From the NCBI GenBank assembly GCA_902500775.1, contig CABVRZ010000010.1, positions 1 through 64,000 of the forward strand: a stretch of 64,000 nucleotides of DNA, read 5' to 3'. The notes beneath the pieces are model-generated. The model made no database searches, was not told the origin of the DNA, and saw only the letters and a list, made by a program, of their open reading frames with translations. The translations under genes and the position numbers were made by a program. The DNA is from an uncultured Nitrospira sp. Lineage in GTDB: Bacteria; Nitrospirota; Nitrospiria; Nitrospirales; Nitrospiraceae. Below, piece after piece: positions 1 to 64,000 of this stretch (its first letter is position 1; every line of letters begins with the position of its first letter).

Positions 1-305
1 CAGCTGGCGGTCTGAGGCGGCAACTCATGGCGTCCACTATTGACAACCGAGGTCACCTCTATCAGGTCCAGACGAACGTACGGGCGACACAGGTGGTCAT
101 AGAAGAACGGGTCGATGGGACGCTGCGCATCACGCATCAGGGTCACCGCCTCGCCTATGCCCCCATCGCCGCACGTCCAGGCCGCCCGGCAGTCCCGCAG
201 ACGACGTCTCGCCGGCACCGGCCGGTCACACAGGGGCCGGCGCATCCAGGGCGCAAACGGGCACTGCCTCCCCGAGAACTCCTGGCGGTGGGGCCCCTCA
301 CATAA
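1..305 (+). CDS. 3' end of an ISNCY-like transposase (partial)
   Basis: The reading frame is open from the left edge of the window and ends at 305. The stretch RGHLYQVQ...VVIEERVDGTLRI followed by RLAYAPI resembles the C-terminal beta-rich tail of ISNCY/IS481-type integrase-fold transposases, which ends in a Pro/Arg-rich linker as here. From about position 190 another frame (ending at 345) also gives a plausible Pro/Arg tail, so a frameshift is possible. The DDE catalytic domain would lie outside the window, so activity cannot be judged. Family assignment rests on the tail only. Confidence 0.5.
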   Translation, partial: AGGLRRQLMASTIDNRGHLYQVQTNVRATQVVIEERVDGTLRITHQGHRLAYAPIAARPGRPAVPQTTSRRHRPVTQGPAHPGRKRALPPRELLAVGPLT

Positions 306-453
306 ACCGGACATTTCTACTTTGGGAGGAAGAGGACATTTCTAAATTGGGTTGACAGGCGATCAATGTCTGCTTGACTTCTGACGGAGTCGCGCACCCG
401 ACACACGTCAAACTCAGTGCGACAAGAACGGTAGGCACCGTATTCATGGCCAT
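298..453 (-). pseudogene. Small lipoprotein gene truncated by the IS end
   Basis: On the minus strand a strong Shine-Dalgarno aaggagg precedes an ATG at 453. It opens a typical lipoprotein signal: a hydrophobic stretch VPTVLVALSLTC and a lipobox CVGC, followed by ATPSEVKQTLIA. After about 33 residues the frame runs into the repeats of the insertion sequence and stops at 298. The native C-terminal part of the gene is therefore missing. It was presumably an envelope lipoprotein. It is too short for the usual ORF cut-off but is well supported by the ribosome binding site and signal peptide. Confidence 0.55.
309..351. repeat. Tandem ggacatttcta-type repeat at the IS end
   Basis: Two copies of an 18-bp unit beginning ggacatttcta and ending tttggg or attggg lie at 309-326 and 334-351, directly followed by ttgacagg. 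Repeated short motifs of this kind sit at the termini of ISNCY-type elements, where they probably serve as transposase binding sites. The position just downstream of the transposase tail fits that reading. The outer boundary of the element is probably near 355-362. Confidence 0.45.
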
Positions 454-635
454 CCATCCCTCCTTCCGAACTCACCTCCGGCACGAGTGCGAACGAGAAT
501 GCAACCGGCCTTTAATCGACCTTGTTGCGGAGCGGCCCCAGGGAAGCGAGGGTGGAAAACGAGTGCAAGGACGATATGTGCTATTGATGGATTTTGAGAC
601 CTGAAGAGCCATCAGACCAGTACAATCTAGTAATA

Positions 636-1820
636 TTACTGGGTGAGCCCACGTAGAATTTCTTGGTAGTACGTCTCCAGCATGGTGGCACGAGCCTGCT
701 CCACGATGACCAACTGGCGTTGGTCGACGGTATTCGCGCAGTACAGATACTGAAACCCGGAGAACTGTCCCCACTCAACGTGCACCTGCCGACCGTCCGC
801 TTTCTGACGTGTCGTCTCTTCCAGCACGTCACCCTCAGCGAGTCGTTCCCATGCGGCTTGCGCTGAAGGCCAATGATTCTCATAGAGGGGACCCTCGGGA
901 TCAGTCGGGGACACAATCACTTCGGGAGAAAACGGATGACCGTCATCCAACTCCGGCGATTCGTCCCAGGCAACCCTCTGCTGACCGCCACGCTGCAACC
1001 AATAGAATGGTCCATCATCGACTGGTTCTTCGACTGATCGGTATCGGAGTGGCATTGGCGGTTCAAGGAGATGCAACCCCCTGGCAGCCAAGGCTCGCTG
1101 GAAGGGCACTCGCCTGGCCAGTTGCCGTGCTTTCTCAAAGAGAATCATGCGGCCATCTGACGGCAGAACCTGCATAAGGTTGTCTAATCGAGAGGCGAGC
1201 CCTGTTCGCTGTTCGAATGCCGCCTGAGTTGCTGGATCATGCCCACGTTCGAACGTTCGCCAGCTCCGACTTGGAAGACCAGGATCTTGCTCAGCCTGAA
1301 GCAACGCATGGGTGGCCATCACAAGATCGTAACGACCTGAAAGTGGCTGAACCTCTGTATCCACACAGTCGAAGCGAAGATTGTGCAACCCCAGTCTATC
1401 AGCCTGTTCTTTGGCTATAGCAATGGAGACGGATGACCGATCGACCCCCACAAAACTCTTTTCTGGGAACAGGCGCGCCCACAAGGAAGTCAGAATGCCC
1501 AACCCACAACCGAAATCGAGGATACAGTTTGCCTCACCACAATGCCCAGCAATTCGTGGAGCAATCGCCTCATAATACTCATACCGTTGGCTATAGAGCA
1601 CTGGAAAGATCTTCGGATGGGCAGAAAGATCATAGAAGGCGATCTCATCGTGACGACCGCCTTGGCGTTTTCGTTCCACACATGATGCGAGCTGTGTCAG
1701 ATCCTCAGGAGAGAATTGTTGCTGCTGCCAGGCAAAATAGTCCCGATCAGATGTGAACTGCCGCAGTCCCCACCAAACCAGGTGCTCACGGAGCAATTGT
1801 CGCAGCGATTCATGGGCCAT
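636..1820 (-). CDS. Class I SAM-dependent methyltransferase, unknown substrate
   Basis: A 394-residue protein. Its N-terminal third contains a Rossmann-type SAM-binding motif, CILDFGCGLGILTSLW, followed by FVGVDRSSVSIAIAKEQA, whose Asp would bind the SAM ribose. The acidic LVMATHALL stretch after motif II fits class I methyltransferases. The C-terminal 200 residues look like an accessory all-beta/alpha region that I cannot assign. Nothing in the sequence identifies the methyl acceptor. It is read toward the IS-damaged left end and is separated from proA by about 130 bp, so it may share the proA transcript. Confidence 0.7.
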   Translation of the reverse strand: MAHESLRQLLREHLVWWGLRQFTSDRDYFAWQQQQFSPEDLTQLASCVERKRQGGRHDEIAFYDLSAHPKIFPVLYSQRYEYYEAIAPRIAGHCGEANCILDFGCGLGILTSLWARLFPEKSFVGVDRSSVSIAIAKEQADRLGLHNLRFDCVDTEVQPLSGRYDLVMATHALLQAEQDPGLPSRSWRTFERGHDPATQAAFEQRTGLASRLDNLMQVLPSDGRMILFEKARQLARRVPFQRALAARGLHLLEPPMPLRYRSVEEPVDDGPFYWLQRGGQQRVAWDESPELDDGHPFSPEVIVSPTDPEGPLYENHWPSAQAAWERLAEGDVLEETTRQKADGRQVHVEWGQFSGFQYLYCANTVDQRQLVIVEQARATMLETYYQEILRGLTQ

Positions 1821-1952
1821 TCGTCACGCACCTGTTCAAAACGCTTCCCAGCAAGGCCGCAAGGAGCGAGGACCACGAGGCGTACGCGGTGAGGGTACGT
1901 TGAGTGGATCGAACGACTGAGAATGAAGCTGGGGAGCGTTTTCAGCAGGTGC

Positions 1953-3320
1953 TTACGGACGCTTCAGCATGATCGCGTCAAAGTACGTCTCCGGCACCGG
2001 ATGGGGGGACCGCAGCTGGCCGGATCCGAACGCCACATACTTCTCACATGTCAGCTGCTCCAGACCAATGGGGCCTTTCGCATGGAGCTTGGCGATACTC
2101 AATCCTACGTCGCATCCCATCCCAAAACTTTCGCCCGCATGAAGTCTGGTCGACGCATTCACCAGTACCGCGGCGGCATCGACTTCTCTAGTGAATCGCA
2201 TGGCAGACTCGTAGCGGTCAGTGGCGATCACTGCCGTCAGACAGGGACGATACGCGGCAATGTGGGCCAACGCTTCGTCCAGCCCCTCAACCATCTTAAT
2301 CGCTACGGTCGGTCCAGCAAACTGGGTCTGCCAGTCCGTCTCCGTCGCAGGAACAATCGCCGTATGACCCGTCATGGCCATCTGTCCCATGAGCGCGACG
2401 GTCTTGGGGCAAGCATGCACTTCCACTTTAAACTCATCAAGCAGTCGGTTGATCAACGGCGGCAACAGTTGCCGCCCGATCACCTGTTGAACCAGTAACG
2501 TATCCAGCGAATTGGAGGCTCCCGACTGCTGGACCTTCGAGTTGATCACGAGGTTTTGGGCCATCGGAATGTCAGTGTCGTCGTCGACGTACAGGTGGGT
2601 CAGCCCTCCGTCATCACACAACACCGGTACCTTCGCCTGCTCCGCGACGGCCTTTCGTAACCCGGCTCCACCCCTCACAATGAGCGCATCCACACCTTTC
2701 ACCGCTCGCATCAGCTCAAGCGCCACGTCCTTATCCGGACGATCAATCAAAGCCCAGGCTCCAGCCGGCACTCCACTCTTCAGAGCGGCCTCACGCAACC
2801 CTGAGTCGATCGCCTGATGCGTGTGCCGCCATTCTGATGCGCCACGAAGAATACAGCGGTTCCCCGACTTCAGTCCCAGTGCAATCGACTCCACCATGGT
2901 GAGCGGACTACGTTCTGAAAGTACTCCAAGCACCCCGATCGGCACCTTGACTCGCGAGACGCATAACCCATCCGGACGCTCCTGCCGCGACACAACCAGC
3001 CCCACCGGATCCGGCAACTCAGCAATCTGATGAAGTTGCGCAACCATTTCGTGGATCTGTTCAGTCGTCACCCGCACATGAGCTACAGCCGCCTTCATCC
3101 GCTCCTTCGCGGCTCCCTCGCTGAAAGACTTTCCGACCACCTCGACATCCTTCGCGTTCGCAGCTAAAATTGTGTCGTGGTCTGAAGCCACCCGCTCAGC
3201 CATGGCATGAAGGGCGGTCGTCTTAACTGGGCCAGGGAGGAGCGCCAGTGCACGCGCGATACTCCGCGAGTCTTTGAACAGCTTCTCGATGTATAATCGG
3301 GCAGGAATGTCAATCGCCAT
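1953..3320 (-). CDS. proA: Gamma-glutamyl phosphate reductase
   Basis: ProA reduces gamma-glutamyl phosphate to glutamate semialdehyde with NADPH in proline synthesis. The protein has the aldehyde-dehydrogenase fold, with PIGVLGVLSERSPLTMVE, an IVRGGAGLRKAVAEQ segment, and the C-terminal signature GLSIAKLHAKGPIGLEQLT. At about 455 residues it is longer than typical ProA (about 415) because of a C-terminal tail after KYVAFGSGQLR. The ATG at 3320 (MAIDIPARL) is preferred; an in-frame ATG at 3329 also exists. Neither has a good ribosome binding site, but a short ORF with one overlaps this start, so translation may be coupled. proB is not in the window. Confidence 0.9.
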   Translation of the reverse strand: MAIDIPARLYIEKLFKDSRSIARALALLPGPVKTTALHAMAERVASDHDTILAANAKDVEVVGKSFSEGAAKERMKAAVAHVRVTTEQIHEMVAQLHQIAELPDPVGLVVSRQERPDGLCVSRVKVPIGVLGVLSERSPLTMVESIALGLKSGNRCILRGASEWRHTHQAIDSGLREAALKSGVPAGAWALIDRPDKDVALELMRAVKGVDALIVRGGAGLRKAVAEQAKVPVLCDDGGLTHLYVDDDTDIPMAQNLVINSKVQQSGASNSLDTLLVQQVIGRQLLPPLINRLLDEFKVEVHACPKTVALMGQMAMTGHTAIVPATETDWQTQFAGPTVAIKMVEGLDEALAHIAAYRPCLTAVIATDRYESAMRFTREVDAAAVLVNASTRLHAGESFGMGCDVGLSIAKLHAKGPIGLEQLTCEKYVAFGSGQLRSPHPVPETYFDAIMLKRP

Positions 3321-3366
3321 AGATCTCATGGTCCATTACCAACAGGTTCCACTGCGTCGTCGCCAT
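3310..3366 (-). CDS. Possible 18-codon leader ORF overlapping the proA start
   Basis: An ATG at 3366 follows a gaggag ribosome binding site at suitable spacing and encodes MATTQWNLLVMDHEIYGD before a TGA that lies inside the first codons of proA. The proA ATG has no convincing ribosome binding site of its own. This layout is what translational coupling looks like. There are no proline codons, so it is not an obvious proline attenuator. It could also be chance. Confidence 0.3.
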   Translation of the reverse strand: MATTQWNLLVMDHEIYGD

Positions 3367-3543
3367 CACGATCTCTCCTCAAGCACCGTACTGATGAGTG
3401 TGACGGCGGACTATAACACGCGTTTTTTGGCTCAGTAAACCACGCCAGGACGTCAGGGCGTACCGAGCACAGCGCTGATCTGAAGGATAACGACTAAACA
3501 AGCCGGCGAGCAGATCGAAATGGGCCGGACGTAAGGAGGAACA

Positions 3544-4374
3544 ATGCGGTCTGGAGTGCACATGAACGGACGCGGATACTGCCTGGCGCTCTGCCTGATC
3601 GTCACGGCAAACTTGGAGGCCTGTACGCAGCTGAAATCCAGCCATACACTGACACCACCAACGCAGGCGACCCCTGATCAAGTCGCCGAACGAGAGCGCG
3701 AGAGCCAATCGCCAAAGGCCGTGCAAGCCCGTTCGGCCGATAGCCCACACCAATCCTGCCTCGTCACCTTTGACGATGAAAACGCTCTCGGTCAGATCTA
3801 TGGGCAAGCCCGATCGACCTTGGCCCTCAAAACCAGCCGCGGACCGAATGGACAGCTGCAAGTGTGCGATAGTACGAAGCACAACAACTGCTGGACCTAC
3901 CGCCAGCGCTGCTCACGCAGCGACGTCAACCTCGATACGATCGGCTCGGCCCATTACCATTTAAGTATGGAAACCGGTATCGAGTGCTACACCCTCCCCG
4001 ATCCAGGAGACGGCCTGGGCCGAGGATTCGGTAGACTCGTGGAGTGGAAATGCACCGATGTGGACTGGGGTCGAACCCCACGCGTTCTGACTTCTCATGA
4101 CCAAAGCCAGTGGGTCAAAGTGTGGGCCAGCACGGCCGACACCCATGCGCCCATGTACTTCGACCTGGAATCGATCCAGGTGCTCCCCGACACCTCGATC
4201 CAGCTCTGGTTTCGAAAGCGCGATGGCACCTGGTGGTTCTGGCCTGAGTTGCAGGCCAGCACGACATGGACACTCCGTGAGCATGTGCGCGAGGTCTCGG
4301 AAGTGCGGATCCGAGGAGCCAAAACAGGCCGAACCAGCTCCTACGTGATCGGCTCCGTGACAATCCGCGACTGA
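3544..4374 (+). CDS. Putative exported or lipoprotein of unknown function
   Basis: A 276-residue protein preceded by a strong taaggagga ribosome binding site. The N-terminus has a basic start and a hydrophobic core (YCLALCLIVTANLEAC), and the Cys near residue 27 could be a lipidation site, although LEAC is an imperfect lipobox. The mature part contains several cysteines (for example QVCDS, NNCWTYRQRC, ECYTL, WKCTD) that may form disulfides in the periplasm. The C-terminal half is rich in Trp and beta-like segments. I do not recognise a family. The start could also be the Met at codon 7. Confidence 0.6.
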   Translation: MRSGVHMNGRGYCLALCLIVTANLEACTQLKSSHTLTPPTQATPDQVAERERESQSPKAVQARSADSPHQSCLVTFDDENALGQIYGQARSTLALKTSRGPNGQLQVCDSTKHNNCWTYRQRCSRSDVNLDTIGSAHYHLSMETGIECYTLPDPGDGLGRGFGRLVEWKCTDVDWGRTPRVLTSHDQSQWVKVWASTADTHAPMYFDLESIQVLPDTSIQLWFRKRDGTWWFWPELQASTTWTLREHVREVSEVRIRGAKTGRTSSYVIGSVTIRD

Positions 4375-4414
4375 ACACCACGTGCGCGCTGATCCGTTCG
4401 TGCGAGTTGACTGG

Positions 4415-4448
4415 GCTCACGACAGGATTCGATAAGCCTGTCGTGGGC
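4415..4448. terminator. Hairpin between convergent genes
   Basis: The arms gctcacgacagg and cctgtcgtgggc form a 12-bp stem with one G-T pair and a 10-nt loop. The hairpin lies between two convergent genes (the lipoprotein ending at 4374 and the carrier ending at 4491), where a bidirectional terminator is expected. There is only a short T-rich stretch after it, so Rho-independent termination is plausible but not certain. Confidence 0.5.
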
Positions 4449-4490
4449 TTTGCAGAAGTGCTTAGTACGAACGACATGGGACGCACGCGG

Positions 4491-5762
4491 TTAGACACGC
4501 TCCCTCTGCCGCGCCAACACCGTGGCCAACCAGGCCCAGACCAGCATCAGCGGTACAAGCGCCAGCGCAAGGTGACTTGTCGTCGCCCCGAGGGCTTTGA
4601 TGCCCGTCACCAGCCAGCCTGTCGACGCGTCGCCACCGCGTGAAATGGCCGTATCAATAAAGTTCTTCGCCTTGTACTTTTCTTCGCGGCTGACGACGGT
4701 GAACAAGACCTCTCGTGCTGGTTTGGATAACGCATACTCCCCCACTCTGCGAAAAACGGAAAAAACGACATACACCACAAGGCTTGGCCAGAAAGCGATC
4801 CATAGAAACCCTACCAGACTGATGGCCGGCAGAAACAGTAACGCGGCCACGAGTCCGAACCGATGGATCAGCCGTCTCGTAATGAACACCTGAGTCAACC
4901 AGGTCAGAAGACCCGTCGTAAAATCCAGGCTGGAAAAGAGGCGGGTGCGGGCTTCCGGCTGGTCCAGATACTCCGAGACCAAGCGCGTCTGTTCGAGATA
5001 CAAGAACGTGGCCGTCATGGTGAGCAATGCCAGATACCCACAAATCCCGAGTAAATAGGGCGAAGACATCGTCAGGCGAATGCCCGCCAGGAAGCTGCCA
5101 TGAAGCGGATCACCTGGTCGTGACTGGTGATGTTCGGAGCGCTCACGTCCCCATCGCTCGAGTCGATAGATACATCCCAGACAGAGGAACAGAAAGCCCG
5201 CCGAGGCCAGCATGAGCACCGGCACCGGAAAGACAAACGTCAGCCCCGTTGTGATCAACGGACCGATCAAGGCCCCGCTACTCCCCCCTGCCGCAATCAC
5301 TCCGAACAGTCTCGTGCCCTGCTCCGGCGTAAAGAGATCGGCCATGAAGCTCCAGAAGACGGAGACGATGAAGAGATTGATCACCGAGAGCCAGACAAAA
5401 AAGCTCCGGGCCACCCATTCTTGATACAGGTGACTCATCATCAAGGCGTAGAACACCACCAAGTTGGCAATAATGAAGACGTAGACGGTCAGCAGCAATC
5501 GGTAGCGTGAGCATCGCGCCGAGAGCCATCCAAAGATCGGTGTCGCGGCCAACATCGTCAGGAACGTCGCGGTCATCATCCAGGGCAGATGCTTGAGTCC
5601 TCCTTCAATAGCCATTTCGTCGCGGACCGGACGGAGAATGGAGTAGCCGCAGAGAAGACAGAAGAAATAGACAAAGGCCCACGCCAACGGAAGTAGTTCA
5701 TCCGGTTTGGCCCCGAGAAAATCAGCCCATCGATGAAAGTGAGAATGCCGTGACTCATCCAT
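4491..5762 (-). CDS. MFS-type carrier of the ATP/ADP translocase-like family
   Basis: About 423 residues with some 11-12 hydrophobic segments. The N-terminal motif [17 protein letters not shown] is characteristic of the bacterial NTP/NDP exchange-like (Tlc-related) branch of the major facilitator superfamily. The second half carries [24 protein letters not shown], another conserved loop of these proteins. In free-living bacteria the substrates of these carriers are mostly unknown, so exchange of nucleotides is not implied. The start at MDESRHSHF is preferred over an upstream Met at 5798, which would bring the gene closer to the divergent threonine aldolase. Confidence 0.75.
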
Positions 5763-5852
5763 GTGTCCGCAGTGTATCAGCTGTGTCGTCGCCTGCAAGT
5801 AGAAGATCTGCTACAATACCATGTTGAATTTGGGGGGAAGGAGGCCGCAGGG

Positions 5853-6884
5853 ATGATCGATCTTCGCAGTGACACCGTCACCAAACCAACCGAGGAGATG
5901 CGCAAGGCGATGGCCCGCGCCGACGTAGGGGATGACGTCTATGGTGAAGACCCGACCGTTAATCGGCTGCAAGACATGGCCGCAACTATGCTCGGCAAGC
6001 GGTTTGGCCTCTTGGTTCCCTCCGGGACCATGGCCAATCAACTGGCGATTCGCGTTCAAACCCAACCAGGACAAGAAGTCATCGTCGAAAGCAAAAGTCA
6101 CATCATTCGATACGAGCAGGGTGCCGCCGGTGCGTTAGCCGGCGTACAGCTGCACTGGGTGTCTGGAGAGCGCGGTATCGTCACCGCTGAGCAGGTCGAA
6201 GCCGCAATCCGGCCGAATGATCCGCACAGCATCACGACTGCCCTGATCTGTCTGGAAAATACCCACAATGCCGGCGGTGGCACCATTTACCCCCTTGCCA
6301 CGATCGAAAAAATCCGCACGGTCGCGGTGAAGCATGCGATCCCGATGCATCTCGATGGCGCCAGGCTGTTCAACGCCGTGGCTGCCACAACGCTCCCGCC
6401 GACCGCCTACGCGCAGCATTTTGAAACCGTGTCCCTCTGCCTCTCGAAGGGGCTCGGCGCTCCCGTCGGATCACTCCTCCTCTCCAACGATCCCAAGCTC
6501 ATTGAGCGAGCACGTCGCTTTCGTCGCATGTACGGAGGCGCCATGCGTCAAGCCGGCGTGCTCGCAGCTGCAGGGATCTACGCGCTCGAACGACATGTGG
6601 CTCGTCTCAAGACCGACCACGACCATGCGAAGAAACTGGCCCGGCTGCTCCAACCTATTCCTGCGATTCAGATCGCTCCGCAGCATGTGGAAACGAACAT
6701 CGTGATCTTTGACATCCTTGACGAGGGCCGCTCACCCAACGAACTGATCGCCACACTCAAAGAACAGGGCGTGCTCATCAACGCGATCGGCGGAAAGAGC
6801 TACCGTGCCGTCACACACCTGGACATCTCGGAATCTCAGATTGAGGAAGCCGCCGCGGCCTTTACGCGAATCCTCTCTCGATGA
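5853..6884 (+). CDS. ltaE: Low-specificity L-threonine aldolase
   Basis: A pyridoxal-phosphate enzyme that splits L-threonine or L-allo-threonine into glycine and acetaldehyde. The start [17 protein letters not shown] is the usual N-terminus of the family and has a good ribosome binding site (aaggagg) upstream; an in-frame upstream extension to 5763 lacks one. Further signatures are [25 protein letters not shown], and [16 protein letters not shown], whose Lys should form the Schiff base. The length of 343 residues is normal. It is divergent from the carrier at 4491-5762. Confidence 0.9.
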
Positions 6885-6894
6885 TCGTTCGACA

Positions 6895-6923
6895 TTGACA
6901 GGCTATCCATTGATCCATAGAAT
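6895..6923 (+). promoter_or_regulatory. Sigma70-type promoter
   Basis: TTGACA (6895-6900), a 17-bp spacer and TAGAAT (6918-6923) give a near-consensus promoter in the gap after ltaE. It would drive the nucleotidyltransferase gene at 7015 and perhaps gnd-zwf beyond it. The predicted leader is about 85 nt. Confidence 0.6.
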
Positions 6924-7014
6924 GCCAACGTGATGTCATACGAAGTGGACCTCGCACTACGTAGGTGAACGACAGACATTATCGATAACTGGTTTGTGAC
7001 AAGCACGGATACCT

Positions 7015-7800
7015 ATGGACTCCAACACGGCCACTACCACTCCGACCCGTGAAGAACTGAACGCTGAGCTGCTCCAAGTTCCGGAGCCGCCTGAGCAACC
7101 CGAGCTCCCCCCCCCTCCAGGGTTTGAGGACAATATCGAAGTCGCCATCCGGCATGTCAAGGGTCGCAGGGGTGGTGATTTAGTCGGCATCCTCCTCGTG
7201 GGATCCAGTGCACGACGCGCACTCACACCGCACAGCGACATCGATCTGCTCGCCCTCGTCAAGGGGGAAACAGACAGCCATGAAATTCTCCGAGTCGGCG
7301 ATCGGCTCGCCGACATCCGCTATCATGGGTATCGTTCTGTCGACGAGGACCTAACCTATTCCCTCCGACTCCCCTCACTCCTGAGAAAAAGCCGGATCCT
7401 GTACGATCACGACGGTCTCTGTGCGAAACTGCTCGACAAAGTCCATCAACGCTTCCGCCAGGGTCCCCCATCAGCATCCATGAATGAACAGATTCGTCTC
7501 AAGGCGGAGTGCTACCATCTCTTAGGAAAAGCACAGGATCTCGTAGACAAACCTGGCACTGCCTACTATCTATTGACACTATTTTACGAAGACTGCATTT
7601 CCGCCTTCTTTCGGCTGAGAGGGTTTTGGCTGGTCGCGCCGGTGGATGTCCATCGGTTCATGTTTTCCCGTGAGCCGGCCCTGGCCGACCTCGCCGGACA
7701 GTTCCTGACCGCCACGATTCTCGCCGACCGGCTCAACTTTGGCCGGCAGTTTGCCGATCTCGTTTTTAAGGATGTCCCGAATCCGGCTCGCATCGACTGA
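7015..7800 (+). CDS. Nucleotidyltransferase-domain protein with helical C-terminus
   Basis: 261 residues. Residues of about 60-85 contain the polymerase-beta-type nucleotidyltransferase signature LLVGSSARRALTPHSDIDLL (GS followed by DxD). The C-terminal half (KAECYHLLGKAQDLVDK...YYLLTLFYEDCISAFFRLRGF) is helical and resembles HEPN-type or KNTase C-terminal bundles. The protein therefore looks like an aminoglycoside-adenylyltransferase or MNT-HEPN-like single-chain enzyme. The target is unknown and no partner toxin gene is adjacent. The N-terminal 35 residues are Pro/Glu-rich and encoded partly by a run of nine C at 7107-7115. Confidence 0.6.
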   Translation: MDSNTATTTPTREELNAELLQVPEPPEQPELPPPPGFEDNIEVAIRHVKGRRGGDLVGILLVGSSARRALTPHSDIDLLALVKGETDSHEILRVGDRLADIRYHGYRSVDEDLTYSLRLPSLLRKSRILYDHDGLCAKLLDKVHQRFRQGPPSASMNEQIRLKAECYHLLGKAQDLVDKPGTAYYLLTLFYEDCISAFFRLRGFWLVAPVDVHRFMFSREPALADLAGQFLTATILADRLNFGRQFADLVFKDVPNPARID

Positions 7801-7935
7801 CCGCGCAGTGCAGAGGCGGCAGTCTCTGTATCAGAATGCACATTCGTATGCGACGTGAGGGAAGCGATCCCTGCCCATCACTGGAGTAATGGGCAGCCTA
7901 TCCGCATTTACCAACATCACCACGAAGGAGCCTCT

Positions 7936-8829
7936 ATGGAACTGGGATTTATTGGACTCGGCAAAATGGGCATGAACATGGTGACACGCCTTCGGCGCGA
8001 CCAACACCGCGTGGTTGTGTATGACCGCTCGAATGAGTTGACCAAACAGGCCGAGGGACAAGGTTGTATTGGATCCTCATCCCTAGCCGATCTTGTGAGC
8101 AAACTGAGCGCTCCCAAGTCTGTCTGGGTCATGGTCCCCTCCGGTGCCCCGACCGAGGAAACGATACACGCGGTAGCCGCACTGCTCCAGCCGGGCGACA
8201 CGATCATCGACGGCGGTAATACCCGATTCCACGACGATGTCCGACGTGCGGCAGAATTACAGAAGAAAGGCCTTCACTATGTCGACGCCGGAACCAGCGG
8301 CGGCATTTGGGGGCTCACGGTCGGATACTGCCTGATGGTGGGAGGAGAAGACGCAGCCGTCAAACGACTGGAGCCGGTGTTCAAAACCCTCGCTCCCGAA
8401 AATGGTTGGGCGCACGTCGGGGCCGTTGGGGCTGGCCATTACGTCAAAATGGTTCACAATGGCATCGAGTACAGCATGATGCAAGGCTATGCAGAAGGCT
8501 TTGAGTTGATGTCAAAGAGCGAGTACAAGCTGGATCTCGCACGCGTGGCCGATCTCTGGATGCATGGGAGCGTTGTCCGGTCCTGGTTATTGGAGCTCGC
8601 TGCTGGCGCGCTCAAAGATGATCAAAAACTGGAAAAACTGAAAGGATACGTGCAAGATTCCGGTGAAGGTCGCTGGATGATCGCCGATGCCATCGAAAAA
8701 GACGTCCCGGTCCCCACGTTGACGACCGCACTCTTCACGCGGTTTCGATCGCGCCAAGAGCAATCGTTTGCAGAAAAGATGTTGGCGGCCCTCCGCAACG
8801 CCTTCGGTGGTCACGCAGTTCGTCGATAA
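7936..8829 (+). CDS. gnd: 6-phosphogluconate dehydrogenase, short decarboxylating form
   Basis: Converts 6-phosphogluconate to ribulose 5-phosphate in the oxidative pentose phosphate pathway. The start MELGFIGLGKMGMNMV gives the GxGxxG dinucleotide-binding fold and has a gaaggag ribosome binding site; the in-frame extension to 7855 has none. VDAGTSGGIWGLTVGYCLMVGG and HYVKMVHNGIEYSMMQGYAEG are the substrate-binding and catalytic segments. At 297 residues it belongs to the short family, which often prefers NAD, rather than the 470-residue form. It lies 27 bp before zwf, consistent with one operon. A 6-phosphogluconolactonase gene is not next to them. Confidence 0.9.
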   Translation: MELGFIGLGKMGMNMVTRLRRDQHRVVVYDRSNELTKQAEGQGCIGSSSLADLVSKLSAPKSVWVMVPSGAPTEETIHAVAALLQPGDTIIDGGNTRFHDDVRRAAELQKKGLHYVDAGTSGGIWGLTVGYCLMVGGEDAAVKRLEPVFKTLAPENGWAHVGAVGAGHYVKMVHNGIEYSMMQGYAEGFELMSKSEYKLDLARVADLWMHGSVVRSWLLELAAGALKDDQKLEKLKGYVQDSGEGRWMIADAIEKDVPVPTLTTALFTRFRSRQEQSFAEKMLAALRNAFGGHAVRR

Positions 8830-8856
8830 CACGATGATTTCATTGAGGAGATTTCT

Positions 8857-10404
8857 ATGGCGCCGACGAATGGTCCTCGCATCGACATCAGCCCTGCACA
8901 GGAACCACTGCCACCAGTCGAACCCTGTACCCTGGTCATTTTCGGTGGTTCAGGGGATTTGGCTCGTCGGCGCCTAATCCCTGCCGTCTACAATCTACTC
9001 CTTGACGGGTTGCTCCCTTCGAACTATGTCGTGCTCGGCCTCGGCCGAACGGCCATGAGCGATGAGGAATTCCGTTCGTCCGTCCGCGATGGCGTCGTCA
9101 AACACTCTCGGCAAGCGCTTATCGAAGATACCTGGAACACATTTTCTCAACATCTGTTCTATATGGCAGGAGGCAATGACGAAGCACAGACGTTTGACCG
9201 ATTGAAGGAACGTGTCGAGGAATTAGAACAGACATTCAAACTTCCGGGTAACCGCATTTTCTATCTCAGCATTCCTCCAAGCTCCTTCACCGACGTCTGC
9301 GAAGGGCTCTCCCGTTCCGGACTCGCCGGAACACCCGGAGCTCGTGCACCCTATACACGCATCATCGTCGAAAAACCTGTCGGGCGCGATCTGGCCTCCG
9401 CGCAAGCCATCAACCAGGTCACCGGTCGTGTCTTTGACGAGTCGCAGATTTTCCGGATCGATCATTATCTGGGCAAAGAAACCGTTCAGAATCTCATGGT
9501 CGTCCGTTTTGCCAACAGCATCTTTGAGCCGATCTGGAACCACAAGTATGTCGACCACGTCCAGATCACCGTGAGCGAAACCGAAGGAGTGGGGACGCGA
9601 GCCACTTACTACGAAGAAGCAGGCGCGCTCCGAGACATGATTCAGAATCACCTCCTCCAGCTGCTCTGCCTGGTGGCAATGGAACCGCCCTATTCGTTGG
9701 ACCCCAACGTCGTGCGCAATGCCAAGATGGAAGTCCTTCGTTGCCTGCGGCCCATCACTGTCAAAGATGTGGACGCCTGCACCGTGCGAGCGCAATACAC
9801 GGAAGGGAAGACCCATGGAACATCAGTGCCAGGCTATCGCCGTGAAAAAGGGGTCAAGCCGGACTCCACTACCGAAACCTATGTCGCAGTGAAATGTTTC
9901 GTCGAGAACTGGCGGTGGTCAGGAGTCCCCTTCTACCTCCGCACAGGAAAAGCGTTGCCTTTACGGGCCAGCGAAGTTGCCGTCCAATTTAAAGAGATTC
10001 CGCAGATCCTCTTCAATGCCAACCAGCAAAACCCTCAAGCTCCGAACGTCTTGGCCCTGAAGATTCAACCGGAAGAAGGGTTGTCGCTTCGTATCGTCTC
10101 ACGCGTGCCTGGGACGCGTGCGCAAACCCATCCGGTGGAAATGAACTTCAAGTATGGAGAAGTCTTTGGTCGGCCATCCCCGGAGGCCTACGAACGCCTC
10201 CTGCTCGACGTAATGGAGGGGAATGCATCCCGCTTCATGCGCCGCGACGCCGTGGAAGCGTCATGGGCTTGGATCACCCAAATCCTTGAAGCCTGGGAAA
10301 AATCCGGGCAGCGCTGGCTGCCTGAATACCAAGCCGGTACCTGGGGACCGGTTGAAGCCGATCGCTTGATCCAAAAGGACGGCCGCACCTGGCGCATGCT
10401 GTAG
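8857..10404 (+). CDS. zwf: Glucose-6-phosphate 1-dehydrogenase
   Basis: Oxidises glucose 6-phosphate to 6-phosphogluconolactone with NADP or NAD, the entry step of the oxidative pentose phosphate pathway. It shows the nucleotide-binding FGGSGDLARRRLIPAVYNLL motif near residue 29 and the active-site RIDHYLGKE motif near residue 203. The length of 515 residues is typical. A ribosome binding site (ttgaggaga) precedes the ATG. It follows gnd closely and is convergent with the thioredoxin gene. Confidence 0.95.
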   Translation: MAPTNGPRIDISPAQEPLPPVEPCTLVIFGGSGDLARRRLIPAVYNLLLDGLLPSNYVVLGLGRTAMSDEEFRSSVRDGVVKHSRQALIEDTWNTFSQHLFYMAGGNDEAQTFDRLKERVEELEQTFKLPGNRIFYLSIPPSSFTDVCEGLSRSGLAGTPGARAPYTRIIVEKPVGRDLASAQAINQVTGRVFDESQIFRIDHYLGKETVQNLMVVRFANSIFEPIWNHKYVDHVQITVSETEGVGTRATYYEEAGALRDMIQNHLLQLLCLVAMEPPYSLDPNVVRNAKMEVLRCLRPITVKDVDACTVRAQYTEGKTHGTSVPGYRREKGVKPDSTTETYVAVKCFVENWRWSGVPFYLRTGKALPLRASEVAVQFKEIPQILFNANQQNPQAPNVLALKIQPEEGLSLRIVSRVPGTRAQTHPVEMNFKYGEVFGRPSPEAYERLLLDVMEGNASRFMRRDAVEASWAWITQILEAWEKSGQRWLPEYQAGTWGPVEADRLIQKDGRTWRML

Positions 10405-10425
10405 GACGTGCACTGACAATCAGAA

Positions 10426-10758
10426 TTAGTCGAACAATACGGATTCAACCTGCTTCCGGATGGCTTCCTTCTTCCCAAGCCCTCCGATAAATGTCATGAA
10501 CTCGCCGTTCCTGTAAAACGCTAGTGCTGGGAGCGACGAGATTTCCAATTCAGCAGCAATCTGAAACTGTTCCTCGACGTTCACGGTCACGATCAGCACC
10601 TGTCCACCCCATTCTTCCTGCAACTGCTCCAATTCTTTCATCAGCACTCGGCAATGGCCACAACCGGGCTTCCAAAACTCCACTAAGACGGGTACCGAGC
10701 TGGCCTCCACAACCTTGTCGAACTCTCGATCGGTTGCTGCTTGCAGCCTGGCGCTCAT
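10426..10758 (-). CDS. Thioredoxin-family protein
   Basis: 110 residues with the thioredoxin fold. The redox motif is CGHC in the segment VEFWKPGCGHCRVLMKEL, in place of the classical WCGPC, so Trp is moved and Pro is replaced by His. The cis-Pro segment ISSLPALAFYRNGE is present. A disulfide reductase or electron-transfer role in the cytoplasm is likely; no signal peptide is seen. The start overlaps the stop of the upstream SGNH hydrolase by four bases (ATGA), so the two are co-translated. Confidence 0.8.
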   Translation of the reverse strand: MSARLQAATDREFDKVVEASSVPVLVEFWKPGCGHCRVLMKELEQLQEEWGGQVLIVTVNVEEQFQIAAELEISSLPALAFYRNGEFMTFIGGLGKKEAIRKQVESVLFD

Positions 10759-11396
10759 GACGGCTCGTTTCGCCCCACGAGCGGTTTCAGGATCTGTGCG
10801 ACTCGTTCAGCAAAAACCCGATAGCCCTCGGTGGTGAGATGAATGCCGTCATTTGAGTACATCGCTACCAGTTGGCCACTCTCCGGGTCCATTGTCGCAG
10901 TGAATAGATCAACATACGCCAGCTGTTTCGACTCGGCATACGTGTGGATCAACTGATTCAGCTGGCGTCGACGAGCTACATGGTCATTGAGCCATTCTTG
11001 TCCCTCTCGGCTCCCTGCGGCATCTTCCACGCGAATCGAAGGAACGGTCACCGGAATCGGCACCGCACCAGTTGCACGTGTCCGCTCGTACATTGTGATG
11101 AGATTGCGCATGATGTCTGATGGCGATGCATTCCACCCGAGATCGTTTGTGCCGCCCAGGATAGGCACGCACCTCGGCTGATGGTCGAGCACGTCACGCT
11201 GGAATCGCATCACCATTTCTCCGGTCAGCTCCCCACAGATTCCACTGATGCAAACTTGCACGGCACGACCCAAAGACAATTGGAGAAACTCGCCGTACGG
11301 CGTCTCTCGTCCGGTTGGATTGTCCCGTGTGGGCGACTGGAATCCCGCCGTCAGACTATCCCCAAAACAGATAATGAGTGGTGATTGACTCCTCAT
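10755..11396 (-). CDS. SGNH/GDSL-family hydrolase
   Basis: 213 residues. The four SGNH blocks are visible: ICFGDSLTAGF (nucleophile Ser), the Gly of CISGICGELTG, GGTNDLGWN (Asn) and DGIHLTTEGYRVFA (Asp and His). Such enzymes act as esterases, thioesterases or lysophospholipases of the TesA type. No signal peptide is apparent, so it may be cytoplasmic. It is the first gene of a two-gene unit with the thioredoxin-like protein. The substrate cannot be told from sequence. Confidence 0.75.
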   Translation of the reverse strand: MRSQSPLIICFGDSLTAGFQSPTRDNPTGRETPYGEFLQLSLGRAVQVCISGICGELTGEMVMRFQRDVLDHQPRCVPILGGTNDLGWNASPSDIMRNLITMYERTRATGAVPIPVTVPSIRVEDAAGSREGQEWLNDHVARRRQLNQLIHTYAESKQLAYVDLFTATMDPESGQLVAMYSNDGIHLTTEGYRVFAERVAQILKPLVGRNEPS

Positions 11397-11525
11397 GCGG
11401 CTCGCATTTTACCCCTGCCTCTGACGCCAGACAAGCTGCCACCGCTACCCTTCTTCAAAACTCCAGACAGCGAGGAATGGTGATTTTCTTGACGAATACT
11501 GGATCTCTCGGTAGGTCTTACCCTT

Positions 11526-13346
11526 ATGTCCACAAATATCACGTCAACACAGGAGATGCTCGCGGCTGCTGTCGCCGCACGCGGTGCAGAGGACCCTGAA
11601 CTCGTCTCAATCAAACGTGTCCTAAAACTCTTAGATAAAACCGCCAAATCAAACCGTACCTACGGTTCCACCAATCCCGTCGCACTGAAATTCTCGCAGC
11701 AATTCTATGAAGAACTCACTACCCACCTGACCATCTATGGAAAACTATCTGTCCTCGTCCAGCGCACCGCCCTCCTCTACAAAGAGCATGTGGTCTATCA
11801 GGAGGAGCAGGACGGTGGAGGGGAAAGTATGGCCTTTAAGCTATACGCGGACGGCATCCGCGAATTAGCGCTTCAGCAGGGCCTGACACAGGAAGATCTT
11901 GGATTCTTTCTGGCTTCGTTGTGGGGAGGGCTTGACCCGACCAAAGACGATGATGACATCGTCACACGTATCTGGGGGAGAAACCTTTCGACCATCTCCA
12001 TTGTCACGGCTGAAGAGGTGGCGACTGCCTCAGTTGGTCACGAGGGGTTCGTTCGGCTCGATAGTAGTCTGAGCTTTTCAGATGCGACTCTCCGAGAGCT
12101 ACTCGACCGTGAAAAAACTCGCAGTAAACAACCGTCTGAAGAGGGTAGCGACGGCGGTTCAGGAAAAGTAAGCAGTCCTCAAGACCGTCGCCCCCAGACA
12201 GGCCACCTCGGTTATGAAGTCACCGAGGAGGAACTTGCAACGCTGGCGAAAGAAATTGAGGCGGAGAGTCACCGAGATTCGCTGTCATACATTCTTGATG
12301 CACTGACTGCGATTCTCGCTTCTGAAACCTCTCCAACCTTGCTCACAAAACTAGTCGGTCTGTGGGGTCATATTATCGAGGCGCTCCTCCGTGAAGGAAA
12401 ATGGACGGTCTTGGAGAACGTATTGAGCCTGCTGCATGAAACCGATGCCGTCAGACCAGACCTGAGCGAGGAACATAAGCAACAGCTTCTCTCCATCGTA
12501 AACGGGCTCGGCCGCACCGAACGCATCAAGGCCATTGAAACGTACCTGAATCGAAGTCCGGATGCCAACATCGAAGGGCTGTCGACCATCTTGCTCTTGA
12601 TGAAGCCGGATGCCGTGCCTTCTCTGTGCACACTTCTTGCCAACCTCACCTCCCTAGCACATCAGGCGATCGTGGGAGACGCGCTCACGGTCTTGGCAAA
12701 GGACCATCCTGATCCTGTGCTGCGGGGACTACTGGATCGTCGACCGGTCTATGTTCGCAATCTGCTCTCCATCCTGATGAAGTGGAATAATCCAAAATTC
12801 GTTGAGTCGATCGAAAAGTTGATCCGATATCCAGACGCACAAGTCCGACGTGAAGTCGTGCGCGCAATCGGTCGACTTCGTCCGAACGGTTCTGGAGTGA
12901 AACTGCTGCCACTGATCAGTGATTCCGATGAGAACGTTCGCTTTTCTGCGCTCAAACTTCTCATATCCGGCCACTATACAGTTCCTTTCGTGCAGTGGTC
13001 TCCGCTGCTCTCCGATGATGGCTTTCTAGACCGGCCGATCAGCGAACGGCGCGCAGTATTCCAAGCCATGCGGGTCACATGCGGAGACGAAGGGGTACCC
13101 TACTGGCAGGAACTCCTGACAGCCTGGGCCTGGACCAACCGCAGAAAAAGGGAAGAGCTCGCGGTTCTTGCGGCCGAAACCCTCGGAAAGCTGGCCACAC
13201 CCACGGCGATCGCTGCTTTGGAACGAGGCTCGAAAAAGGGAAGCGCATCTGTTCGCCAAGCGTGCACCGTGGCCCTGACACACACCGCAAAGCACAATCG
13301 GCAGCAACCCTCTTCCACTCAGACGCCGGATGGTGAGCCCTCATGA
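11526..13346 (+). CDS. HEAT-repeat protein coupled to an HD-GYP protein
   Basis: 606 residues. Roughly residues 25-140 form an N-terminal module containing SNRTYGSTNPVALKF. The C-terminal half carries HEAT-like helical repeats (PDAQVRREVVRAIGRLRPNG, SDENVRFSALKLLISGH, ASVRQACTVAL), a scaffold for protein contacts. The N-terminal module resembles the N-terminus of the next gene (TSRIHGRTNAALDKP), so the two proteins probably share a sensor or dimerisation domain. The stop overlaps the next start (ATGA). A role as partner or regulator of the HD-GYP protein is an inference from this coupling. Confidence 0.65.
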   Translation: MSTNITSTQEMLAAAVAARGAEDPELVSIKRVLKLLDKTAKSNRTYGSTNPVALKFSQQFYEELTTHLTIYGKLSVLVQRTALLYKEHVVYQEEQDGGGESMAFKLYADGIRELALQQGLTQEDLGFFLASLWGGLDPTKDDDDIVTRIWGRNLSTISIVTAEEVATASVGHEGFVRLDSSLSFSDATLRELLDREKTRSKQPSEEGSDGGSGKVSSPQDRRPQTGHLGYEVTEEELATLAKEIEAESHRDSLSYILDALTAILASETSPTLLTKLVGLWGHIIEALLREGKWTVLENVLSLLHETDAVRPDLSEEHKQQLLSIVNGLGRTERIKAIETYLNRSPDANIEGLSTILLLMKPDAVPSLCTLLANLTSLAHQAIVGDALTVLAKDHPDPVLRGLLDRRPVYVRNLLSILMKWNNPKFVESIEKLIRYPDAQVRREVVRAIGRLRPNGSGVKLLPLISDSDENVRFSALKLLISGHYTVPFVQWSPLLSDDGFLDRPISERRAVFQAMRVTCGDEGVPYWQELLTAWAWTNRRKREELAVLAAETLGKLATPTAIAALERGSKKGSASVRQACTVALTHTAKHNRQQPSSTQTPDGEPS

Positions 13347-14911
13347 CAGTCCCCAAGACAATCACGCCAAAGGTCAAGGTGAGCAGCGCTCAGACCGAGC
13401 CGCTCCTGACTCATGAAAAATCACTGTCCCAGAAAATCGGGCAAGGCTCTGAGGCCGGCGACATTCTCGACCAGCAACTGGCCATGCTCGGGTTCCAGCT
13501 CATCACACAGTTGAATACTCTCATCAAGACCTCCCGCATCCATGGGAGAACGAATGCCGCCCTCGATAAACCGGTTGAGACCATGCTGACGCTGATTCAA
13601 ACGCTGGCGCATGATCAACCCGTCACGGTACGGATTCAGAATGACTTCCTCTTTCTTGGAGAACGCCATCTCAAGATCAATGCCCAGCAGATGCTGATCG
13701 CCTCAAGCATCATTGACACGATGACGACATGGAAAATGGGTGGGCTCACCTTTACCTCTGCCACCTCTTCCGGCGATCTTCGGGAGCTCGCCTACCTGTT
13801 CGTCAGACTCGATCCTGCCACTCAATCGCTCAATGACTTTCGCCAGTCACTCCAGGACCTGAACGTCTCCACCATCCAGCTTCAAGATCACCAGGAACTG
13901 GCCTTGAAAGACGATGCGAAGCCGGACCAGAGTCTGGGAGCTGACCAAAGTGCAAAAGCCCGCCATAAAGCCCAATCCAAAGTCGCATACGGAAAGGCTG
14001 CCAACGAAGTGGGCCACCTCACCCAATCAGTCCGTGCCGGCGGCACGTTGAACTTTAAACAGGCCAAGCGAGCCATCCAAAACATCGTGGACCTCATGAT
14101 GCAAAATGAAGCCACGATCCTCGGCCTGACAACCCTCAGGTGTCACGACCAATATACCCACAACCACTCCGTCAACGTCGCTCTGCTGTCACTTGCACTC
14201 GCCAATCGAGCTGGCTATCCCAAAGTCGAACTAGCCGACCTCGGGTTAGCCGCGCTGTTTCATGACATGGGGAAATCCAGCATCCCACTCGAGGTTCTCA
14301 ACAAGCCCGGGGAATTCACAGAGGATGAGTGGACGATGATGCGCAGTCATCCGACCGAAGGCGTCTTAAGTCTGACACAACTTCGTGGCATCACGAGTCT
14401 TCCAGCGCGCATGGTTGCCGCATCGTTCGAGCACCACATGAACCTGGACTATTCCGGCTATCCCAAGCTGAAAACGCCATGGAAGCTCTCGCTGACTGGT
14501 CGCATTCTGATGATCGCAGATTGCTATGATGCGATGACCTCCTCACGCGTCTATCGACGGGAACCAATGTCCCCATCCAAAGTATTGAATATCATGTTCT
14601 CAAAATCGGGGAAGAGTTTTGACTCCACCCTGCTTAAACTCTTCGTCAACTGCGTCGGCCTCGTCCCGATCGGAAGCCTGGTCCTATTGGATACCGACGA
14701 ATTGGCCGTGGTCCTGAAACCCGCGGTGAATAAAGCCGATGCCGAACGACCGTTGGTCAAAGTGATTGCCGATCAGCAAGGCCAACCAATCGACAACGGA
14801 CCAGAGCTGGATCTCACCGAAGAGGACGAGACCGGCAACTATCGCCACAGCATCATCCGCCTCATCGATACCACCGAATACAAAATCGATACCAGCCGCT
14901 ATTTTGTCTGA
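13343..14911 (+). CDS. HD-GYP domain protein, probable cyclic-di-GMP phosphodiesterase
   Basis: 522 residues. Residues of about 50-160 match the N-terminal module of the upstream HEAT protein. The C-terminal HD-GYP domain (about 240-450) keeps the metal ligands: CHDQYTHNHSVNVA, the HD pair in ALFHDMGKSSIP (307-308), RSHPTEG, SFEHHMNLDYSGYP with GYP at 372-374, and DCYDAMTSSRVYR. These enzymes hydrolyse cyclic di-GMP. There is no receiver domain, transmembrane segment or signal peptide, so the input is presumably through the shared N-terminal module. It overlaps the upstream gene by four bases. Confidence 0.85.
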   Translation: MTVPKTITPKVKVSSAQTEPLLTHEKSLSQKIGQGSEAGDILDQQLAMLGFQLITQLNTLIKTSRIHGRTNAALDKPVETMLTLIQTLAHDQPVTVRIQNDFLFLGERHLKINAQQMLIASSIIDTMTTWKMGGLTFTSATSSGDLRELAYLFVRLDPATQSLNDFRQSLQDLNVSTIQLQDHQELALKDDAKPDQSLGADQSAKARHKAQSKVAYGKAANEVGHLTQSVRAGGTLNFKQAKRAIQNIVDLMMQNEATILGLTTLRCHDQYTHNHSVNVALLSLALANRAGYPKVELADLGLAALFHDMGKSSIPLEVLNKPGEFTEDEWTMMRSHPTEGVLSLTQLRGITSLPARMVAASFEHHMNLDYSGYPKLKTPWKLSLTGRILMIADCYDAMTSSRVYRREPMSPSKVLNIMFSKSGKSFDSTLLKLFVNCVGLVPIGSLVLLDTDELAVVLKPAVNKADAERPLVKVIADQQGQPIDNGPELDLTEEDETGNYRHSIIRLIDTTEYKIDTSRYFV

Positions 14912-15007
14912 GCAGGCCAGCCGCATCCCACCACGCCACTACCTCTCCCCTCCGCGTCCTCTCTTACTGGCTTGACAGGTCAAAAGCTGATCTCTGACAA
15001 TGCCCTC

Positions 15008-15949
15008 ATGGCTGACCAAATCCGCATTGAACGATTAGAATTTCGTGGTCGCTGCGGCGTGACAGATGAGGAACGTGCGCGTCCGCAACTCCTGGCCGTC
15101 GATCTGGACTTGGATTGTCAGTTGGATCACGCGGGAGTCTCTGACAATCTACGCCACACCATTGACTATGCGACCGTGGTCCATCGAGTCATGGAAATTG
15201 GAACCGGTCGAGAGTCGAAGCTTCTAGAGTCGATGGCTGAAGAGCTGTTCACCGTCATCTTTGCTGAATTTCCCGTTGATCGGATCAAGATGTGGCTACG
15301 AAAATTGCATCCGCCGATAGCCTCCATCACCTCATCCGTCGGCATCATCCTTGAGCGAACCAGGCTCGCCCAAACCGTACTCCGCTCAGATCCACCCCCT
15401 GCGAGGTTTCTCCTGCAACAACTGCATCGACTCCCCAAAGGGTTGGCTCTCGACGTCGCCGCAGGAAAAGGACGGCACACGTTGTTTCTCTCATCCCTCG
15501 GTTACCAGGTTGACGCGATCGACCACGATGAACAAGCCATCGAGCAGCTGTTGACCGATGCTCGATCCCGACAGCTCAACAGCGTGACCACCCGCACGCT
15601 CGATTTGGAGCAACCACCTCCGCACGTACCGGATCTCGGAACGGACAGGTACGACACCATCCTCGTCTTTTTTTATCTGGCACGACCGATCTTTCCGCAA
15701 CTCATTCGTGCGCTGAAGCCGGGTGGAGTATTTATCTGCGAAACCTTCCTCATTGATCAACACCTTCGCTACCAGCATCCACGACGTCGGGAGTTCTGCC
15801 TGGGGTATGGGGAGCTCCTGAGCCTGACGTCCGGACTTCGTATCCTCCATTATGATGAGGGTGCGCACGAAGGAGGACGCGACAGAGAGTCGGCCTACAC
15901 CGCGCAACTGGTGGCACAGAAACCTTTTACGTCCGGAGCTTCAGCATGA
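15008..15949 (+). CDS. folB: Fusion of dihydroneopterin aldolase (FolB) and a SAM methyltransferase
   Basis: About 313 residues with two parts. Residues 1-120 are FolB-like: IRIERLEFRGRCGVTDEER, a DHAGVSDNLRHTIDYATV segment with the conserved Tyr, and the C-terminal KLHPPI stretch. FolB makes 6-hydroxymethyl-dihydropterin and glycolaldehyde in folate synthesis. Residues of about 130-313 form a class I methyltransferase with ALDVAAGKGRHTLFL, AIDHDEQAIEQL and LKPGGVFICETF, resembling TehB-like enzymes. I know of no standard FolB protein with this tail. The start at MADQIRIERL is chosen by alignment with FolB. It overlaps the PHP gene by four bases. Confidence 0.8.
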   Translation: MADQIRIERLEFRGRCGVTDEERARPQLLAVDLDLDCQLDHAGVSDNLRHTIDYATVVHRVMEIGTGRESKLLESMAEELFTVIFAEFPVDRIKMWLRKLHPPIASITSSVGIILERTRLAQTVLRSDPPPARFLLQQLHRLPKGLALDVAAGKGRHTLFLSSLGYQVDAIDHDEQAIEQLLTDARSRQLNSVTTRTLDLEQPPPHVPDLGTDRYDTILVFFYLARPIFPQLIRALKPGGVFICETFLIDQHLRYQHPRRREFCLGYGELLSLTSGLRILHYDEGAHEGGRDRESAYTAQLVAQKPFTSGASA

Positions 15950-16794
15950 GCCGCTTGGATCTTCACCTCCACACAACCCACTCTGACGGAAGCTGTACAC
16001 CAACCGAAGTCGTCAGCCTGGCCCATCAAGCCGGTGTGACCGCCCTCGCCATCACGGATCATGACATCATGACGGGTATCCCCGACGCAATCACGGCAGG
16101 AGAGCAGTGTGGGATTGAAGTGATCCCAGGTGTTGAAATCAGCTCAATGATGGGCCAATCAGAGTTGCACATCCTGGGGTACTTTCTGGACTGGCAAGAC
16201 CCTGTTTTAAGTGAACGCTTCCAGACCTTGCGAGAGAGTCGGCACCGGCGTAATCCCCAGATCATTGAACGGTTGCAAGCGCTCGGAATCGACATCACGT
16301 ACGACGAAGTTCGGGCCCTGGCGGGCAGTGACTCGGTGGGAAGACCACACATTGCGCGCGCACTGATAGTCAAACAGGTAGTCTCGTCGGCCAAGGAAGC
16401 CTTTGATCGTTTTCTTGCCGACGGAAAACCCGCCTATGTGCCTCGCGAACTGCCACATCCCGCCGACGCCATCCAATGGATTAAGGAAGCTGGTGGGCTT
16501 GCCGTCTTGGCCCATCCCACCTGGGTCAAACTTGCTGGTCGCTCGTTAATCGAGTTGGTTCGAGAGCTCAAGGCCGCGGGACTCGATGGTGTGGAGGTCT
16601 ACTATAGTACCCATGCCGCCCGACACACGCGCGAATACCTCAGTCTTACTCAACAGCTCGGGTTGTTGGTCACTGGGGGAAGCGACTTCCATGGCATTAC
16701 GAAACCAGACATCGACGTTGGGATCGGTAAAGGCACGCTGCATATCCCCACCTCCCTGCTCACCAAGATGAAGGCAGCAGTCGGACGAATGTAG
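15946..16794 (+). CDS. PHP-domain phosphoesterase (RNase AM/TrpH type)
   Basis: 282 residues. The PHP metal site is visible as DLHLHTTHSDGSCTP at the N-terminus, ITDHDIM, PGVEISS, LAHPTW and GGSDFHG near the C-terminus. Proteins of this subfamily (E. coli YciV/RNase AM) are 5'-3' exoribonucleases and 3',5'-nucleotide bisphosphate phosphatases acting on short RNA and pAp-like substrates in the cytoplasm. The length and motif spacing are normal. Its ATG overlaps the stop of the FolB fusion, so expression is coupled. The exact substrate here is inferred from the family. Confidence 0.85.
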   Translation: MSRLDLHLHTTHSDGSCTPTEVVSLAHQAGVTALAITDHDIMTGIPDAITAGEQCGIEVIPGVEISSMMGQSELHILGYFLDWQDPVLSERFQTLRESRHRRNPQIIERLQALGIDITYDEVRALAGSDSVGRPHIARALIVKQVVSSAKEAFDRFLADGKPAYVPRELPHPADAIQWIKEAGGLAVLAHPTWVKLAGRSLIELVRELKAAGLDGVEVYYSTHAARHTREYLSLTQQLGLLVTGGSDFHGITKPDIDVGIGKGTLHIPTSLLTKMKAAVGRM

Positions 16795-16846
16795 CAGGAA
16801 TTCAAAAACGGCTTCGCACAAGCCGGTCACCGTACTGAAGGACTCT

Positions 16847-18358
16847 TTGGAAAACCCCGAGTCCGCCTCGTCGCTTCACGCTCTGCAGCCTTGGCATGAA
16901 TTCTCCAATCCGTTGACTCCCCTCTCAGATCGGCTAGACTCTGCCTGGTTTCTCAACACGACTGTTATGATCAACACTGCACGCTGGGCCTTCCACTATC
17001 TTCTGGCGACCTGCGCGGCGTTATTTGCTGGAATGACATTCAGCAAGCTTCCCATCGCCCAATCATTCCCGATCACCCTCTTCGGTCTCGCAGGTTCCCA
17101 AACCGTTTACCTTATCGCAGAGGCCGTCGGGTTAGTCATCCTTTGTCTCGTCTCGGCTCGCCTGGTTCATACGATGCCGGATGACGGGCGAGGCCATTTG
17201 TTCCTCAAACGAATGACCATGCCCATCACGACCCTCTTCATCGTGATTGCCGTAGACAAGACCCTTCGAGTCCTAGGACTCTCGTTGATCGACAGCTTCG
17301 GGACCGCACGCTATACCATCACCTACGTTGCAGCACTGACACTCAGCGGCCTCTGGATTACCACAACGTGGCTGGTTAATTTCGGTGCGCTCCATCGATT
17401 CTTTGCAACACCGTTGCGGACAACTCGTCGTGCAGCATCCTCCACAGGTACTGATGAACTCGCCCAGGAAGCAGACGAGGAGCGTGATGAAGACACCTCA
17501 CCTCGCCGCTCCAGCACGCCAACTGACTCACCTTTGACCCTCGGTCGCTACAAGATCCTGAAAGAGTTGGGACGAGGGGCGATGGGTGTGGTGTACCTCG
17601 GAAAGGATCCGACCATCCACCGGTTCGTGGCGATCAAAACCATGCGGCTCGACACAGCCGATGATCCCGAGAAATTCCACGAGGTGAAGGCACGGTTTTT
17701 TCGTGAGGCTGAATCCACGGGACGGTTATCCCATTTGAACATCGTCACGATCTTCGATGCGGGTGAGGAGGAGGATCTTGGGTACATCGCCATGGAACTG
17801 CTCGAAGGAGCGACACTCAAAGACTGGTCCCGAAAGCCGAAACTTCTGCCAATCGAGAGGGTGATTTCCATTGTGGCGACCGTCGCCGAAGCGATGGACT
17901 ATGCGCACCAACAAGGCGTGGTCCATCGTGATATCAAGCCGGCTAATATCATGCTGACTAAGGAACAGGTCATCAAGATCATGGACTTTGGCATCGCCAA
18001 AATGGCGACATCCACAAAAACCCAGACAAATATCGTGATGGGCACCCCCACTTACATGTCTCCAGAGCAGATTGCAGGAAAGAAGGTGGATGGACGTTCT
18101 GATATCTTCTCGCTCGCCGTCGTCCTATTCGAGCTCCTGACGGGGCGTCCCCCGTTCATGGCAGACAACGTGTCTGCCCTCTTATTTGCGATCGCCCAGA
18201 CGCCTCACCCCAGCCTAAAAGCCATACGGCCTGACGTACCTCCCACTGTGAGGACAGTCTTGGATCGAGCGCTTGAAAAAGACCCAGCACTCCGCCATCG
18301 TCGAGCCAGTGAGTTCGCCATAGAACTCCGTGCCTGCCTTAAAGAATTGGCCGCATAG
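16847..18358 (+). CDS. Membrane-anchored Hanks-type Ser/Thr protein kinase
   Basis: 503 residues if read from the TTG at 16847; an ATG at codon 41 (16967) is an alternative. Residues of about 45-180 contain four hydrophobic segments. A charged linker follows, and the kinase domain runs from about 234 to the end. It has the Gly loop LGRGAMGVVYLG, the ATP-binding Lys in VAIK (264), the catalytic loop HRDIKPAN (360-367), DFG (380-382) and the activation-segment GTPTYMSPEQ. All catalytic residues are present. Unlike PknB there is no C-terminal extracellular sensor, so the membrane part may do the sensing. Targets are unknown. Confidence 0.85.
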   Translation: MENPESASSLHALQPWHEFSNPLTPLSDRLDSAWFLNTTVMINTARWAFHYLLATCAALFAGMTFSKLPIAQSFPITLFGLAGSQTVYLIAEAVGLVILCLVSARLVHTMPDDGRGHLFLKRMTMPITTLFIVIAVDKTLRVLGLSLIDSFGTARYTITYVAALTLSGLWITTTWLVNFGALHRFFATPLRTTRRAASSTGTDELAQEADEERDEDTSPRRSSTPTDSPLTLGRYKILKELGRGAMGVVYLGKDPTIHRFVAIKTMRLDTADDPEKFHEVKARFFREAESTGRLSHLNIVTIFDAGEEEDLGYIAMELLEGATLKDWSRKPKLLPIERVISIVATVAEAMDYAHQQGVVHRDIKPANIMLTKEQVIKIMDFGIAKMATSTKTQTNIVMGTPTYMSPEQIAGKKVDGRSDIFSLAVVLFELLTGRPPFMADNVSALLFAIAQTPHPSLKAIRPDVPPTVRTVLDRALEKDPALRHRRASEFAIELRACLKELAA

Positions 18359-18429
18359 CTATCACGTTCGTAAAGCCTTGCCTCATACATGTCATGGGGA
18401 GGACTAGAAGAGCCTGCCAGGGCACAGGT

Positions 18430-19053
18430 TCAGTTTCTGAAGTGAAGCTGCCCTTTCGGCAAGCTTTGGTAGCAGGCTTCCGAGAGTTCCTGTTCATGCG
18501 CCTGTAAACAGGTGAGCATCCGTCCCTCACCCGGTTCCACCGACCGGCAAGTCCGTTTGACATCTTCTGCACAAAGGACCCGATAGCCATCTGCCGCTTT
18601 CCATCGCACCATCCGTTGCCGGGCGATTTGCTGGCAGGGCTGGTCCAACTGCCTCATGCGCTGCATCACACAGCGCCGCCTCTCCTCTCCGGCAAGTGAG
18701 TCAGGGCAGAACTCCTGGATTTGTGCATCGCACCGCACTTCCGCGATTTGCCTCGCACGACTCCCTTGCAGATCGACCTCCCCACTCCTCGCCATAGCGA
18801 CTGACGATTCTCCGATTCCAGTCGAGCCCTGGACGGGCGGACGAGGTACGCCGGGAATTGTCAGGTCGAGCTCATGCGAATGCGACACCTCGACGGGTAA
18901 TGGTGCGGATCGAGCAGACAAGAGTTCGTCCTTCGAGGGGAAATTTGCCCAGACGATCATCCAGACGAGAATCAACCCACCACCTGTGACAAGGCTCGCA
19001 ATGGTCTTTGCAGATTGCTCCGTCGGTGTCGGCTGCCTCATCGAGGTGAGCAT
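18430..19053 (-). CDS. Membrane-anchored cysteine-rich-repeat protein
   Basis: About 207 residues from the ATG at 19053 (upstream and downstream Mets are also possible). One hydrophobic segment, ASLVTGGGLILVWMIVWANF, anchors or exports the protein. The C-terminal half has repeated Cys-containing helices: VRCDAQIQEFCPD, RRCVMQRMRQLDQPCQQ, LCAEDVKRTCRSV and LTCLQAHEQELSEACYQ. This spacing resembles the Cys-rich GLG1-type repeat found in eukaryotic Golgi proteins and some bacterial periplasmic proteins. Function unknown; disulfides in the periplasm are likely. Confidence 0.6.
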   Translation of the reverse strand: MLTSMRQPTPTEQSAKTIASLVTGGGLILVWMIVWANFPSKDELLSARSAPLPVEVSHSHELDLTIPGVPRPPVQGSTGIGESSVAMARSGEVDLQGSRARQIAEVRCDAQIQEFCPDSLAGEERRRCVMQRMRQLDQPCQQIARQRMVRWKAADGYRVLCAEDVKRTCRSVEPGEGRMLTCLQAHEQELSEACYQSLPKGQLHFRN

Positions 19054-19164
19054 AAAAGAAAGCCGATGGAAAATCACCGAAACAGGCGTTTTACGCAGGT
19101 CTTCACATGGAGTGCTGCAACACAAACCGAGGGAAACTCAGAACGATGAAATAGGCGAGTGTCA

Positions 19165-20178
19165 CTAGTTCTCGGGAGTTTCGACGATATGATTCTCAAA
19201 CCTGGTGCAGCCTTCGGCTAAGAGCCGGTTGGTCAACATCTCGCCGGGCCATTCAATCGGCAGATCCGCCGTGAACACCCAGACATCTGGAGAGGTCCAG
19301 ACCGGGCCATGCTCTTCAGGAAGCTCGGGGTCGAAGAGGTCGGTCCAGACCGGCATGTAGACCCCATTCCCACATTGCGTGTGGAGATGGACAATGGTGC
19401 GAGATCTGACGAGCGGATCCAGCTCTCGCCACACCGCAGCCGTCTCATCCGCCAGGTGATGCAGCCGAACGGCATTTTGTGCATCAAACATCGCGTAGGC
19501 GGCATACACGGGCGCTTCAATCATGTCAGGTGCGCAGGCCAACTCCGGACATTGCTTGACGAGCCCTTCAAGTATCTCACGGCGTTGATGGTCTTCCCAG
19601 GCATCGGGCAATCCGGGATCCGGGGCTCCCATCATTTCAAACAAGAGAAAGGCCGTATTCTCAACCGGTGGAAGCAACCGAGCGGCGACGGACTGGACCC
19701 GCCGTGAATCGGCAACGGTTACCAGGTGGTCATGGAACAGTTGGAGGTTCAACATCTCCAAGGTGGCATCGGTCAGCAACCGCGATTCAACACGAACGAC
19801 TGTTCCTGGAGGAAGCTGCAAATGCTTGTGCAACAAATCAGCCGTGGCAATCGGATCGATCTTTAGCTTGAGCGGCGAGGTCAAATTCGCCTGCAGCGGG
19901 AGCGCTAGCGCGGCAATCGTGGCATAGGTCGGCTTTTCATCAGGCGCCGCGTCCAAAAGCAGCGTACAACTCGCCTCGGCGACCAAGTCAAACAGCCACT
20001 CGGCCATTTCCTCATCGAGCGCGGCCAGCACAGTTAGGAGATCATGCTCACGCCCCTGCTCGAGAAAGGCCTGCAGGGTATCGATCGCATCATCGGCATC
20101 TCCATGTTCATGGCGCCGAGCGTTGATGAGATGGATAAGATCACGTGTGAGGGGATCTGGACGAGACCAGGCTAACAT
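19165..20178 (-). CDS. Conserved-looking protein of unknown function
   Basis: 337 residues, strongly acidic, with no signal peptide or transmembrane segment. It contains GREHDLLTVLAALDEEMAEWLFDLVAEA and other helical, Leu/Ala-rich stretches in the first half. The second half holds HLHTQCGNGVYMPVWTDLF, a segment that could be a small conserved motif. I do not recognise a family. It lies between the Cys-rich-repeat gene and yjbQ, all on the minus strand, but the gaps (over 100 bp) do not require one operon. Confidence 0.5.
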   Translation of the reverse strand: MLAWSRPDPLTRDLIHLINARRHEHGDADDAIDTLQAFLEQGREHDLLTVLAALDEEMAEWLFDLVAEASCTLLLDAAPDEKPTYATIAALALPLQANLTSPLKLKIDPIATADLLHKHLQLPPGTVVRVESRLLTDATLEMLNLQLFHDHLVTVADSRRVQSVAARLLPPVENTAFLLFEMMGAPDPGLPDAWEDHQRREILEGLVKQCPELACAPDMIEAPVYAAYAMFDAQNAVRLHHLADETAAVWRELDPLVRSRTIVHLHTQCGNGVYMPVWTDLFDPELPEEHGPVWTSPDVWVFTADLPIEWPGEMLTNRLLAEGCTRFENHIVETPEN

Positions 20179-20303
20179 TATGGTTCCTTACGATGCGAGC
20201 CACAGCCAGTGGCCCGACAACTCAGACTGCATGTTGCCAAACTTTTGTACCCCGTGCAAGCGCGAACAATATTGCTGGCCCGTGGGCGCTCATACTCAGG
20301 CGC

Positions 20304-20717
20304 TTATTCGCCGATGATTTTGACGAGCACGCGCTTGCGCCGACGACCATCGAACTCCCCATAAAAAATTTGCTCCCATGGACCGAAGTCAAGCCGGCCC
20401 TCCGTAATCGCGACGACCACTTCTCGTCCCATCACTTGCCGTTTGAGATGTGCATCCCCATTGTCCTCACCCGTATCATTGTGCCGGTAGCGCGCCTCAT
20501 GAGGAGCAAGTCGTTCAAGAAAGTCATCATAGTCACGCAGAAGACCCGGTTCATCATCATTGATATACACGCTCGCAGTAATATGCATGGCGTTCACCAA
20601 CACCAGCCCTTCCTGCACTCCGCTCTTGTGGATCAACGCTTCAATCTGCGATGTGATGTTGAGGTAGGCCCGCCTGGTCTTGGTCTCAAACCAGAGTTCT
20701 TCTCGATAGGATTTCAT
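20304..20717 (-). CDS. yjbQ: YjbQ/UPF0047 family protein
   Basis: 137 residues from [12 protein letters not shown], which matches the usual N-terminus of UPF0047 proteins; an in-frame extension to 20780 is rejected because it lacks homologous content. The family signature with conserved His residues is seen in [34 protein letters not shown] and the C-terminal [25 protein letters not shown]. Members have weak thiamin-phosphate synthase activity in E. coli, but the physiological role remains uncertain. It is divergent from nrdJ. Confidence 0.85.
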
Positions 20718-20837
20718 GATTGTCAACCGCCGCATTCTGCCTTCCGCGACAGGAGACATGCAAGAGGCTTCGACGTTCAACGTCTCACGAATGTCCTATA
20801 CCTGCCTGAAAGAAGGTATAATAGGAATACTCTCCCC

Positions 20838-22574
20838 ATGAACACCAGAAGACACGTGTCGCGACTGTCTCCCAATGCACTCACAGTTTTGCGCCAGCGT
20901 TACTTAGCCAAGAACGAACGCGGTGTCATTATCGAGTCTCCCACCGCGTTGTTTCACCGTGTCGCCGATGATGTCGCTTCGATCGAACCACCCCGGCGCA
21001 GACGCCATCTCGCCAGCCAGTTCTACGACGCCATGGCATCCCTGACCTTTCTCCCAAACTCGCCGACCCTCATGAATGCCGGACGTCCGCTTCAGCAGCT
21101 CTCGGCTTGCTTCGTGTTACCGGTGAGTGATTCCCTGGAATCGATCTTCGACGCCGCGAAGTATCAAGCCCTCATTCATCAGTCCGGCGGGGGAACCGGA
21201 TTTTCTTTCAGTCATATTCGGCCTCACGCCGACCGAGTTGCCACGACCAATGGGCTTGCCTCCGGTCCCATCTCGTTCATGCGCCTGTTCAATCTGTCGA
21301 CCGATGTCATCAAGCAGAGCGGCACCAGGCGAGGGGCCAATATGGGCATCCTGCGCGTTGACCATCCCGACATTCTGGATTTTATCGCGTTGAAACTCCA
21401 GCCGCATGAAATGGCGAACTTCAACCTGTCCGTGGGACTCACCGACCGATTTATGAAGGCGGTCACACACAACCGGTCGTATGCACTCATCAACCCGAAC
21501 CCGCGGAGCGCCATACCGGTCCGACGCCTCCCCGCGCGAATGGTCTTTGATCGACTCGTAGAAGCAGCCTGGCAATCAGGCGAACCAGGTGTGCTCTTCC
21601 TCGATACCATCAACAGAGCGAATCCCACGCCTCACCTGGGAACGATCGAAGCCACGAACCCTTGCGGCGAACAACCACTGCTCGCTTATGAATCCTGCAC
21701 GCTTGGATCGATCAATGTCGCTCGGTGCCTAACCACACACCGAGGTACGAGCCGCATCAACTATGAACAACTCGAGAACTTGATTCCGCTGGCGGTTCGC
21801 TTCCTCGACAATGTGCTCGATCGAACCCGTTTCCCCTTGGCATCGATCGAGGCACGGACGACGCGAACCCGAAAGATCGGACTGGGCATCATGGGCTTCG
21901 CCGATCTTCTGATTCAGCTGGGCATCCCCTACGATACCGATGAGGCCGTGCACATCGCGGACCAGTTGATGGGATTTGTTCGGCACCAAGCTCATGAAGC
22001 CTCACGTCAGCTGGCTCAAGAGCGGGGACCGTTCCCCGCCTATAAAGGTAGTCAGCTGGAGGCCACGGGTCTTCCCCGCCGAAACGCCACGGTCACGACT
22101 ATTGCCCCGACCGGCACCATCAGCATTCTGGCCGATTGTTCCGCTGGGATTGAACCGCTCTACGGCCTCAGCGTCGCTCATACAATCATGGAAGACATCA
22201 GGCTCCAGCGCCTTCACCCGGAATTCCTTCGACAGGCTCGAGCCAGAGGCCTCCCCCTTGGCGAGTTACGTAAAGACATCAGCCGGCATGAATCGATTCA
22301 ACATCTGTCACAGATCCCGGCTGATCTTCGTCGGCTATTTGTGACCGCCCACGATATTGCTCCGGCCCATCATGTCCGGATGCAGTCCGTCTTTCAACGA
22401 CACAGTGACAGCGGAGTATCCAAAACGATCAATCTTCCACCTTCCGCGACCACCGGGGACGTTGCCGCCGCCTTCTGGTTGGCCTATGAACTGGGCTGCA
22501 AAGGCTTGACGGTGTACCGGGCCGGAAGCCGAGCACACCAAGTACTCTCCTGTTCCCATGTACAATCCTGCTAA
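20838..22574 (+). CDS. nrdJ: Class II (adenosylcobalamin-dependent) ribonucleotide reductase
   Basis: About 578 residues from the ATG at 20838. The frame stays open upstream to 20193 but that part is antisense to yjbQ and is not coding. NrdJ reduces ribonucleotides to deoxyribonucleotides using a thiyl radical made from adenosylcobalamin. Visible signatures are LPNSPTLMNAGRP, QLSACFVLPV, HQSGGGTGFSFS, SGTRRGANMGIL and NPCGEQPLL, with the catalytic Cys, plus TVTTIAPTGTISILADCSAGIEP. The C-terminus ends in CSHVQSC, a short tail whose two Cys may shuttle electrons. No cobalamin riboswitch was seen upstream. A TATAAT-like box lies at 20817-20822, inside an inverted repeat tatacc...ggtata (20797-20820). 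Confidence 0.9.
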   Translation: MNTRRHVSRLSPNALTVLRQRYLAKNERGVIIESPTALFHRVADDVASIEPPRRRRHLASQFYDAMASLTFLPNSPTLMNAGRPLQQLSACFVLPVSDSLESIFDAAKYQALIHQSGGGTGFSFSHIRPHADRVATTNGLASGPISFMRLFNLSTDVIKQSGTRRGANMGILRVDHPDILDFIALKLQPHEMANFNLSVGLTDRFMKAVTHNRSYALINPNPRSAIPVRRLPARMVFDRLVEAAWQSGEPGVLFLDTINRANPTPHLGTIEATNPCGEQPLLAYESCTLGSINVARCLTTHRGTSRINYEQLENLIPLAVRFLDNVLDRTRFPLASIEARTTRTRKIGLGIMGFADLLIQLGIPYDTDEAVHIADQLMGFVRHQAHEASRQLAQERGPFPAYKGSQLEATGLPRRNATVTTIAPTGTISILADCSAGIEPLYGLSVAHTIMEDIRLQRLHPEFLRQARARGLPLGELRKDISRHESIQHLSQIPADLRRLFVTAHDIAPAHHVRMQSVFQRHSDSGVSKTINLPPSATTGDVAAAFWLAYELGCKGLTVYRAGSRAHQVLSCSHVQSC

Positions 22575-22675
22575 CAGGAAACGGCTGAATCTTCACATAA
22601 AATTGACAGCCTACTCGCTTGATGATAAGTACTTTTCGAGAGATTACGATGCGGTCTGTTAGAGGGAGGTGCTCG

Positions 22676-23470
22676 ATGTTTTCTACTGCCGGAGGTCCGT
22701 CGTTCGCCGACAATCCTCTCATATGGAGCCTGTTCTTCGCGCGTCAACCTGAGCCAGATCTCGAATTCACGGAAGAGGAATTGGAGCAGACGACAACCGT
22801 TCGATCACCGTCACCCGTGAAACCACCCAAGCCATCAAACAAACGCCCGATTCTGTTGGTCCTGCTGGTCCTCCTACTCGGCGGCGGTGCCTATCTTGCG
22901 ATGGAACCGGACATGATCACGGAGTACCTTGGCCCACTCCTTGGTGACGCCCCTGCCCAACAACCGCAACCGCCCGTCGCCAGAAAACCAGCGCCTCCAA
23001 CTCCGGTTCCTGTTGCTCCAACCGCACCGCCTAAAGCCGTGACACCGCCCCCCCCCCCTCCTGATGCGGGGCCGGTTGAGACACCGCATGCGGCTGCTCC
23101 AGCTCCAGTACCAGTTCCAATATCCCCAGCCGCGCCGCCAATGCCGACGGCTTCAGCTCCGGCACCGGCTCCGCCGACTCCGGCCTCAAGTTCGATGCCG
23201 ACGCCAGCTGCGCCGATTATCACAACCCCAGCTCCGCTCTTTAGTGAGGGGCAACGAGTCAGCGTTGTGACAAATCCAGCCGCTCCCGGTCAGAAGGTGC
23301 AGCTCCATCAAGACGCCGAAGGGACCAAACCAGGCCCGGCGATTCCCCCAGGAACCCTGTTCACCATTCTTGACGGTGATCTCCAGGGAAATGGCTGGGT
23401 CTACTCCATTCGCTCCGACTTCGGCACTAAGGGATGGCTGGCTGAAACACAGCTCAAACTGAAACCCTGA
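22676..23470 (+). CDS. Membrane-anchored Pro-rich protein with SH3-like C-terminal domain
   Basis: About 264 residues. The ATG at 22676 follows gggaggt; an upstream frame to 22619 is less likely. After an acidic N-terminus comes one transmembrane segment (PILLVLLVLLLGGGAYLAM). A long Ala/Pro-rich linker follows (about residues 90-185), then an SH3b-like domain (EGQRVSVVTNPAAPGQKVQLH...GTLFTILDGD...GWLAETQL). Such proteins usually span the periplasm and bind peptidoglycan or protein partners. An 11-C run at 23048-23058 lies in the linker coding region. No homologous family can be named with confidence. Confidence 0.6.
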   Translation: MFSTAGGPSFADNPLIWSLFFARQPEPDLEFTEEELEQTTTVRSPSPVKPPKPSNKRPILLVLLVLLLGGGAYLAMEPDMITEYLGPLLGDAPAQQPQPPVARKPAPPTPVPVAPTAPPKAVTPPPPPPDAGPVETPHAAAPAPVPVPISPAAPPMPTASAPAPAPPTPASSSMPTPAAPIITTPAPLFSEGQRVSVVTNPAAPGQKVQLHQDAEGTKPGPAIPPGTLFTILDGDLQGNGWVYSIRSDFGTKGWLAETQLKLKP

Positions 23471-23490
23471 TCGTCCGCAGCTCATCTCCC

Positions 23491-23537
23491 GCGAGAGGGT
23501 AGGTAATCCTACCACTACCCTCTCGCTGTGCTATAAT
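23491..23537 (+). promoter_or_regulatory. Perfect 12-bp inverted repeat next to an extended -10 promoter
   Basis: gcgagagggtag (23491-23502) and ctaccctctcgc (23515-23526) form a perfect stem with a 12-nt loop, just after the Pro-rich protein gene. Three bases on, TGCTATAAT (23529-23537) is an ideal extended -10 element for the HAD gene at 23586; no good -35 box is visible. The hairpin may terminate the upstream transcript, although it has no T run, or bind a regulator over the -35 region. Confidence 0.5.
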
Positions 23538-23585
23538 GTCGCCCGTCCACATTCGCAGATACGACATCACAACTGGTAGGGCTCC

Positions 23586-24269
23586 ATGCGCGCGATAATC
23601 TTCGATTTTGACGGTGTGATCGCCGACTCCGAACCTCTGCACTTTGAAGGCCTCCGCCGAACACTCGCGGATATCCAGATCACCTTGACCGAGAAGGACT
23701 ATTACACTGACTATCTTGGGTTTGATGATCACGGATGCATCCTGGAAGCACTTCGAGTCAATCACCGTCCCGTTTCAAGCTCGCTGGTCCAAGACCTGAT
23801 GGCCAAGAAAGCCATCGCCTATATGGCCTCGATCAAAGAACACCTCGTGATCTTCCCCGGTGTAAAAACGTTCATCGAAGAAGCGGCGGCCATCTATCCG
23901 CTCGCCATTGCGTCCGGTGCCCTCCGACCAGAAATCGAACTGGTGCTTGAACAAGTCGGCATTCGCAAAGCATTTGGCCACATCACCAGCGCTGAAGATG
24001 TAGCAAATGGCAAACCCCATCCTGAGCCGTTTCTTCAGGCCTTGGCTGGCTTGAATCGTCATCAGTCGACGGCCACGATTCCAGCTGACTCGTGCTTAGT
24101 CATCGAGGATTCCCGGCCGGGCATCCGAGCCGCAAAAGCCGCTGGGATGCGAGTCTTAGCCGTTGCCAACACCCACACAGCACAAGATCTTCACGAAGCC
24201 GATGCCATCAGTCTGAGCTTGAGCGACACCCGCTTGGACGAGATACGCACGCACCTGTGGCCAACCTAG
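23586..24269 (+). CDS. HAD-superfamily phosphatase (beta-phosphoglucomutase/Gph-like)
   Basis: 227 residues. Motif I is IIFDFDGVIADSEPLHFEG, which contains the nucleophile Asp and the subfamily IA cap start. Motif II is the Ser of LAIASGA, motif III the Lys of SAEDVANGKPHPEPFLQAL, and motif IV the Asp pair of CLVIEDSRPGIRAA. All catalytic residues are present. The family includes phosphoglycolate phosphatase and beta-phosphoglucomutase-like phosphatases acting on small phosphorylated metabolites. The exact substrate cannot be inferred. Confidence 0.85.
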   Translation: MRAIIFDFDGVIADSEPLHFEGLRRTLADIQITLTEKDYYTDYLGFDDHGCILEALRVNHRPVSSSLVQDLMAKKAIAYMASIKEHLVIFPGVKTFIEEAAAIYPLAIASGALRPEIELVLEQVGIRKAFGHITSAEDVANGKPHPEPFLQALAGLNRHQSTATIPADSCLVIEDSRPGIRAAKAAGMRVLAVANTHTAQDLHEADAISLSLSDTRLDEIRTHLWPT

Positions 24270-24283
24270 GTCAGAATTAAACC

Positions 24284-25225
24284 ATGAGAATCTGCTCACT
24301 GATCCCGGGCGCAACTGAGGTGATCGCCAGACTAGGCTTGGAACACCAGCTTGTCGGGATCAGCCATGAATGTGACTTTCCTCCATCAATTCGCCAGATC
24401 CCCACCATGATTGAACCGCTCATTGAGGTCGAGCACACAACGAGCACGAGGGTCGACCAACAAGTTAAGGAACTGGTTGCTGCAGGCCATCAACTCTATC
24501 GGCTGAACGAGATGGCCTTTCATCACGCTCGCCCCGATCTCGTCCTGACACAGGATCTCTGTCACGTCTGTTCAGTGACTCCCGACCAACTCACGCGGGC
24601 CATGCAATCACTTTCGCACCAACCAGAAATGCTGATCCTCAGCCCAACGACCTTGCACGATGTCATTCATGACATTGAGCGGATCGCCAAAGCCGTTGGT
24701 GCTGTTCCCAAGGGAGAAGCCCTCGCAGCCGACCTCCAAAGTCGATTGGACAGGATCCGCCTCAGGACGAAGGCCGTGGGACTCCGCCCACGGGTGCTGT
24801 GTCTTGAATGGCTCGATCCGCTGTATGTCGCCGGCCACTGGGTCCCGGAGATGATAAACTTAGCCGGAGGCCACAACGTGTTGGGATCCACGGACCGCCC
24901 CTCGTATCAGACGACATGGGACGAAGTGGCTGCAGCACAGCCTGATCTGATTATCGTGATGCCCTGTGGGTACTCAATCGACCGGACGCTCGGCGAACTT
25001 CGACGGGCTGGACCTCTTCACGACGCATGGCAACGGGCACAGAAGTCCTGGCCCGATATGTACATCGTGGATGCTGGCTCGTACTTCAGTCGCCCCGGAC
25101 CTCGACTCATTGATGGGGTCGAACTGCTGGCCGTCATTCTCCACCCAGATCCTGATCACCCACTCGATCACACTCAGGCAATCAAACTGAATGCATCCCT
25201 ACTCGCTGGAGACAGTGCCCAATGA
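24284..25225 (+). CDS. BtuF-like cobalamin-binding-fold protein without a signal peptide
   Basis: 313 residues. The start MRICSLIPGATEVIARLGLEHQLVGISHECDFPP is typical of the periplasmic-binding-protein (helical backbone) group often annotated as cobalamin-binding. TTWDEVAAAQPDLIIVMPCGYS is the second-lobe signature. The protein begins directly with the domain and has no export signal, so it is probably cytoplasmic and not a transporter subunit. The stop overlaps the hpnD start by four bases, which ties it to the hopanoid genes. It may bind a corrinoid or another ligand; this is not shown by the sequence. Confidence 0.75.
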   Translation: MRICSLIPGATEVIARLGLEHQLVGISHECDFPPSIRQIPTMIEPLIEVEHTTSTRVDQQVKELVAAGHQLYRLNEMAFHHARPDLVLTQDLCHVCSVTPDQLTRAMQSLSHQPEMLILSPTTLHDVIHDIERIAKAVGAVPKGEALAADLQSRLDRIRLRTKAVGLRPRVLCLEWLDPLYVAGHWVPEMINLAGGHNVLGSTDRPSYQTTWDEVAAAQPDLIIVMPCGYSIDRTLGELRRAGPLHDAWQRAQKSWPDMYIVDAGSYFSRPGPRLIDGVELLAVILHPDPDHPLDHTQAIKLNASLLAGDSAQ

Positions 25226-26082
25226 AGGCCTCGGACGCTCAAGCCTATTGCACAGCCTACACCAAGAAAAGCGGTAGCAATTTTTACTACTCATTTCTGT
25301 TTCTTCCGAAAACCAAACGCGACGCCATGTACACGGTCTATGCCTTCTGCAAGGCTGTGGACAGTGCCGTGGATGAACCAACAGCCGGCACCAACCCCAA
25401 GGACGAGTTAAAGCGTTGGCGTGAAGAACTGGATGCCGTGTATTCCGGCACTCCAACGACTCCCATTATGGTGAGTCTCACACACCATGTGAAGGCATTG
25501 AGTATTCCGAAGGCGTACTTTGAGGAGTTGATCAAGGGCGTCGAGATGGATCTCTTCAACAACCGATATGTCACGTTCGATGAGCTGTCGCTCTACTGCT
25601 ACCGTGTGGCATCCGTCGTTGGACTCATCTGCCTCCATATCTTTGGTGTCACGTCGGCACGCGCCCAAGACTATGCGGTCGCCTTAGGCATGGCATTCCA
25701 GCTGACAAATATTCTGCGGGATGTGGGTGCTGATGCCGCGGGGGGACGGATCTATCTCCCGTTGGACGACCTGCACAAATGGAACTATCCGGAGAAAGCG
25801 ATGCTCAACCAGAGCTATTCTCCTGAATTCCGAGTTCTGATGGAATATGAATCGTCGCAAGCCCATCACTACTATAAGCGAGCCGAAGCAGCCCTCAAAG
25901 GACTCTCCTCAAGTGAACGTCGTGCACTCACGGTGGCAGAAATCATGCGCGGGATTTACAGCCGGATTCTTGAACGGATTGAACGGTCGAACTATCAGGT
26001 GTTCGGACCACGGATCAGCCTCACCACGACTCAACGGGTGCTGATCGCCCTACGCGTATGGCTCCGCTCGCGATTCTCGTGA
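25222..26082 (+). CDS. hpnD: Presqualene diphosphate synthase HpnD
   Basis: 286 residues of the squalene/phytoene synthase family. The first Asp-rich motif is in YAFCKAVDSAVDEP and the second in ILRDVGADAAGGRIYLPLDDL; both bind Mg-diphosphate. HpnD condenses two farnesyl diphosphates to presqualene diphosphate in the HpnC-HpnD-HpnE route to squalene for hopanoids. Assignment to HpnD rather than phytoene synthase rests on the downstream hpnE. It overlaps the gene before it by four bases and hpnE by 25. hpnC is not in the window. Confidence 0.85.
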   Translation: MKASDAQAYCTAYTKKSGSNFYYSFLFLPKTKRDAMYTVYAFCKAVDSAVDEPTAGTNPKDELKRWREELDAVYSGTPTTPIMVSLTHHVKALSIPKAYFEELIKGVEMDLFNNRYVTFDELSLYCYRVASVVGLICLHIFGVTSARAQDYAVALGMAFQLTNILRDVGADAAGGRIYLPLDDLHKWNYPEKAMLNQSYSPEFRVLMEYESSQAHHYYKRAEAALKGLSSSERRALTVAEIMRGIYSRILERIERSNYQVFGPRISLTTTQRVLIALRVWLRSRFS

Positions 26083-27395
26083 CTGCCCCGTCCTCCCAAA
26101 CAGTGGTGATCGCCGGTGCCGGCCTCGCCGGCCTCGCAACCGCCTGTCAGCTCACCCAACAAGGCTATCAGGTCACCCTCCTCGAGTACGCTGACTGGTC
26201 TGATGGATTCCGGACCACTGCATCCGATCCCACATTGATCACCCTTGGTTGTCATCATGAGACGAATCGGATGCTCCAGAACCTTGCTCAAGAAACCGGC
26301 TCGTGCTCCGACCAAACCATTCCGCTCGAATTTCGGCTCCCCACCGGACAGACCGTGCCTTATCAGTCCGTCCGCCTTCCAGGTGCCTTTCAGTGGATGA
26401 TGAGCTTCTTCAGTTTCCAAGGCCTGTCCTGGCAGGACCGGTGGAGACTCTTCTCCCATGTCGAGCAGATTTGGGAACAGGCTGAAACGCTCCCGGCAGA
26501 CTTGGAGAATCGCACGGCGGACGAGTGGCTCACGACTACCGGCCAAAGCGCAGAAGCCAGAGATCGAATTTGGGCGCCACTCGCCCAGTGGTTGACCGAT
26601 AACGCACTGACACGTCTGTCCGCTGCATCCTTCGTCCATATCCTGTCAACCGTGTTCCTCAGTGATGCGTCAGGCGCCAGGCTCACGTATCGCTCCGGAA
26701 CCATCGACCAACGATTGCTCACTCCCCTGAAAGAGACGCTCCGCCGGTACCCCGTTCGATCCATCTCCCTCGCACAGCCACCGCATATCCGTTTTGGACA
26801 AGATGGCGTACAGGACATTCGACTCCACGACGGGACAATCGTGCAGGCCGGCTGGTACATCAGCGCACTCTCGTGTCAGCATCTCCTCCGCTTGCTTCCC
26901 GAACGGTTTCTCACCCGCTATGCCTACTTTGCCCATCTCACGGAACTGCAGATCCTTGGTGAGATCGCCGTCCAGCTGACCGCTCGCACAACCAACCAGC
27001 TACCCCGACTGCTCCTGCTTGACGGCAAACCATTCCATCACCTCACGAGCGCTCCCATCGGCTCACATGAAGTCGTCTTTCGTCTGACAGGGTCTGAGAC
27101 CTCATTGATGGGATTAGGTGAGGAGCAGATCGTCAAGGCTGCGCAGGCCGAGCTGTACACAATATTTCCTAATATGCCTCAAGGCGACATCACATCCCGG
27201 CAGCTCGCTCGGGAGAATCACGCCGCGCTGCTCCTTGCGCCGGGAGCGGCTCGACTCCGACCGCTTCAACAAAGCCCCATCCAGAATCTGCTTGTCGGAG
27301 GAGCGTGGACCGATACCGGATGGCCTCCAAATGTGGAGAGTGCGCTTGTCAGCGCCCACCGCTGTGTCGATCTCGTTACCGGACACACATCTTGA
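26058..27395 (+). CDS. hpnE: Hydroxysqualene dehydroxylase HpnE
   Basis: 445 residues. An FAD-binding dinucleotide fold opens the protein: VVIAGAGLAGLATACQLTQQ followed by VTLLE. The C-terminus has the second FAD-contact stretch NLLVGGAWTDTGWPPNVESA, typical of amine-oxidase/phytoene-desaturase-like flavoenzymes. HpnE removes the hydroxyl group of hydroxysqualene to give squalene. The start overlaps the end of hpnD; an internal start nearer VVIAGAG is possible. Together with hpnD it points to hopanoid synthesis in this organism. Confidence 0.85.
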   Translation: MAPLAILVTAPSSQTVVIAGAGLAGLATACQLTQQGYQVTLLEYADWSDGFRTTASDPTLITLGCHHETNRMLQNLAQETGSCSDQTIPLEFRLPTGQTVPYQSVRLPGAFQWMMSFFSFQGLSWQDRWRLFSHVEQIWEQAETLPADLENRTADEWLTTTGQSAEARDRIWAPLAQWLTDNALTRLSAASFVHILSTVFLSDASGARLTYRSGTIDQRLLTPLKETLRRYPVRSISLAQPPHIRFGQDGVQDIRLHDGTIVQAGWYISALSCQHLLRLLPERFLTRYAYFAHLTELQILGEIAVQLTARTTNQLPRLLLLDGKPFHHLTSAPIGSHEVVFRLTGSETSLMGLGEEQIVKAAQAELYTIFPNMPQGDITSRQLARENHAALLLAPGAARLRPLQQSPIQNLLVGGAWTDTGWPPNVESALVSAHRCVDLVTGHTS

Positions 27396-27426
27396 CCCGA
27401 AAATACATGGATGATACGAATAGCCA

Positions 27427-27735
27427 ATGACCTGGCGGATCGCACTTTTCGGACTTCTATGCGCAGTCATGATTGGAGGCTGCGCACAAAGTCCCTTTGA
27501 ACGTGGCGGCCATCCGTCTGGATACAGTCGTTACGATGTGGAGCGAGATTATATGGAGTGCGAGTACAAGGCGAGATTAGCGAACGAACAGCACTTCTAC
27601 AGCCAAACCTCTCCCTTCCCTTTCAGTGGCGGTGCCCAGAGTCCCGCCGACCATGCCCGTGCCTTGCATGGTCTGTCAACTATCAACGCCATGCGAGATA
27701 CTTGCCTCACAGCAAAGGGGTATCAGTTGAATTAA
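27427..27735 (+). CDS. Small lipoprotein
   Basis: 102 residues with a lipoprotein signal: a basic start, the hydrophobic IALFGLLCAVM and the lipobox MIGGC. The mature 80 residues include YDVERDYMECEYKARLAN and end in DTCLTAKGYQLN, a Cys-containing pattern seen in many short bacterial lipoproteins of unknown function. It would sit on the inner leaflet of the outer membrane or on the inner membrane facing the periplasm. It follows hpnE by about 30 bp and may be co-transcribed. Confidence 0.7.
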   Translation: MTWRIALFGLLCAVMIGGCAQSPFERGGHPSGYSRYDVERDYMECEYKARLANEQHFYSQTSPFPFSGGAQSPADHARALHGLSTINAMRDTCLTAKGYQLN

Positions 27736-27844
27736 CTCAAACCGACCAGCCTATCGATTACCCCAAAGCCCTCATAATCTTCATTGACATCCTGACTCGC
27801 CCATTTCTAAGATACCGCCACGATTTCTTTCGCTCGCTTGATTC

Positions 27845-28501
27845 ATGACACTCACCCCACTCCAAGAACTGGCGCAATCGCTCGTGAACTGCGAGCGGTG
27901 CAAACTGGCTACGCTAGGGCGCAGTCAAGTCGTCTTCGGCGTGGGAAATCCCCAGGCCAGCATCATGTTCGTGGGAGAAGCGCCAGGATTCAACGAAGAT
28001 CAGAAAGGCGAGCCGTTCGTCGGAGCCGCGGGAAAACTATTGAATGATCTACTCGCATCAGCTGGCCTGTCGCGCGACCAGATCTACATTGCGAATGTGA
28101 TTAAGTGCCGGCCACCGAACAATCGCGACCCAGAACAGGACGAAGTGGAAACCTGTAAACCGTTCCTGTTACAGCAGATCCAGTTGATCCAACCCAAACT
28201 GGTCTGCACATTGGGCAACTGGGCCACTCAGACTCTGTTAGAACGCAAAGTCGGCATCACGAAAGTGAAGGCACAAGCCTTCTACATGAAGGATTTCGTG
28301 CTCTTCCCGCTCCTCCATCCAGCCGCAGCCCTGCATCAAGGCAATCTGCTCCCCACCTTGAAGGAAGATTTCAAGAAGCTGAAGGAATTCCTCGACCGCC
28401 ACTCCACACCAGCTGAGCCAACCAGCGCAGCCCCTGCTCCAGCCGCACCAGTCTTGAATATTGAATCCCCGCAACCAGCGCAGATGGACTTGTTCGGGTA
28501 G
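27845..28501 (+). CDS. udg: Type 4 (4Fe-4S) uracil-DNA glycosylase
   Basis: 218 residues. The iron-sulfur cysteines are seen as NCERCKLA near the N-terminus and KCRPPNNRDPEQDEVETC in the middle. The uracil-binding motif is GEAPGFNEDQKGEPFVGAAG and the second motif HPAAALHQ. The enzyme removes uracil from DNA after cytosine deamination. The final 40 residues form an Ala/Pro-rich tail that ends in QMDLFG, a good match to a beta-clamp-binding motif (QxxLF). It is convergent with the TIR remnant, and the genes are nearly adjacent. Confidence 0.9.
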   Translation: MTLTPLQELAQSLVNCERCKLATLGRSQVVFGVGNPQASIMFVGEAPGFNEDQKGEPFVGAAGKLLNDLLASAGLSRDQIYIANVIKCRPPNNRDPEQDEVETCKPFLLQQIQLIQPKLVCTLGNWATQTLLERKVGITKVKAQAFYMKDFVLFPLLHPAAALHQGNLLPTLKEDFKKLKEFLDRHSTPAEPTSAAPAPAAPVLNIESPQPAQMDLFG

Positions 28502-28561
28502 ATGGGAAGAGCAGATTGTACTCGTTTTAGCCTTCGAGTTAAGATTCCCGACCCTTTTAAC

Positions 28562-28711
28562 TTCACCGCCCCGGGGTGAATACCAGCGGTCAAGAAAGAC
28601 GGAGAGATGTTGTTCGCGTATGCGTTTGGCCAGCGCTTCCACCTGCGCGTGGTCGCGCCAGTGGTAACTGAGAAAGACGTCGAACGGCGGCGGTGTTCCC
28701 TCAACCATCAA
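28562..28711 (-). pseudogene. Truncated TIR-domain paralogue
   Basis: About 50 residues starting at 28711 match the N-terminal TIR segment of the large gene just upstream: FDVFLSYHWRDHAQVEALAKR and SVFLDRWYSP against FDVFLSYHWRDHAQVEALAHR and RVFLDRWYLT. The similarity ends at about 28565 and the frame then runs into unrelated sequence overlapping udg. This is the remaining 5' end of a second TIR protein, probably from a tandem pair, that lost its body. The DNA is similar but not identical, so it was not a recent duplication. Confidence 0.75.
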
Positions 28712-28723
28712 CCATGCATGTGC

Positions 28724-31204
28724 TCAACGTCTGTGATAAGAGGTATCGACAACACCATAATTAGACTGAGAAAGGTTTCTTTTGCCCCACTGAGCAATCA
28801 TAGATTGAATAACCTTAGTCAGCCCGTCCGGCTCATATAGGTTTCCCCATTGCCAGTTTTTCATGGATGTGGGAACATTACAGTCCTCTAAACGAACAGG
28901 GATAAGCTTGACCTGACCTTCAGGAAGGTCTTGCTGTAACTCCACGGCCCGCCTCATTTCTCTTTGAACAAATCCAGTCTTAGTTAGGCTATGCCTGGAT
29001 AAGCAGATGAGAAGAAAGTCGGCTTTCTCCATAGCCTTTTGTATACTTAGCTGCCAGTCTTGACCAGGGAGAATGTGTGCCTCATCCATCCAAGGCTGAA
29101 ACCCGTTGTCTTTCAATGCAAGGAATAGCCGACCTGCGTCCTGCCGATCTTCTTTAGCATAACTGATAAAGACATTCGGGAACGACTTACTGAGATCGGT
29201 TTCAGCACGACGTACTCGTTCATCCCACATCGCCCTCTGTCTTCGCAGCTTCTCTTCTTCTTTCTGTAGCTGAGCAATCTTCTCTTGGCCCTGTGCCAGC
29301 GTTTGCATGCGTTGTTCTAGCTCACGCTGCACGGCTCCTAGTCCGAAGACCCGCAATGCACCAAGAAACGAAACTCGCCCTTCTAGAGCCGCTTGCCTCC
29401 GAGCAATGCTTGCTTGTACGAATTGGTTCAGTCGTGCACTGATCGTATCGTGCTGGACAGCTATCCATCGCTCGGCTTCCACAAGCATCATTCCTTGGAG
29501 CAGAAGCTCGGAATCCCGAATACGTCGTTCCCATTCGCCCGCTAATAGTTCAATGCGCTGGCGCCAGATCAAGAACTCTCGCTCCTCATTTATCCAGTCA
29601 TTCAGCCTGTCCCAGCTCCGGATCAACTGTTCATGTGCCAACTGAAGGGTTTCTTCTTCATCCTCTGCACTCCGCGAGGTCACCACCAATCGTTCGTCCG
29701 CCAGGACTTTCACAAGAGGTCGCACCCCTTGATCGAAATCCACGATAGTTGCACGACGTCTTACAAGCTCCCCGGATTCTAAAATGCTAACTAGGCGCAA
29801 GAGTAATTTCTTCAACGCTTGCTGATCTTGCGCACTCAATGCTTGGTACAGCGACTCCGCTTTAGTGATGATGGCTCCTTCGAGGCGACCCATCGCTCGA
29901 TAGGCCTCATGATGGAGCTCTCCACCACGCCGTTGCTCCCACAGTTGCCGTAGCACGAATTCCACCAAGGGGAGGTAGCCCGGTTCATCACCCATCTGCT
30001 CCAGAATTAGATCGACCAAGCCCGGTTCGAATGTGAGTCCAGCTTGCTTCGCCGGCTCTTCGATGGCCAGACGCAACTCCTCTCGGTTCATCGGCCCAAG
30101 ATTCACCTGAGCACCTTGCACGCGATCAGACAAGGGTCGGTAGTCGGTAATGGCCCGGCCAAAGAAATCACCCCGCAGGGTGAGCACCGCGCTCAGCTTG
30201 GTATTTGCCGTCGCTTCGAGAATGTTGTCGATGAAGCAGCGTCTTGCCGTTTCGTCCTTGCAGAGTGTGAACAGTTCCTCCCTTTGATCAGCGATCAGGA
30301 GCAGACGCTCTGTCCCTGGCTGTTTGGCAAGCACGCGGCCCACGACATCGCGGAGGGACGTCTTCCTACCGATCAGATCCTCGGCTAACTGGCTGGTTTC
30401 CCTCAACCGGGTGACCTCGCTCATGTCCGGTTCCAAAAGCGGCATGAGCACCGCCGCCAGCGCATGGATGGGGCGATCGGTCGGGACGAGGGTTGCGATC
30501 TCCCAGACAGGGTCATGGCTCTTGCGCAACGCCGGCACGAGGCCCGCTCTCACGACCGACGACTTTCCACTGCCGGACGCCCCAACCACTGCTACGAGGT
30601 TGTGTTGTTGCACCACTCTCACCAGCTGCGTGATGGCCGCCTCACGCCCAAAGAAGAACGGCGCATCTTCCTCTCGGAAATAGAGCAGACCACGGTAGGG
30701 ACAAATCGTCGCGAGCGTCTCGCGGACTCTGTCAGGCAGGTCCCGACCAGGCAACTGCCCAGAAATGGCATTGACCAGTGTCGTGAGCAAAACGGGATCG
30801 TCGAAATGACCACGGAAATCGACCCAGGTATTCTGACTCAGAAAGCCAAGCGGCGGTTCAGCACCAGGTAGGAGCACAGGGATCACGGGAAACGTTTGAC
30901 CACGACGCTCGGTGGTCACCTGCCGTTCCAGCGCCAGATACTGCTCGCGCTGTTGCCATGGGCCCATCTCGCCCTGACCGACGCAGATAGCCACGGAGCG
31001 ACATTGCGACAGGGTGGCCTCCAAGGCCTTCGGCCAAGATTGACCAGGCGTCAGGTACCACCTGTCCAGAAAGACCCTGAGCTTCTCCTCACCTAACCGA
31101 TGCGCGAGTGCCTCCACCTGTGCATGGTCACGCCAGTGATAACTCAGAAAGACATCAAACTGATTGGGTGATCGATCAGCCATGGGGGTTGCCGTTCTCA
31201 CCAC
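28724..31204 (-). CDS. TIR - STAND NTPase - TIR protein, putative defence effector
   Basis: 826 residues. TIR1 covers about 16-147 (FDVFLSYHWRDHAQVEAL) with a candidate catalytic Glu at 87 (WQQREQ). The nSTAND-type NTPase covers about 170-540: entry FFFGREAAITQLVRVV, Walker A GASGSGKSS (208-216), Walker B LLLIADQREEL (301-311) and LTLRGDFFGR. The usual linker (LIWRQRIELLAGEWER...AERWIA) is followed by a coiled coil (about 625-672). A second TIR covers 675-805 (NVFISYAKEDRQDAGRLF) with Glu 749 (FVQREM). No WD40 or TPR sensor is present. TIR domains often cleave NAD, and STAND proteins sense phage parts. An antiphage abortive role is an inference. The start may be Met 9 (31180). Confidence 0.85.
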   Translation of the reverse strand: MVRTATPMADRSPNQFDVFLSYHWRDHAQVEALAHRLGEEKLRVFLDRWYLTPGQSWPKALEATLSQCRSVAICVGQGEMGPWQQREQYLALERQVTTERRGQTFPVIPVLLPGAEPPLGFLSQNTWVDFRGHFDDPVLLTTLVNAISGQLPGRDLPDRVRETLATICPYRGLLYFREEDAPFFFGREAAITQLVRVVQQHNLVAVVGASGSGKSSVVRAGLVPALRKSHDPVWEIATLVPTDRPIHALAAVLMPLLEPDMSEVTRLRETSQLAEDLIGRKTSLRDVVGRVLAKQPGTERLLLIADQREELFTLCKDETARRCFIDNILEATANTKLSAVLTLRGDFFGRAITDYRPLSDRVQGAQVNLGPMNREELRLAIEEPAKQAGLTFEPGLVDLILEQMGDEPGYLPLVEFVLRQLWEQRRGGELHHEAYRAMGRLEGAIITKAESLYQALSAQDQQALKKLLLRLVSILESGELVRRRATIVDFDQGVRPLVKVLADERLVVTSRSAEDEEETLQLAHEQLIRSWDRLNDWINEEREFLIWRQRIELLAGEWERRIRDSELLLQGMMLVEAERWIAVQHDTISARLNQFVQASIARRQAALEGRVSFLGALRVFGLGAVQRELEQRMQTLAQGQEKIAQLQKEEEKLRRQRAMWDERVRRAETDLSKSFPNVFISYAKEDRQDAGRLFLALKDNGFQPWMDEAHILPGQDWQLSIQKAMEKADFLLICLSRHSLTKTGFVQREMRRAVELQQDLPEGQVKLIPVRLEDCNVPTSMKNWQWGNLYEPDGLTKVIQSMIAQWGKRNLSQSNYGVVDTSYHRR

Positions 31205-31530
31205 TAACTTGATGAATGTGCTTCGACAAGGCCTGTCCTGAGTTCATCGAAGGACTCAGCACGACAGAATAGGTTTTCCGCAACCTGCCGGAGGGCATGC
31301 CTTCCATACTACACCCGTAGCATCCGTACAGATACCATAGGTAGGAGCGGTTAGGAAACCTGCGATGCTGAGCTTCGGCCAGACGGAACCTGGCATTCGT
31401 GAGGACCAACCAGACAGTGGCTACCAACGATTGAGACCTCGTACCTTTTAGGACTAGCGTGGTTGGCAGGGACTCTGCATCTAGCACTTCGAACAACTAG
31501 CCAAGCATCTCTTCCCACAAGATAGATGGA
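31205..31530. other. Non-coding mosaic upstream of the TIR gene
   Basis: No convincing gene is seen here. At about 31219-31270 lies a REP-like sequence (ttcgacaaggcctgtcctgag and later ggactcagcacgacag) with a small inverted repeat ctgagt/actcag. The rest holds only short open frames without ribosome binding sites. It should contain the promoter of the TIR-STAND gene, but no box of good quality was recognised. Confidence 0.4.
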
Positions 31531-31632
31531 TTACGCTGCAGTCTGCTTCGGTCGGAGTTCGGCACGATAACCAGTGGCGGCTAGAACTCGGATGAGCACG
31601 TCTGTCGAGACTCCCCTGTGCAGTATCATTTG
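31531..31632 (-). pseudogene. Remnant of an XRE-type antitoxin or regulator (C-terminus)
   Basis: The last 33 codons before the stop at 31531 read GVSTDVLIRVLAATGYRAELRPK, which is the usual C-terminus of small helix-turn-helix antitoxins whose HTH is followed by 'STD.LIR.LAA.GY'. The upstream part does not give an HTH in any frame I could follow. This looks like the surviving tail of a decayed antitoxin gene. The assignment is based on this short stretch only. Confidence 0.4.
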
Positions 31633-31715
31633 CGATGAGGGCGCATCCCCAGCTTGATTGTTCCGACTTCCTGGCATAGCCTTAGTCAAGAAACGCCTGC
31701 AAAAATGAGGCATGC

Positions 31716-31913
31716 ATGGCAAAAGCCAAAACCGAGGCATTAGAACTGATTAAACAGTTGCCTGATGATGTGACGACCGGCGGGATTATTGAAGAGTTGT
31801 TCTTTAAGCAGCAAGTGGAAAGGGGTCTTCAAGATGCGGTGGAAGGGCGAGTCCTCACCCATCAAGAGTTGAAAGAAAGAATTGCTGGATGGCGAAAATC
31901 CGCTGGTCGCTGA
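31716..31913 (+). CDS. Small antitoxin-like protein of a broken toxin-antitoxin pair
   Basis: 65 residues: LIKQLPDDVTTGGIIEELFFKQQVERGLQDAVEGRVLT and a final ERIAGWRK. Proteins of this size and pattern commonly sit directly before RelE/ParE-type toxin genes and are presumed antitoxins. Here the next start codon (31889) overlaps its 3' end, as in intact modules, but the toxin is cut after about 11 codons. The antitoxin itself looks intact. Function inferred from context. Confidence 0.55.
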   Translation: MAKAKTEALELIKQLPDDVTTGGIIEELFFKQQVERGLQDAVEGRVLTHQELKERIAGWRKSAGR

Positions 31914-31922
31914 CCGCTGCTA
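31889..31922 (+). pseudogene. First codons of a ParE/RelE-type toxin, truncated
   Basis: The ATG at 31889 overlaps the antitoxin stop and begins MAKIRWSLTAA, the usual opening of ParE-type toxins (first beta strand). After these 11 residues the frame continues with unrelated sequence antisense to the next gene. The break is at about 31922, coinciding with the stop codon of the minus-strand gene, so a deletion or rearrangement joined the two here. Confidence 0.5.
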
Positions 31923-32378
31923 CGCTTTCGTTTGGATTATCGAGTGAGAATCTGAATCAGCATCCTGACTCTCTTTTTTCTTTTCGGCAGTTTTCTCTTC
32001 TTCCGGCACGTCGAACCACTGCACCAACATCTCCTCCCACCAGGCTTCGGTCACGTCCTCTCCTGGATCTGTTCCCAGAAAGGCTACATCCTCGTTCTTG
32101 ATGCTGGCGCCGACGAGCTGTGGCTGAAATTTTGCCCGATTGATGACTTCTTTTGTGGCGTAGCCGCCGATGATCCAGGAGTCCGGATCCGCCCGGCGGG
32201 ATTTATACGCTTTGAGGTCATGCTTGAGATACATGAAGATCTGCTGCTGGATGGGATCCATCACGCCGGACTGCGGCAGGCTCAAGGTCTTCTCAATGCG
32301 TTTTCGCCAATGCCGATCGTCGTAACGCGACGTGATCAGCTGCAGCATCTGCTTTCCGAGAACAGCATCAAGTGGCAT
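31920..32378 (-). CDS. Hypothetical protein next to the rearrangement junction
   Basis: 152 residues, cytoplasmic by appearance. It contains SRYDDRHWRKRIEKTLSLPQ, QQIFMYLKHDLKAYKSRR and DSWIIGGYATKEVINRAKF, and ends in a highly charged tail (EEEKTAEKKKESQDADSDSHS). The last residues lie at the junction with the broken toxin gene, so the tail may not be original. I do not recognise the family. It is read in the same direction as the PEBP-like gene but lies downstream of it. Confidence 0.5.
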   Translation of the reverse strand: MPLDAVLGKQMLQLITSRYDDRHWRKRIEKTLSLPQSGVMDPIQQQIFMYLKHDLKAYKSRRADPDSWIIGGYATKEVINRAKFQPQLVGASIKNEDVAFLGTDPGEDVTEAWWEEMLVQWFDVPEEEKTAEKKKESQDADSDSHSIIQTKA

Positions 32379-32399
32379 GGCGTATATTCCGACTCCGAG

Positions 32400-32957
32400 T
32401 TACTTGCGGCCGTAGAGACCAGTGAACGAGGCCTTAGCCAGAGTATTCTGGTTGAGATAAAACCCGACCATCGCCGCTGGAGTCGCAGGCTTCAATGACA
32501 GATGTTCCACCTTTAAGGCATAGATCGTAAAGATATAGCGATGTGGTTTGTGCCCTGCAGGGGGACAGGGTCCCCCGTACCCCGGTTCGCCGAAATCCGT
32601 CATGCTTTGGACACTGCCTTGCGGCGCACCAGGCCCACCAGGTCTTCCAGCATCCGCAGCCAGTGCCGAAATGTCCTCAGGAATATTGAAGATGACCCAA
32701 TGCCACCATCCGCTACCGGTCGGTGCATCGGGGTCATACATGGTCACAGCAAAACTCTTGGTCCCCTTCGGGGCGTTCGCCCAGCGCAGTTCAGGAGATA
32801 CATTGGTTCCAGTACAGCCGAACCCGTCGAAGACATGGTTCTGACTGATCGTGCTGGCGGGCTTAATCGTTGGACTGGTGAGCCGAAATTCCGCAGCCGT
32901 ACCGATTCCGGGAATCAGCACGAGTGCCAACAGTGCGCTACTCCATAGTGATTTCAT
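32400..32957 (-). CDS. Exported YbhB/YbcL-type PEBP-family protein
   Basis: 185 residues with a signal peptide (SLWSSALLALVLIPGIGTAA). The mature part is a phosphatidylethanolamine-binding-protein fold: NVSPELRWANAPKGTKSFAV, the ligand-site YDPDAPTGSGWWHWVIFNIP, and GPCPPAGHKPHRYIFTIYAL. Bacterial members are annotated as Raf-kinase-inhibitor-like, but no kinase partner is implied. The ligand is unknown. It is located in the periplasm. It sits between a hypothetical gene and the dienelactone hydrolase, all on the minus strand. Confidence 0.85.
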   Translation of the reverse strand: MKSLWSSALLALVLIPGIGTAAEFRLTSPTIKPASTISQNHVFDGFGCTGTNVSPELRWANAPKGTKSFAVTMYDPDAPTGSGWWHWVIFNIPEDISALAADAGRPGGPGAPQGSVQSMTDFGEPGYGGPCPPAGHKPHRYIFTIYALKVEHLSLKPATPAAMVGFYLNQNTLAKASFTGLYGRK

Positions 32958-33026
32958 CCCGTATCCCCTCTCTATCCGAAATAATTCCCTAGGCGCGACG
33001 TCCCGCCATCCATGCTCAACAAATAA

Positions 33027-33731
33027 TTACCCAAGTTGTTGCTTGAAGAAGGCCGTGGTCCTGGACCAGGCGTCCTTTGCCGCTTCTGGCTGATACACCG
33101 ATGGGTCCGTATCTCGAAAGAAGGCATGAGGAGCCCCAGGGTAGGTCTTGATCTCACCGGCCTTGTTGTATTTCTTCAACGCCGCCGCCAACCGCTGGAC
33201 GTCCGCCTTCGTAATCCAGCCGTCGTCTTCACCATACACATATAGCACCGGGCAGGCCAGTTTCTGAATGGGTGTATCAGGATTCGGCACCTGACCATAG
33301 AACGGCACCGCCGTTTTGATTTCTGAATTCACACAGGGCAACATCAGCACGTATGATCCCCCCATGCAAAAGCCGGTGATGCCGATCTTGGCTGCGTCAA
33401 CTTCCGGAACCGACTTGAGATAGGCCACCGTGGCATTCAAATCAGCGAGACCATCCTCCGGCTTCAGCCTGTTCATCAGCTCGCCGGCTTCACCCGCGTC
33501 CGTGGTGAAGGCATGTCCAAGCCGTGAGTAGAGGTCCGGAGCAATCGCCACATAGCCTTCTGCTGCATAGCGTCTTGCGATATCCTTGATGTGATCCGTG
33601 AGCCCCCACCATTCTTGGGCAACGATACGGGCCGGACGTGTACCCTTTGTCTGCGGAGCCGCCACGAACGCCTTCATGCCCACGTTTCCGCTCTGATACT
33701 GAACGGTCGTTTCCCGAATCGATTCAGCCAT
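33027..33731 (-). CDS. Dienelactone hydrolase-family protein
   Basis: 234 residues of the alpha/beta hydrolase fold. The nucleophile elbow is GFCMGGSY with Cys as in classical dienelactone hydrolases; the acid is the Asp of YGEDDGWI and the His is in PGAPHAFFRDTDP. The oxyanion region is EWWGLTDHIKDIARRYA. The reference enzyme hydrolyses dienelactone in chloroaromatic breakdown, but most homologues have other, unknown ester substrates. No signal peptide is present. It is preceded by a long palindrome after pmbA. Confidence 0.85.
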   Translation of the reverse strand: MAESIRETTVQYQSGNVGMKAFVAAPQTKGTRPARIVAQEWWGLTDHIKDIARRYAAEGYVAIAPDLYSRLGHAFTTDAGEAGELMNRLKPEDGLADLNATVAYLKSVPEVDAAKIGITGFCMGGSYVLMLPCVNSEIKTAVPFYGQVPNPDTPIQKLACPVLYVYGEDDGWITKADVQRLAAALKKYNKAGEIKTYPGAPHAFFRDTDPSVYQPEAAKDAWSRTTAFFKQQLG

Positions 33732-33754
33732 GAATCACCGTTGCGCTTTCGCAC

Positions 33755-33849
33755 GTGCTGAGTGAGAAGCGTTGAGTCCTGAGTTAGTGCGAATGATTTG
33801 GGGAAAAAGAGAACTAAATACTCAGCACTCAGAACTCAACGCTCAGCAC
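33755..33849. repeat. Long imperfect palindrome built of ctgag/ctcag units
   Basis: Left arm 33755-33790 and right arm 33813-33849 pair in three blocks: gtgctgag with ctcagcac, gcgttgagt with actcaacgc, and ctgagt with actcag. The loop is AT-rich. It lies four bases after the pmbA stop and before the dienelactone hydrolase start. It could act as terminator, processing site or a mobile REP-like repeat. The repeated ctgag core makes the last option attractive. Confidence 0.6.
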
Positions 33850-33853
33850 TTCA

Positions 33854-35230
33854 TCAATTGCCCGCCACCATCATCTCGCAAATCTTGACGGTTGGGCTGG
33901 CAATCCGACCTCGGAATACCAAATCGCTTCCGACCACATCGATGTCCTTCAGCATCTGTTTCAGATTTCCTGCGATGGTAATTTCTTCAACCGGGTAGGC
34001 CAACTCTCCGTTCTCGATCCAGAACCCACAGGCTCCTCGTGAGTAGTCCCCCGTCACCATATTAATGCCGAACCCAATCAACTCCGTCACAAAGAGGCCT
34101 TCTTGAATGGAGCCAATGATCTCTTGCTGACTCTTCACTCCGGGAACCAGGTAAAAGTTGGTGGGACCGACAGAAGGACTCTCCCCGACGCTGCGTGAGG
34201 CATTGCCAGTCGAGGGCAACCCCAGTTTCTTGCCCGAATAGGTATCGAGCAGATAGCTCTTTAACACGCCTCGCTCGACGATGGTATTCTTGCGTGTCGC
34301 CAATCCCTCACCATCGAATGGGCGAGACCCAAATCCGCCAACCATGCGACCGTCGTCGTAGATGGTCATCAAATCCGATGCGATCGTCTGGCCCAGTTGA
34401 TCCAGCAGAAATGACGCACGCTTATAGAGCCCGTACCCAGAAACCGCGCTGCACAAGTTCGCCAGTAGGCTCCCAGCCGTCTCTTGATCGAACACCACCG
34501 GCACGCGTTTCGTCGCCACCTTGCGTGCGCCCAATCGACGGATGGCACGACGCGCCGCTTCCTGTCCAATCGATTCCGCAGACGCCAGTCGAGCAAACTT
34601 GCGCTGCACCTGATACCAAGCATCCCGTTGCATGGCACCAGTCGCAGAGTCGACCGCGATCGGAGACACCGACAGGGAAAAGTTTGAGCTTTTGTATGCC
34701 CCCATAAACCCATGACTATTGGCCAGTACGACTCGACCCGATGAGGAGTCAAACTCCGCCCCTTCGGAATTGGTCACCCGAGAATCGGTCGCAAACGCGG
34801 CAGCCTCTCCACGCTTGGCCCAATCGATCTGCGTGTCCGTATCGAGCACCGTCTCATCATAGAGGTCAAGGTCGGGCTGTTCCGAGGCCATCTGTGCCGC
34901 ATCGGGTAAGCCGGAGACCGTATCCTCAACCACTGCACCGGCCAATGTACAGGTATCGGCGACCAACCGGTCAAGAGAGGCTCGGGAAAAATCTGAAGTG
35001 GATGTTGTAGCGGAGCGCTTTCCGATGAAGACGCGCAAGCCAAGACGCTTTTCTCTCGCCTTGGTCAGTCGGTCAACCGACCCGACCCGGACCTGAACTG
35101 AAAAGGTCTCCCCGTCGGCCACGACAATATCGGCTTCGGTCGCTCCACAGGCCTTCGCCCGAGCCAGTACGTCAGCCGCCAGTTGGGCATATCCATTAGG
35201 ACTCGTGGGTATGGTCATTTTCTCGAGCAT
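33854..35230 (-). CDS. pmbA: TldD/PmbA-family protease subunit, PmbA (TldE) type
   Basis: 458 residues. It shows the N-terminal domain with VADGETFSVQVRVGSVDRLTKA and the barrel domain with PVVFDQETAGSLLANLCSAV and GFGSRPFDGEGLATRKNTI, followed by LGLPSTGNASR. The HExxxH metal motif of TldD is absent, as expected for the PmbA partner. TldD and PmbA form a heterodimeric metalloprotease that degrades unfolded peptides and matures some peptide antibiotics. It lies 77 bp downstream of tldD on the same strand. Confidence 0.9.
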   Translation of the reverse strand: MLEKMTIPTSPNGYAQLAADVLARAKACGATEADIVVADGETFSVQVRVGSVDRLTKAREKRLGLRVFIGKRSATTSTSDFSRASLDRLVADTCTLAGAVVEDTVSGLPDAAQMASEQPDLDLYDETVLDTDTQIDWAKRGEAAAFATDSRVTNSEGAEFDSSSGRVVLANSHGFMGAYKSSNFSLSVSPIAVDSATGAMQRDAWYQVQRKFARLASAESIGQEAARRAIRRLGARKVATKRVPVVFDQETAGSLLANLCSAVSGYGLYKRASFLLDQLGQTIASDLMTIYDDGRMVGGFGSRPFDGEGLATRKNTIVERGVLKSYLLDTYSGKKLGLPSTGNASRSVGESPSVGPTNFYLVPGVKSQQEIIGSIQEGLFVTELIGFGINMVTGDYSRGACGFWIENGELAYPVEEITIAGNLKQMLKDIDVVGSDLVFRGRIASPTVKICEMMVAGN

Positions 35231-35307
35231 TGTGGTTTGTTCTCAGAGACGTTCCGTCACCTGCGGTCTAACCGATGGGTGGAAACGCCATTGGCGCAAC
35301 TTGGCGG

Positions 35308-36738
35308 TTATCGTTGGGTCCCACCGACTGTAATTTCATCCACCTTGATCGTCGGCAGACCAACCCCGACCGGCACTGACTGACCATCTTTGCCACAGGT
35401 CCCAATGCCATTGTCGAGCTTAAGATCGTGCCCTACCATTGATACCTTGGTCAGAATTTCCGGGCCATTGCCGATCAGCGTCGCCCCCTTCACTGGCTTG
35501 GTAATCTGGCCATCCTCGATGAGATAGGCTTCACTAGCGGAGAACACGAATTTTCCATTCGTGATATCGACCTGCCCTCCACCAAACGACACGGCATAGA
35601 GGCCCTTCTTGACGGATCGAATGATGTCCTGTGGATCCGACTCCCCTGCCAGCATGAACGTATTCGTCATTCGAGGGAGTACCACACTCTGATAATTCTC
35701 CCGTCGTCCGTTGCCGGTCAGGGGAATCCCCATGAGGCGTGCATTGAGCTTGTCCGTGATATAGCCACGGAGGATGCCCTTCTCAATGAGCGTCGTACAG
35801 CCGGTCGGCGTACCTTCATCATCCATGTTCAAGGAGCCGCGCCGAAAGGGAAGAGTGCCGTCATCCACAATCGTACAGACATCCGACGCGACGCGTTTGC
35901 CGATCAGGCTGGAAAACGCTGAGGTCTTCTTTCGATTGAAGTCCGCTTCGAGTCCATGGCCGATCGCTTCGTGTAATAAGATCCCGGGCCACCCACCGGC
36001 CAACACGACCGGCATCACTCCAGCCGGCGCATCAACGGCCGACAAATTGAGAATGGCTTCTCGCGCGGCTTCCCGGGCATAACTCAAATGGCGGTTGTCT
36101 TCTCGATAGTAGGTAAAGGCAACCCGACCCCCACCGCCGAAACTACCCACTTGGCGATTGTCTTGATCTTCCGCGATACAGGTGATCTGCAGCCGTGACA
36201 GGGGTTGGATGTCACTGACGAGTGTCCCATCAGAGGTCGCCACCACCACGACCTTATATTCGGTATTAAACGACGCCATGACATTCTTGATACGAGGATC
36301 ATAGCGCCTCGCTTCAGCATCGATTTCGTTTAACAATGCCACGCGCTCCGCGGTCGCCACCTCGGCCTTCGCTCGCTCGATCGGATACAGGTCTCGGGTC
36401 GGTCGTCGTTGCGTGGGCACCGGAACGGAAGAGTTCCCTTTGGGGGAATTCGCGATATACCGAGCGGTGTCGGCGGCAATCTCAAGGTCCCGCTTCGTCA
36501 ATTCATCCGAATAGGCAAACCCCGTCTTTTCTCCTGCGGTGGCCCGAACCCCAACTCCCTGCGACACACTCTTGGCCGCCCGCTTGACGATCCCTTCTTC
36601 CATCGAGACAGATTCGGACGTACGAGATTCGAAATACAGGTCCGCATACTCCACGTCTCGGACCTTCACCCGATCCAGCGCGTGCTGCGCCTCGAGCTCG
36701 GTGACACCGAATGTCGTCAGTTGAACTGGCTCTGGCAT
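35308..36738 (-). CDS. tldD: Metalloprotease subunit TldD
   Basis: 476 residues. The zinc-binding HEAIGHGLEADF motif lies near residue 255, preceded by VVLAGGWPGILL. Further family segments are YADLYFESRTSESVSMEEGIVKR at the N-terminus and FSASEAYLIEDGQITKPVKGATLIGNGPE at the C-terminus. It is the catalytic partner of PmbA, acting on peptides inside the cytoplasm. The gene is divergent from uppS, with a 200-bp intergenic region between them. There is no candidate peptide precursor next to it. Confidence 0.95.
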   Translation of the reverse strand: MPEPVQLTTFGVTELEAQHALDRVKVRDVEYADLYFESRTSESVSMEEGIVKRAAKSVSQGVGVRATAGEKTGFAYSDELTKRDLEIAADTARYIANSPKGNSSVPVPTQRRPTRDLYPIERAKAEVATAERVALLNEIDAEARRYDPRIKNVMASFNTEYKVVVVATSDGTLVSDIQPLSRLQITCIAEDQDNRQVGSFGGGGRVAFTYYREDNRHLSYAREAAREAILNLSAVDAPAGVMPVVLAGGWPGILLHEAIGHGLEADFNRKKTSAFSSLIGKRVASDVCTIVDDGTLPFRRGSLNMDDEGTPTGCTTLIEKGILRGYITDKLNARLMGIPLTGNGRRENYQSVVLPRMTNTFMLAGESDPQDIIRSVKKGLYAVSFGGGQVDITNGKFVFSASEAYLIEDGQITKPVKGATLIGNGPEILTKVSMVGHDLKLDNGIGTCGKDGQSVPVGVGLPTIKVDEITVGGTQR

Positions 36739-36859
36739 ACCGGCCTCTTACTTCTTTCCTCAGTAACGACTGGAGAGGCAGTATAGCCCATTCGTTTCCA
36801 ACCTCGCAATGCAACAATCCGTGAAACCTCGTATTTCTCAGTATTTGCCTTGAGATCGT

Positions 36860-36888
36860 TTGACATTCTCGGTTCTCGCCAGTAGACT
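36860..36888 (+). promoter_or_regulatory. Sigma70-type promoter of the uppS operon
   Basis: TTGACA (36860-36865), a 17-bp spacer and TAGACT (36883-36888) form a near-consensus promoter about 55 bp before the uppS start. It would drive the uppS-cdsA-dxr-rseP-proS series. Confidence 0.6.
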
Positions 36889-36941
36889 CTTGCACAATTC
36901 TGCCTACGCATGACGACTAGAATACGCTCGCTCAGGACACT

Positions 36942-37727
36942 ATGACTCGCAGTCCCACCGAAGATCTCGATCACCTGCCTGAAAGTGAATTGAGTGCCAA
37001 GTTGGAGGCGGAACTCCTCCCCAAACATGTGGCCGTCATCATGGATGGCAATGGGCGCTGGGCCGAGTTGCGCGGGCTCCCTCGCATCGCCGGCCATCGT
37101 GAAGGCATTAACTCCGTCCGAGAGATGATCACCCTGTGCTTGGAGCTTGGCATTCATGCGCTCACCATCTACGCCTTTTCCCAGGAGAATTGGAATCGTC
37201 CAACTCAAGAAATCAGCGCCTTGATGGGACTCTTGGAACATTATCTCTCCACGGAGCGTGCCAGCCTGGTTGAACAAGGCGTCCGTTTTCGCGCCGTCGG
37301 ACGCCATGAGCTGTTGCCCCTCTCCGCACAACACTGGGTTCGCACGACCGAAAAAGAAACGGCCCATCTTGAGAAATTGATCTTGACCGTCGCCCTCAGC
37401 TATGGGGGACGTGCGGAAATCGTCGATGCGGTAAAGGCATTGGTGAGAGACGTGCATGCTGGGACCGTTCAGGCAGAGCAGATTGAAGAACACACGATCC
37501 AACAGTATCTCTCGACCCATCCACTCCCCGACCCGGATCTTCTGATCCGGACCAGCGGAGAAACTCGGATCAGTAACTTTCTCCTCTGGCAGTTGGCCTA
37601 CACCGAGCTCTGTTTTACCCCAACCCTGTGGCCTGATTTTAGGCGACGAGAGTTTCTCCTTGCACTGATCGAGTATCAACGTCGGGAACGCCGATTCGGC
37701 AGGGTGCTCAGTACCATACCATCATAG
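36942..37727 (+). CDS. uppS: Isoprenyl transferase, undecaprenyl diphosphate synthase
   Basis: 261 residues. The catalytic Asp is D35 in VAVIMDGNGRWAE, followed by RIAGHREGINSVREM and YAFSQENWNRP; the C-terminal substrate site is PDPDLLIRTSGETRISNFLLW with the family RxSGExRxS motif. UppS adds eight isoprene units in cis to farnesyl diphosphate to give the lipid carrier for peptidoglycan. About 20 extra residues precede the usual N-terminus. The gene is the first of a classical envelope/isoprenoid cluster with cdsA and dxr. Confidence 0.95.
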   Translation: MTRSPTEDLDHLPESELSAKLEAELLPKHVAVIMDGNGRWAELRGLPRIAGHREGINSVREMITLCLELGIHALTIYAFSQENWNRPTQEISALMGLLEHYLSTERASLVEQGVRFRAVGRHELLPLSAQHWVRTTEKETAHLEKLILTVALSYGGRAEIVDAVKALVRDVHAGTVQAEQIEEHTIQQYLSTHPLPDPDLLIRTSGETRISNFLLWQLAYTELCFTPTLWPDFRRREFLLALIEYQRRERRFGRVLSTIPS

Positions 37728-37736
37728 CCAATCCTT

Positions 37737-38627
37737 GTGGGATACCCTCTCGCGACAGACACCATCGTCCACGATTCAAGATCTGTGACCACTTCACCCA
37801 CACGCACGCGGCAATTTGATCTCCGGCGGCTCTATACCGCCGCCGTGCTGATTCCCGCCGTCTACATCATTATCGTCCACCTGGCGCCATGGGCCCTCAC
37901 GCTCCTCCTGATCGCCGTCGGGTCGATTGCCCTGCTCGAACTGTATCGGCTCAGCTTCCAATCACGGTTGAACTCTGTGCTCGTCGGCGTCGGGATGGCG
38001 GTCTTTGTCCTTACCGTTGCCCGTTCTCACGTGTCACTGCCCTTTCCGGAATTACTGCTCGGGGGTGCAGCTGCGTTGGCCATGACCGCCATTTTTGTCG
38101 CCACGTCGTCAACCTTCCGCTGGAAAGACCCGCTACTGACCATGCTCGGTGTTCTCTATATCGGCCTCCCCTTGAGCACCGTCGTCTCGGCTCGGGTCCT
38201 CCCCTCCGGAGCATTTCTGGTCTTGTTCTTGGCGGTCGTCACCTGGGCATCAGACGCTGGCGCCTACTATGTCGGAACCCTGTGGGGCAAACATCCACTC
38301 ATGCCGTCCGTCAGTCCAAAGAAAACGTTTGAAGGACTCCTGGGCGGGCTTGCTGGAGCCATTGCGGCTGCACTCTTGGCTCGCCTCTGGTTCGCCTCAG
38401 AACTGTCATGGTTCGACGCAGTTGCGCTCGGCATCCTCCTAACACTCACAGGCCTGGTCGGAGACCTGTTTGAATCTGTGATTAAACGCCGAGCAGGCGT
38501 CAAGGACTCTGGAGGCATTCTACCGGGCCATGGGGGGATGCTGGACCGAATCGATAGTCTCTTGTTCACCGCTCCCACTTTTTACTACTATGTTGCATAC
38601 GTTCGAGGGTTGTTGCCGCCTCTATAG
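37737..38627 (+). CDS. cdsA: Phosphatidate cytidylyltransferase
   Basis: 296 residues if started at the GTG at 37737; a GTG near 37785 is an alternative closer to the first membrane segment. The protein has about seven hydrophobic segments and the family signature SPKKTFEGLLGG, then GDLFESVIKRRAGVKDSGGI and LPGHGGMLDRIDSL. CdsA makes CDP-diacylglycerol from phosphatidic acid and CTP at the inner membrane, for all later phospholipids. It lies nine bases after uppS. Confidence 0.95.
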   Translation: MGYPLATDTIVHDSRSVTTSPTRTRQFDLRRLYTAAVLIPAVYIIIVHLAPWALTLLLIAVGSIALLELYRLSFQSRLNSVLVGVGMAVFVLTVARSHVSLPFPELLLGGAAALAMTAIFVATSSTFRWKDPLLTMLGVLYIGLPLSTVVSARVLPSGAFLVLFLAVVTWASDAGAYYVGTLWGKHPLMPSVSPKKTFEGLLGGLAGAIAAALLARLWFASELSWFDAVALGILLTLTGLVGDLFESVIKRRAGVKDSGGILPGHGGMLDRIDSLLFTAPTFYYYVAYVRGLLPPL

Positions 38628-38657
38628 TCCTCTAGTAAAAGATGGGGAGGAGATGAC

Positions 38658-39821
38658 ATGAAATCAATTATCATCCTAGGATCCACCGGATCGATCGGCA
38701 CCAATACCCTGGATATCGTGCAACGATTTCCCGATGAATTCCGAGTCGTCGGACTGACGGCCGGCAACAACATCGACAAGTTGGAAGAGCAGATTCGGCG
38801 CTTCAGACCTCAGGCCGTGGCCGTCTCGACCGAATCTTCCGCCGCGCTCCTTCGAGCCCGTTGCGCCGCCCTTCCGGTAGACATTCTGTCCGGTGAAGAA
38901 GGGATCGCCTCTGTCGCCTCGGGACTCGACGCCGGATTGGTGATTTCCGCCATCGTCGGTGCAGCCGGGCTTCTCCCGACCCTCGCTGCCATCCGAAGCG
39001 GCAAACACATTGCCCTGGCGAATAAAGAGCCGATGGTCATGGCCGGGAAGTTGATGCAGGAGGAGGCCAGAAAATACGGGGTCAGGATTTTCCCCGTCGA
39101 CAGCGAACACAGTGCCATTTTTCAGTCGTTGGAAGGACACCGAATTGAAGACGTCCGCCGATTAATTCTGACGGCCTCGGGAGGGGCGCTCTGGACCGTC
39201 TCCCAAGAAGACCTCCAACACGTTACACCAGAACGAGCCCTGCAGCACCCGAACTGGAAGATGGGTGCCAAGATCACGATCGATTCCGCCACGCTGATGA
39301 ACAAGGGATTAGAGGTCGTTGAGGCCCACTGGCTGTTTGATATTCCTGAGTCCCGCATCGATGTCATGGTGCATCGAGAAAGCATTATCCACTCACTGGT
39401 CGAATATCACGACCGTTCGATGATCGCGCAGCTGGGACTTCCGGACATGCGAACCCCCATCTCGTATGCCATGCGATATCCTGGCAGAATGGCACTCGAC
39501 CTCCCATCTCTGGACCTGACGGAGATCGGTCGGCTCTCATTCTGTAAGCCGGATCATGACCGATTTCCCTGCCTCAACCTGGGGTACGAATCGCTTCGAA
39601 TCGGGGGGACTATGCCCGCCGTCATGAATGCCGCTAACGAAATCGCCGTGGACGCTTTCCTCAACCACGGTCTTCGGTTTATCGAAATTGCATCGGTGAT
39701 CCGCAGTACCATGGATGCACATGCCCCACATGAGATCTCATCCCTCGATGAGGCCTTGGAAGCCGATCGCTGGGCTCGCGAAAAGGCCGAATCGCTGGTG
39801 CATGCGTTGCCTCGCGTATGA
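38658..39821 (+). CDS. dxr: 1-deoxy-D-xylulose 5-phosphate reductoisomerase
   Basis: 387 residues with ggggaggag as ribosome binding site. The NADPH-binding ILGSTGSIGTNTLDIV opens the protein; the metal/substrate loop is FPVDSEHSAIFQ, followed by ILTASGGAL, and MGAKITIDSATLMNKGLEVVEA is the conserved central segment. Dxr converts 1-deoxyxylulose 5-phosphate to methylerythritol 4-phosphate, so the organism makes isoprenoids by the MEP pathway. Its products feed UppS in the same operon and the hopanoid route (hpnD, hpnE) elsewhere in the window. Confidence 0.97.
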   Translation: MKSIIILGSTGSIGTNTLDIVQRFPDEFRVVGLTAGNNIDKLEEQIRRFRPQAVAVSTESSAALLRARCAALPVDILSGEEGIASVASGLDAGLVISAIVGAAGLLPTLAAIRSGKHIALANKEPMVMAGKLMQEEARKYGVRIFPVDSEHSAIFQSLEGHRIEDVRRLILTASGGALWTVSQEDLQHVTPERALQHPNWKMGAKITIDSATLMNKGLEVVEAHWLFDIPESRIDVMVHRESIIHSLVEYHDRSMIAQLGLPDMRTPISYAMRYPGRMALDLPSLDLTEIGRLSFCKPDHDRFPCLNLGYESLRIGGTMPAVMNAANEIAVDAFLNHGLRFIEIASVIRSTMDAHAPHEISSLDEALEADRWAREKAESLVHALPRV

Positions 39822-39882
39822 TCGTTTGCATTTCACAGCATGAATGTTAGAGTAAGAGCCTGAACTGAGACAGGGAGTTTCC

Positions 39883-41274
39883 ATGACGTCTATACTTGCC
39901 TGGTCGCCCGATACCTTGTGGTTGCTACTCCAAAAGGCCTGGTGGTTTCTCGTGGTCCTTGGCGTCCTCGTCGCCTTCCATGAGCTCGGCCATTTTCTGG
40001 CCGCACGCTGGGTGGGAGTGAAAGTCCTCAAGTTTTCCATCGGCTTCGGCCCGAAAATCTTCGGCCGACAGGTAGGTGAGACCGAATACCTCGTTTCTGC
40101 CGTCCCGCTCGGTGGCTATGTCAAATTGTTCGGAGAAGACGAAGCAGAAGCCACCACCCCTGACGACCGTCGACGATCATTCGCCCATCAGGGACTTTGG
40201 GGAAAGGTTCTGATCGTGGCTGCCGGTCCTGGATTTAATTTCATTTTGGCCTACTTGATCTTCGCTGGGTGGCTCTCGACCGGAACTCCCTTATTTGTAC
40301 CAACCTTCCGTGACCTCAGTGCCGATATCGAGGCATTGGTTCCCGATTCCCCCGCGGCAAAGGCAGGGATGGAAGTGGGCGACCGAGTCGTCAAGGTCAA
40401 CGGGAAGGATATTTCGACCAAGACCGAGCTCTTGGATTTCATCGCAAAAAGCAAGGGACAGCCCGTCACCCTCGAAGTCCGCCGAGAGGGACAATCGAAA
40501 ACCCTTACCGCGACTCCTGTCACCATTTCGGGGGACGGCGCACACGACAACGAACCGCTCTACACGATCGGTGTTGAAGAAACGCCGCCGCTGGTCACCT
40601 CGGTGATGCACGGATCACCGGCCGCATCGGCCGGAGTACAGCCAGGTGATCGCGTGGTCGCGATCCGAGGGCAGACCATCTACACCTGGGCACAGATGAC
40701 GACTCAGGTCAGAGAACACCCGCTACAACCTCTCACATTTGAAGTTCTTCGAGAGGGAATACGGACAACCTTGACCGTGACACCATCCAGTGAAAAGGTC
40801 ACAGCCAACGGGCAGACAGTTGAAGTTGGGAAGATTGGTATTTCTGGCCCTGGCCGCTCGTTGATGCGCTCCAACAACCCCGCAGAAGCCGTCTACCATG
40901 GGCTGGAAGCTACCTGGGGCTGGACTGAACTGACTGCGGTTGGTCTTTATAAAATGGTGGTCGGTGATATCTCGAGTAAGAACATCGGCGGACCGCTGAC
41001 GATCGCCAATATTTCTGGGGAAGCTGCGTCCCAGGGTGCCTCCAGTGTCATCTTCTTGATCGCCATCCTCAGCATCAATCTCGGTGTGCTCAACCTGCTC
41101 CCCATTCCCATCCTCGACGGTGGGCACTTGCTCTTTTTCTTGATTGAAGGCATTCTGCGCAAACCGCTCGGCGAACGGCAACGAGAAGTTGCCCAGCAGG
41201 TCGGACTGGTACTCCTGGTCGGGGTCATGATCTTTGCCTTCTGGAATGACTTGGAACGGATTTTCGCCCGCTAG
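39883..41274 (+). CDS. rseP: Site-2 intramembrane protease RseP
   Basis: 463 residues. The zinc motif HELGH is at residues 33-37 in the first membrane segment, and the second active-site motif is LNLLPIPILDGGHLLFF near the C-terminus. Between them lie two PDZ domains (around VPDSPAAKAGMEVGDRVVKVNG and MHGSPAASAGVQPGDRVVAIRG). RseP cleaves anti-sigma factors and leftover signal peptides in the inner membrane as part of the envelope stress response. A ribosome binding site (caggga) precedes the ATG. A weaker promoter, TTGCAT-16-TAGAGT, may lie at 39826-39853. Confidence 0.95.
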   Translation: MTSILAWSPDTLWLLLQKAWWFLVVLGVLVAFHELGHFLAARWVGVKVLKFSIGFGPKIFGRQVGETEYLVSAVPLGGYVKLFGEDEAEATTPDDRRRSFAHQGLWGKVLIVAAGPGFNFILAYLIFAGWLSTGTPLFVPTFRDLSADIEALVPDSPAAKAGMEVGDRVVKVNGKDISTKTELLDFIAKSKGQPVTLEVRREGQSKTLTATPVTISGDGAHDNEPLYTIGVEETPPLVTSVMHGSPAASAGVQPGDRVVAIRGQTIYTWAQMTTQVREHPLQPLTFEVLREGIRTTLTVTPSSEKVTANGQTVEVGKIGISGPGRSLMRSNNPAEAVYHGLEATWGWTELTAVGLYKMVVGDISSKNIGGPLTIANISGEAASQGASSVIFLIAILSINLGVLNLLPIPILDGGHLLFFLIEGILRKPLGERQREVAQQVGLVLLVGVMIFAFWNDLERIFAR

Positions 41275-41325
41275 ACGGAATGCTGAAACCTTCCACTAGT
41301 CAACTCACACGCTAGCTACAACACC

Positions 41326-43044
41326 ATGAAGACATCTCAATTACTTATCCCCACCTTGAGGGATGATCCTGGTGAAGCGGAAACCGTTAGCCATCGGCTG
41401 ATGTTGCGCGCCGGAATGATTCGGAAGGTTGCGGCGGGCATCTACACCTATCTTCCGCTCGGCCTCCGAGTGATCCGAAAAATCGAACAGATCATCCGGG
41501 AGGAAATGAACCGCGCAGGCGCACAGGAACTCCTGATGCCGATCGCCTCTCCGGCCGAACTCTGGAAGGAAACCGCTCGTTGGGACTATTACGGCAAGGA
41601 GCTCCTCCGTTTCAAAGATCGTCATGAACGGGATTTTTGCCTAGGCCCCACGCATGAAGAAGTCATTACCGATCTCTTCAGACGGGAAGTCCGGTCCTAC
41701 CGCCAACTTCCACTGAACCTGTATCAAATTCAAACGAAGTTTCGAGATGAGATCCGTCCCCGCTTTGGGCTCATGCGAGGCCGTGAATTCATCATGAAGG
41801 ATGCGTATAGCTTTGACCTCGATGAGAATGGCGCCAAGGTCAGCTATCAAAACATGTACGACGCGTACACCAGGATCTTCACCCGATGCGGACTGACCTT
41901 CCGGGCGGTCGAAGCCGACACCGGGCTCATCGGTGGAGATATCTCGCACGAGTTCATGGTGCTGGCAGAGACCGGCGAGGCCACGGTGGCCTATAGTGAT
42001 CAAGGCTCCTACGCCGCCAACCTTGAACGGGCGGAAGTGCTTCCATCGTCCGAGGTTGATACGGCTCCGCTGCGACCTATGGCTCCCATTGCCACCCCAC
42101 AGTGTCGAACCGTGGACGAGGTTACGACCTTTCTTAAGATCCCCCCCCGTCAACTAGTCAAGACGCTGTTGTATCGTGCTGGAGCCAACACCGTTGCTGT
42201 GCTGATCCGAGGGGATCACGAGGTGAATGAGGTCAAATTGGCACGGTTGCTCCAAGTCACCGATATCGGTCTGGCCGATCCAGAGACTGTCCAACGTGTG
42301 ACAGGAGCCCCTCCTGGCTTTGCTGGGCCGGTCGGCCTGCAGCAGACCAGAATCTTGGCTGATCATGCGATCAAGGGAATGAGAAACGCCGTCATTGGAG
42401 CCAACAAAGCCGAGACCCACTACCAGGACGTCAATCTCGACCGAGACTTTACGGTTGAACAATTTGCGGACCTTCGCAACGCCCAACCAGGGGATCCTTC
42501 TCCCCGTGGGAATGGCGTATTAACGCTCGCAAAAGGGATTGAGGTCGGGCAGGTTTTTTTGCTCGGTACGAAGTACAGTCAAAAGATGACGGCCACCATA
42601 TTGGACGACCAGGGAAAGGAACGCCTGGCCATTATGGGTTGCTACGGCATCGGTGTTGGGCGGACCGCCGCTGCCGCAATCGAACAGAACCATGACGAGA
42701 AAGGGATTATCTGGCCTTACCCCATTGCCCCAGTCCATGTACATCTCTTAACCGTCAGCCAATCGGAGCGGACGACCGATGTGGCCTCCCGTCTCTATGC
42801 TGACCTCATGACCGCCGGATTCGAGGTCTTGTGGGACGATCGGCCCGAGCGAGCCGGGGTCAAGTTCAACGACGCCGATCTGATCGGTGCCCCGTTCCAA
42901 CTCATCGTCGGCGACAAAGGCCTTGCCGATGGCATCGTCGAGATGAAGATACGAAGAAATGGAGCCAAGTCCCGGATCACACCAAGTGAGCTCATTACCC
43001 ATCTCAAAACACTCTCCCTTGAAATCGCTGCTGCTTCTGTCTAA
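41326..43044 (+). CDS. proS: Prolyl-tRNA synthetase (bacterial type)
   Basis: 572 residues. The class II core is visible: GIYTYLPLGLRVIRKIEQIIREEMNRAG, motif 2 FRDEIRPRFGLMRGREFIMKD, and motif 3 GCYGIGVGRTAAAAIEQNHD. The middle part (about 230-390) is the INS editing domain that hydrolyses mischarged Ala-tRNAPro (for example VAVLIRGDHEVNEVKLARL). The C-terminal anticodon-binding domain follows. Length and domain order are those of the E. coli-type enzyme. It ends the conserved gene series that begins with uppS. A run of eight C lies at 42141-42148. Confidence 0.97.
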   Translation: MKTSQLLIPTLRDDPGEAETVSHRLMLRAGMIRKVAAGIYTYLPLGLRVIRKIEQIIREEMNRAGAQELLMPIASPAELWKETARWDYYGKELLRFKDRHERDFCLGPTHEEVITDLFRREVRSYRQLPLNLYQIQTKFRDEIRPRFGLMRGREFIMKDAYSFDLDENGAKVSYQNMYDAYTRIFTRCGLTFRAVEADTGLIGGDISHEFMVLAETGEATVAYSDQGSYAANLERAEVLPSSEVDTAPLRPMAPIATPQCRTVDEVTTFLKIPPRQLVKTLLYRAGANTVAVLIRGDHEVNEVKLARLLQVTDIGLADPETVQRVTGAPPGFAGPVGLQQTRILADHAIKGMRNAVIGANKAETHYQDVNLDRDFTVEQFADLRNAQPGDPSPRGNGVLTLAKGIEVGQVFLLGTKYSQKMTATILDDQGKERLAIMGCYGIGVGRTAAAAIEQNHDEKGIIWPYPIAPVHVHLLTVSQSERTTDVASRLYADLMTAGFEVLWDDRPERAGVKFNDADLIGAPFQLIVGDKGLADGIVEMKIRRNGAKSRITPSELITHLKTLSLEIAAASV

Positions 43045-43388
43045 CCTGTTCTCCAAGCCTTCAGCGCTCGTTGTGTGCACAGACCGCCTCCATCGACAGA
43101 AATCGCCTTTTCCTTGCCTTCTCGTCTCGTTCGTCTAGACTGAACCGAGGCAGGCGATAACATAATTGTCTAAGACAGTTCACAACATAATTGTGGAAGG
43201 TGCGTAGCCCAGTTCGGGAAAGCCTACAGCAACCGAAGAGGCAACACGTGCTCTGTTCTGTACGTTGAGCCTCGGAGCGACAGAGGAGCAAGGCTGGAGG
43301 ACTTTTTTGCATCGTGTGACCACATCATGACCAGGCACTCCTTCATCCAGCGCGAAGCCCGACTCCATCACGTAACTAACTCGGTCAG
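43045..43388. other. 344-bp gap after proS
   Basis: No gene is supported here. An 11-bp direct repeat aacataattgt occurs at 43159-43169 and 43184-43194, 25 bp apart, which would place the two copies on nearly the same DNA face; it could be a regulator site for the ATPase gene at 43389. The rest carries short unconvincing frames only. Confidence 0.35.
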
Positions 43389-45707
43389 ATGCACACCACA
43401 TCAATGACGCAAAACGTCCAGGACCGCCAACCCAAGGTCGATCATGTCGAACATCTGAAGCACATTACTGCCCAAATTCATGCAGCCAGTCATCTCGACC
43501 ACATTCTCCTTGATCTTCACAAAGAGATCCTCAGCGTCTTCGATGCTCAAGATCTGACGCTCTTCGCCTTCGATTCAGAAAAGAAGGAAATCTTCTCAAA
43601 GGTTCCTCATATTGACGGAGCTGAAGAGGTCCGTATTCCCATTACCGAGCAAAGCTTAGCCGGCTTCTGCGCGAAGTACCTTCGCCCAGTCAATATTGCC
43701 GACGCGTATAATCTTGCAGAACTGCGAGCGATCCATCCAGCATTACTCCACGACACATCCTACGACAAACGCACCGGTTTCAAGACCAAGCAGGTGCTGA
43801 CCTATCCGGTTGTTGCCGACAATAAATACCTGATGGGCGTGCTTCAACTGCTCAACAAGAAGAGCGGGAGTCGGTTTACACGAAAAGACGAAGAGGCCGT
43901 GGACGAAATCGCCAAGGCCTTGGGCATCGCCTTTTTTAACCTAAAAAAAACGTCCAAAAAGAATCCCACAAAATTCGACTTCTTAGTCGGCAGCAACCGT
44001 ATCACACAGAACGACTTGGAGCAGGCGCTCACAGAGTCTCGCAAGGGCCTGAGCGATCTCGAAAGCATTTTACTCGAGAAGTACAAGGTCCCAAAGCTCG
44101 ATCTCGGGAAGTCCCTCGCCCAGTTCTATAAGTGTCCCTACATTGAGTACAGCGAGCGAACGATTGTTGACGCCGAACTATTGAAGAACCTCAATGTCGA
44201 CTACCTCAAGAAAAACCACTGGATGCCGCTGAAGCGGGACCGCACCGCAATCGAAATCTTAACCGATGATCCAGGAGATCTGGATCGCGTCCAAGACATT
44301 AAGCGCACCTTCCCGGGCCTCAACATTCGCTTTGCCGTCAGCCTTCGCCGAGACATTGCGCAGTTTCTTACGTCGGTAACCGGGCAAAGTGACGCTGGTG
44401 GACGGAAACTTGATGAGAACGTGTCCGACATTCTCGGCGAACTGTTCACCGAGGCCCAAGCTGAGGCCCAGGAGGAATCTGCCAGCGCCGGAGGTCTTGA
44501 CGAAAATGACAGCGCCATCGTCCGACTGGCCAACCAGATCATTGCCGATGCCTACCGCCAAAATGCCTCGGATATTCACATCGAACCTTACGGAGAAAAG
44601 CGAGAGACCCTGGTCAGATTCCGAGTCGACGGGGATTGTTTCGAATACATGAAGATTCCGCAGAGTTACCGCCGTGCCATCGTCTCCCGACTCAAAATCA
44701 TGGCCAGTCTGGACATCGCTGAACGCCGCAAACCTCAAGACGGAAAGATAAAATTTAAGCTTTCCGAGACAAGAGAGATTGAACTCCGCGTTGCCACGCT
44801 GCCCACTGCTGGATATAACGAAGATGTGGTCATGCGTATTCTCGCGGCAAGCGAACCACTTCCGCTGGACAAGATGGGATTCTCGGAACGGAACCTCAAG
44901 GTCCTCAAGGAGATTTCCGAAAAACCGTATGGTATTATTCTGTGCGTCGGACCCACCGGATCCGGGAAGACCACCACCCTCCACTCGGTACTCGGCAATA
45001 TCAATACACCTGACATTAAGATCTGGACTGCGGAGGATCCCGTCGAAATCACCCAATACGGCCTACGACAAGTCCAAGTGCAGCCGAAGATCGGCTTCAC
45101 ATTCGCCAGTGCCATGCGTGCATTTCTTCGGGCAGACCCTGATGTCATCATGGTGGGCGAAATGCGAGACAAAGAAACGGCCGATACCGGGATTGAAGCC
45201 TCCCTCACCGGCCATCTGGTGTTGAGCACGTTGCATACCAACAGTGCGGTGGAAACCGTCACCCGCTTGCTCGATATGGGTTGTGACCCTTTCAGCTTTG
45301 CCGATGCGATGTTGGGAGTCCTGGCACAGCGATTGGCTCGCCGCATCTGCAAAGAATGCAAAGAACAGTACATTGGCACAAAAGAAGAGTATGATGAGCT
45401 CCGATCCGGGTACGGACCTGACCATTGGGATAAGCTCGGCATCAAACAAGACAATACGTTTCGGCTTTCTCGAGGGAAGGGTTGTGAAATATGCAATCGT
45501 TCCGGCTTTAAGGGACGGGTCGCCTTGCATGAACTGCTCCTTGGTACGGACCAGATGAAGCGCATGGTGCAACAAAAAGCGCGCACCGAAGAGATGTTGA
45601 AAGCCGCGCTCGAGGATGGGATGACCACGCTCGTCCAGGACGGCATCCAAAAAGTCTTGCAGGGCCTCACCACCTACAAGGAAGTGAAAGCCGTCGCCAT
45701 TAAATAG
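43389..45707 (+). CDS. GspE/PilB-type secretion ATPase with N-terminal GAF domain
   Basis: 772 residues. About 25-185 is a GAF-like domain (LDHILLDLHKEILSVFDAQDLTLFAFD...VLQLLNKKSG). About 195-335 is the MshEN/T2SSE N-domain (LGKSLAQFYKCPYIEYSER). The ATPase core follows with RVDGDC, Walker A GPTGSGKTTTLHS near 521, the Walker B region RADPDVIMVGEMRD, and a His box LSTLHTNSAVE. The zinc-type Cys pairs are CKECKEQ (about 652) and CEICNRSG (about 698). It powers a type II secretion or type IV pilus machine at the inner membrane. The GAF domain is unusual and suggests ligand or nucleotide control. A run of eight A lies near 43945. Confidence 0.9.
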   Translation: MHTTSMTQNVQDRQPKVDHVEHLKHITAQIHAASHLDHILLDLHKEILSVFDAQDLTLFAFDSEKKEIFSKVPHIDGAEEVRIPITEQSLAGFCAKYLRPVNIADAYNLAELRAIHPALLHDTSYDKRTGFKTKQVLTYPVVADNKYLMGVLQLLNKKSGSRFTRKDEEAVDEIAKALGIAFFNLKKTSKKNPTKFDFLVGSNRITQNDLEQALTESRKGLSDLESILLEKYKVPKLDLGKSLAQFYKCPYIEYSERTIVDAELLKNLNVDYLKKNHWMPLKRDRTAIEILTDDPGDLDRVQDIKRTFPGLNIRFAVSLRRDIAQFLTSVTGQSDAGGRKLDENVSDILGELFTEAQAEAQEESASAGGLDENDSAIVRLANQIIADAYRQNASDIHIEPYGEKRETLVRFRVDGDCFEYMKIPQSYRRAIVSRLKIMASLDIAERRKPQDGKIKFKLSETREIELRVATLPTAGYNEDVVMRILAASEPLPLDKMGFSERNLKVLKEISEKPYGIILCVGPTGSGKTTTLHSVLGNINTPDIKIWTAEDPVEITQYGLRQVQVQPKIGFTFASAMRAFLRADPDVIMVGEMRDKETADTGIEASLTGHLVLSTLHTNSAVETVTRLLDMGCDPFSFADAMLGVLAQRLARRICKECKEQYIGTKEEYDELRSGYGPDHWDKLGIKQDNTFRLSRGKGCEICNRSGFKGRVALHELLLGTDQMKRMVQQKARTEEMLKAALEDGMTTLVQDGIQKVLQGLTTYKEVKAVAIK

Positions 45708-45805
45708 ATGTTCGATTGCCTCGCTTCTGCATGGCAGATTCCAGTCCTTCAGTTCCTACTCCCAACCAGATAGAATGGACCCACTCTGATGGAGGTGCCC
45801 CTATC

Positions 45806-47038
45806 ATGCGAGCGTCGATATTTCTTCTTGCCTTCCTTATGTTGCTCGGCGGATGCGAATCTGCCGACCGGGTGCTGACCAACACTGAACGAGTGCTGGG
45901 CAGTCGTAGCGGACGGACCGTTCTTGACATTGCTACGGGTAAGGACCCCAAACAAATACTCAAAGAACGCGTCGACGTCTACCAACGTGACCCCGAGGCT
46001 GTCATCAGAGATCTGCGGACGATTCAACGTGATTTCAACACGATCATGACCGCCCTGACAGGCAAGGTCCGACAGACTTGGGGCGAGAAGGAAGTCAAGG
46101 TTCCGGAGCAAAAGAAGTATGTCAAATATACCCAAAACTATATGAGCCGAACCATTGTCGACTTCGACAATGGGACAATCGTGGTGGAAACCCTGGACGA
46201 CAAAGCCCCGAAGGAGAGCCTCAAGAACGCGATTATCACAACCTTGCTCACACCCGACGATCCACGCTCCGTTGATCTATTTTCCGACAAGCCAGTGACC
46301 CTGACCAGTGACCATTCTCCGTATTTACTTGGGCTGGTACTAGATCAGAGCGGACAGCCGATCCGCACCCCAGCTCAGGCGGACGCGTTTGCGGCCTCCA
46401 GTCTCGAGAGTGCTAAGGGAAGGCCAGTGGACCAGAACGGCGTGACAAAACAAGCGCTGATCGCCGAAATCAAGATGGTGGCCAACTTCTCGAACAAACA
46501 GGCGGACAAATATCGAGCAACGGTCGCGAGATTTGCGGAGCAATTCAAAATCAGTCCCAGCCTTATTTTTGCCGTGATTCGGACTGAGAGTAACTTTAAC
46601 CCGTTTGCCGTGAGTTCCGCCCCGGCTTTTGGTCTGATGCAGCTGGTACCAACGAGCGGAGGCCGAGATGCGTACCGAAAAGCCAAAGGGAAAGATACCA
46701 TTCCCTCGCGTGACTACCTTTTCGATCCTGAGAACAACATTGAGCTCGGCAGCGCCTACCTCAATGTCTTGTCATACAATCAGCTTGAACAGATCGACAA
46801 TGAGGTGTCACGGGAGTATTGTGTCATCTCGGCATATAATACTGGGGCGGGAAATGTCTTCAAGGCTTTTGCCGCCAACTCCACATCCGCTATCAACCAG
46901 ATCAATGGCCTTGAGCCGCCTGCTGTCTACGACCGGTTGCGCAATAACTTGCCGTATCAAGAAACAAGGGATTACCTGGTGAAAGTCGTGGGGTTTCGCA
47001 AGCAGTTTGTCTCCCTCGCAGAAGGCCCTGGGCGGTGA
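45806..47038 (+). CDS. mltC: Membrane-bound lytic murein transglycosylase C-like lipoprotein
   Basis: About 410 residues from MRASIFLLAFLMLLGGC, which gives a lipoprotein signal with lipobox LGGC; an upstream in-frame Met at 45716 is rejected because it would bury the signal. The N-terminal part (DFNTIMTALTGKVRQTWGEKEVKVP) is the MltC-specific domain. The catalytic SLT domain has the Glu in RTESNFNPFAVSSAPAFGLMQLVP (near 259) and EYCVISAYNTGAGNVFKAF. It cleaves peptidoglycan glycan strands with formation of anhydromuramic acid in the periplasm. Confidence 0.9.
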   Translation: MRASIFLLAFLMLLGGCESADRVLTNTERVLGSRSGRTVLDIATGKDPKQILKERVDVYQRDPEAVIRDLRTIQRDFNTIMTALTGKVRQTWGEKEVKVPEQKKYVKYTQNYMSRTIVDFDNGTIVVETLDDKAPKESLKNAIITTLLTPDDPRSVDLFSDKPVTLTSDHSPYLLGLVLDQSGQPIRTPAQADAFAASSLESAKGRPVDQNGVTKQALIAEIKMVANFSNKQADKYRATVARFAEQFKISPSLIFAVIRTESNFNPFAVSSAPAFGLMQLVPTSGGRDAYRKAKGKDTIPSRDYLFDPENNIELGSAYLNVLSYNQLEQIDNEVSREYCVISAYNTGAGNVFKAFAANSTSAINQINGLEPPAVYDRLRNNLPYQETRDYLVKVVGFRKQFVSLAEGPGR

Positions 47039-47090
47039 CCGTGCCGCGATGGTCACCACCCTCGCACAGCACCCTCATGGAGTGGAGATA

Positions 47091-47489
47091 TCAGGCTGTT
47101 AGTCTGGTCCCAGACTTCGACTGGTGGGTCATAAAAGCCTGAAGATGTTGATTGTCATGAGGAGACAACCTCTCAAACTCCACCCCATAAATCTGTTCTT
47201 TCCCCCATCGAACGGTTGCAGTTTCGATAACCGTTGATGCTGGCTGATTCGGCAATCGCAATTGCATGGCGATGCGATCACCGGGCGTAATCACCGCCTC
47301 CGTCATAACCCTCACCCCTTTTTCGGACACATCATAGACAATCCCTAACCCCTGTTCGATCACTCCTTTCCTCAAACGCCCTACACGAGCAAACGAACAG
47401 GGGAACGGCGCCGACACGCGAACGCGAGGATATCGGCGCAACTGAGGAACACTCCCACCACCATTGGGGTTGAAGTCTGAATCATCCAT
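47091..47489 (-). CDS. PilZ-domain protein (second of a tandem pair)
   Basis: 132 residues, almost all one PilZ domain. The cyclic-di-GMP ligands are visible as the RxxxR stretch RRYPRVRVSAPFPCSF and the DxSxxG motif YDVSEKGVRVMTE, followed by PGDRIAMQLRLP. It probably binds cyclic di-GMP and passes the signal on by protein contact. The gene lies six bases after its paralogue, so the pair arose by tandem duplication and is co-expressed. Confidence 0.85.
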   Translation of the reverse strand: MDDSDFNPNGGGSVPQLRRYPRVRVSAPFPCSFARVGRLRKGVIEQGLGIVYDVSEKGVRVMTEAVITPGDRIAMQLRLPNQPASTVIETATVRWGKEQIYGVEFERLSPHDNQHLQAFMTHQSKSGTRLTA

Positions 47490-47495
47490 GATTAT

Positions 47496-47897
47496 TTACT
47501 CCTCCTCTCTTTCTGTGGCAGTCATGTACGCTGCCAACTGTCGAGACGCCGACTCGGACACCATCCTGAATGCAAGCCCATGGAATTGCTGGTTCCGCCA
47601 ACACACGATGGCCACGGTCACTTCGGCCGGAGGAGCGCTCTTGCTCAATCGGAGTGTGAGGGACACCTGATCACCTGGCTCGATAGGCGCATCCGTACTC
47701 AGACACACTCCGCCAGTCGACAGATCATGGACCAGACCGACGTCATGCACAGATTTCCGAAACCACCATCTGGCACTCACTGAGGAAAGAGAACAGCTGA
47801 AAGGCGTAAGAATCCGAACTCGCGGGTATCGCCGAGGTTTGGTTCGCGTTATGCGCGTTGATTGAGTCGTTTGCATCGTCCACCTCGTGAGAACCAC
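47496..47897 (-). CDS. PilZ-domain protein (first of a tandem pair)
   Basis: 133 residues. PilZ ligands: RRYPRVRILTPFSCSL and HDLSTGGVCLSTDAPIEPGDQVSLTLRL. Compared with the downstream copy it has a short insertion (SSVSARWWFRKSVHDVG) between the two binding motifs. It begins with a basic Thr/Arg-rich stretch. Partner unknown; cyclic-di-GMP turnover proteins in the window are the HD-GYP protein at 13343 and possibly the GGDEY protein at 53379. Confidence 0.85.
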   Translation of the reverse strand: MVLTRWTMQTTQSTRITRTKPRRYPRVRILTPFSCSLSSVSARWWFRKSVHDVGLVHDLSTGGVCLSTDAPIEPGDQVSLTLRLSKSAPPAEVTVAIVCWRNQQFHGLAFRMVSESASRQLAAYMTATEREEE

Positions 47898-47937
47898 TCT
47901 ATCTCACGAGATGGATTCTGCGAACTATTTTTCAACT

Positions 47938-49224
47938 TTACGGACGGAGTGCTGGCGTCGTCCCATGCGATGACGGTTTGGAATGGGGTCTTCGACGTCT
48001 TTGGAAAGAGCGTGGTTGATCAGGTCTTCCTTGACTTCCAGGGGAACGGCTATTCCGATGAATAGCTCCATTCTCGCGCGGACTAGCCTGCACAGAAGGG
48101 CCGCTCCCTGGAACCACCGGAACAGCCCGTCCCAGCAGACGCTCAATCGCACGGAGCTGTTGCGTATCCTCGCTGGTCACAAAACTTGTGGCACGTCCAG
48201 TCGTTTTCATCCGAGCCGTACGGCCGATCCGGTGCACATAGTCCTCAGGAACATTCGGTAGGTCAAAATTGATCACATGGCCAATGTTGGCCACGTCAAT
48301 CCCACGAGCCGCAATATCCGTTGCCACCAACACACGGAACGTCCCTCGTCGAAAACCTTCCAGCGCCGCACGTCTCTGTGACAAACTCCGGTCACCGTGC
48401 AACACCGCCACTCGATGGCCTGCATGATCCAGCATGCGCCCCACCCGATCGGCACGGTGCTTCGTTCTTGTAAAGACGAGCGCGCTATCTTTATCGGCTC
48501 CCAAGAGAGACAAGAGAAGATCGGTCTTGTCGGCATGAGATGTATGATGCACCGATTGAGTCACTCCGTCAGCGGTCGTCGCCGATGGTGCTACCATGAC
48601 GCGGACAGGATTGTTGACGCTTGCTTGAACTAACCGGGCAAGATCCGCCGGGAGCGTGGCCGAGAAAAGCAAGGTCTGCCGCTCCTCCGGCAATGCATCC
48701 AGGATCTGATTGATTTGAGGCGCAAAGCCCATATCCAACATCCGGTCTGCCTCATCCAACACCAACATCGTGATAGAGGACAACAAAATCGTACCGTTCC
48801 ACATATGATCAAGGAGACGACCCGGCGTCGCCACCAGAACGTCCGGTCGCTGTCGCAAGCCTCTCACTTGGGCTTGCATGTCTGCGCCTCCCACGATGAC
48901 CGTCGCAGAGATGCGCCGACTCCGCCCAAGTTTCTCAATGGTGGTCAGAGTCTGCAAGGCAAGCTCACGCGTTGGCGCGAGAATCAACGCTTTCGGCTGC
49001 CCCTTCGGTAAGGTGGACAGCCGTTCAATCATCGGAATCACGAACGCAGCCGTCTTTCCCGTGCCGGTCTGGGCGCATCCGATCACATCTCGCCCAGCCA
49101 GAGCGGGAGGAATGGCTTGTTCTTGAATAGGAGTTGGTGAAGTAAACCCAGCATTAGCCAGATCGTGTAAAAGAGCCTCGGATAAACCGAGGGCGTGAAA
49201 ATTGCGAGGAGCAGACGTATCCAC
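47938..49224 (-). CDS. DEAD-box RNA helicase (RhlE-like)
   Basis: 428 residues. The Q motif region is FHALGLSEALLHDLANAGFTSPTPIQ, motif I AQTGTGKT, Ia PTRELALQ, motif II VLDEADRMLDMGF, motif III SATLP, and motifs V-VI VATDIAARGIDVANIGHVINFD and HRIGRTAR. The C-terminal 60 residues are basic and disordered (QRRRRPHSKPSSHG), as in RhlE/CsdA types that bind RNA loosely. It unwinds short RNA duplexes in ribosome assembly or RNA decay, often in the cold. The 200-bp gap before the next element must contain its promoter. Confidence 0.92.
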   Translation of the reverse strand: MDTSAPRNFHALGLSEALLHDLANAGFTSPTPIQEQAIPPALAGRDVIGCAQTGTGKTAAFVIPMIERLSTLPKGQPKALILAPTRELALQTLTTIEKLGRSRRISATVIVGGADMQAQVRGLRQRPDVLVATPGRLLDHMWNGTILLSSITMLVLDEADRMLDMGFAPQINQILDALPEERQTLLFSATLPADLARLVQASVNNPVRVMVAPSATTADGVTQSVHHTSHADKTDLLLSLLGADKDSALVFTRTKHRADRVGRMLDHAGHRVAVLHGDRSLSQRRAALEGFRRGTFRVLVATDIAARGIDVANIGHVINFDLPNVPEDYVHRIGRTARMKTTGRATSFVTSEDTQQLRAIERLLGRAVPVVPGSGPSVQASPRENGAIHRNSRSPGSQGRPDQPRSFQRRRRPHSKPSSHGTTPALRP

Positions 49225-49459
49225 TAAACTATCCTTTCAGTTTGATCGCATTATGACGGGATCAGAGAACCGAGGGGAGAAACAACCGGGCTGGGTGTAG
49301 CTCCAAACTGGACCTGGTCGCGATGCGATCGCGAAGTCCGTTATGGTTTGAAGCATTCTCTCGCCGGACTAGCACGAGATAAATACAGCTCTACCATACA
49401 GCATGCTATTCACAACGTCAACCGCTTCTGATCTTCCCCCCAATTGGGTGGAAACCGGG

Positions 49460-49857
49460 TTACGCGACGGCCACTCTCGCTTCGTACTCGGCTGGGGAGT
49501 GATCGCCGAGGGTCGAATGGCAGCGCTGCCGATTATAGAACACCTCAATGTATTCGACGATGTCCTGAATCGCTTCGCTCCGTGTCATGTACTGCCGCTG
49601 GTAGACGAGCTCGTGCTTCAGTATCCCAAAGAAGCTCTCCACGACTCCTGGTGAATCATCCGAATGACGGAGTGCAGCCTACGCGTCTGGATGGACCGGG
49701 CACTCGCAGGCCGTGATCGCCCCGCGTAATAGCCTGCCGGCGAGACGGCCAAGGCACGGCACATTAGGCGGATCGGATCGCGACGGTCGTGCTCCTGGAT
49801 CACCCGATATCTCATCGCGACTCCTTCGCGAAGCACGCCACCGTACGTCATAAACAA
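49460..49857 (-). pseudogene. IS3 orfB transposase, internally deleted
   Basis: The 5' part reads VIQEHDRRDPIRLMCRALAVSPAGYY, the standard opening of orfB in the IS3 family. The 3' part reads ESFFGILKHELVYQRQYMTRSEA and ends FYNRQRCHSTLG, the end of the DDE integrase core. The two parts are in different frames and meet near 49640-49660, where most of the catalytic core is missing. No active transposase can be made. Confidence 0.8.
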
Positions 49858-50126
49858 TCCCGCTCCTGTTTCAAGATGGCATTTTCACGTCGCAGCCGCA
49901 CGAGCTCACTCTGTTCCGCCCGCATCGACTGCCGTATGTGCCCCTGGCATTCCGCCTGGTGCGGCTCCGCACGCCAGCGGTAGGGCAGATGGTCGGCAAT
50001 GCCCAGATCCCAGGCCACTTGTGCGACAGGCCGTGCCAAGTCTCGTACCAAGCGAACTGCTTCTGCCTTAAACTCTTCCGTGTACTGCCGTCTGGTCTTG
50101 GGGCTCATGTGATCCTCTAATTTCAT
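49848..50126 (-). CDS. IS3-family orfA, helix-turn-helix transposase subunit
   Basis: About 92 residues from MKLEDHMSPKTRRQYTEEFK, with an excellent ribosome binding site (aaggagga). It has the HTH region EFKAEAVRLVRDLARPVAQVAWDLGIADHLPYRWR and the leucine-zipper end SELVRLRRENAILKQERD typical of IS3 OrfA. It should still bind the element ends and, without OrfB, would act as a repressor of transposition. Confidence 0.85.
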   Translation of the reverse strand: MKLEDHMSPKTRRQYTEEFKAEAVRLVRDLARPVAQVAWDLGIADHLPYRWRAEPHQAECQGHIRQSMRAEQSELVRLRRENAILKQERDCL

Positions 50127-50412
50127 CAAACTCCTCCTTAATACAGATGTCTGTGAAATCGGGGGAAGGTCAATTATTTTTCGACTGCACAATCATCCGC
50201 TGTTGATGAGTAATGGGGGCCAACCGGATGCCTCCTGGTCCGCACATGGGGCAGCATATCGGCACCAGTAGATCGGATCGCTTCTTTTCTGGTACCTTCG
50301 CACTTGTTCACATGACTACATCCAAGACGATTGCTGCGACTGAGTCTTTCGCCCTATACCAAGACCCTCTTAACATTCACCTCCAGTTAGAAGATTGTGA
50401 GATAATCTTTCT

Positions 50413-52227
50413 ATGTTTCTGAAACGCTGGCTCGTTGGAGACCCCCTTAAGACTGCGCAAGCAAGGCACGAACGGCTCTCCAAAACAATCGCTCTTGCTA
50501 TCTTCTCATCAAACGCGATTTCGTCCGTCGCCTATGGAACGGAGGAAATCCTGCTGGTGTTGATTCTCGCTGGTCCGGCAGCCGTCGCCTGGTCGATTCC
50601 CGTCAGCTTCGCCATCCTCTTTCTCGTCGTGATGTTGACGATTTCCTACCGGCAAATCATCCACGAATATCCTGAAGGAGGCGGAGCCTACGTCGTCGCA
50701 CGAACGAACCTGGGTGACCAACCGGCTCTCGTGGCAGCTGCAGCCCTCATGATCGACTATGTCTTAACCGTAGCCGTCAGCGTGGCCGCCGGCATTGCGG
50801 CCCTGACATCCGCCATCCCAAGTCTATTTGTTCACCGCGAGGCCCTTGGATTGGTCGCCATTCTGTTCATCATCATGATGAACCTCCGTGGAGTTCGCGA
50901 ATCCGGCAAGTTTTTTGCTATTCCAACCTACTTTGCCATAGGAGCCCTTGGCCTTCTGGTTCTCGTAGGGACCGTTCGATCTCTCGCAAGTACCGGCGCA
51001 ATCCTCCCCCCCCCAACCCCTGTCGAGACAGAAGCGCTGACCCTGTTCCTCGTCCTCCGCGCCTTTGCAGCAGGGTGCTCAGCCGTGACTGGGATGGAAG
51101 TGATTTCAAACGGAGTCAAGGCCTTTCGCCCACCAGAGCCACGGAATGCGGCGATCACCATGGTCTGGATGTCCACGATCCTGGCCTCGCTCTTCATGGG
51201 TATCAGTTGGATGGCCTATCATAACGGCATCTTGGCCAAGATTGATGAAACCGTGATTTCCCAGCTCGCCCGATTGACATTCGGCACAGGCCTCATCTAC
51301 TACTCCATACAGATCGGCACCATGGCCTTGTTGGTATTGGCTGCGAACAGTGCCTTTGCCGGTTTTCCGCACCTGGCGTCGATCCTGGCACGCGACGGGT
51401 TCATGCCTCATCAGATGGCGACCTTTGGAGATCGACTGGTTTTTTCGAATGGCATTATCATCCTTGGGTTCTTTGCCTGCCTCCTACTTGTGATCTTCGA
51501 GGGCGACACACACGGATTGATTCCCTTATATGCCATCGGGGTATTTGCCTCCTTTACACTGTCTCAGGCGGGCATGGTGAAACAATGGCTTGTGAAGAAA
51601 GGACCACACTGGCAGACGAAACTGATCGTCAATGGAGCCGGTGCCTTGACGACCGGTATTGCGACGATCATCATTGCCACCACCAAATTCATGCAGGGCG
51701 CGTGGATCGTCTTTGTACTCGTTGCCATTCTCCTACTCATATTTCAGGGCATCCGCTCCCATTATAAAGCCGTCAGCGAACAGATCGCACTGGACCGACG
51801 GGGAGAACGACCGCCGTTGCCTCGGCGCAATATCGTCATTATTCCCGTCAGTGGAATGAATCGTGCCGTGGTTCGTGCACTGGACTACGCACGGAGTCGA
51901 CCGGGCGAAGTCCGCGCCGTGTTCATCGACGTGGATCCTGAAGAAAGTGCCAAGGTCAAAATCCAGTGGGCGCAATGGGGAGGCGGCGTGAATTTGATTG
52001 CGCTGTCGTCGCCCTATCGTTCGGTTCTTGGATCATTGCTGGACTACGTCGAGGAAGTCCTCGAAAAAGATCAGAATAGCTGGGTGACCGTCGTGATCCC
52101 AGAGATCCTACCGGCACGATGGTGGCAGAATATTCTCCATAACCAACGAGCGCTCATGCTCAAAGCCTCATTGCTGTTCAAAGAGCGCATAATTCTCATC
52201 GACGTCCCCTATCATTTGACGCGATGA
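50413..52227 (+). CDS. APC-superfamily permease with USP-like C-terminal domain
   Basis: 604 residues. About 12 hydrophobic segments fill residues 25-450, with the APC opening SKTIALAIFSSNAISSVAYGTEE and the loop YRQIIHEYPEGGGAYVVA. The last 140 residues form a soluble alpha/beta domain (RNIVIIPVSGMNRAVVRALDYARS...VRAVFIDVD) resembling universal-stress-protein domains that regulate transporters. Amino acid or potassium transport at the inner membrane is likely; the substrate is not defined by sequence. A run of nine C lies at 51006-51014 inside the gene. Confidence 0.8.
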   Translation: MFLKRWLVGDPLKTAQARHERLSKTIALAIFSSNAISSVAYGTEEILLVLILAGPAAVAWSIPVSFAILFLVVMLTISYRQIIHEYPEGGGAYVVARTNLGDQPALVAAAALMIDYVLTVAVSVAAGIAALTSAIPSLFVHREALGLVAILFIIMMNLRGVRESGKFFAIPTYFAIGALGLLVLVGTVRSLASTGAILPPPTPVETEALTLFLVLRAFAAGCSAVTGMEVISNGVKAFRPPEPRNAAITMVWMSTILASLFMGISWMAYHNGILAKIDETVISQLARLTFGTGLIYYSIQIGTMALLVLAANSAFAGFPHLASILARDGFMPHQMATFGDRLVFSNGIIILGFFACLLLVIFEGDTHGLIPLYAIGVFASFTLSQAGMVKQWLVKKGPHWQTKLIVNGAGALTTGIATIIIATTKFMQGAWIVFVLVAILLLIFQGIRSHYKAVSEQIALDRRGERPPLPRRNIVIIPVSGMNRAVVRALDYARSRPGEVRAVFIDVDPEESAKVKIQWAQWGGGVNLIALSSPYRSVLGSLLDYVEEVLEKDQNSWVTVVIPEILPARWWQNILHNQRALMLKASLLFKERIILIDVPYHLTR

Positions 52228-52234
52228 CAATGCC

Positions 52235-52266
52235 TCGTGAAGCGTGACTCGTGAAACGTGAAGCGC
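52235..52266. repeat. gtgaagcgtga/cgtgaaacgtgaagcg repeat
   Basis: Short direct units (cgtgaagcgtga, cgtgaaacgtgaagcg) are repeated between the permease stop and the next coding region. The GTG used as start codon of the following gene (52251) lies inside it. Such gtgaa-unit repeats look like a dispersed intergenic family, but no other copy was found in this window. Confidence 0.45.
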
Positions 52267-53288
52267 AGCTTCGGATCTCTCGCCTCGCTCTCTTCACCGC
52301 TTGCCTTGCAATGCCTTTTCCGGTTCATGCCTTCAAAATCACTGAACCGCCAGAAGGCGCCAAGCTCGCTGCTGGAACCACCATTACTGCGCGTGTGGAT
52401 TTAGGCAGGGACACCGGTGTCGTCACAGTCCGCTACTATTGGTACGGTGAGCAGGATGAAGTCCTGGTTGAACAGGATGACTCAACAGCCACAGGCTCTA
52501 TCGTGGCGCCAGTTGCCCTGATCGGATCCATCGAACAGGAACCCGCGTTTGGCGGTCCACTCAACGTTCCACACGACATCATCGGGCCAATGCGTCTTTT
52601 AGCGGTGGCTGAGATTTCTCGTGGGCGATTGGGCACCAGATCTGTTTTTGATGAGGTGATCGTAACGATCACCCCTCCTGCCGCCCTCACTGCGATTGAT
52701 TTTGAGACAGACAAGCCATTGCAACTTGGACGAGCAGGACAGTCCTCTGCCTTCGGCCATGTAGACTCGATGGGGAAAGTGTTCGAACTCCCCGTGGTCG
52801 GAGAATTTGCCGATAGAGTCACCCGGCACATCAATTCTCCAGCCAGCGGAACGAGCTACACATCGTCCAATAGTACGGTCATCAAAGTCCTACGTGATGG
52901 ACTCCTTCAAATCGTCGGCAACGGAAAAGCCATCATTACGGTCTCCAATCGTGGCAAACAGGCCTCATTGGATGTCGACGTGAATGTGAATGAGGAACCG
53001 AATGAACCACCGATCGCCGATTCCGGGACAAATAGGTCAGTCAAGGCCGGTTCTCGAGTAAAATTGAGTGGACTCAAAAGCCGTGACCCGGAGGGCGAAG
53101 CGCTCTACTATAGTTGGAGCCAAGTACGCGGCAGCAAAGTGGCTCTCCTCGACGCCAACAACTCAGAGGCGTCGTTCCTCGCGCCAACCGTGTCAGAACC
53201 GAGGACCTATCGCTTTAAGCTGCGCGTGACGGATAAGAAGGGAGCGGATAGCTTGCCGGCGCTTGTAGAGGTGACGGTAGAACCATAA
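52251..53288 (+). CDS. Exported protein with Ig-like and PKD-like domains
   Basis: 345 residues. The GTG start gives a signal peptide (RISRLALFTACLAMPFPVHA). The first 150 residues are beta-rich (GAKLAAGTTITARVDLG). A BIG2-like segment follows around SSNSTVIKVLRDGLLQIVGNGKAIITV, and the C-terminal 90 residues are a PKD/cadherin-like domain (PPIADSGTNRSVKAGSRVKLSG...YYSWSQVRGS...YRFKLRVTDKKG). Such proteins act in adhesion or surface structures outside the inner membrane. There is no anchor or sorting signal. The start lies in a repeat, so the true start is somewhat uncertain. Confidence 0.65.
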   Translation: MKREAQLRISRLALFTACLAMPFPVHAFKITEPPEGAKLAAGTTITARVDLGRDTGVVTVRYYWYGEQDEVLVEQDDSTATGSIVAPVALIGSIEQEPAFGGPLNVPHDIIGPMRLLAVAEISRGRLGTRSVFDEVIVTITPPAALTAIDFETDKPLQLGRAGQSSAFGHVDSMGKVFELPVVGEFADRVTRHINSPASGTSYTSSNSTVIKVLRDGLLQIVGNGKAIITVSNRGKQASLDVDVNVNEEPNEPPIADSGTNRSVKAGSRVKLSGLKSRDPEGEALYYSWSQVRGSKVALLDANNSEASFLAPTVSEPRTYRFKLRVTDKKGADSLPALVEVTVEP

Positions 53289-53378
53289 ACATATAAGGAG
53301 TCCTTCGCGAAGCGTGTCAGGCTCAGATCGGTATTGCCACGATAGTTATCCCCATTTTGTTATTAAACTTTGAACCTT

Positions 53379-54887
53379 ATGCTTCCCGCTGATTTCAAAG
53401 ATCGCCTCAATCAAATGATGGGCGTTAAGTTTGAGGAGATCGTAACGAGAACTCAGGACGCCTTCTCTAGAGACAGTGCGGAAACTGCCCGCAGAGGGCT
53501 TACACATTCAAGTTATACCTATGGGCTTTACCAAAAGAAGCGATCTCAAGAAATAGAAATGCGTGTCAGCGCCGTAGTCGAATGTCAAAAGCTCCTACTC
53601 TCTGCAATGCGCATCCCATTCAGCACAACATTGGCTTCGGAGCTTAAAACACTGACAGAGGCATGGGTGACGCTAGAGTGGTGCGAACGGTCTCTGCAAT
53701 CCGACCCTGATTGGGGCCTACAGAATGATTTCAAAATGGGCTTTCGAGAAGAAACCCTTCAGGCAAGAAACATGGCACTCCGAAAGGCTGCCATTGAGAT
53801 TGATCTACTCGTTGATGGATTACGCCCACTACAGAACAACCAGCCATCCGCACAAGTCAAAGAACTTGACCAAAAATTTAAGATTCTTCTTAGCCCAGAC
53901 CAGATCAAGAACGACTTCGATGAATGGGCAAAGCAACTTGCACCCATCAATGGGCAGATTGCTGTGCTATTCCTTGACCTCGACAAATTCAAAGAATTGA
54001 ATACTAGATATACAGAACCGAAAATTGATCAGGATTTCCTGCCCGACGCAATGCACCTGACAGAAAGGTTAGTTCGATTCCGTGGAGAGGCTGCAAAACA
54101 TGGCGGAGACGAATACGTTCTGACTCTTCCAAATCATGATGCCACAGAAGCTATGGCTTTTGCTGAAAAGCTTCGGCGAAACTTCGAACAACACACCTTT
54201 ACTGTCGCAGGGGACGAAATTCATATTACCGTGTCCATCGGTGTTGCCCTATGGCCATTACATGGTTCCACATATGACGACGTGCTCACAAAAGCAAGTG
54301 CTGCAAAACAAAGTGCTAAAGCAAATCGGAACAAAGTCGTTCTTACTCAAACGAGCACCACGGATAGCTTGCCTTTACCGCAGAGTGGGCTATCAGCTCA
54401 CGGGCAACGACTTGCTCAGTATTTGAATTTCAAGTCCGAAGCTGCCGATAGAGGAGAGTCTCTTCTCAGACCGGAACAAGTTCTCAGCGATACAAAAATG
54501 ACCGAAGAGCAGCTATCTATTGCAGCTGATGAGTTGAGGGCACGCGGGTGGGTCGAAGCTCAGGCTGATGGAAGTCTTGTTGGCTTTCGGTATATTCAGC
54601 CGACCATTTTTCTTTTTATTGAAACGGACCCAGGTTTAAAAGGATGGGATCCTCGCCAGGATGCAAAGACTGTAGCGAAGGCTGCAATTGAGATGAATGC
54701 TCAGTCACTTTCTACTCGTGAGGTAGGGAAAACACTCAGTTGGGAACCACGGCGCCTTAACCCAGCAATGAGTTGGCTTGAGAATAGAGGCCATGCAAAT
54801 TTTTCTAGTACCCTCGGGTCATCACCGTATCGATTCAGCACAATGTTTGTTACCCCTTCCACCCATCGCCTCGCATCAGAAGCATAA
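53379..54887 (+). CDS. Divergent GGDEF-like (GGDEY) protein with winged-helix-like tail
   Basis: About 502 residues from the ATG at 53379 (a TTG lies nine bases before). Residues 1-180 are helical and unassigned. About 190-325 is a GGDEF-type palm domain: VLFLDLDKFKELN, then HGGDEYVLTLPN (GGDEY 242-246) and VSIGVALWPLHG. The usual GHxxGD stretch is replaced by TEPKIDQDFLP, and no RxxD inhibitory site is seen. The last 150 residues contain two winged-helix-like units (LSDTKMTEEQLSIAADELRARGWVEA and LSTREVGKTLSWEPRRLNPAMSWLENRG). It could make a cyclic nucleotide, but this is uncertain. The gene is more AT-rich than its neighbours, suggesting transfer. Confidence 0.7.
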   Translation: MLPADFKDRLNQMMGVKFEEIVTRTQDAFSRDSAETARRGLTHSSYTYGLYQKKRSQEIEMRVSAVVECQKLLLSAMRIPFSTTLASELKTLTEAWVTLEWCERSLQSDPDWGLQNDFKMGFREETLQARNMALRKAAIEIDLLVDGLRPLQNNQPSAQVKELDQKFKILLSPDQIKNDFDEWAKQLAPINGQIAVLFLDLDKFKELNTRYTEPKIDQDFLPDAMHLTERLVRFRGEAAKHGGDEYVLTLPNHDATEAMAFAEKLRRNFEQHTFTVAGDEIHITVSIGVALWPLHGSTYDDVLTKASAAKQSAKANRNKVVLTQTSTTDSLPLPQSGLSAHGQRLAQYLNFKSEAADRGESLLRPEQVLSDTKMTEEQLSIAADELRARGWVEAQADGSLVGFRYIQPTIFLFIETDPGLKGWDPRQDAKTVAKAAIEMNAQSLSTREVGKTLSWEPRRLNPAMSWLENRGHANFSSTLGSSPYRFSTMFVTPSTHRLASEA

Positions 54888-54982
54888 CACATGCCCTCAG
54901 CTGCGCCTTGCTCAACCGCCCCAGCGTGTAGGTTTGGAGTTAGGTTTGAGTTCTTTGATGTGCTCTCCGAGAGTTATTCCTT

Positions 54983-55345
54983 CTAACCCACATTCTTTCG
55001 AATCCACTTGGTCAAAACGTCCTTGCCCACCTCGCCAGCCGCAACTTGCAGAGTGATTGATTCCAAATATTTTTGATCAGGAAGCTCCTCAATCTCGTTC
55101 ACTGTGAGAAAGGCAAGCGCAGAAAGAACCGCTGCCCGCTTGTTGTCATCAATGAAGGGGTGATTTTGTGCGATGTGGAACATGTAGGCAGCCGCCATCG
55201 CAGCACTATCTTCGTGGAGAAAGTCCCCGCTGAATTGCTGACGTGGCATAGTCACGGCGGCATCGAGTAAACCGTGATCTCTCACGCCGTGGGACCCACC
55301 ATCACTGTCTATGGTATCGGTGTGGAGCACCGGAATGTCCTCCAC
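54983..55345 (-). CDS. doc: Doc/Fic-type toxin, death-on-curing family
   Basis: 120 residues from a GTG. Fic fold features are SHGVRDHGLLDAAVTMPRQQF, AAAYMFHIAQNHPFIDDNKRAAVL and the ensuing helix. The active-site motif is HPFIDDNKR, where most homologues have Gly or Ala at the position after the first Asp; this substitution might lower activity. Doc phosphorylates elongation factor Tu and stops translation. The matching antitoxin gene lies four bases upstream but is split by an IS5-family element. The toxin frame itself is intact. Confidence 0.8.
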   Translation of the reverse strand: MEDIPVLHTDTIDSDGGSHGVRDHGLLDAAVTMPRQQFSGDFLHEDSAAMAAAYMFHIAQNHPFIDDNKRAAVLSALAFLTVNEIEELPDQKYLESITLQVAAGEVGKDVLTKWIRKNVG

Positions 55346-55532
55346 GGACTTAGTCTGCGAGCCGCTTCAGCATCGACCCATACTGCTTCCGCAGTTCTTT
55401 GATCGTGGCCTTCATGCGCTCGAGTCCCACACCAACGTTTGCCGGTGTAATGACGAGCGCGTTACCATTGACCGTCACTTGCCATGGCGTCTCTTCTGTG
55501 ATGCCCAGCGCCTGCATCACTGGCCTTTCATT

Positions 55533-56452
55533 AGACCTCTTGCATAACCTCACGGCATCAAGTCCTTGTTATAGGCGACCGCGATCAGCGTGAATCGGAG
55601 GCCGAAGCGTTTGCGGCGGTTTCGGTATCGGTCGGAGACGATCTTAAAGCGTTTCACGGCACCGATGACATGTTCGGCGGGGACGCGGTCTTTCGAGATC
55701 GTGCGGTTGTGCCGTTTGTCTGCCTTGTTCAGCGGATTCTTTTTGCTACGTTTTTTCGGCATCGTGGTGTGGCCATGTATCTTCTGCAGGCCCAGGTAGC
55801 CGGTGTCGGTCATGGCTGTGGTGTTGGGATGGAGTCGGACGCCAGACTCCTTGAGCACTCGGAAATCATGCCGGCGGCATGCGCAAGGCAGATGATCGTG
55901 CCCGTCGCCTTGTCGACGACGAGCTGGGTCTTCAGCGTGTGGCGCTTTTTCTTGCCCGAATAGTAGCGCCGCTGTTTTTTTGAGGGCGTTCCACGGGCGT
56001 TTCCGTCGCGTCGATGAGGACCACCTCGTAGGCTCGGTCACTCCTGACGAGAGCTTTCTTGCCCGGCAGCGTGAATACCCCGCTCGTGATGAGCGTGTCC
56101 TCGCACCAGCGGATGTTGCGATAGGCCGTACTCTCGCTGACTCCATAGCTGTGCCCAATGTGGAGATAGGTGCGGTATTCTCGCCAGTACTCCAGCGTCA
56201 TCCGCAGCCGCGTCTCCACTGTCAGCCGACTTGGCTTGCCGCCTTGCTTCTTGAGCGCCGCCTCGGCGACCTCCAGCACCGTGACCATCTCGGCAAACGT
56301 CCGTTTCCTCACCCCGGTCACCCGCCGGAACGTCTCCCCCGTTATTCCGGCACAGCCCTGAATTCCCATGCCACTCCTCCCTGTCAGAGCGAGCATGGGA
56401 CCACATTCAAGGCAGAAAGGGAATCCTCACCAGGAGGTTATGCAAGAAGTCT
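55533..56452 (-). mobile_element. IS5-family insertion sequence, 920 bp
   Basis: The 19-bp inverted repeats are agacctcttgcataacctc (55533-55551) and gaggttatgcaagaagtct (56434-56452), with one mismatch. They are flanked by the direct repeat att at 55530-55532 and 56453-56455, as expected for the IS1031/IS427 groups. The transposase is encoded on the minus strand. The intact target duplication shows that this copy inserted here and has not been rearranged since. Confidence 0.88.
55550..56369 (-). pseudogene. IS5-family transposase in several frames
   Basis: The first frame starts at 56369 behind gggaggag and carries GETFRRVTGVRKRTFAEMV, an HTH and VVLIDATETPVERPQK. At a run of seven A (near 55975) the coding frame must shift to read KQRRYYSGKKKRHTLKTQLVVDKATG, which may be programmed slippage as in the IS427 group. 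A second change of frame is needed near 55875 to reach HDFRVLKESGVRLHP and the end at 55550 (VIGAVKRFKIVSDRYRN). The second shift is at no slippery site and is likely a real mutation, or a sequencing error. Confidence 0.75.
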
Positions 56453-56690
56453 ATTGATCAGCGTCACACTCTTCCCATGTTTTTGTAATTTCTTAATCAT
56501 TCCTCATCTTGCGTTCTTACAATGCTGCAACGCATACCAAGCAATATTTAATCGAAAGGAAGGGTAAAGAGGAGGGTGGTGCCGGTCCGAAGATTCGTGC
56601 TGTTTAGATTTAGCAGTAACACTATGGTGGAGAATAAGGAGATTCAGGCCACCTATTCACAGATAAATTGTAATTGAACAGAATCGCTTG

Positions 56691-57251
56691 CTACTGATCC
56701 GCTCCACTCCCTCCCCGCACACACCAGACTTTGAAGGCAGACACCTTACTGGTCATGTGGACATGGCCATTGCTCAAATGGAGGTGCCAGGCCTTTGAAG
56801 GGTCACCGTCCGCAGAGGCCGACCAATAGAACCCAGATGGGTTACTAAGAAAAGGATGGCCGGATGGAAGCATGGAACCGGAATCCTGGTTAGATGGGTC
56901 AAGCAGACTAGTCAGTTCCACAATCGCCGGTAACCTCCAGCCTCGTTGACCACCGATTGTTTTATTCAGGCAGGAAGACTTGGCAGCCTTCCAGTCAGCA
57001 AGCCCCGTCTCAGAAGCCCGTTCCCAGACAAGACCTGTATTCTGATCCAACACGGCTTCGCTGTTAAAATTCTCCAGCACAACGAACCGCTCCTCGGTGG
57101 GCAATGTTTGATCCCACGAAGGTACTGTATGGAAAGGTCTCTCAAACGGAGAGTGCGCCTGTCCCAAGTCAACCATACCTGCAACAACTATAAGGGCAGT
57201 CCCGGCCATTATTCCCGTGCCATTGCTCCGATACCTGCCTAATTGCATCAC
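56691..57251 (-). CDS. Exported Lcl/DUF1566-domain protein
   Basis: 186 residues. A hydrophobic N-terminal segment (GIMAGTALIVVAGMVDLGQA) serves as signal peptide. The domain shows NTGLVWERASETGLADWKAA, GQRGWRLPAIVELTSLLD, FYWSASADGDPSKAWHLHLSNG and the end KVWCVRGG, the pattern of DUF1566 (Lcl C-terminal) proteins known from adhesins and lectin-like surface proteins. Cellular role unknown; likely periplasmic or surface. Confidence 0.8.
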   Translation of the reverse strand: MMQLGRYRSNGTGIMAGTALIVVAGMVDLGQAHSPFERPFHTVPSWDQTLPTEERFVVLENFNSEAVLDQNTGLVWERASETGLADWKAAKSSCLNKTIGGQRGWRLPAIVELTSLLDPSNQDSGSMLPSGHPFLSNPSGFYWSASADGDPSKAWHLHLSNGHVHMTSKVSAFKVWCVRGGSGADQ

Positions 57252-57384
57252 ACGCTTCCTCCTAGATTAAACGGCTGCGAGGGCAGCGCAGCCCCCATCA
57301 TCCGCATGACCCAAGGCGCCCCCTTCACGCTGGGGGTAGATCTGAGAACAACCCAACCGACGTCCACGAGGTAGACCTTATCCG

Positions 57385-57981
57385 CTAGGCCCCTTGCTTT
57401 GCTTTCCCCCGTACAACGAGGGCAACTACCTGTAGCAGTTTTTCAACCCGAGCCTTGTATTGGTTCATGAACTGAGCCGTCCACATCGTGTTGTACTCAA
57501 TGGCCGCGCTCTTCTTCATCCCTGCATCCTTTTCACCGACGGGAGAGGAATAGTGCGCGATCAGACGATCCAGCTCATCTTCACCGAACGTTCTCGAATA
57601 CGCCTGTTTGAGATGATCATGGAGCGTTTCCATCTTTCCCATCGACTGCCTGATGTCTTTCAGAAAAGCATCCAGAAGCCGCTCGATTTCCTTCTTCGTG
57701 TCACCATTCACATTAGGGTAGCTGGCCGCAATAGACTTTCTGATTTGTTGTTCGTACTCGGTGACATATTTTTGCGTGAGCGTTTCGTATTCCGACTCGA
57801 GTTCTGATACTCGGATGAGTGTCAGTAACTTCTCAATCTTGATGGACTTGGAGGTCTCAATCGTGGATGCATCAACAGCTGTTCCCCCAGCCACCAACGT
57901 CATGCTACAGAAGCACCCCAGTAGAGTACCCAGTGCAAGGCTACCGTCGTGTCTTTTGTCTTTGTCTCGCATCGTCCTCAC
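57385..57981 (-). CDS. Exported DUF2059-like helical protein
   Basis: 198 residues with a signal-peptide-like segment (LALGTLLGCFCSMTLVAGGTA). The mature part is helical: KIEKLLTLIRVSELESEYETLTQKYV, a middle region, and ELDRLIAHYSSPVGEKDAGMKKSAAIEYN, which matches the DUF2059 pattern (HYxSPxGxK). Such proteins are periplasmic with unknown function. It follows the HExxH gene by about 60 bp on the same strand and could share its transcript. Confidence 0.75.
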   Translation of the reverse strand: MRTMRDKDKRHDGSLALGTLLGCFCSMTLVAGGTAVDASTIETSKSIKIEKLLTLIRVSELESEYETLTQKYVTEYEQQIRKSIAASYPNVNGDTKKEIERLLDAFLKDIRQSMGKMETLHDHLKQAYSRTFGEDELDRLIAHYSSPVGEKDAGMKKSAAIEYNTMWTAQFMNQYKARVEKLLQVVALVVRGKAKQGA

Positions 57982-58042
57982 CTCTTGCGACCGAGTCTAC
58001 TCCGATTGGAGTGATCGTCAAGAAATAGAGTACCTTCTACGA

Positions 58043-59635
58043 TCAAGATTGGTTCGTGCGGATCAGGCCGTAGTTGTGACGAGCTCGATGAAGCGCTCTG
58101 ACATGTCGGCGCAAGGCAGGACCAAATGAAGACTGTTCCACGACCTGACGAAAGCGTCTACTGATTCGCTCGACATGAGTGATCGCCTCGGCCAACTCCT
58201 GCACGAGTGTTCGGCCGGCACTGGTGAGCCACCCCAACCGCTCATCGGCATACTGCAGATCAAGCAGAGAATATCGAACTGATTCCACTTCCTCTAAACA
58301 GCGGAAACGCGCCCGTTGCAAGTCTCGAGGGGAAAGACCCGCCTGTTTCCATTTCGCCGATCCACCGCGCCCCGCACCCCATGCAGACAGCCGCTGGAAC
58401 AACAGGGCGCCCATCGTAAACGTGAAGGTCGCGTGCAGAATACCGCGCAGCGGACGTAGACTGCGCCGCCAGGGCGAGTAAAAGATCTGCTGATTATGAT
58501 CGCCCCGATACATGACCTGTTTTCGCAACAGAAGGTTCAGATGGTGATGACTGTTCTCATGAATCAGATCATCGATCAGGTCGAGATTGTCGCGGTCGAA
58601 ACAGTTGATAAAGGATAGTCCTGGCCGATGTCGATAGCTGAAGCTGACGACACCTTTGGCCTTCAACGGAATGATGCGTGAGCTCAACAGCGCTAGCACA
58701 TCATGACCTTCAGGCCAGGCAAGTCGAATCGTCTCCCATGCACATGTGATGCGTTCGACCTGCCGCTGATCGGTGGGCAAGACCTTTCTCGGCTGGCGGT
58801 GTTTTCCATAAGCCAGAGTTGGACCAACGGTGACGGGATCACGCTCGCCTTGGACTGCGACCACGGGGTCCCGATAGGCCCACTGCCATTGTGCAGTCTT
58901 TCCCCAACCAGACCAGATCGGTGACACGTTCCTGCCGACATTCATGCTGATCCCACTAGACTCGACATGAAAGGCCACAGCCCCTGACGACTGAGACAAG
59001 ACCTGCCGCATCTCATGCGGCGCCTGACACCAGGCGCCCACAAGACCGGTGGAGATCGTCTCCGGAAGTTCGGCCTTTTCAAAATGATCCTTCACGCTTC
59101 CCGGCACCTCCCACCGCCCCTTCTTCTGCCGCCGCATCCATGTGACTGCCAACCCAGGATCAAGCCAGAGCGATTCCTGCGTCAGTTCCCCCGCCAATCG
59201 TCGACAGAGCGCAAACAACCGCGTCTCCAGACCACGAGCCTGCGGACGTCCGCGTGGGAATAAATCATCAAAGTAGCCGTGTTCGAAAAATTTCTCCTGA
59301 CACTCGTCGAACAGCTGAGCCACAAACTCAGACCGATCGTGCTCCATTTTCAGTTGCTGGCACAAATCAAGGAGATACACGAGATCGTTCAACGCCTCGA
59401 TCCAGCCGACAACTTTCCAGTTTGAATAGGACTCCAGTGGGAATGCTGAGCGAAGGCTGTTTAAGAAACCCGTGGGTAGCCTTAATTCTCTGGCCAGATC
59501 AACGTGGTCCGCACGGAGCTCTCGACAGAGATCAGCATAGAGTCGCCGCATCGAGAGACGAAATGCATGCTGTAAGGTCGCGAGAGGGCGTGGATCCAGC
59601 AGATGCATCGTGAGAGTGTTTTGCACAATGGTCAC
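58043..59635 (-). CDS. HExxH-motif protein resembling peptide beta-hydroxylases
   Basis: 530 residues from GTG (an ATG nine codons later is possible). The metal motif is LIHENSHHHLNLLL (His359, Glu360, His363), followed by YSPWRRSLRPLRGILHATF with His401 as possible third ligand. The combination of HExxH and a downstream PWR...RPL.G.LHA stretch is that of the HExxH putative peptide-modification family, members of which hydroxylate RiPP precursors using 2-oxoglutarate. The N-terminal 300 residues are helical and unassigned. No leader-peptide recognition protein or transporter is adjacent. A 38-codon ORF lies directly upstream. The assignment to a peptide-modifying enzyme is an inference from motifs. 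Confidence 0.65.
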   Translation of the reverse strand: MTIVQNTLTMHLLDPRPLATLQHAFRLSMRRLYADLCRELRADHVDLARELRLPTGFLNSLRSAFPLESYSNWKVVGWIEALNDLVYLLDLCQQLKMEHDRSEFVAQLFDECQEKFFEHGYFDDLFPRGRPQARGLETRLFALCRRLAGELTQESLWLDPGLAVTWMRRQKKGRWEVPGSVKDHFEKAELPETISTGLVGAWCQAPHEMRQVLSQSSGAVAFHVESSGISMNVGRNVSPIWSGWGKTAQWQWAYRDPVVAVQGERDPVTVGPTLAYGKHRQPRKVLPTDQRQVERITCAWETIRLAWPEGHDVLALLSSRIIPLKAKGVVSFSYRHRPGLSFINCFDRDNLDLIDDLIHENSHHHLNLLLRKQVMYRGDHNQQIFYSPWRRSLRPLRGILHATFTFTMGALLFQRLSAWGAGRGGSAKWKQAGLSPRDLQRARFRCLEEVESVRYSLLDLQYADERLGWLTSAGRTLVQELAEAITHVERISRRFRQVVEQSSFGPALRRHVRALHRARHNYGLIRTNQS

Positions 59636-59646
59636 AGGACTCTAAC

Positions 59647-59763
59647 TCAGTGGAAAAGTTGGCGCAAGCGCGAAACCGACGTGATCCGCCATACCCCTCT
59701 TCGAGTATACGTCTGCAAATCATCGTGAGTGCCTGGATATTCCTCCCCATCGCGCTTTAACAT
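59647..59763 (-). CDS. Possible 38-codon ORF before the HExxH gene
   Basis: An ATG at 59763 opens MLKRDGEEYPGTHDDLQTYT and ends 11 bases before the HExxH start. It is Arg-rich at the end (TRRGVWRITSVSRLRQLFH). Its only interest is position: peptide-modifying enzymes often have their precursor just upstream. There is no strong ribosome binding site and I see no known leader motif. It may be chance. Confidence 0.2.
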   Translation of the reverse strand: MLKRDGEEYPGTHDDLQTYTRRGVWRITSVSRLRQLFH

Positions 59764-59829
59764 GGAGCCTACGACACAGAACGATATGGGCAGACGCCAT
59801 GTTCAGGCAGCCGGCAGGGAACGTTATTC

Positions 59830-61260
59830 ATGATATTGAATCGAACAGAACTGGAACTAGTTCTTGCCGAGGTTGCTCCGGTCTTACCTGGCGGCTGGAT
59901 TCAAAAGATTCATCAACCGCAACCTCGCACCATCGTCCTGGATATTCGTGTGCCAGGTGAGACTCATCGGCTGCTGATCTCCTGCGAACCGAACAGCGCG
60001 CGACTCCACCTTACGACCGGCTCCCATCCGAATCCTCCAACACCTCCCCCATTCTGTCAGTTTCTCCGGGCCCACTTTCAGGGAGCCAGGCTTGACAAGA
60101 TTTGTCAGATCGAAAATGACCGGATTGTGGAGCTGCAGATCACCAGCAAGGACGGACCTCGCAAGATCATATGTGAATTGACTGGGCCTAAGGCCAATAT
60201 CCTGATCCTCGATGCTGAACGCCGACTCCTGCGAGATTGCACACGGCAATGTACGGAAATCGGGAAAACCTATGCGCCGCCACCCCAAGGCAACAGTCTC
60301 CCAAAACCAGCCCTGAGCCGTTTCCCGGGTTCCGCTGGAGGCAAATACCCTGTTTCAGAGGGGATCGATGCCTATTATCGCGAGCAAGAGTCCGTACAGA
60401 CCGTTGACCGTGTCAAAGACGAGCGGCGCCGTGCGCTCAAGAAAACGCTTAAGAAAGAACAGCGGTTAATCGAGGCCTGGCGCGGCGACCTCGCAAAAGC
60501 AGCTGGCTACCACGACTATGCCCGGTATGGAGAGTTGATCAAGGCCAACCTCGGAACCATCACGAAAGGCACAGACCAGATTGAGGTGACCGATTACTTC
60601 GATGACCAGCTCCCCACAATCACGATTCCGCTCGACCCCATGAAATCGGCACAGGGCAATATGGACGACTACTTTCGAAAGCACCGGAAATATCTTGCTG
60701 CCGAGCAGGAACTCAGGCCGCGTATCGAACGAGCTGAGATCGATCTCGAGCGACTGCGCCAGGAGCTTCAGGAGATCGAGCAGGGAACCTGGGCCCCAAC
60801 GATAGCACCTCCTACCAAGCTCAACAGAGCCACCAGTATAAAACCTCGTACTCTTGATCAGCCACGCGGACCATTCCGTCGATTTATCTCAGCCGATGGA
60901 CTGCCGATTTTCGTTGGACGTAATGCGCGCGAGAATGATGATCTCACGTTCGGCTTGGCCAAGAGCGACGACCTGTGGCTACATGCTCGCGGGACGCCAG
61001 GATCCCATGTTGTGGTTCGATTGGGGAAGGGAGCAGATCCTCCACCGGAAACACTCCGTGACGCGGCCACACTCGCCCTGCTCTATAGTGATCTGAAGAA
61101 AAGCGGCAAGGGAGACGTGATCTACACGCGTCGCAAGTGGGTCAAAAAAGCCAAGGGACAGGCTCCTGGTGCCGTCATCGTCACACAAGAGAAGTCAGTG
61201 CATGTCAGTCTCGATAAAAACCGACTGAACGTGATCAAGCAGCGGACTAGTCATGAGTGA
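59830..61260 (+). CDS. rqcH: NFACT-family ribosome quality control protein RqcH
   Basis: 476 residues. NFACT-N (about 1-160: LNRTELELVLAEVAPVLPGGWIQKI) has the conserved DR pair in IENDRIVELQ. A helical and coiled-coil region follows (KDERRRALKKTLKKEQRLIEAWRGDLAKAAG and later ERAEIDLERLRQELQEIEQ). The NFACT-R domain closes the protein (LPIFVGRNARENDDLTF, DLWLHARGTPGSHVV and KGDVIYTRRKWVKKAKG). RqcH binds stalled 50S subunits and adds Ala tails to the unfinished chains. It is shorter than the 570-residue Bacillus protein because the middle region is compact. Confidence 0.9.
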   Translation: MILNRTELELVLAEVAPVLPGGWIQKIHQPQPRTIVLDIRVPGETHRLLISCEPNSARLHLTTGSHPNPPTPPPFCQFLRAHFQGARLDKICQIENDRIVELQITSKDGPRKIICELTGPKANILILDAERRLLRDCTRQCTEIGKTYAPPPQGNSLPKPALSRFPGSAGGKYPVSEGIDAYYREQESVQTVDRVKDERRRALKKTLKKEQRLIEAWRGDLAKAAGYHDYARYGELIKANLGTITKGTDQIEVTDYFDDQLPTITIPLDPMKSAQGNMDDYFRKHRKYLAAEQELRPRIERAEIDLERLRQELQEIEQGTWAPTIAPPTKLNRATSIKPRTLDQPRGPFRRFISADGLPIFVGRNARENDDLTFGLAKSDDLWLHARGTPGSHVVVRLGKGADPPPETLRDAATLALLYSDLKKSGKGDVIYTRRKWVKKAKGQAPGAVIVTQEKSVHVSLDKNRLNVIKQRTSHE

Positions 61261-61365
61261 TCTGACTCTTACGTTCGCACACCCTACATAAATCAGCTGC
61301 CGAGCCAGCGGCCTCCGACTTTGGTAGATGCATCATTCCAGGTTGAAATAGCGGTTTCGCTCGCC

Positions 61366-62465
61366 CTATCGTCTAGTCAAGACTATGATGGAGACAAACT
61401 GGTGGCTTGTCACCGATGATTGTGGACCGATGTGCCGAGACGGATCACCATATTTCCACTTCACGATCGTGTCGACCGTATTGTAGTGACGGATGTAGCG
61501 CATCAGCTTCTTCTCAAGGTCTTTGACCGACGTGAAGACACCCCGTGCGATGACATCCCGCTCGATCTTGGCGAACCAGAGCTCGACCTGGTTCAACCAC
61601 AGTGAGTACGTCGGCCTCACATGCAGACGCACCTTCGCGTGGGTCTGCAACAACGCGGTGACCCGCGTGGTCTTGTGCGCCGAAAGGTTATCGGCAATCA
61701 CATGAATCTCTTTCCCCTGGGGTTGATGAGCCACAAGGTCCGTCAGGAAGGCGGTGAATTGCTCGGAGGTGTTTCGGTCGGCCGTCTTGCCGAGCACCTC
61801 GCCCGCCTTGGTATTGAACGCGGCGTAGAGGGACAGCGTACCGCGTGTCGGTAATACTCGAAGCCATGCCGTTCGGCCTGCCCTGGCGACAGGGGCAGCA
61901 CCGAATCCTTGCGGTCCAGCGCCTGGATCTCGGTTTTCTCGTCCACACAAAACACGGCCGCATGTTGCGGTGGATTCAGAGAGAGCTCGATGATGTCCGC
62001 GGCTTTTGTTTCGCAGTCTGGGTCGTTAGATGCCATAGAGCACTCCAACCGATGAGGCTTGAGCCCATGCTTCACTCAGACGCGCGCCACCTGCATGTGG
62101 CTAACCCCGAGCCGGGCTGCCAGCTTGTGGGGGCTCCAATGCGTCGAGCCGTCAGTCGGCGCCCACCACGTCGTCGCCAGGATGCGAGCTGCTGTCTGAG
62201 GGGTGTGTCACAGGCGCATGTGCCCGCAATAGCGACTGTACAGCCCGACCAATCGTTCAGCGGTAAATCACTGGCGCCAGTTCGCGACAACGCTGCGGCT
62301 ACACCCCACCGCGTGACACACAGTAGCCCAGGTCTCCTCCTCCGCCAGAAGCAGAATCACGCGGGCGCGCCGAGCGGGTTCAGCACGTCCTGTCCGGCTC
62401 CTCGTTCGTCGTGTGAGTTCCATTTGTTCAGCTTTTGTCAGAACCATCGTGTTCTCCATGAACAC
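61366..62465 (-). pseudogene. Decayed IS630-family transposase
   Basis: The N-terminal part (62268-62465) reads ELTRRTRSRTGRAEPARRARVILLLAEEETWATVCHAVG, the HTH start of IS630 transposases. The middle, in other frames, has AVFCVDEKTEIQALDR. The end (61366-61950) has the DDE core pieces IHVIADNLSAHKT and HVRPTYSLWLNQVELWFAKIERD. At least three frames are needed, so several frameshifts have broken the gene. The catalytic residues themselves are mostly present. The inverted repeats could not be fixed with confidence; the right end is probably near 62500. Confidence 0.8.
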
Positions 62466-62513
62466 GAATATAGTCTATAACGAGGTGTTTCAGTCCACTA
62501 GTGCGAGGGCCAC

Positions 62514-63005
62514 ATGACAACTGGGCAAACACAACTGCCAACAATTCTTGTCGTCGACGACGACCTTCCTATCGTGAACCTCTGCAAGGGGTTTCTGGAG
62601 GAAGCAGGGTTTACTGTTCTGGGAACCGATGGTAGCTCGGAGGCGCTAAAAATCTGTGCGCAGCACAAAGGATCACTCGATCTACTCTTGACAGACCTGG
62701 TGTTACCACCACCGGGATTTCAACTTGCTTCAGCCTCGAACCAATTCCCACACATCAACGGTCTTGAACTGGCCGTCCGAGCAACGATGATCCGGAGCGG
62801 CCTTCGAATCATTCTTATGTCGGGAAATCCTGATAAAGAGCTTGCGAGCCATGGGATCAAACGGGGAACGTTCCCGTTTCTGGCAAAGCCGTTCGACCGT
62901 GACCGCCTGATCGCTCTGGTGAAAAATGTGCTCGCACAACCAGCACCGACCCTCGGCGTGGAAGCGCCCGACCAGGCGGCCAATGATGCTGAGTGGTTTG
63001 GGTAG
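62514..63005 (+). CDS. Single-domain response regulator (receiver) protein
   Basis: 163 residues, one receiver domain. The acidic pocket is VVDDDLPI, the phospho-acceptor Asp lies in LDLLLTDLVLPP, the Ser switch in ILMSGNPD and the Lys in FLAKPFDRDRL. An insertion of about 16 residues (PGFQLASASNQFPHIN) follows the acceptor loop, unlike normal CheY-type domains. There is no output domain. No histidine kinase gene is next to it. It directly follows the decayed IS630 copy. The stop at 63003 is followed by a convergent gene. Confidence 0.85.
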   Translation: MTTGQTQLPTILVVDDDLPIVNLCKGFLEEAGFTVLGTDGSSEALKICAQHKGSLDLLLTDLVLPPPGFQLASASNQFPHINGLELAVRATMIRSGLRIILMSGNPDKELASHGIKRGTFPFLAKPFDRDRLIALVKNVLAQPAPTLGVEAPDQAANDAEWFG

Positions 63006-63050
63006 TCCACCAGTTCGTGTCCTTCCCCTAGGCCATGTTCGGCATAACCG

Positions 63051-63755
63051 CTACGCATGCTCTGTCATAAACCATCCTGCAATCGATAGTCGACGGTGTT
63101 GACCAGCTGTGACATCGACCCGACAGACCCGATGGAATCGAGGCACGGTAAACATCACTAACGACCCCGGGCGAGGCTCGATACAATGTGTGGGAACAAG
63201 GTCAGGCTGAGCGGTCTGGCCACTTGCACGCGTGGCATAGATCATTAATTCTCCTCCCCAATCAGGCTTCCACTCCTCATGCAAATAGGTGACAAGAGCA
63301 ATCCGGCGCTGCAGCGTCGGACGCCCAGCGATAGGCCGCCCCTGATCCGTGTCATCATGGGTGAGGAGACAATCGCCTGCAGAATACGAGTAGTAGTTGA
63401 ATCCCAAATGTCGCCCGCTGATCTTGGGGAAGGACTCGATGTAGTCTTGGATGAACGGCAACTGAACACGCGACAAGAACCGCTGCCCATCTGAGGCACC
63501 CATTTCTGCCTTCGCCCAGTTTCCAGACTGTGGAAAGTCCTCTTGGACAGAGGGAAGATTCGAGAGACTTTTCCAAACTGCGTGATTCATCCGATCGCGA
63601 AAGAACCGCCGCTCTTCCGCGGACCAAAAGTTTTCAATGACCAACACCGGGCTCTTCGTAAACGAAAATGTGGTGACGTCATCTGCCGTCTGCGAGGATG
63701 GCAATCCATTCATGATCCCACACACATCCTGGTCAGTATCAGAAGCATACTGCAC
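63051..63755 (-). CDS. 2-oxoglutarate/Fe(II)-dependent dioxygenase (P4H-like)
   Basis: 234 residues (a start at codon 15, 63713, is also possible). The double-stranded beta-helix core shows the iron ligands in CLLTHDDTDQGRP (HxD), the distal His in TVPRFHRVCRVD and the 2-oxoglutarate Arg in HRRLSIAGWF, with YLHEEWKPDWGGELMIY before it, as in prolyl 4-hydroxylase-like proteins. It hydroxylates an unknown protein or small molecule in the cytoplasm. It is separated by a terminator from the RRM gene. Confidence 0.85.
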   Translation of the reverse strand: MQYASDTDQDVCGIMNGLPSSQTADDVTTFSFTKSPVLVIENFWSAEERRFFRDRMNHAVWKSLSNLPSVQEDFPQSGNWAKAEMGASDGQRFLSRVQLPFIQDYIESFPKISGRHLGFNYYSYSAGDCLLTHDDTDQGRPIAGRPTLQRRIALVTYLHEEWKPDWGGELMIYATRASGQTAQPDLVPTHCIEPRPGSLVMFTVPRFHRVCRVDVTAGQHRRLSIAGWFMTEHA

Positions 63756-63781
63756 AGTACTCCGTTCTATTTTCCATCACT

Positions 63782-63822
63782 AAAAAAAGAAGAGGGGCTG
63801 CCACACATGATGGCAGCCCCTC
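63782..63822 (-). terminator. Rho-independent terminator of the RRM-protein gene
   Basis: gaggggctgcca (63792-63803) and tggcagcccctc (63811-63822) form a perfect 12-bp stem with a 7-nt loop. In minus-strand direction it is followed by a run of seven T (63782-63788 read as A on the plus strand), the canonical form of an intrinsic terminator. It serves the gene ending at 63847. Confidence 0.92.
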
Positions 63823-63846
63823 CGTCCAATCTCTGGAACCGATTAC

Positions 63847-64000
63847 TTACCAGCGATCGCGCTTTCCACCGCCTCCACTGCGACCACCGCCTCCACCGAA
63901 TCCACCACGCCCGCCACCACCACCACCGGTCCGTGGTTCCTGTGGACGTGCTTCATTGACTGTAAGAGTCCGGCCACCCATTTCTGACCCGTTGAGTGCC
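63847..64000 (-). CDS. Glycine-rich RRM RNA-binding protein, 3' end (partial)
   Basis: The frame enters from the right edge and stops at TAA 63847. The readable 51 residues begin [19 protein letters not shown], which is the last strand and helix of an RNA-recognition motif (the NGxxxxGRxLxVxxA pattern). They continue as a Gly/Arg-rich tail ending in GGKRDRW. Such small RRM proteins bind RNA and are often cold-induced. The start and most of the RRM lie outside the window. Confidence 0.85.

What the first reader, a model, noticed from the sequence alone, without database searches (positions are those of the whole stretch)
55350..56500. IS5 insertion splits the antitoxin of a Doc toxin; exact repair is possible in silico
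Removing 55533-56452 together with one att copy restores a 75-codon AbrB-like antitoxin in frame, four bases before doc. The 3-bp duplication proves in situ insertion. A cell carrying an intact toxin without its antitoxin should be harmed unless expression is lost, the toxin is weak, or another antitoxin helps. The insertion also separates doc from the original promoter.
Basis: seen in the sequence. Interest (0 to 1): 0.7.

Follow-up and report, generated by a model that had tools for sequence, protein, structure and literature searches.

The report
Decayed toxin-antitoxin operon split by IS
In a Nitrospira genome a jumping gene has cut the antidote gene of a poison-antidote pair, but the poison gene and the pair's promoter are damaged too, so this is most likely a harmless relic and not a cell living with an unguarded toxin.

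Summary
A 920-bp IS5-family element (55533-56452, duplicated ATT) splits a 75-codon MazE/AbrB-like antitoxin immediately before doc. More than 20 Nitrospira relatives carry the uninterrupted antitoxin, and L035 is syntenic on both sides. The inferred antitoxin frame matches them.

"Intact toxin" is not supported. Against all aligned relatives, doc has lost 24 bp in frame (8 N-terminal residues, including a conserved F-L-S) and ends early. Its Fic motif is HPFIDDNKR where other Nitrospira have G. That change is weak evidence, because some distant Docs also have D.

The antitoxin has new residues at five positions invariant in 23 relatives. One, I16N, lies in the duplicated codon, so it predates the insertion. 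The operon's conserved promoter (TAGACA-N17-TAACAT) is mutated in both hexamers. The IS copy itself carries about 8 derived substitutions and a frameshifting deletion.

Best reading: the operon lost function first, or in parallel, and the IS landed in an almost dead locus. The supposed paradox largely disappears. A surviving alternative is that the IS end supplies a start codon for the antitoxin's toxin-binding half. Whether this Doc still poisons cells needs a bench test. Ordinary TA decay; low interest.

The parts
55533..56452 (-). IS5-family insertion sequence, 920 bp, transposase on the minus strand (same direction as doc)
   Evidence: Terminal repeats and duplicated ATT; IS5 transposase model NF033581 over both halves; second copy in this genome at C52, 98% identical
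55530..55532 (.). Left copy of the 3-bp target duplication (ATT); on the minus strand it is antitoxin codon 16 (AAT, Asn)
56453..56455 (.). Right copy of the 3-bp target duplication (ATT)
56456..56500 (-). Antitoxin codons 1-15 (ATG at 56500-56498), 5' fragment of the split gene
   Evidence: Frame and homology to intact relatives
55350..55529 (-). Antitoxin codons 17-75 and stop, 3' fragment; holds the part that aligns with the Doc-binding C-terminal helix of the E. faecalis antitoxin
55350..55553 (-). Possible hybrid ORF, 67 aa: GTG inside the IS end (overlapping the TGA of the transposase frame), 7 IS-derived codons, then antitoxin residues 16-75; AAGGA lies 9 nt upstream of the GTG
   Evidence: ORF list; sequence view; expression untested
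54983..55345 (-). doc, 120 codons, N-terminally shortened by 8 codons relative to relatives and ending 3 codons before the stop of the nearest syntenic relative L035
   Evidence: PF02661 E=4e-11; TIGR01550 39.3 bits against cut-off 38.65; N-terminal comparison
55136..55162 (-). Fic motif HPFIDDNKR; every other Nitrospira doc of this clade has G at position 6
56522..56527 (-). Position of the conserved -10 hexamer of the operon promoter: TAACAT in 22 of 23 relatives, CAGCAT here
56545..56550 (-). Position of the conserved -35 hexamer (TAGACA or TGGACA in most relatives), TAAATA here
55875..55882 (-). Site of a 7-bp deletion in the transposase relative to the C52 copy and other copies; it shifts the frame

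Best explanation
This is a vertically inherited MazE/AbrB-type antitoxin + Doc operon of Nitrospira in an advanced state of decay. Shown from sequence: the doc gene lost 24 bp between two imperfect copies of GTGGARGAC, which removes 8 N-terminal codons but keeps the start codon's position; the promoter hexamers changed; the antitoxin collected replacements at otherwise invariant positions; an IS5-family element then split the antitoxin, with a 3-bp duplication that copied an already mutated codon; and the IS copy has lost its own reading frame. Inferred: the toxin lost activity or expression before or around the time of the insertion, which relaxed the need for the antitoxin, so the insertion cost the cell little. 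There is then no unguarded active toxin to explain.
For: The 24-bp doc deletion is absent from all 22 relatives in which the doc N-terminus could be aligned and removes the conserved aromatic-hydrophobic segment before helix 1 that is found across phyla. Antitoxin: 8 residues seen in no relative, 5 of them at sites invariant in 23 relatives (N10K, A13T, I16N, K18R, L32W); other Nitrospira antitoxins have 0-5 such unique residues, mostly 0-1. N10, A13, I16 and L32 are also invariant across phyla. Both copies of the duplication read AAT for codon 16 where all 23 relatives have ATT or ATC, so I16N predates insertion. Branch test: antitoxin omega 0.177 on this branch against 0.041 elsewhere, p=0.007. 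Promoter: TAACAT to CAGCAT and TAGACA to TAAATA. If the IS has drifted about 0.9% (8 substitutions in ~913 bp), only 1-2 antitoxin replacements are expected since insertion, against 8 seen (Poisson P 0.0002 to 0.004 for means 1.5 to 2.5). In relatives with a broken doc, the antitoxin stays intact (L013/L045, L017, L020/L111, L032/L113, L033/L114), and in L099/L112 the doc 5' end is gone and no antitoxin was found. The window is the only locus seen where an IS splits the antitoxin.
Against: Doc shows no significant rise in omega on this branch (0.192 against 0.136, p=0.35) and neutrality over the whole branch is rejected, so its decay must be recent or incomplete. Doc is still open, still passes the DOC_P1 cut-off, and AlphaFold still gives it a Doc-like fold (pLDDT 84 for the best of five uneven models; best PDB match P1 Doc). 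The G-to-D change occurs naturally in distant Docs L057-L061. The antitoxin p-value is one of 23 branches tested per gene and is not corrected. The deletion, promoter changes and IS cannot be ordered among themselves, apart from I16N.
Confidence: 0.78

Rival explanations
1. Rewired pair: the IS end supplies a start codon (GTG at 55553) and possibly transcription, so that the antitoxin's C-terminal part, which binds Doc, is still made just ahead of doc, without its N-terminal DNA-binding half.
For: 67-aa ORF in frame with antitoxin residues 16-75, GTG overlapping the stop of the transposase frame, AAGGA 9 nt upstream. In the closest solved pair, 9VZC, residues 52-79 of the antitoxin bind Doc and 1-55 bind DNA (PMC13034048); our antitoxin profile aligns to that chain over 3-73.
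Against: No promoter-like site on the minus strand inside the IS. The neutralising part also carries unusual residues (P52L, P68S). The transposase frame is broken. Doc is itself truncated, so there may be nothing to neutralise.
Confidence: 0.1
2. One reading: an active Doc remains without its antitoxin and is tolerated only because it is weak or not expressed.
For: doc is open, passes TIGR01550, retains the motif His, Phe, Asp, Asn, Lys and Arg, and its omega is not raised. The conserved promoter is degraded and the IS intervenes.
Against: Loss of a conserved N-terminal segment; the antitoxin changed before the insertion, which suggests that the need for it was already gone.
Confidence: 0.1
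3. Another antitoxin in the genome protects the cell from Doc.
For: Three other MazE-domain proteins exist in the genome.
Against: A search with the relative's antitoxin finds only the split gene itself and one non-significant hit (E 0.35, 32% identity over 44 residues); no second copy of this pair exists.
Confidence: 0.02

Closest known systems
Enterococcus faecalis EFPhd-EFDoc (PDB 9VZC; PMC13034048)
   Same: Doc-family toxin preceded by a ~79-residue antitoxin with an AbrB-like N-terminal half and a Doc-binding C-terminal helix; sequence match over almost the whole antitoxin
   Different: The window's antitoxin is split by an IS and its Doc lacks the N-terminal segment
Phage P1 Phd-Doc (PDB 3K33, 3DD7, 3KH2)
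   Same: Doc homologue by sequence and predicted fold, Fic motif with NKR ending
   Different: Antitoxin is MazE/AbrB-like, not Phd-like; 5 fewer N-terminal residues when aligned at the helix-1 His; D at motif position 6 instead of A
Intact MazE/AbrB-Doc operons of Nitrospira (e.g. L035, L036, L037)
   Same: Same gene order and, for L035, same chromosomal neighbours over 7 kb
   Different: Uninterrupted antitoxin, full-length doc, conserved promoter
hok-sok copies of E. coli K-12 inactivated by insertion sequences, and ccdO157 decay (PMC2654758)
   Same: Chromosomal TA loci that lose addiction through insertions, point mutations and rearrangements
   Different: Those reported there are a type I system (hok-sok) and another type II system (ccd)

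Membership tests
Doc family (TIGR01550, Fic/Doc) | Curated model score | tested here: met
   39.3 bits against cut-off 38.65; PF02661 44 against 24
Doc family (TIGR01550, Fic/Doc) | Motif HxFx(D/N)(A/G)NKR (consensus as given in PMC4177925) | tested here: not met
   HPFIDDNKR: D at position 6; other positions fit; five distant Doc homologues share the D
Doc family (TIGR01550, Fic/Doc) | Complete N-terminal segment before helix 1 | tested here: not met
   8 codons missing relative to 22 aligned relatives
Doc family (TIGR01550, Fic/Doc) | Kinase activity on EF-Tu, growth arrest | not testable with these tools
   needs expression
MazE/AbrB-type antitoxin partner of Doc (PF04014, TIGR02609) | Curated model score | tested here: not met
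   Intact relative L035: PF04014 22.9 against 24.7, TIGR02609 24.5 against 55.9; the window's inferred frame scores lower still
MazE/AbrB-type antitoxin partner of Doc (PF04014, TIGR02609) | Homology to solved AbrB/MazE antitoxins and position directly upstream of doc | tested here: met
   Profile matches 7D2N, 9VZC_B, MazE chains; adjacent to doc in all intact relatives of this clade
IS5-family insertion sequence | Terminal inverted repeats with a short target duplication | tested here: met
   AGAC(C/T)TCTTGCATAACC ends; ATT duplication; 8 of 12 genus copies with identical 3-bp flanks
IS5-family insertion sequence | IS5 transposase model | tested here: inconclusive
   NF033581 hits both halves (70 and 81 bits) but each is below the 140-bit cut-off because the gene is in two frames and has a 7-bp deletion
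IS5-family insertion sequence | Subgroup (ISL2, IS427, IS1031) | not tested
   From memory a 3-bp ANT target suggests ISL2; not checked against ISfinder

The most novel reading that the evidence does not exclude
The IS has turned the antitoxin into an IS-started, DNA-binding-deficient neutraliser (7 IS codons plus antitoxin residues 16-75) that still guards a partly active Doc, so the module has been rewired from autoregulation to IS-driven expression.
Probability: 0.06. Interest if true: 0.5.

Novelty: new member of a known kind. Interest (0 to 1): 0.18.

Why it matters
It shows that an apparent paradox, a toxin without its antitoxin, can follow from reading one gene as intact without comparing it with relatives. 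It also gives a small natural series in one genus in which decay of a chromosomal Doc pair is seen in the toxin in every damaged locus, often with the antitoxin still whole, as addiction theory would predict. Decay of chromosomal TA loci through IS and point mutations is already described (PMC2654758).

Tried and rejected
A 2-bp TA duplication with slightly shorter IS ends was considered and rejected, because relatives have 75 and not 76 codons. I first took G-to-D in the Fic motif as clearly inactivating, then downgraded it because distant Docs L057-L061 carry it; those were found partly because the search seed held that motif. Assembly chimerism at the IS was considered and rejected: L035 is syntenic across both flanks. 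A second antitoxin in the genome was sought and not found. A promoter inside the IS reading towards doc was sought and not found with a simple consensus scan. A search for an empty site in the same species found no second genome. One Pfam call failed on a frame error and was repeated.

Full report
The element and its borders. The 920-bp element runs from 55533 to 56452, with ends AGACCTCT and AGAAGTCT and the trinucleotide ATT on both sides. A second copy, 98% identical, lies elsewhere in the genome at C52 and also has ATT on both sides; a third, about 78-83% identical copy lies in two pieces at C3. Of 12 complete copies in the genus, eight have identical 3-bp flanks, always ATT or AAT, so the borders are secure. 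Both halves of the transposase match the IS5 model NF033581. The two frames meet at A AAA AAC, a classical -1 frameshift site. The window copy also has a 7-bp deletion in the second half that other copies lack, so it is probably dead.

The empty site. Relatives carry an uninterrupted 75-codon antitoxin followed directly by doc. L035 (Nitrospira sp. UW-LDO-01) matches the window from 52000 to 59000 on both sides of the element at about 80% identity. The alignment breaks exactly at the IS, and 923 bp (element plus one ATT) are extra in the window. No second genome of the same species is held.

The toxin gene is not whole. In relatives doc reads (M/V)EDIIFLSVDDVLLLHTDTID..., whereas the window reads MEDIPVLHTDTID.... 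In DNA, relatives have GTGGAAGACATCATTTTCCTTAGC followed by GTGGACGACGTTCTGTTGCTCC, and the window has a single GTGGAGGACATTCCGGTGCTCC. Exactly 24 bp are lost between two imperfect repeats. No other doc shares this. A hydrophobic or aromatic pair before helix 1 is present in homologues from other phyla. The window's doc also ends 3 codons before that of L035. The Fic motif is HPFIDDNKR where all 23 aligned Nitrospira homologues have G. The published Doc consensus has A or G there (PMC4177925), yet five distant homologues have D as well, so I give this little weight. AlphaFold still predicts a Doc-like fold (mean pLDDT 84 for the best model, five models uneven; best PDB match P1 Doc). It cannot tell whether the protein is active.

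The antitoxin had changed before the IS came. The inferred uninterrupted frame has 8 residues found in none of 23 relatives, five of them at positions invariant there and four at positions invariant across phyla. The duplicated trinucleotide is codon 16. Both copies say Asn, while all 23 relatives have Ile. Since the duplication copies the target as it was, this change was already present. A two-ratio codon model gives omega 0.177 on this branch against 0.041 elsewhere (p=0.007, not corrected for the 23 branches tested), but no significant rise for doc. The IS copy differs from the C52 copy by about 8 derived substitutions, under 1%. At that level only one or two antitoxin replacements are expected since insertion, so most of the eight are older. 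This rests on the assumption that the IS drifts neutrally and that its source resembled the C52 copy.

The promoter. Almost all relatives have T(A/G)GACA, 17 bases, TAACAT, and then 20-21 bases to the ATG. The window has TAAATA and CAGCAT in the same places. The operon's own promoter is therefore damaged, besides being cut off by the IS. The simple scan finds no promoter inside the IS towards doc. Neither result measures transcription.

Context in the genus. Where doc is broken in relatives (start codon and motif in L013/L045; frameshift in L017; an insertion in L020/L111; 3' loss in L032/L113; an internal deletion in L033/L114) the antitoxin is intact. In L099/L112 the 5' end of doc is gone and no antitoxin was found upstream. 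I saw no locus in which the antitoxin alone was broken.

Mechanism. The best reading is a decaying chromosomal TA operon. Shown: the deletion, the promoter changes, I16N before the IS, the IS insertion and the IS's own frameshift. Inferred: loss of toxin activity or expression preceded or accompanied the insertion. The main rival is that the hybrid ORF beginning at the GTG in the IS end (55553) still supplies the C-terminal, toxin-binding half of the antitoxin. In the closest solved pair, E. faecalis 9VZC, residues 52-79 of the antitoxin bind Doc and 1-55 bind DNA (PMC13034048).

Novelty. Chromosomal TA loci inactivated by IS, point mutations and rearrangements are described (PMC2654758). This is a new instance of a known kind, with a usefully clear order of at least one step.

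Noticed in passing
window 55533-56452; G000 C52:17941-18867: The IS5-family transposase is in two frames joined at A AAA AAC (likely -1 programmed frameshift), conserved in most genus copies; the window copy has an extra 7-bp frameshifting deletion.
   Followed up: partly
window 55350-55553, minus strand: The IS end carries a GTG overlapping the transposase stop, so any gene hit in this orientation and phase gets a new start codon 7 codons before the junction.
   Followed up: partly
L020/L111, L032/L113, L033/L114, L017, L013/L045: Five other Nitrospira loci have a broken doc beside an intact antitoxin; in L020 a transposase-sized insertion sits in doc near codon 20.
   Followed up: partly
window 53370-54887, plus strand: 505-aa protein with a central GGDEF domain, convergent with doc; conserved at this place in L035 but not at the other doc loci compared.
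   Followed up: no
L026, L027: A doc-like gene with a match to the antitoxin's C-terminal part located after doc instead of before it.
   Followed up: no
G000 C3:109877-110161, C1:285436-285768, C24:65764-65868: Three other Fic-domain matches in the genome: two larger Fic proteins (open frames of 345 and 399 aa) and one short match.
   Followed up: no
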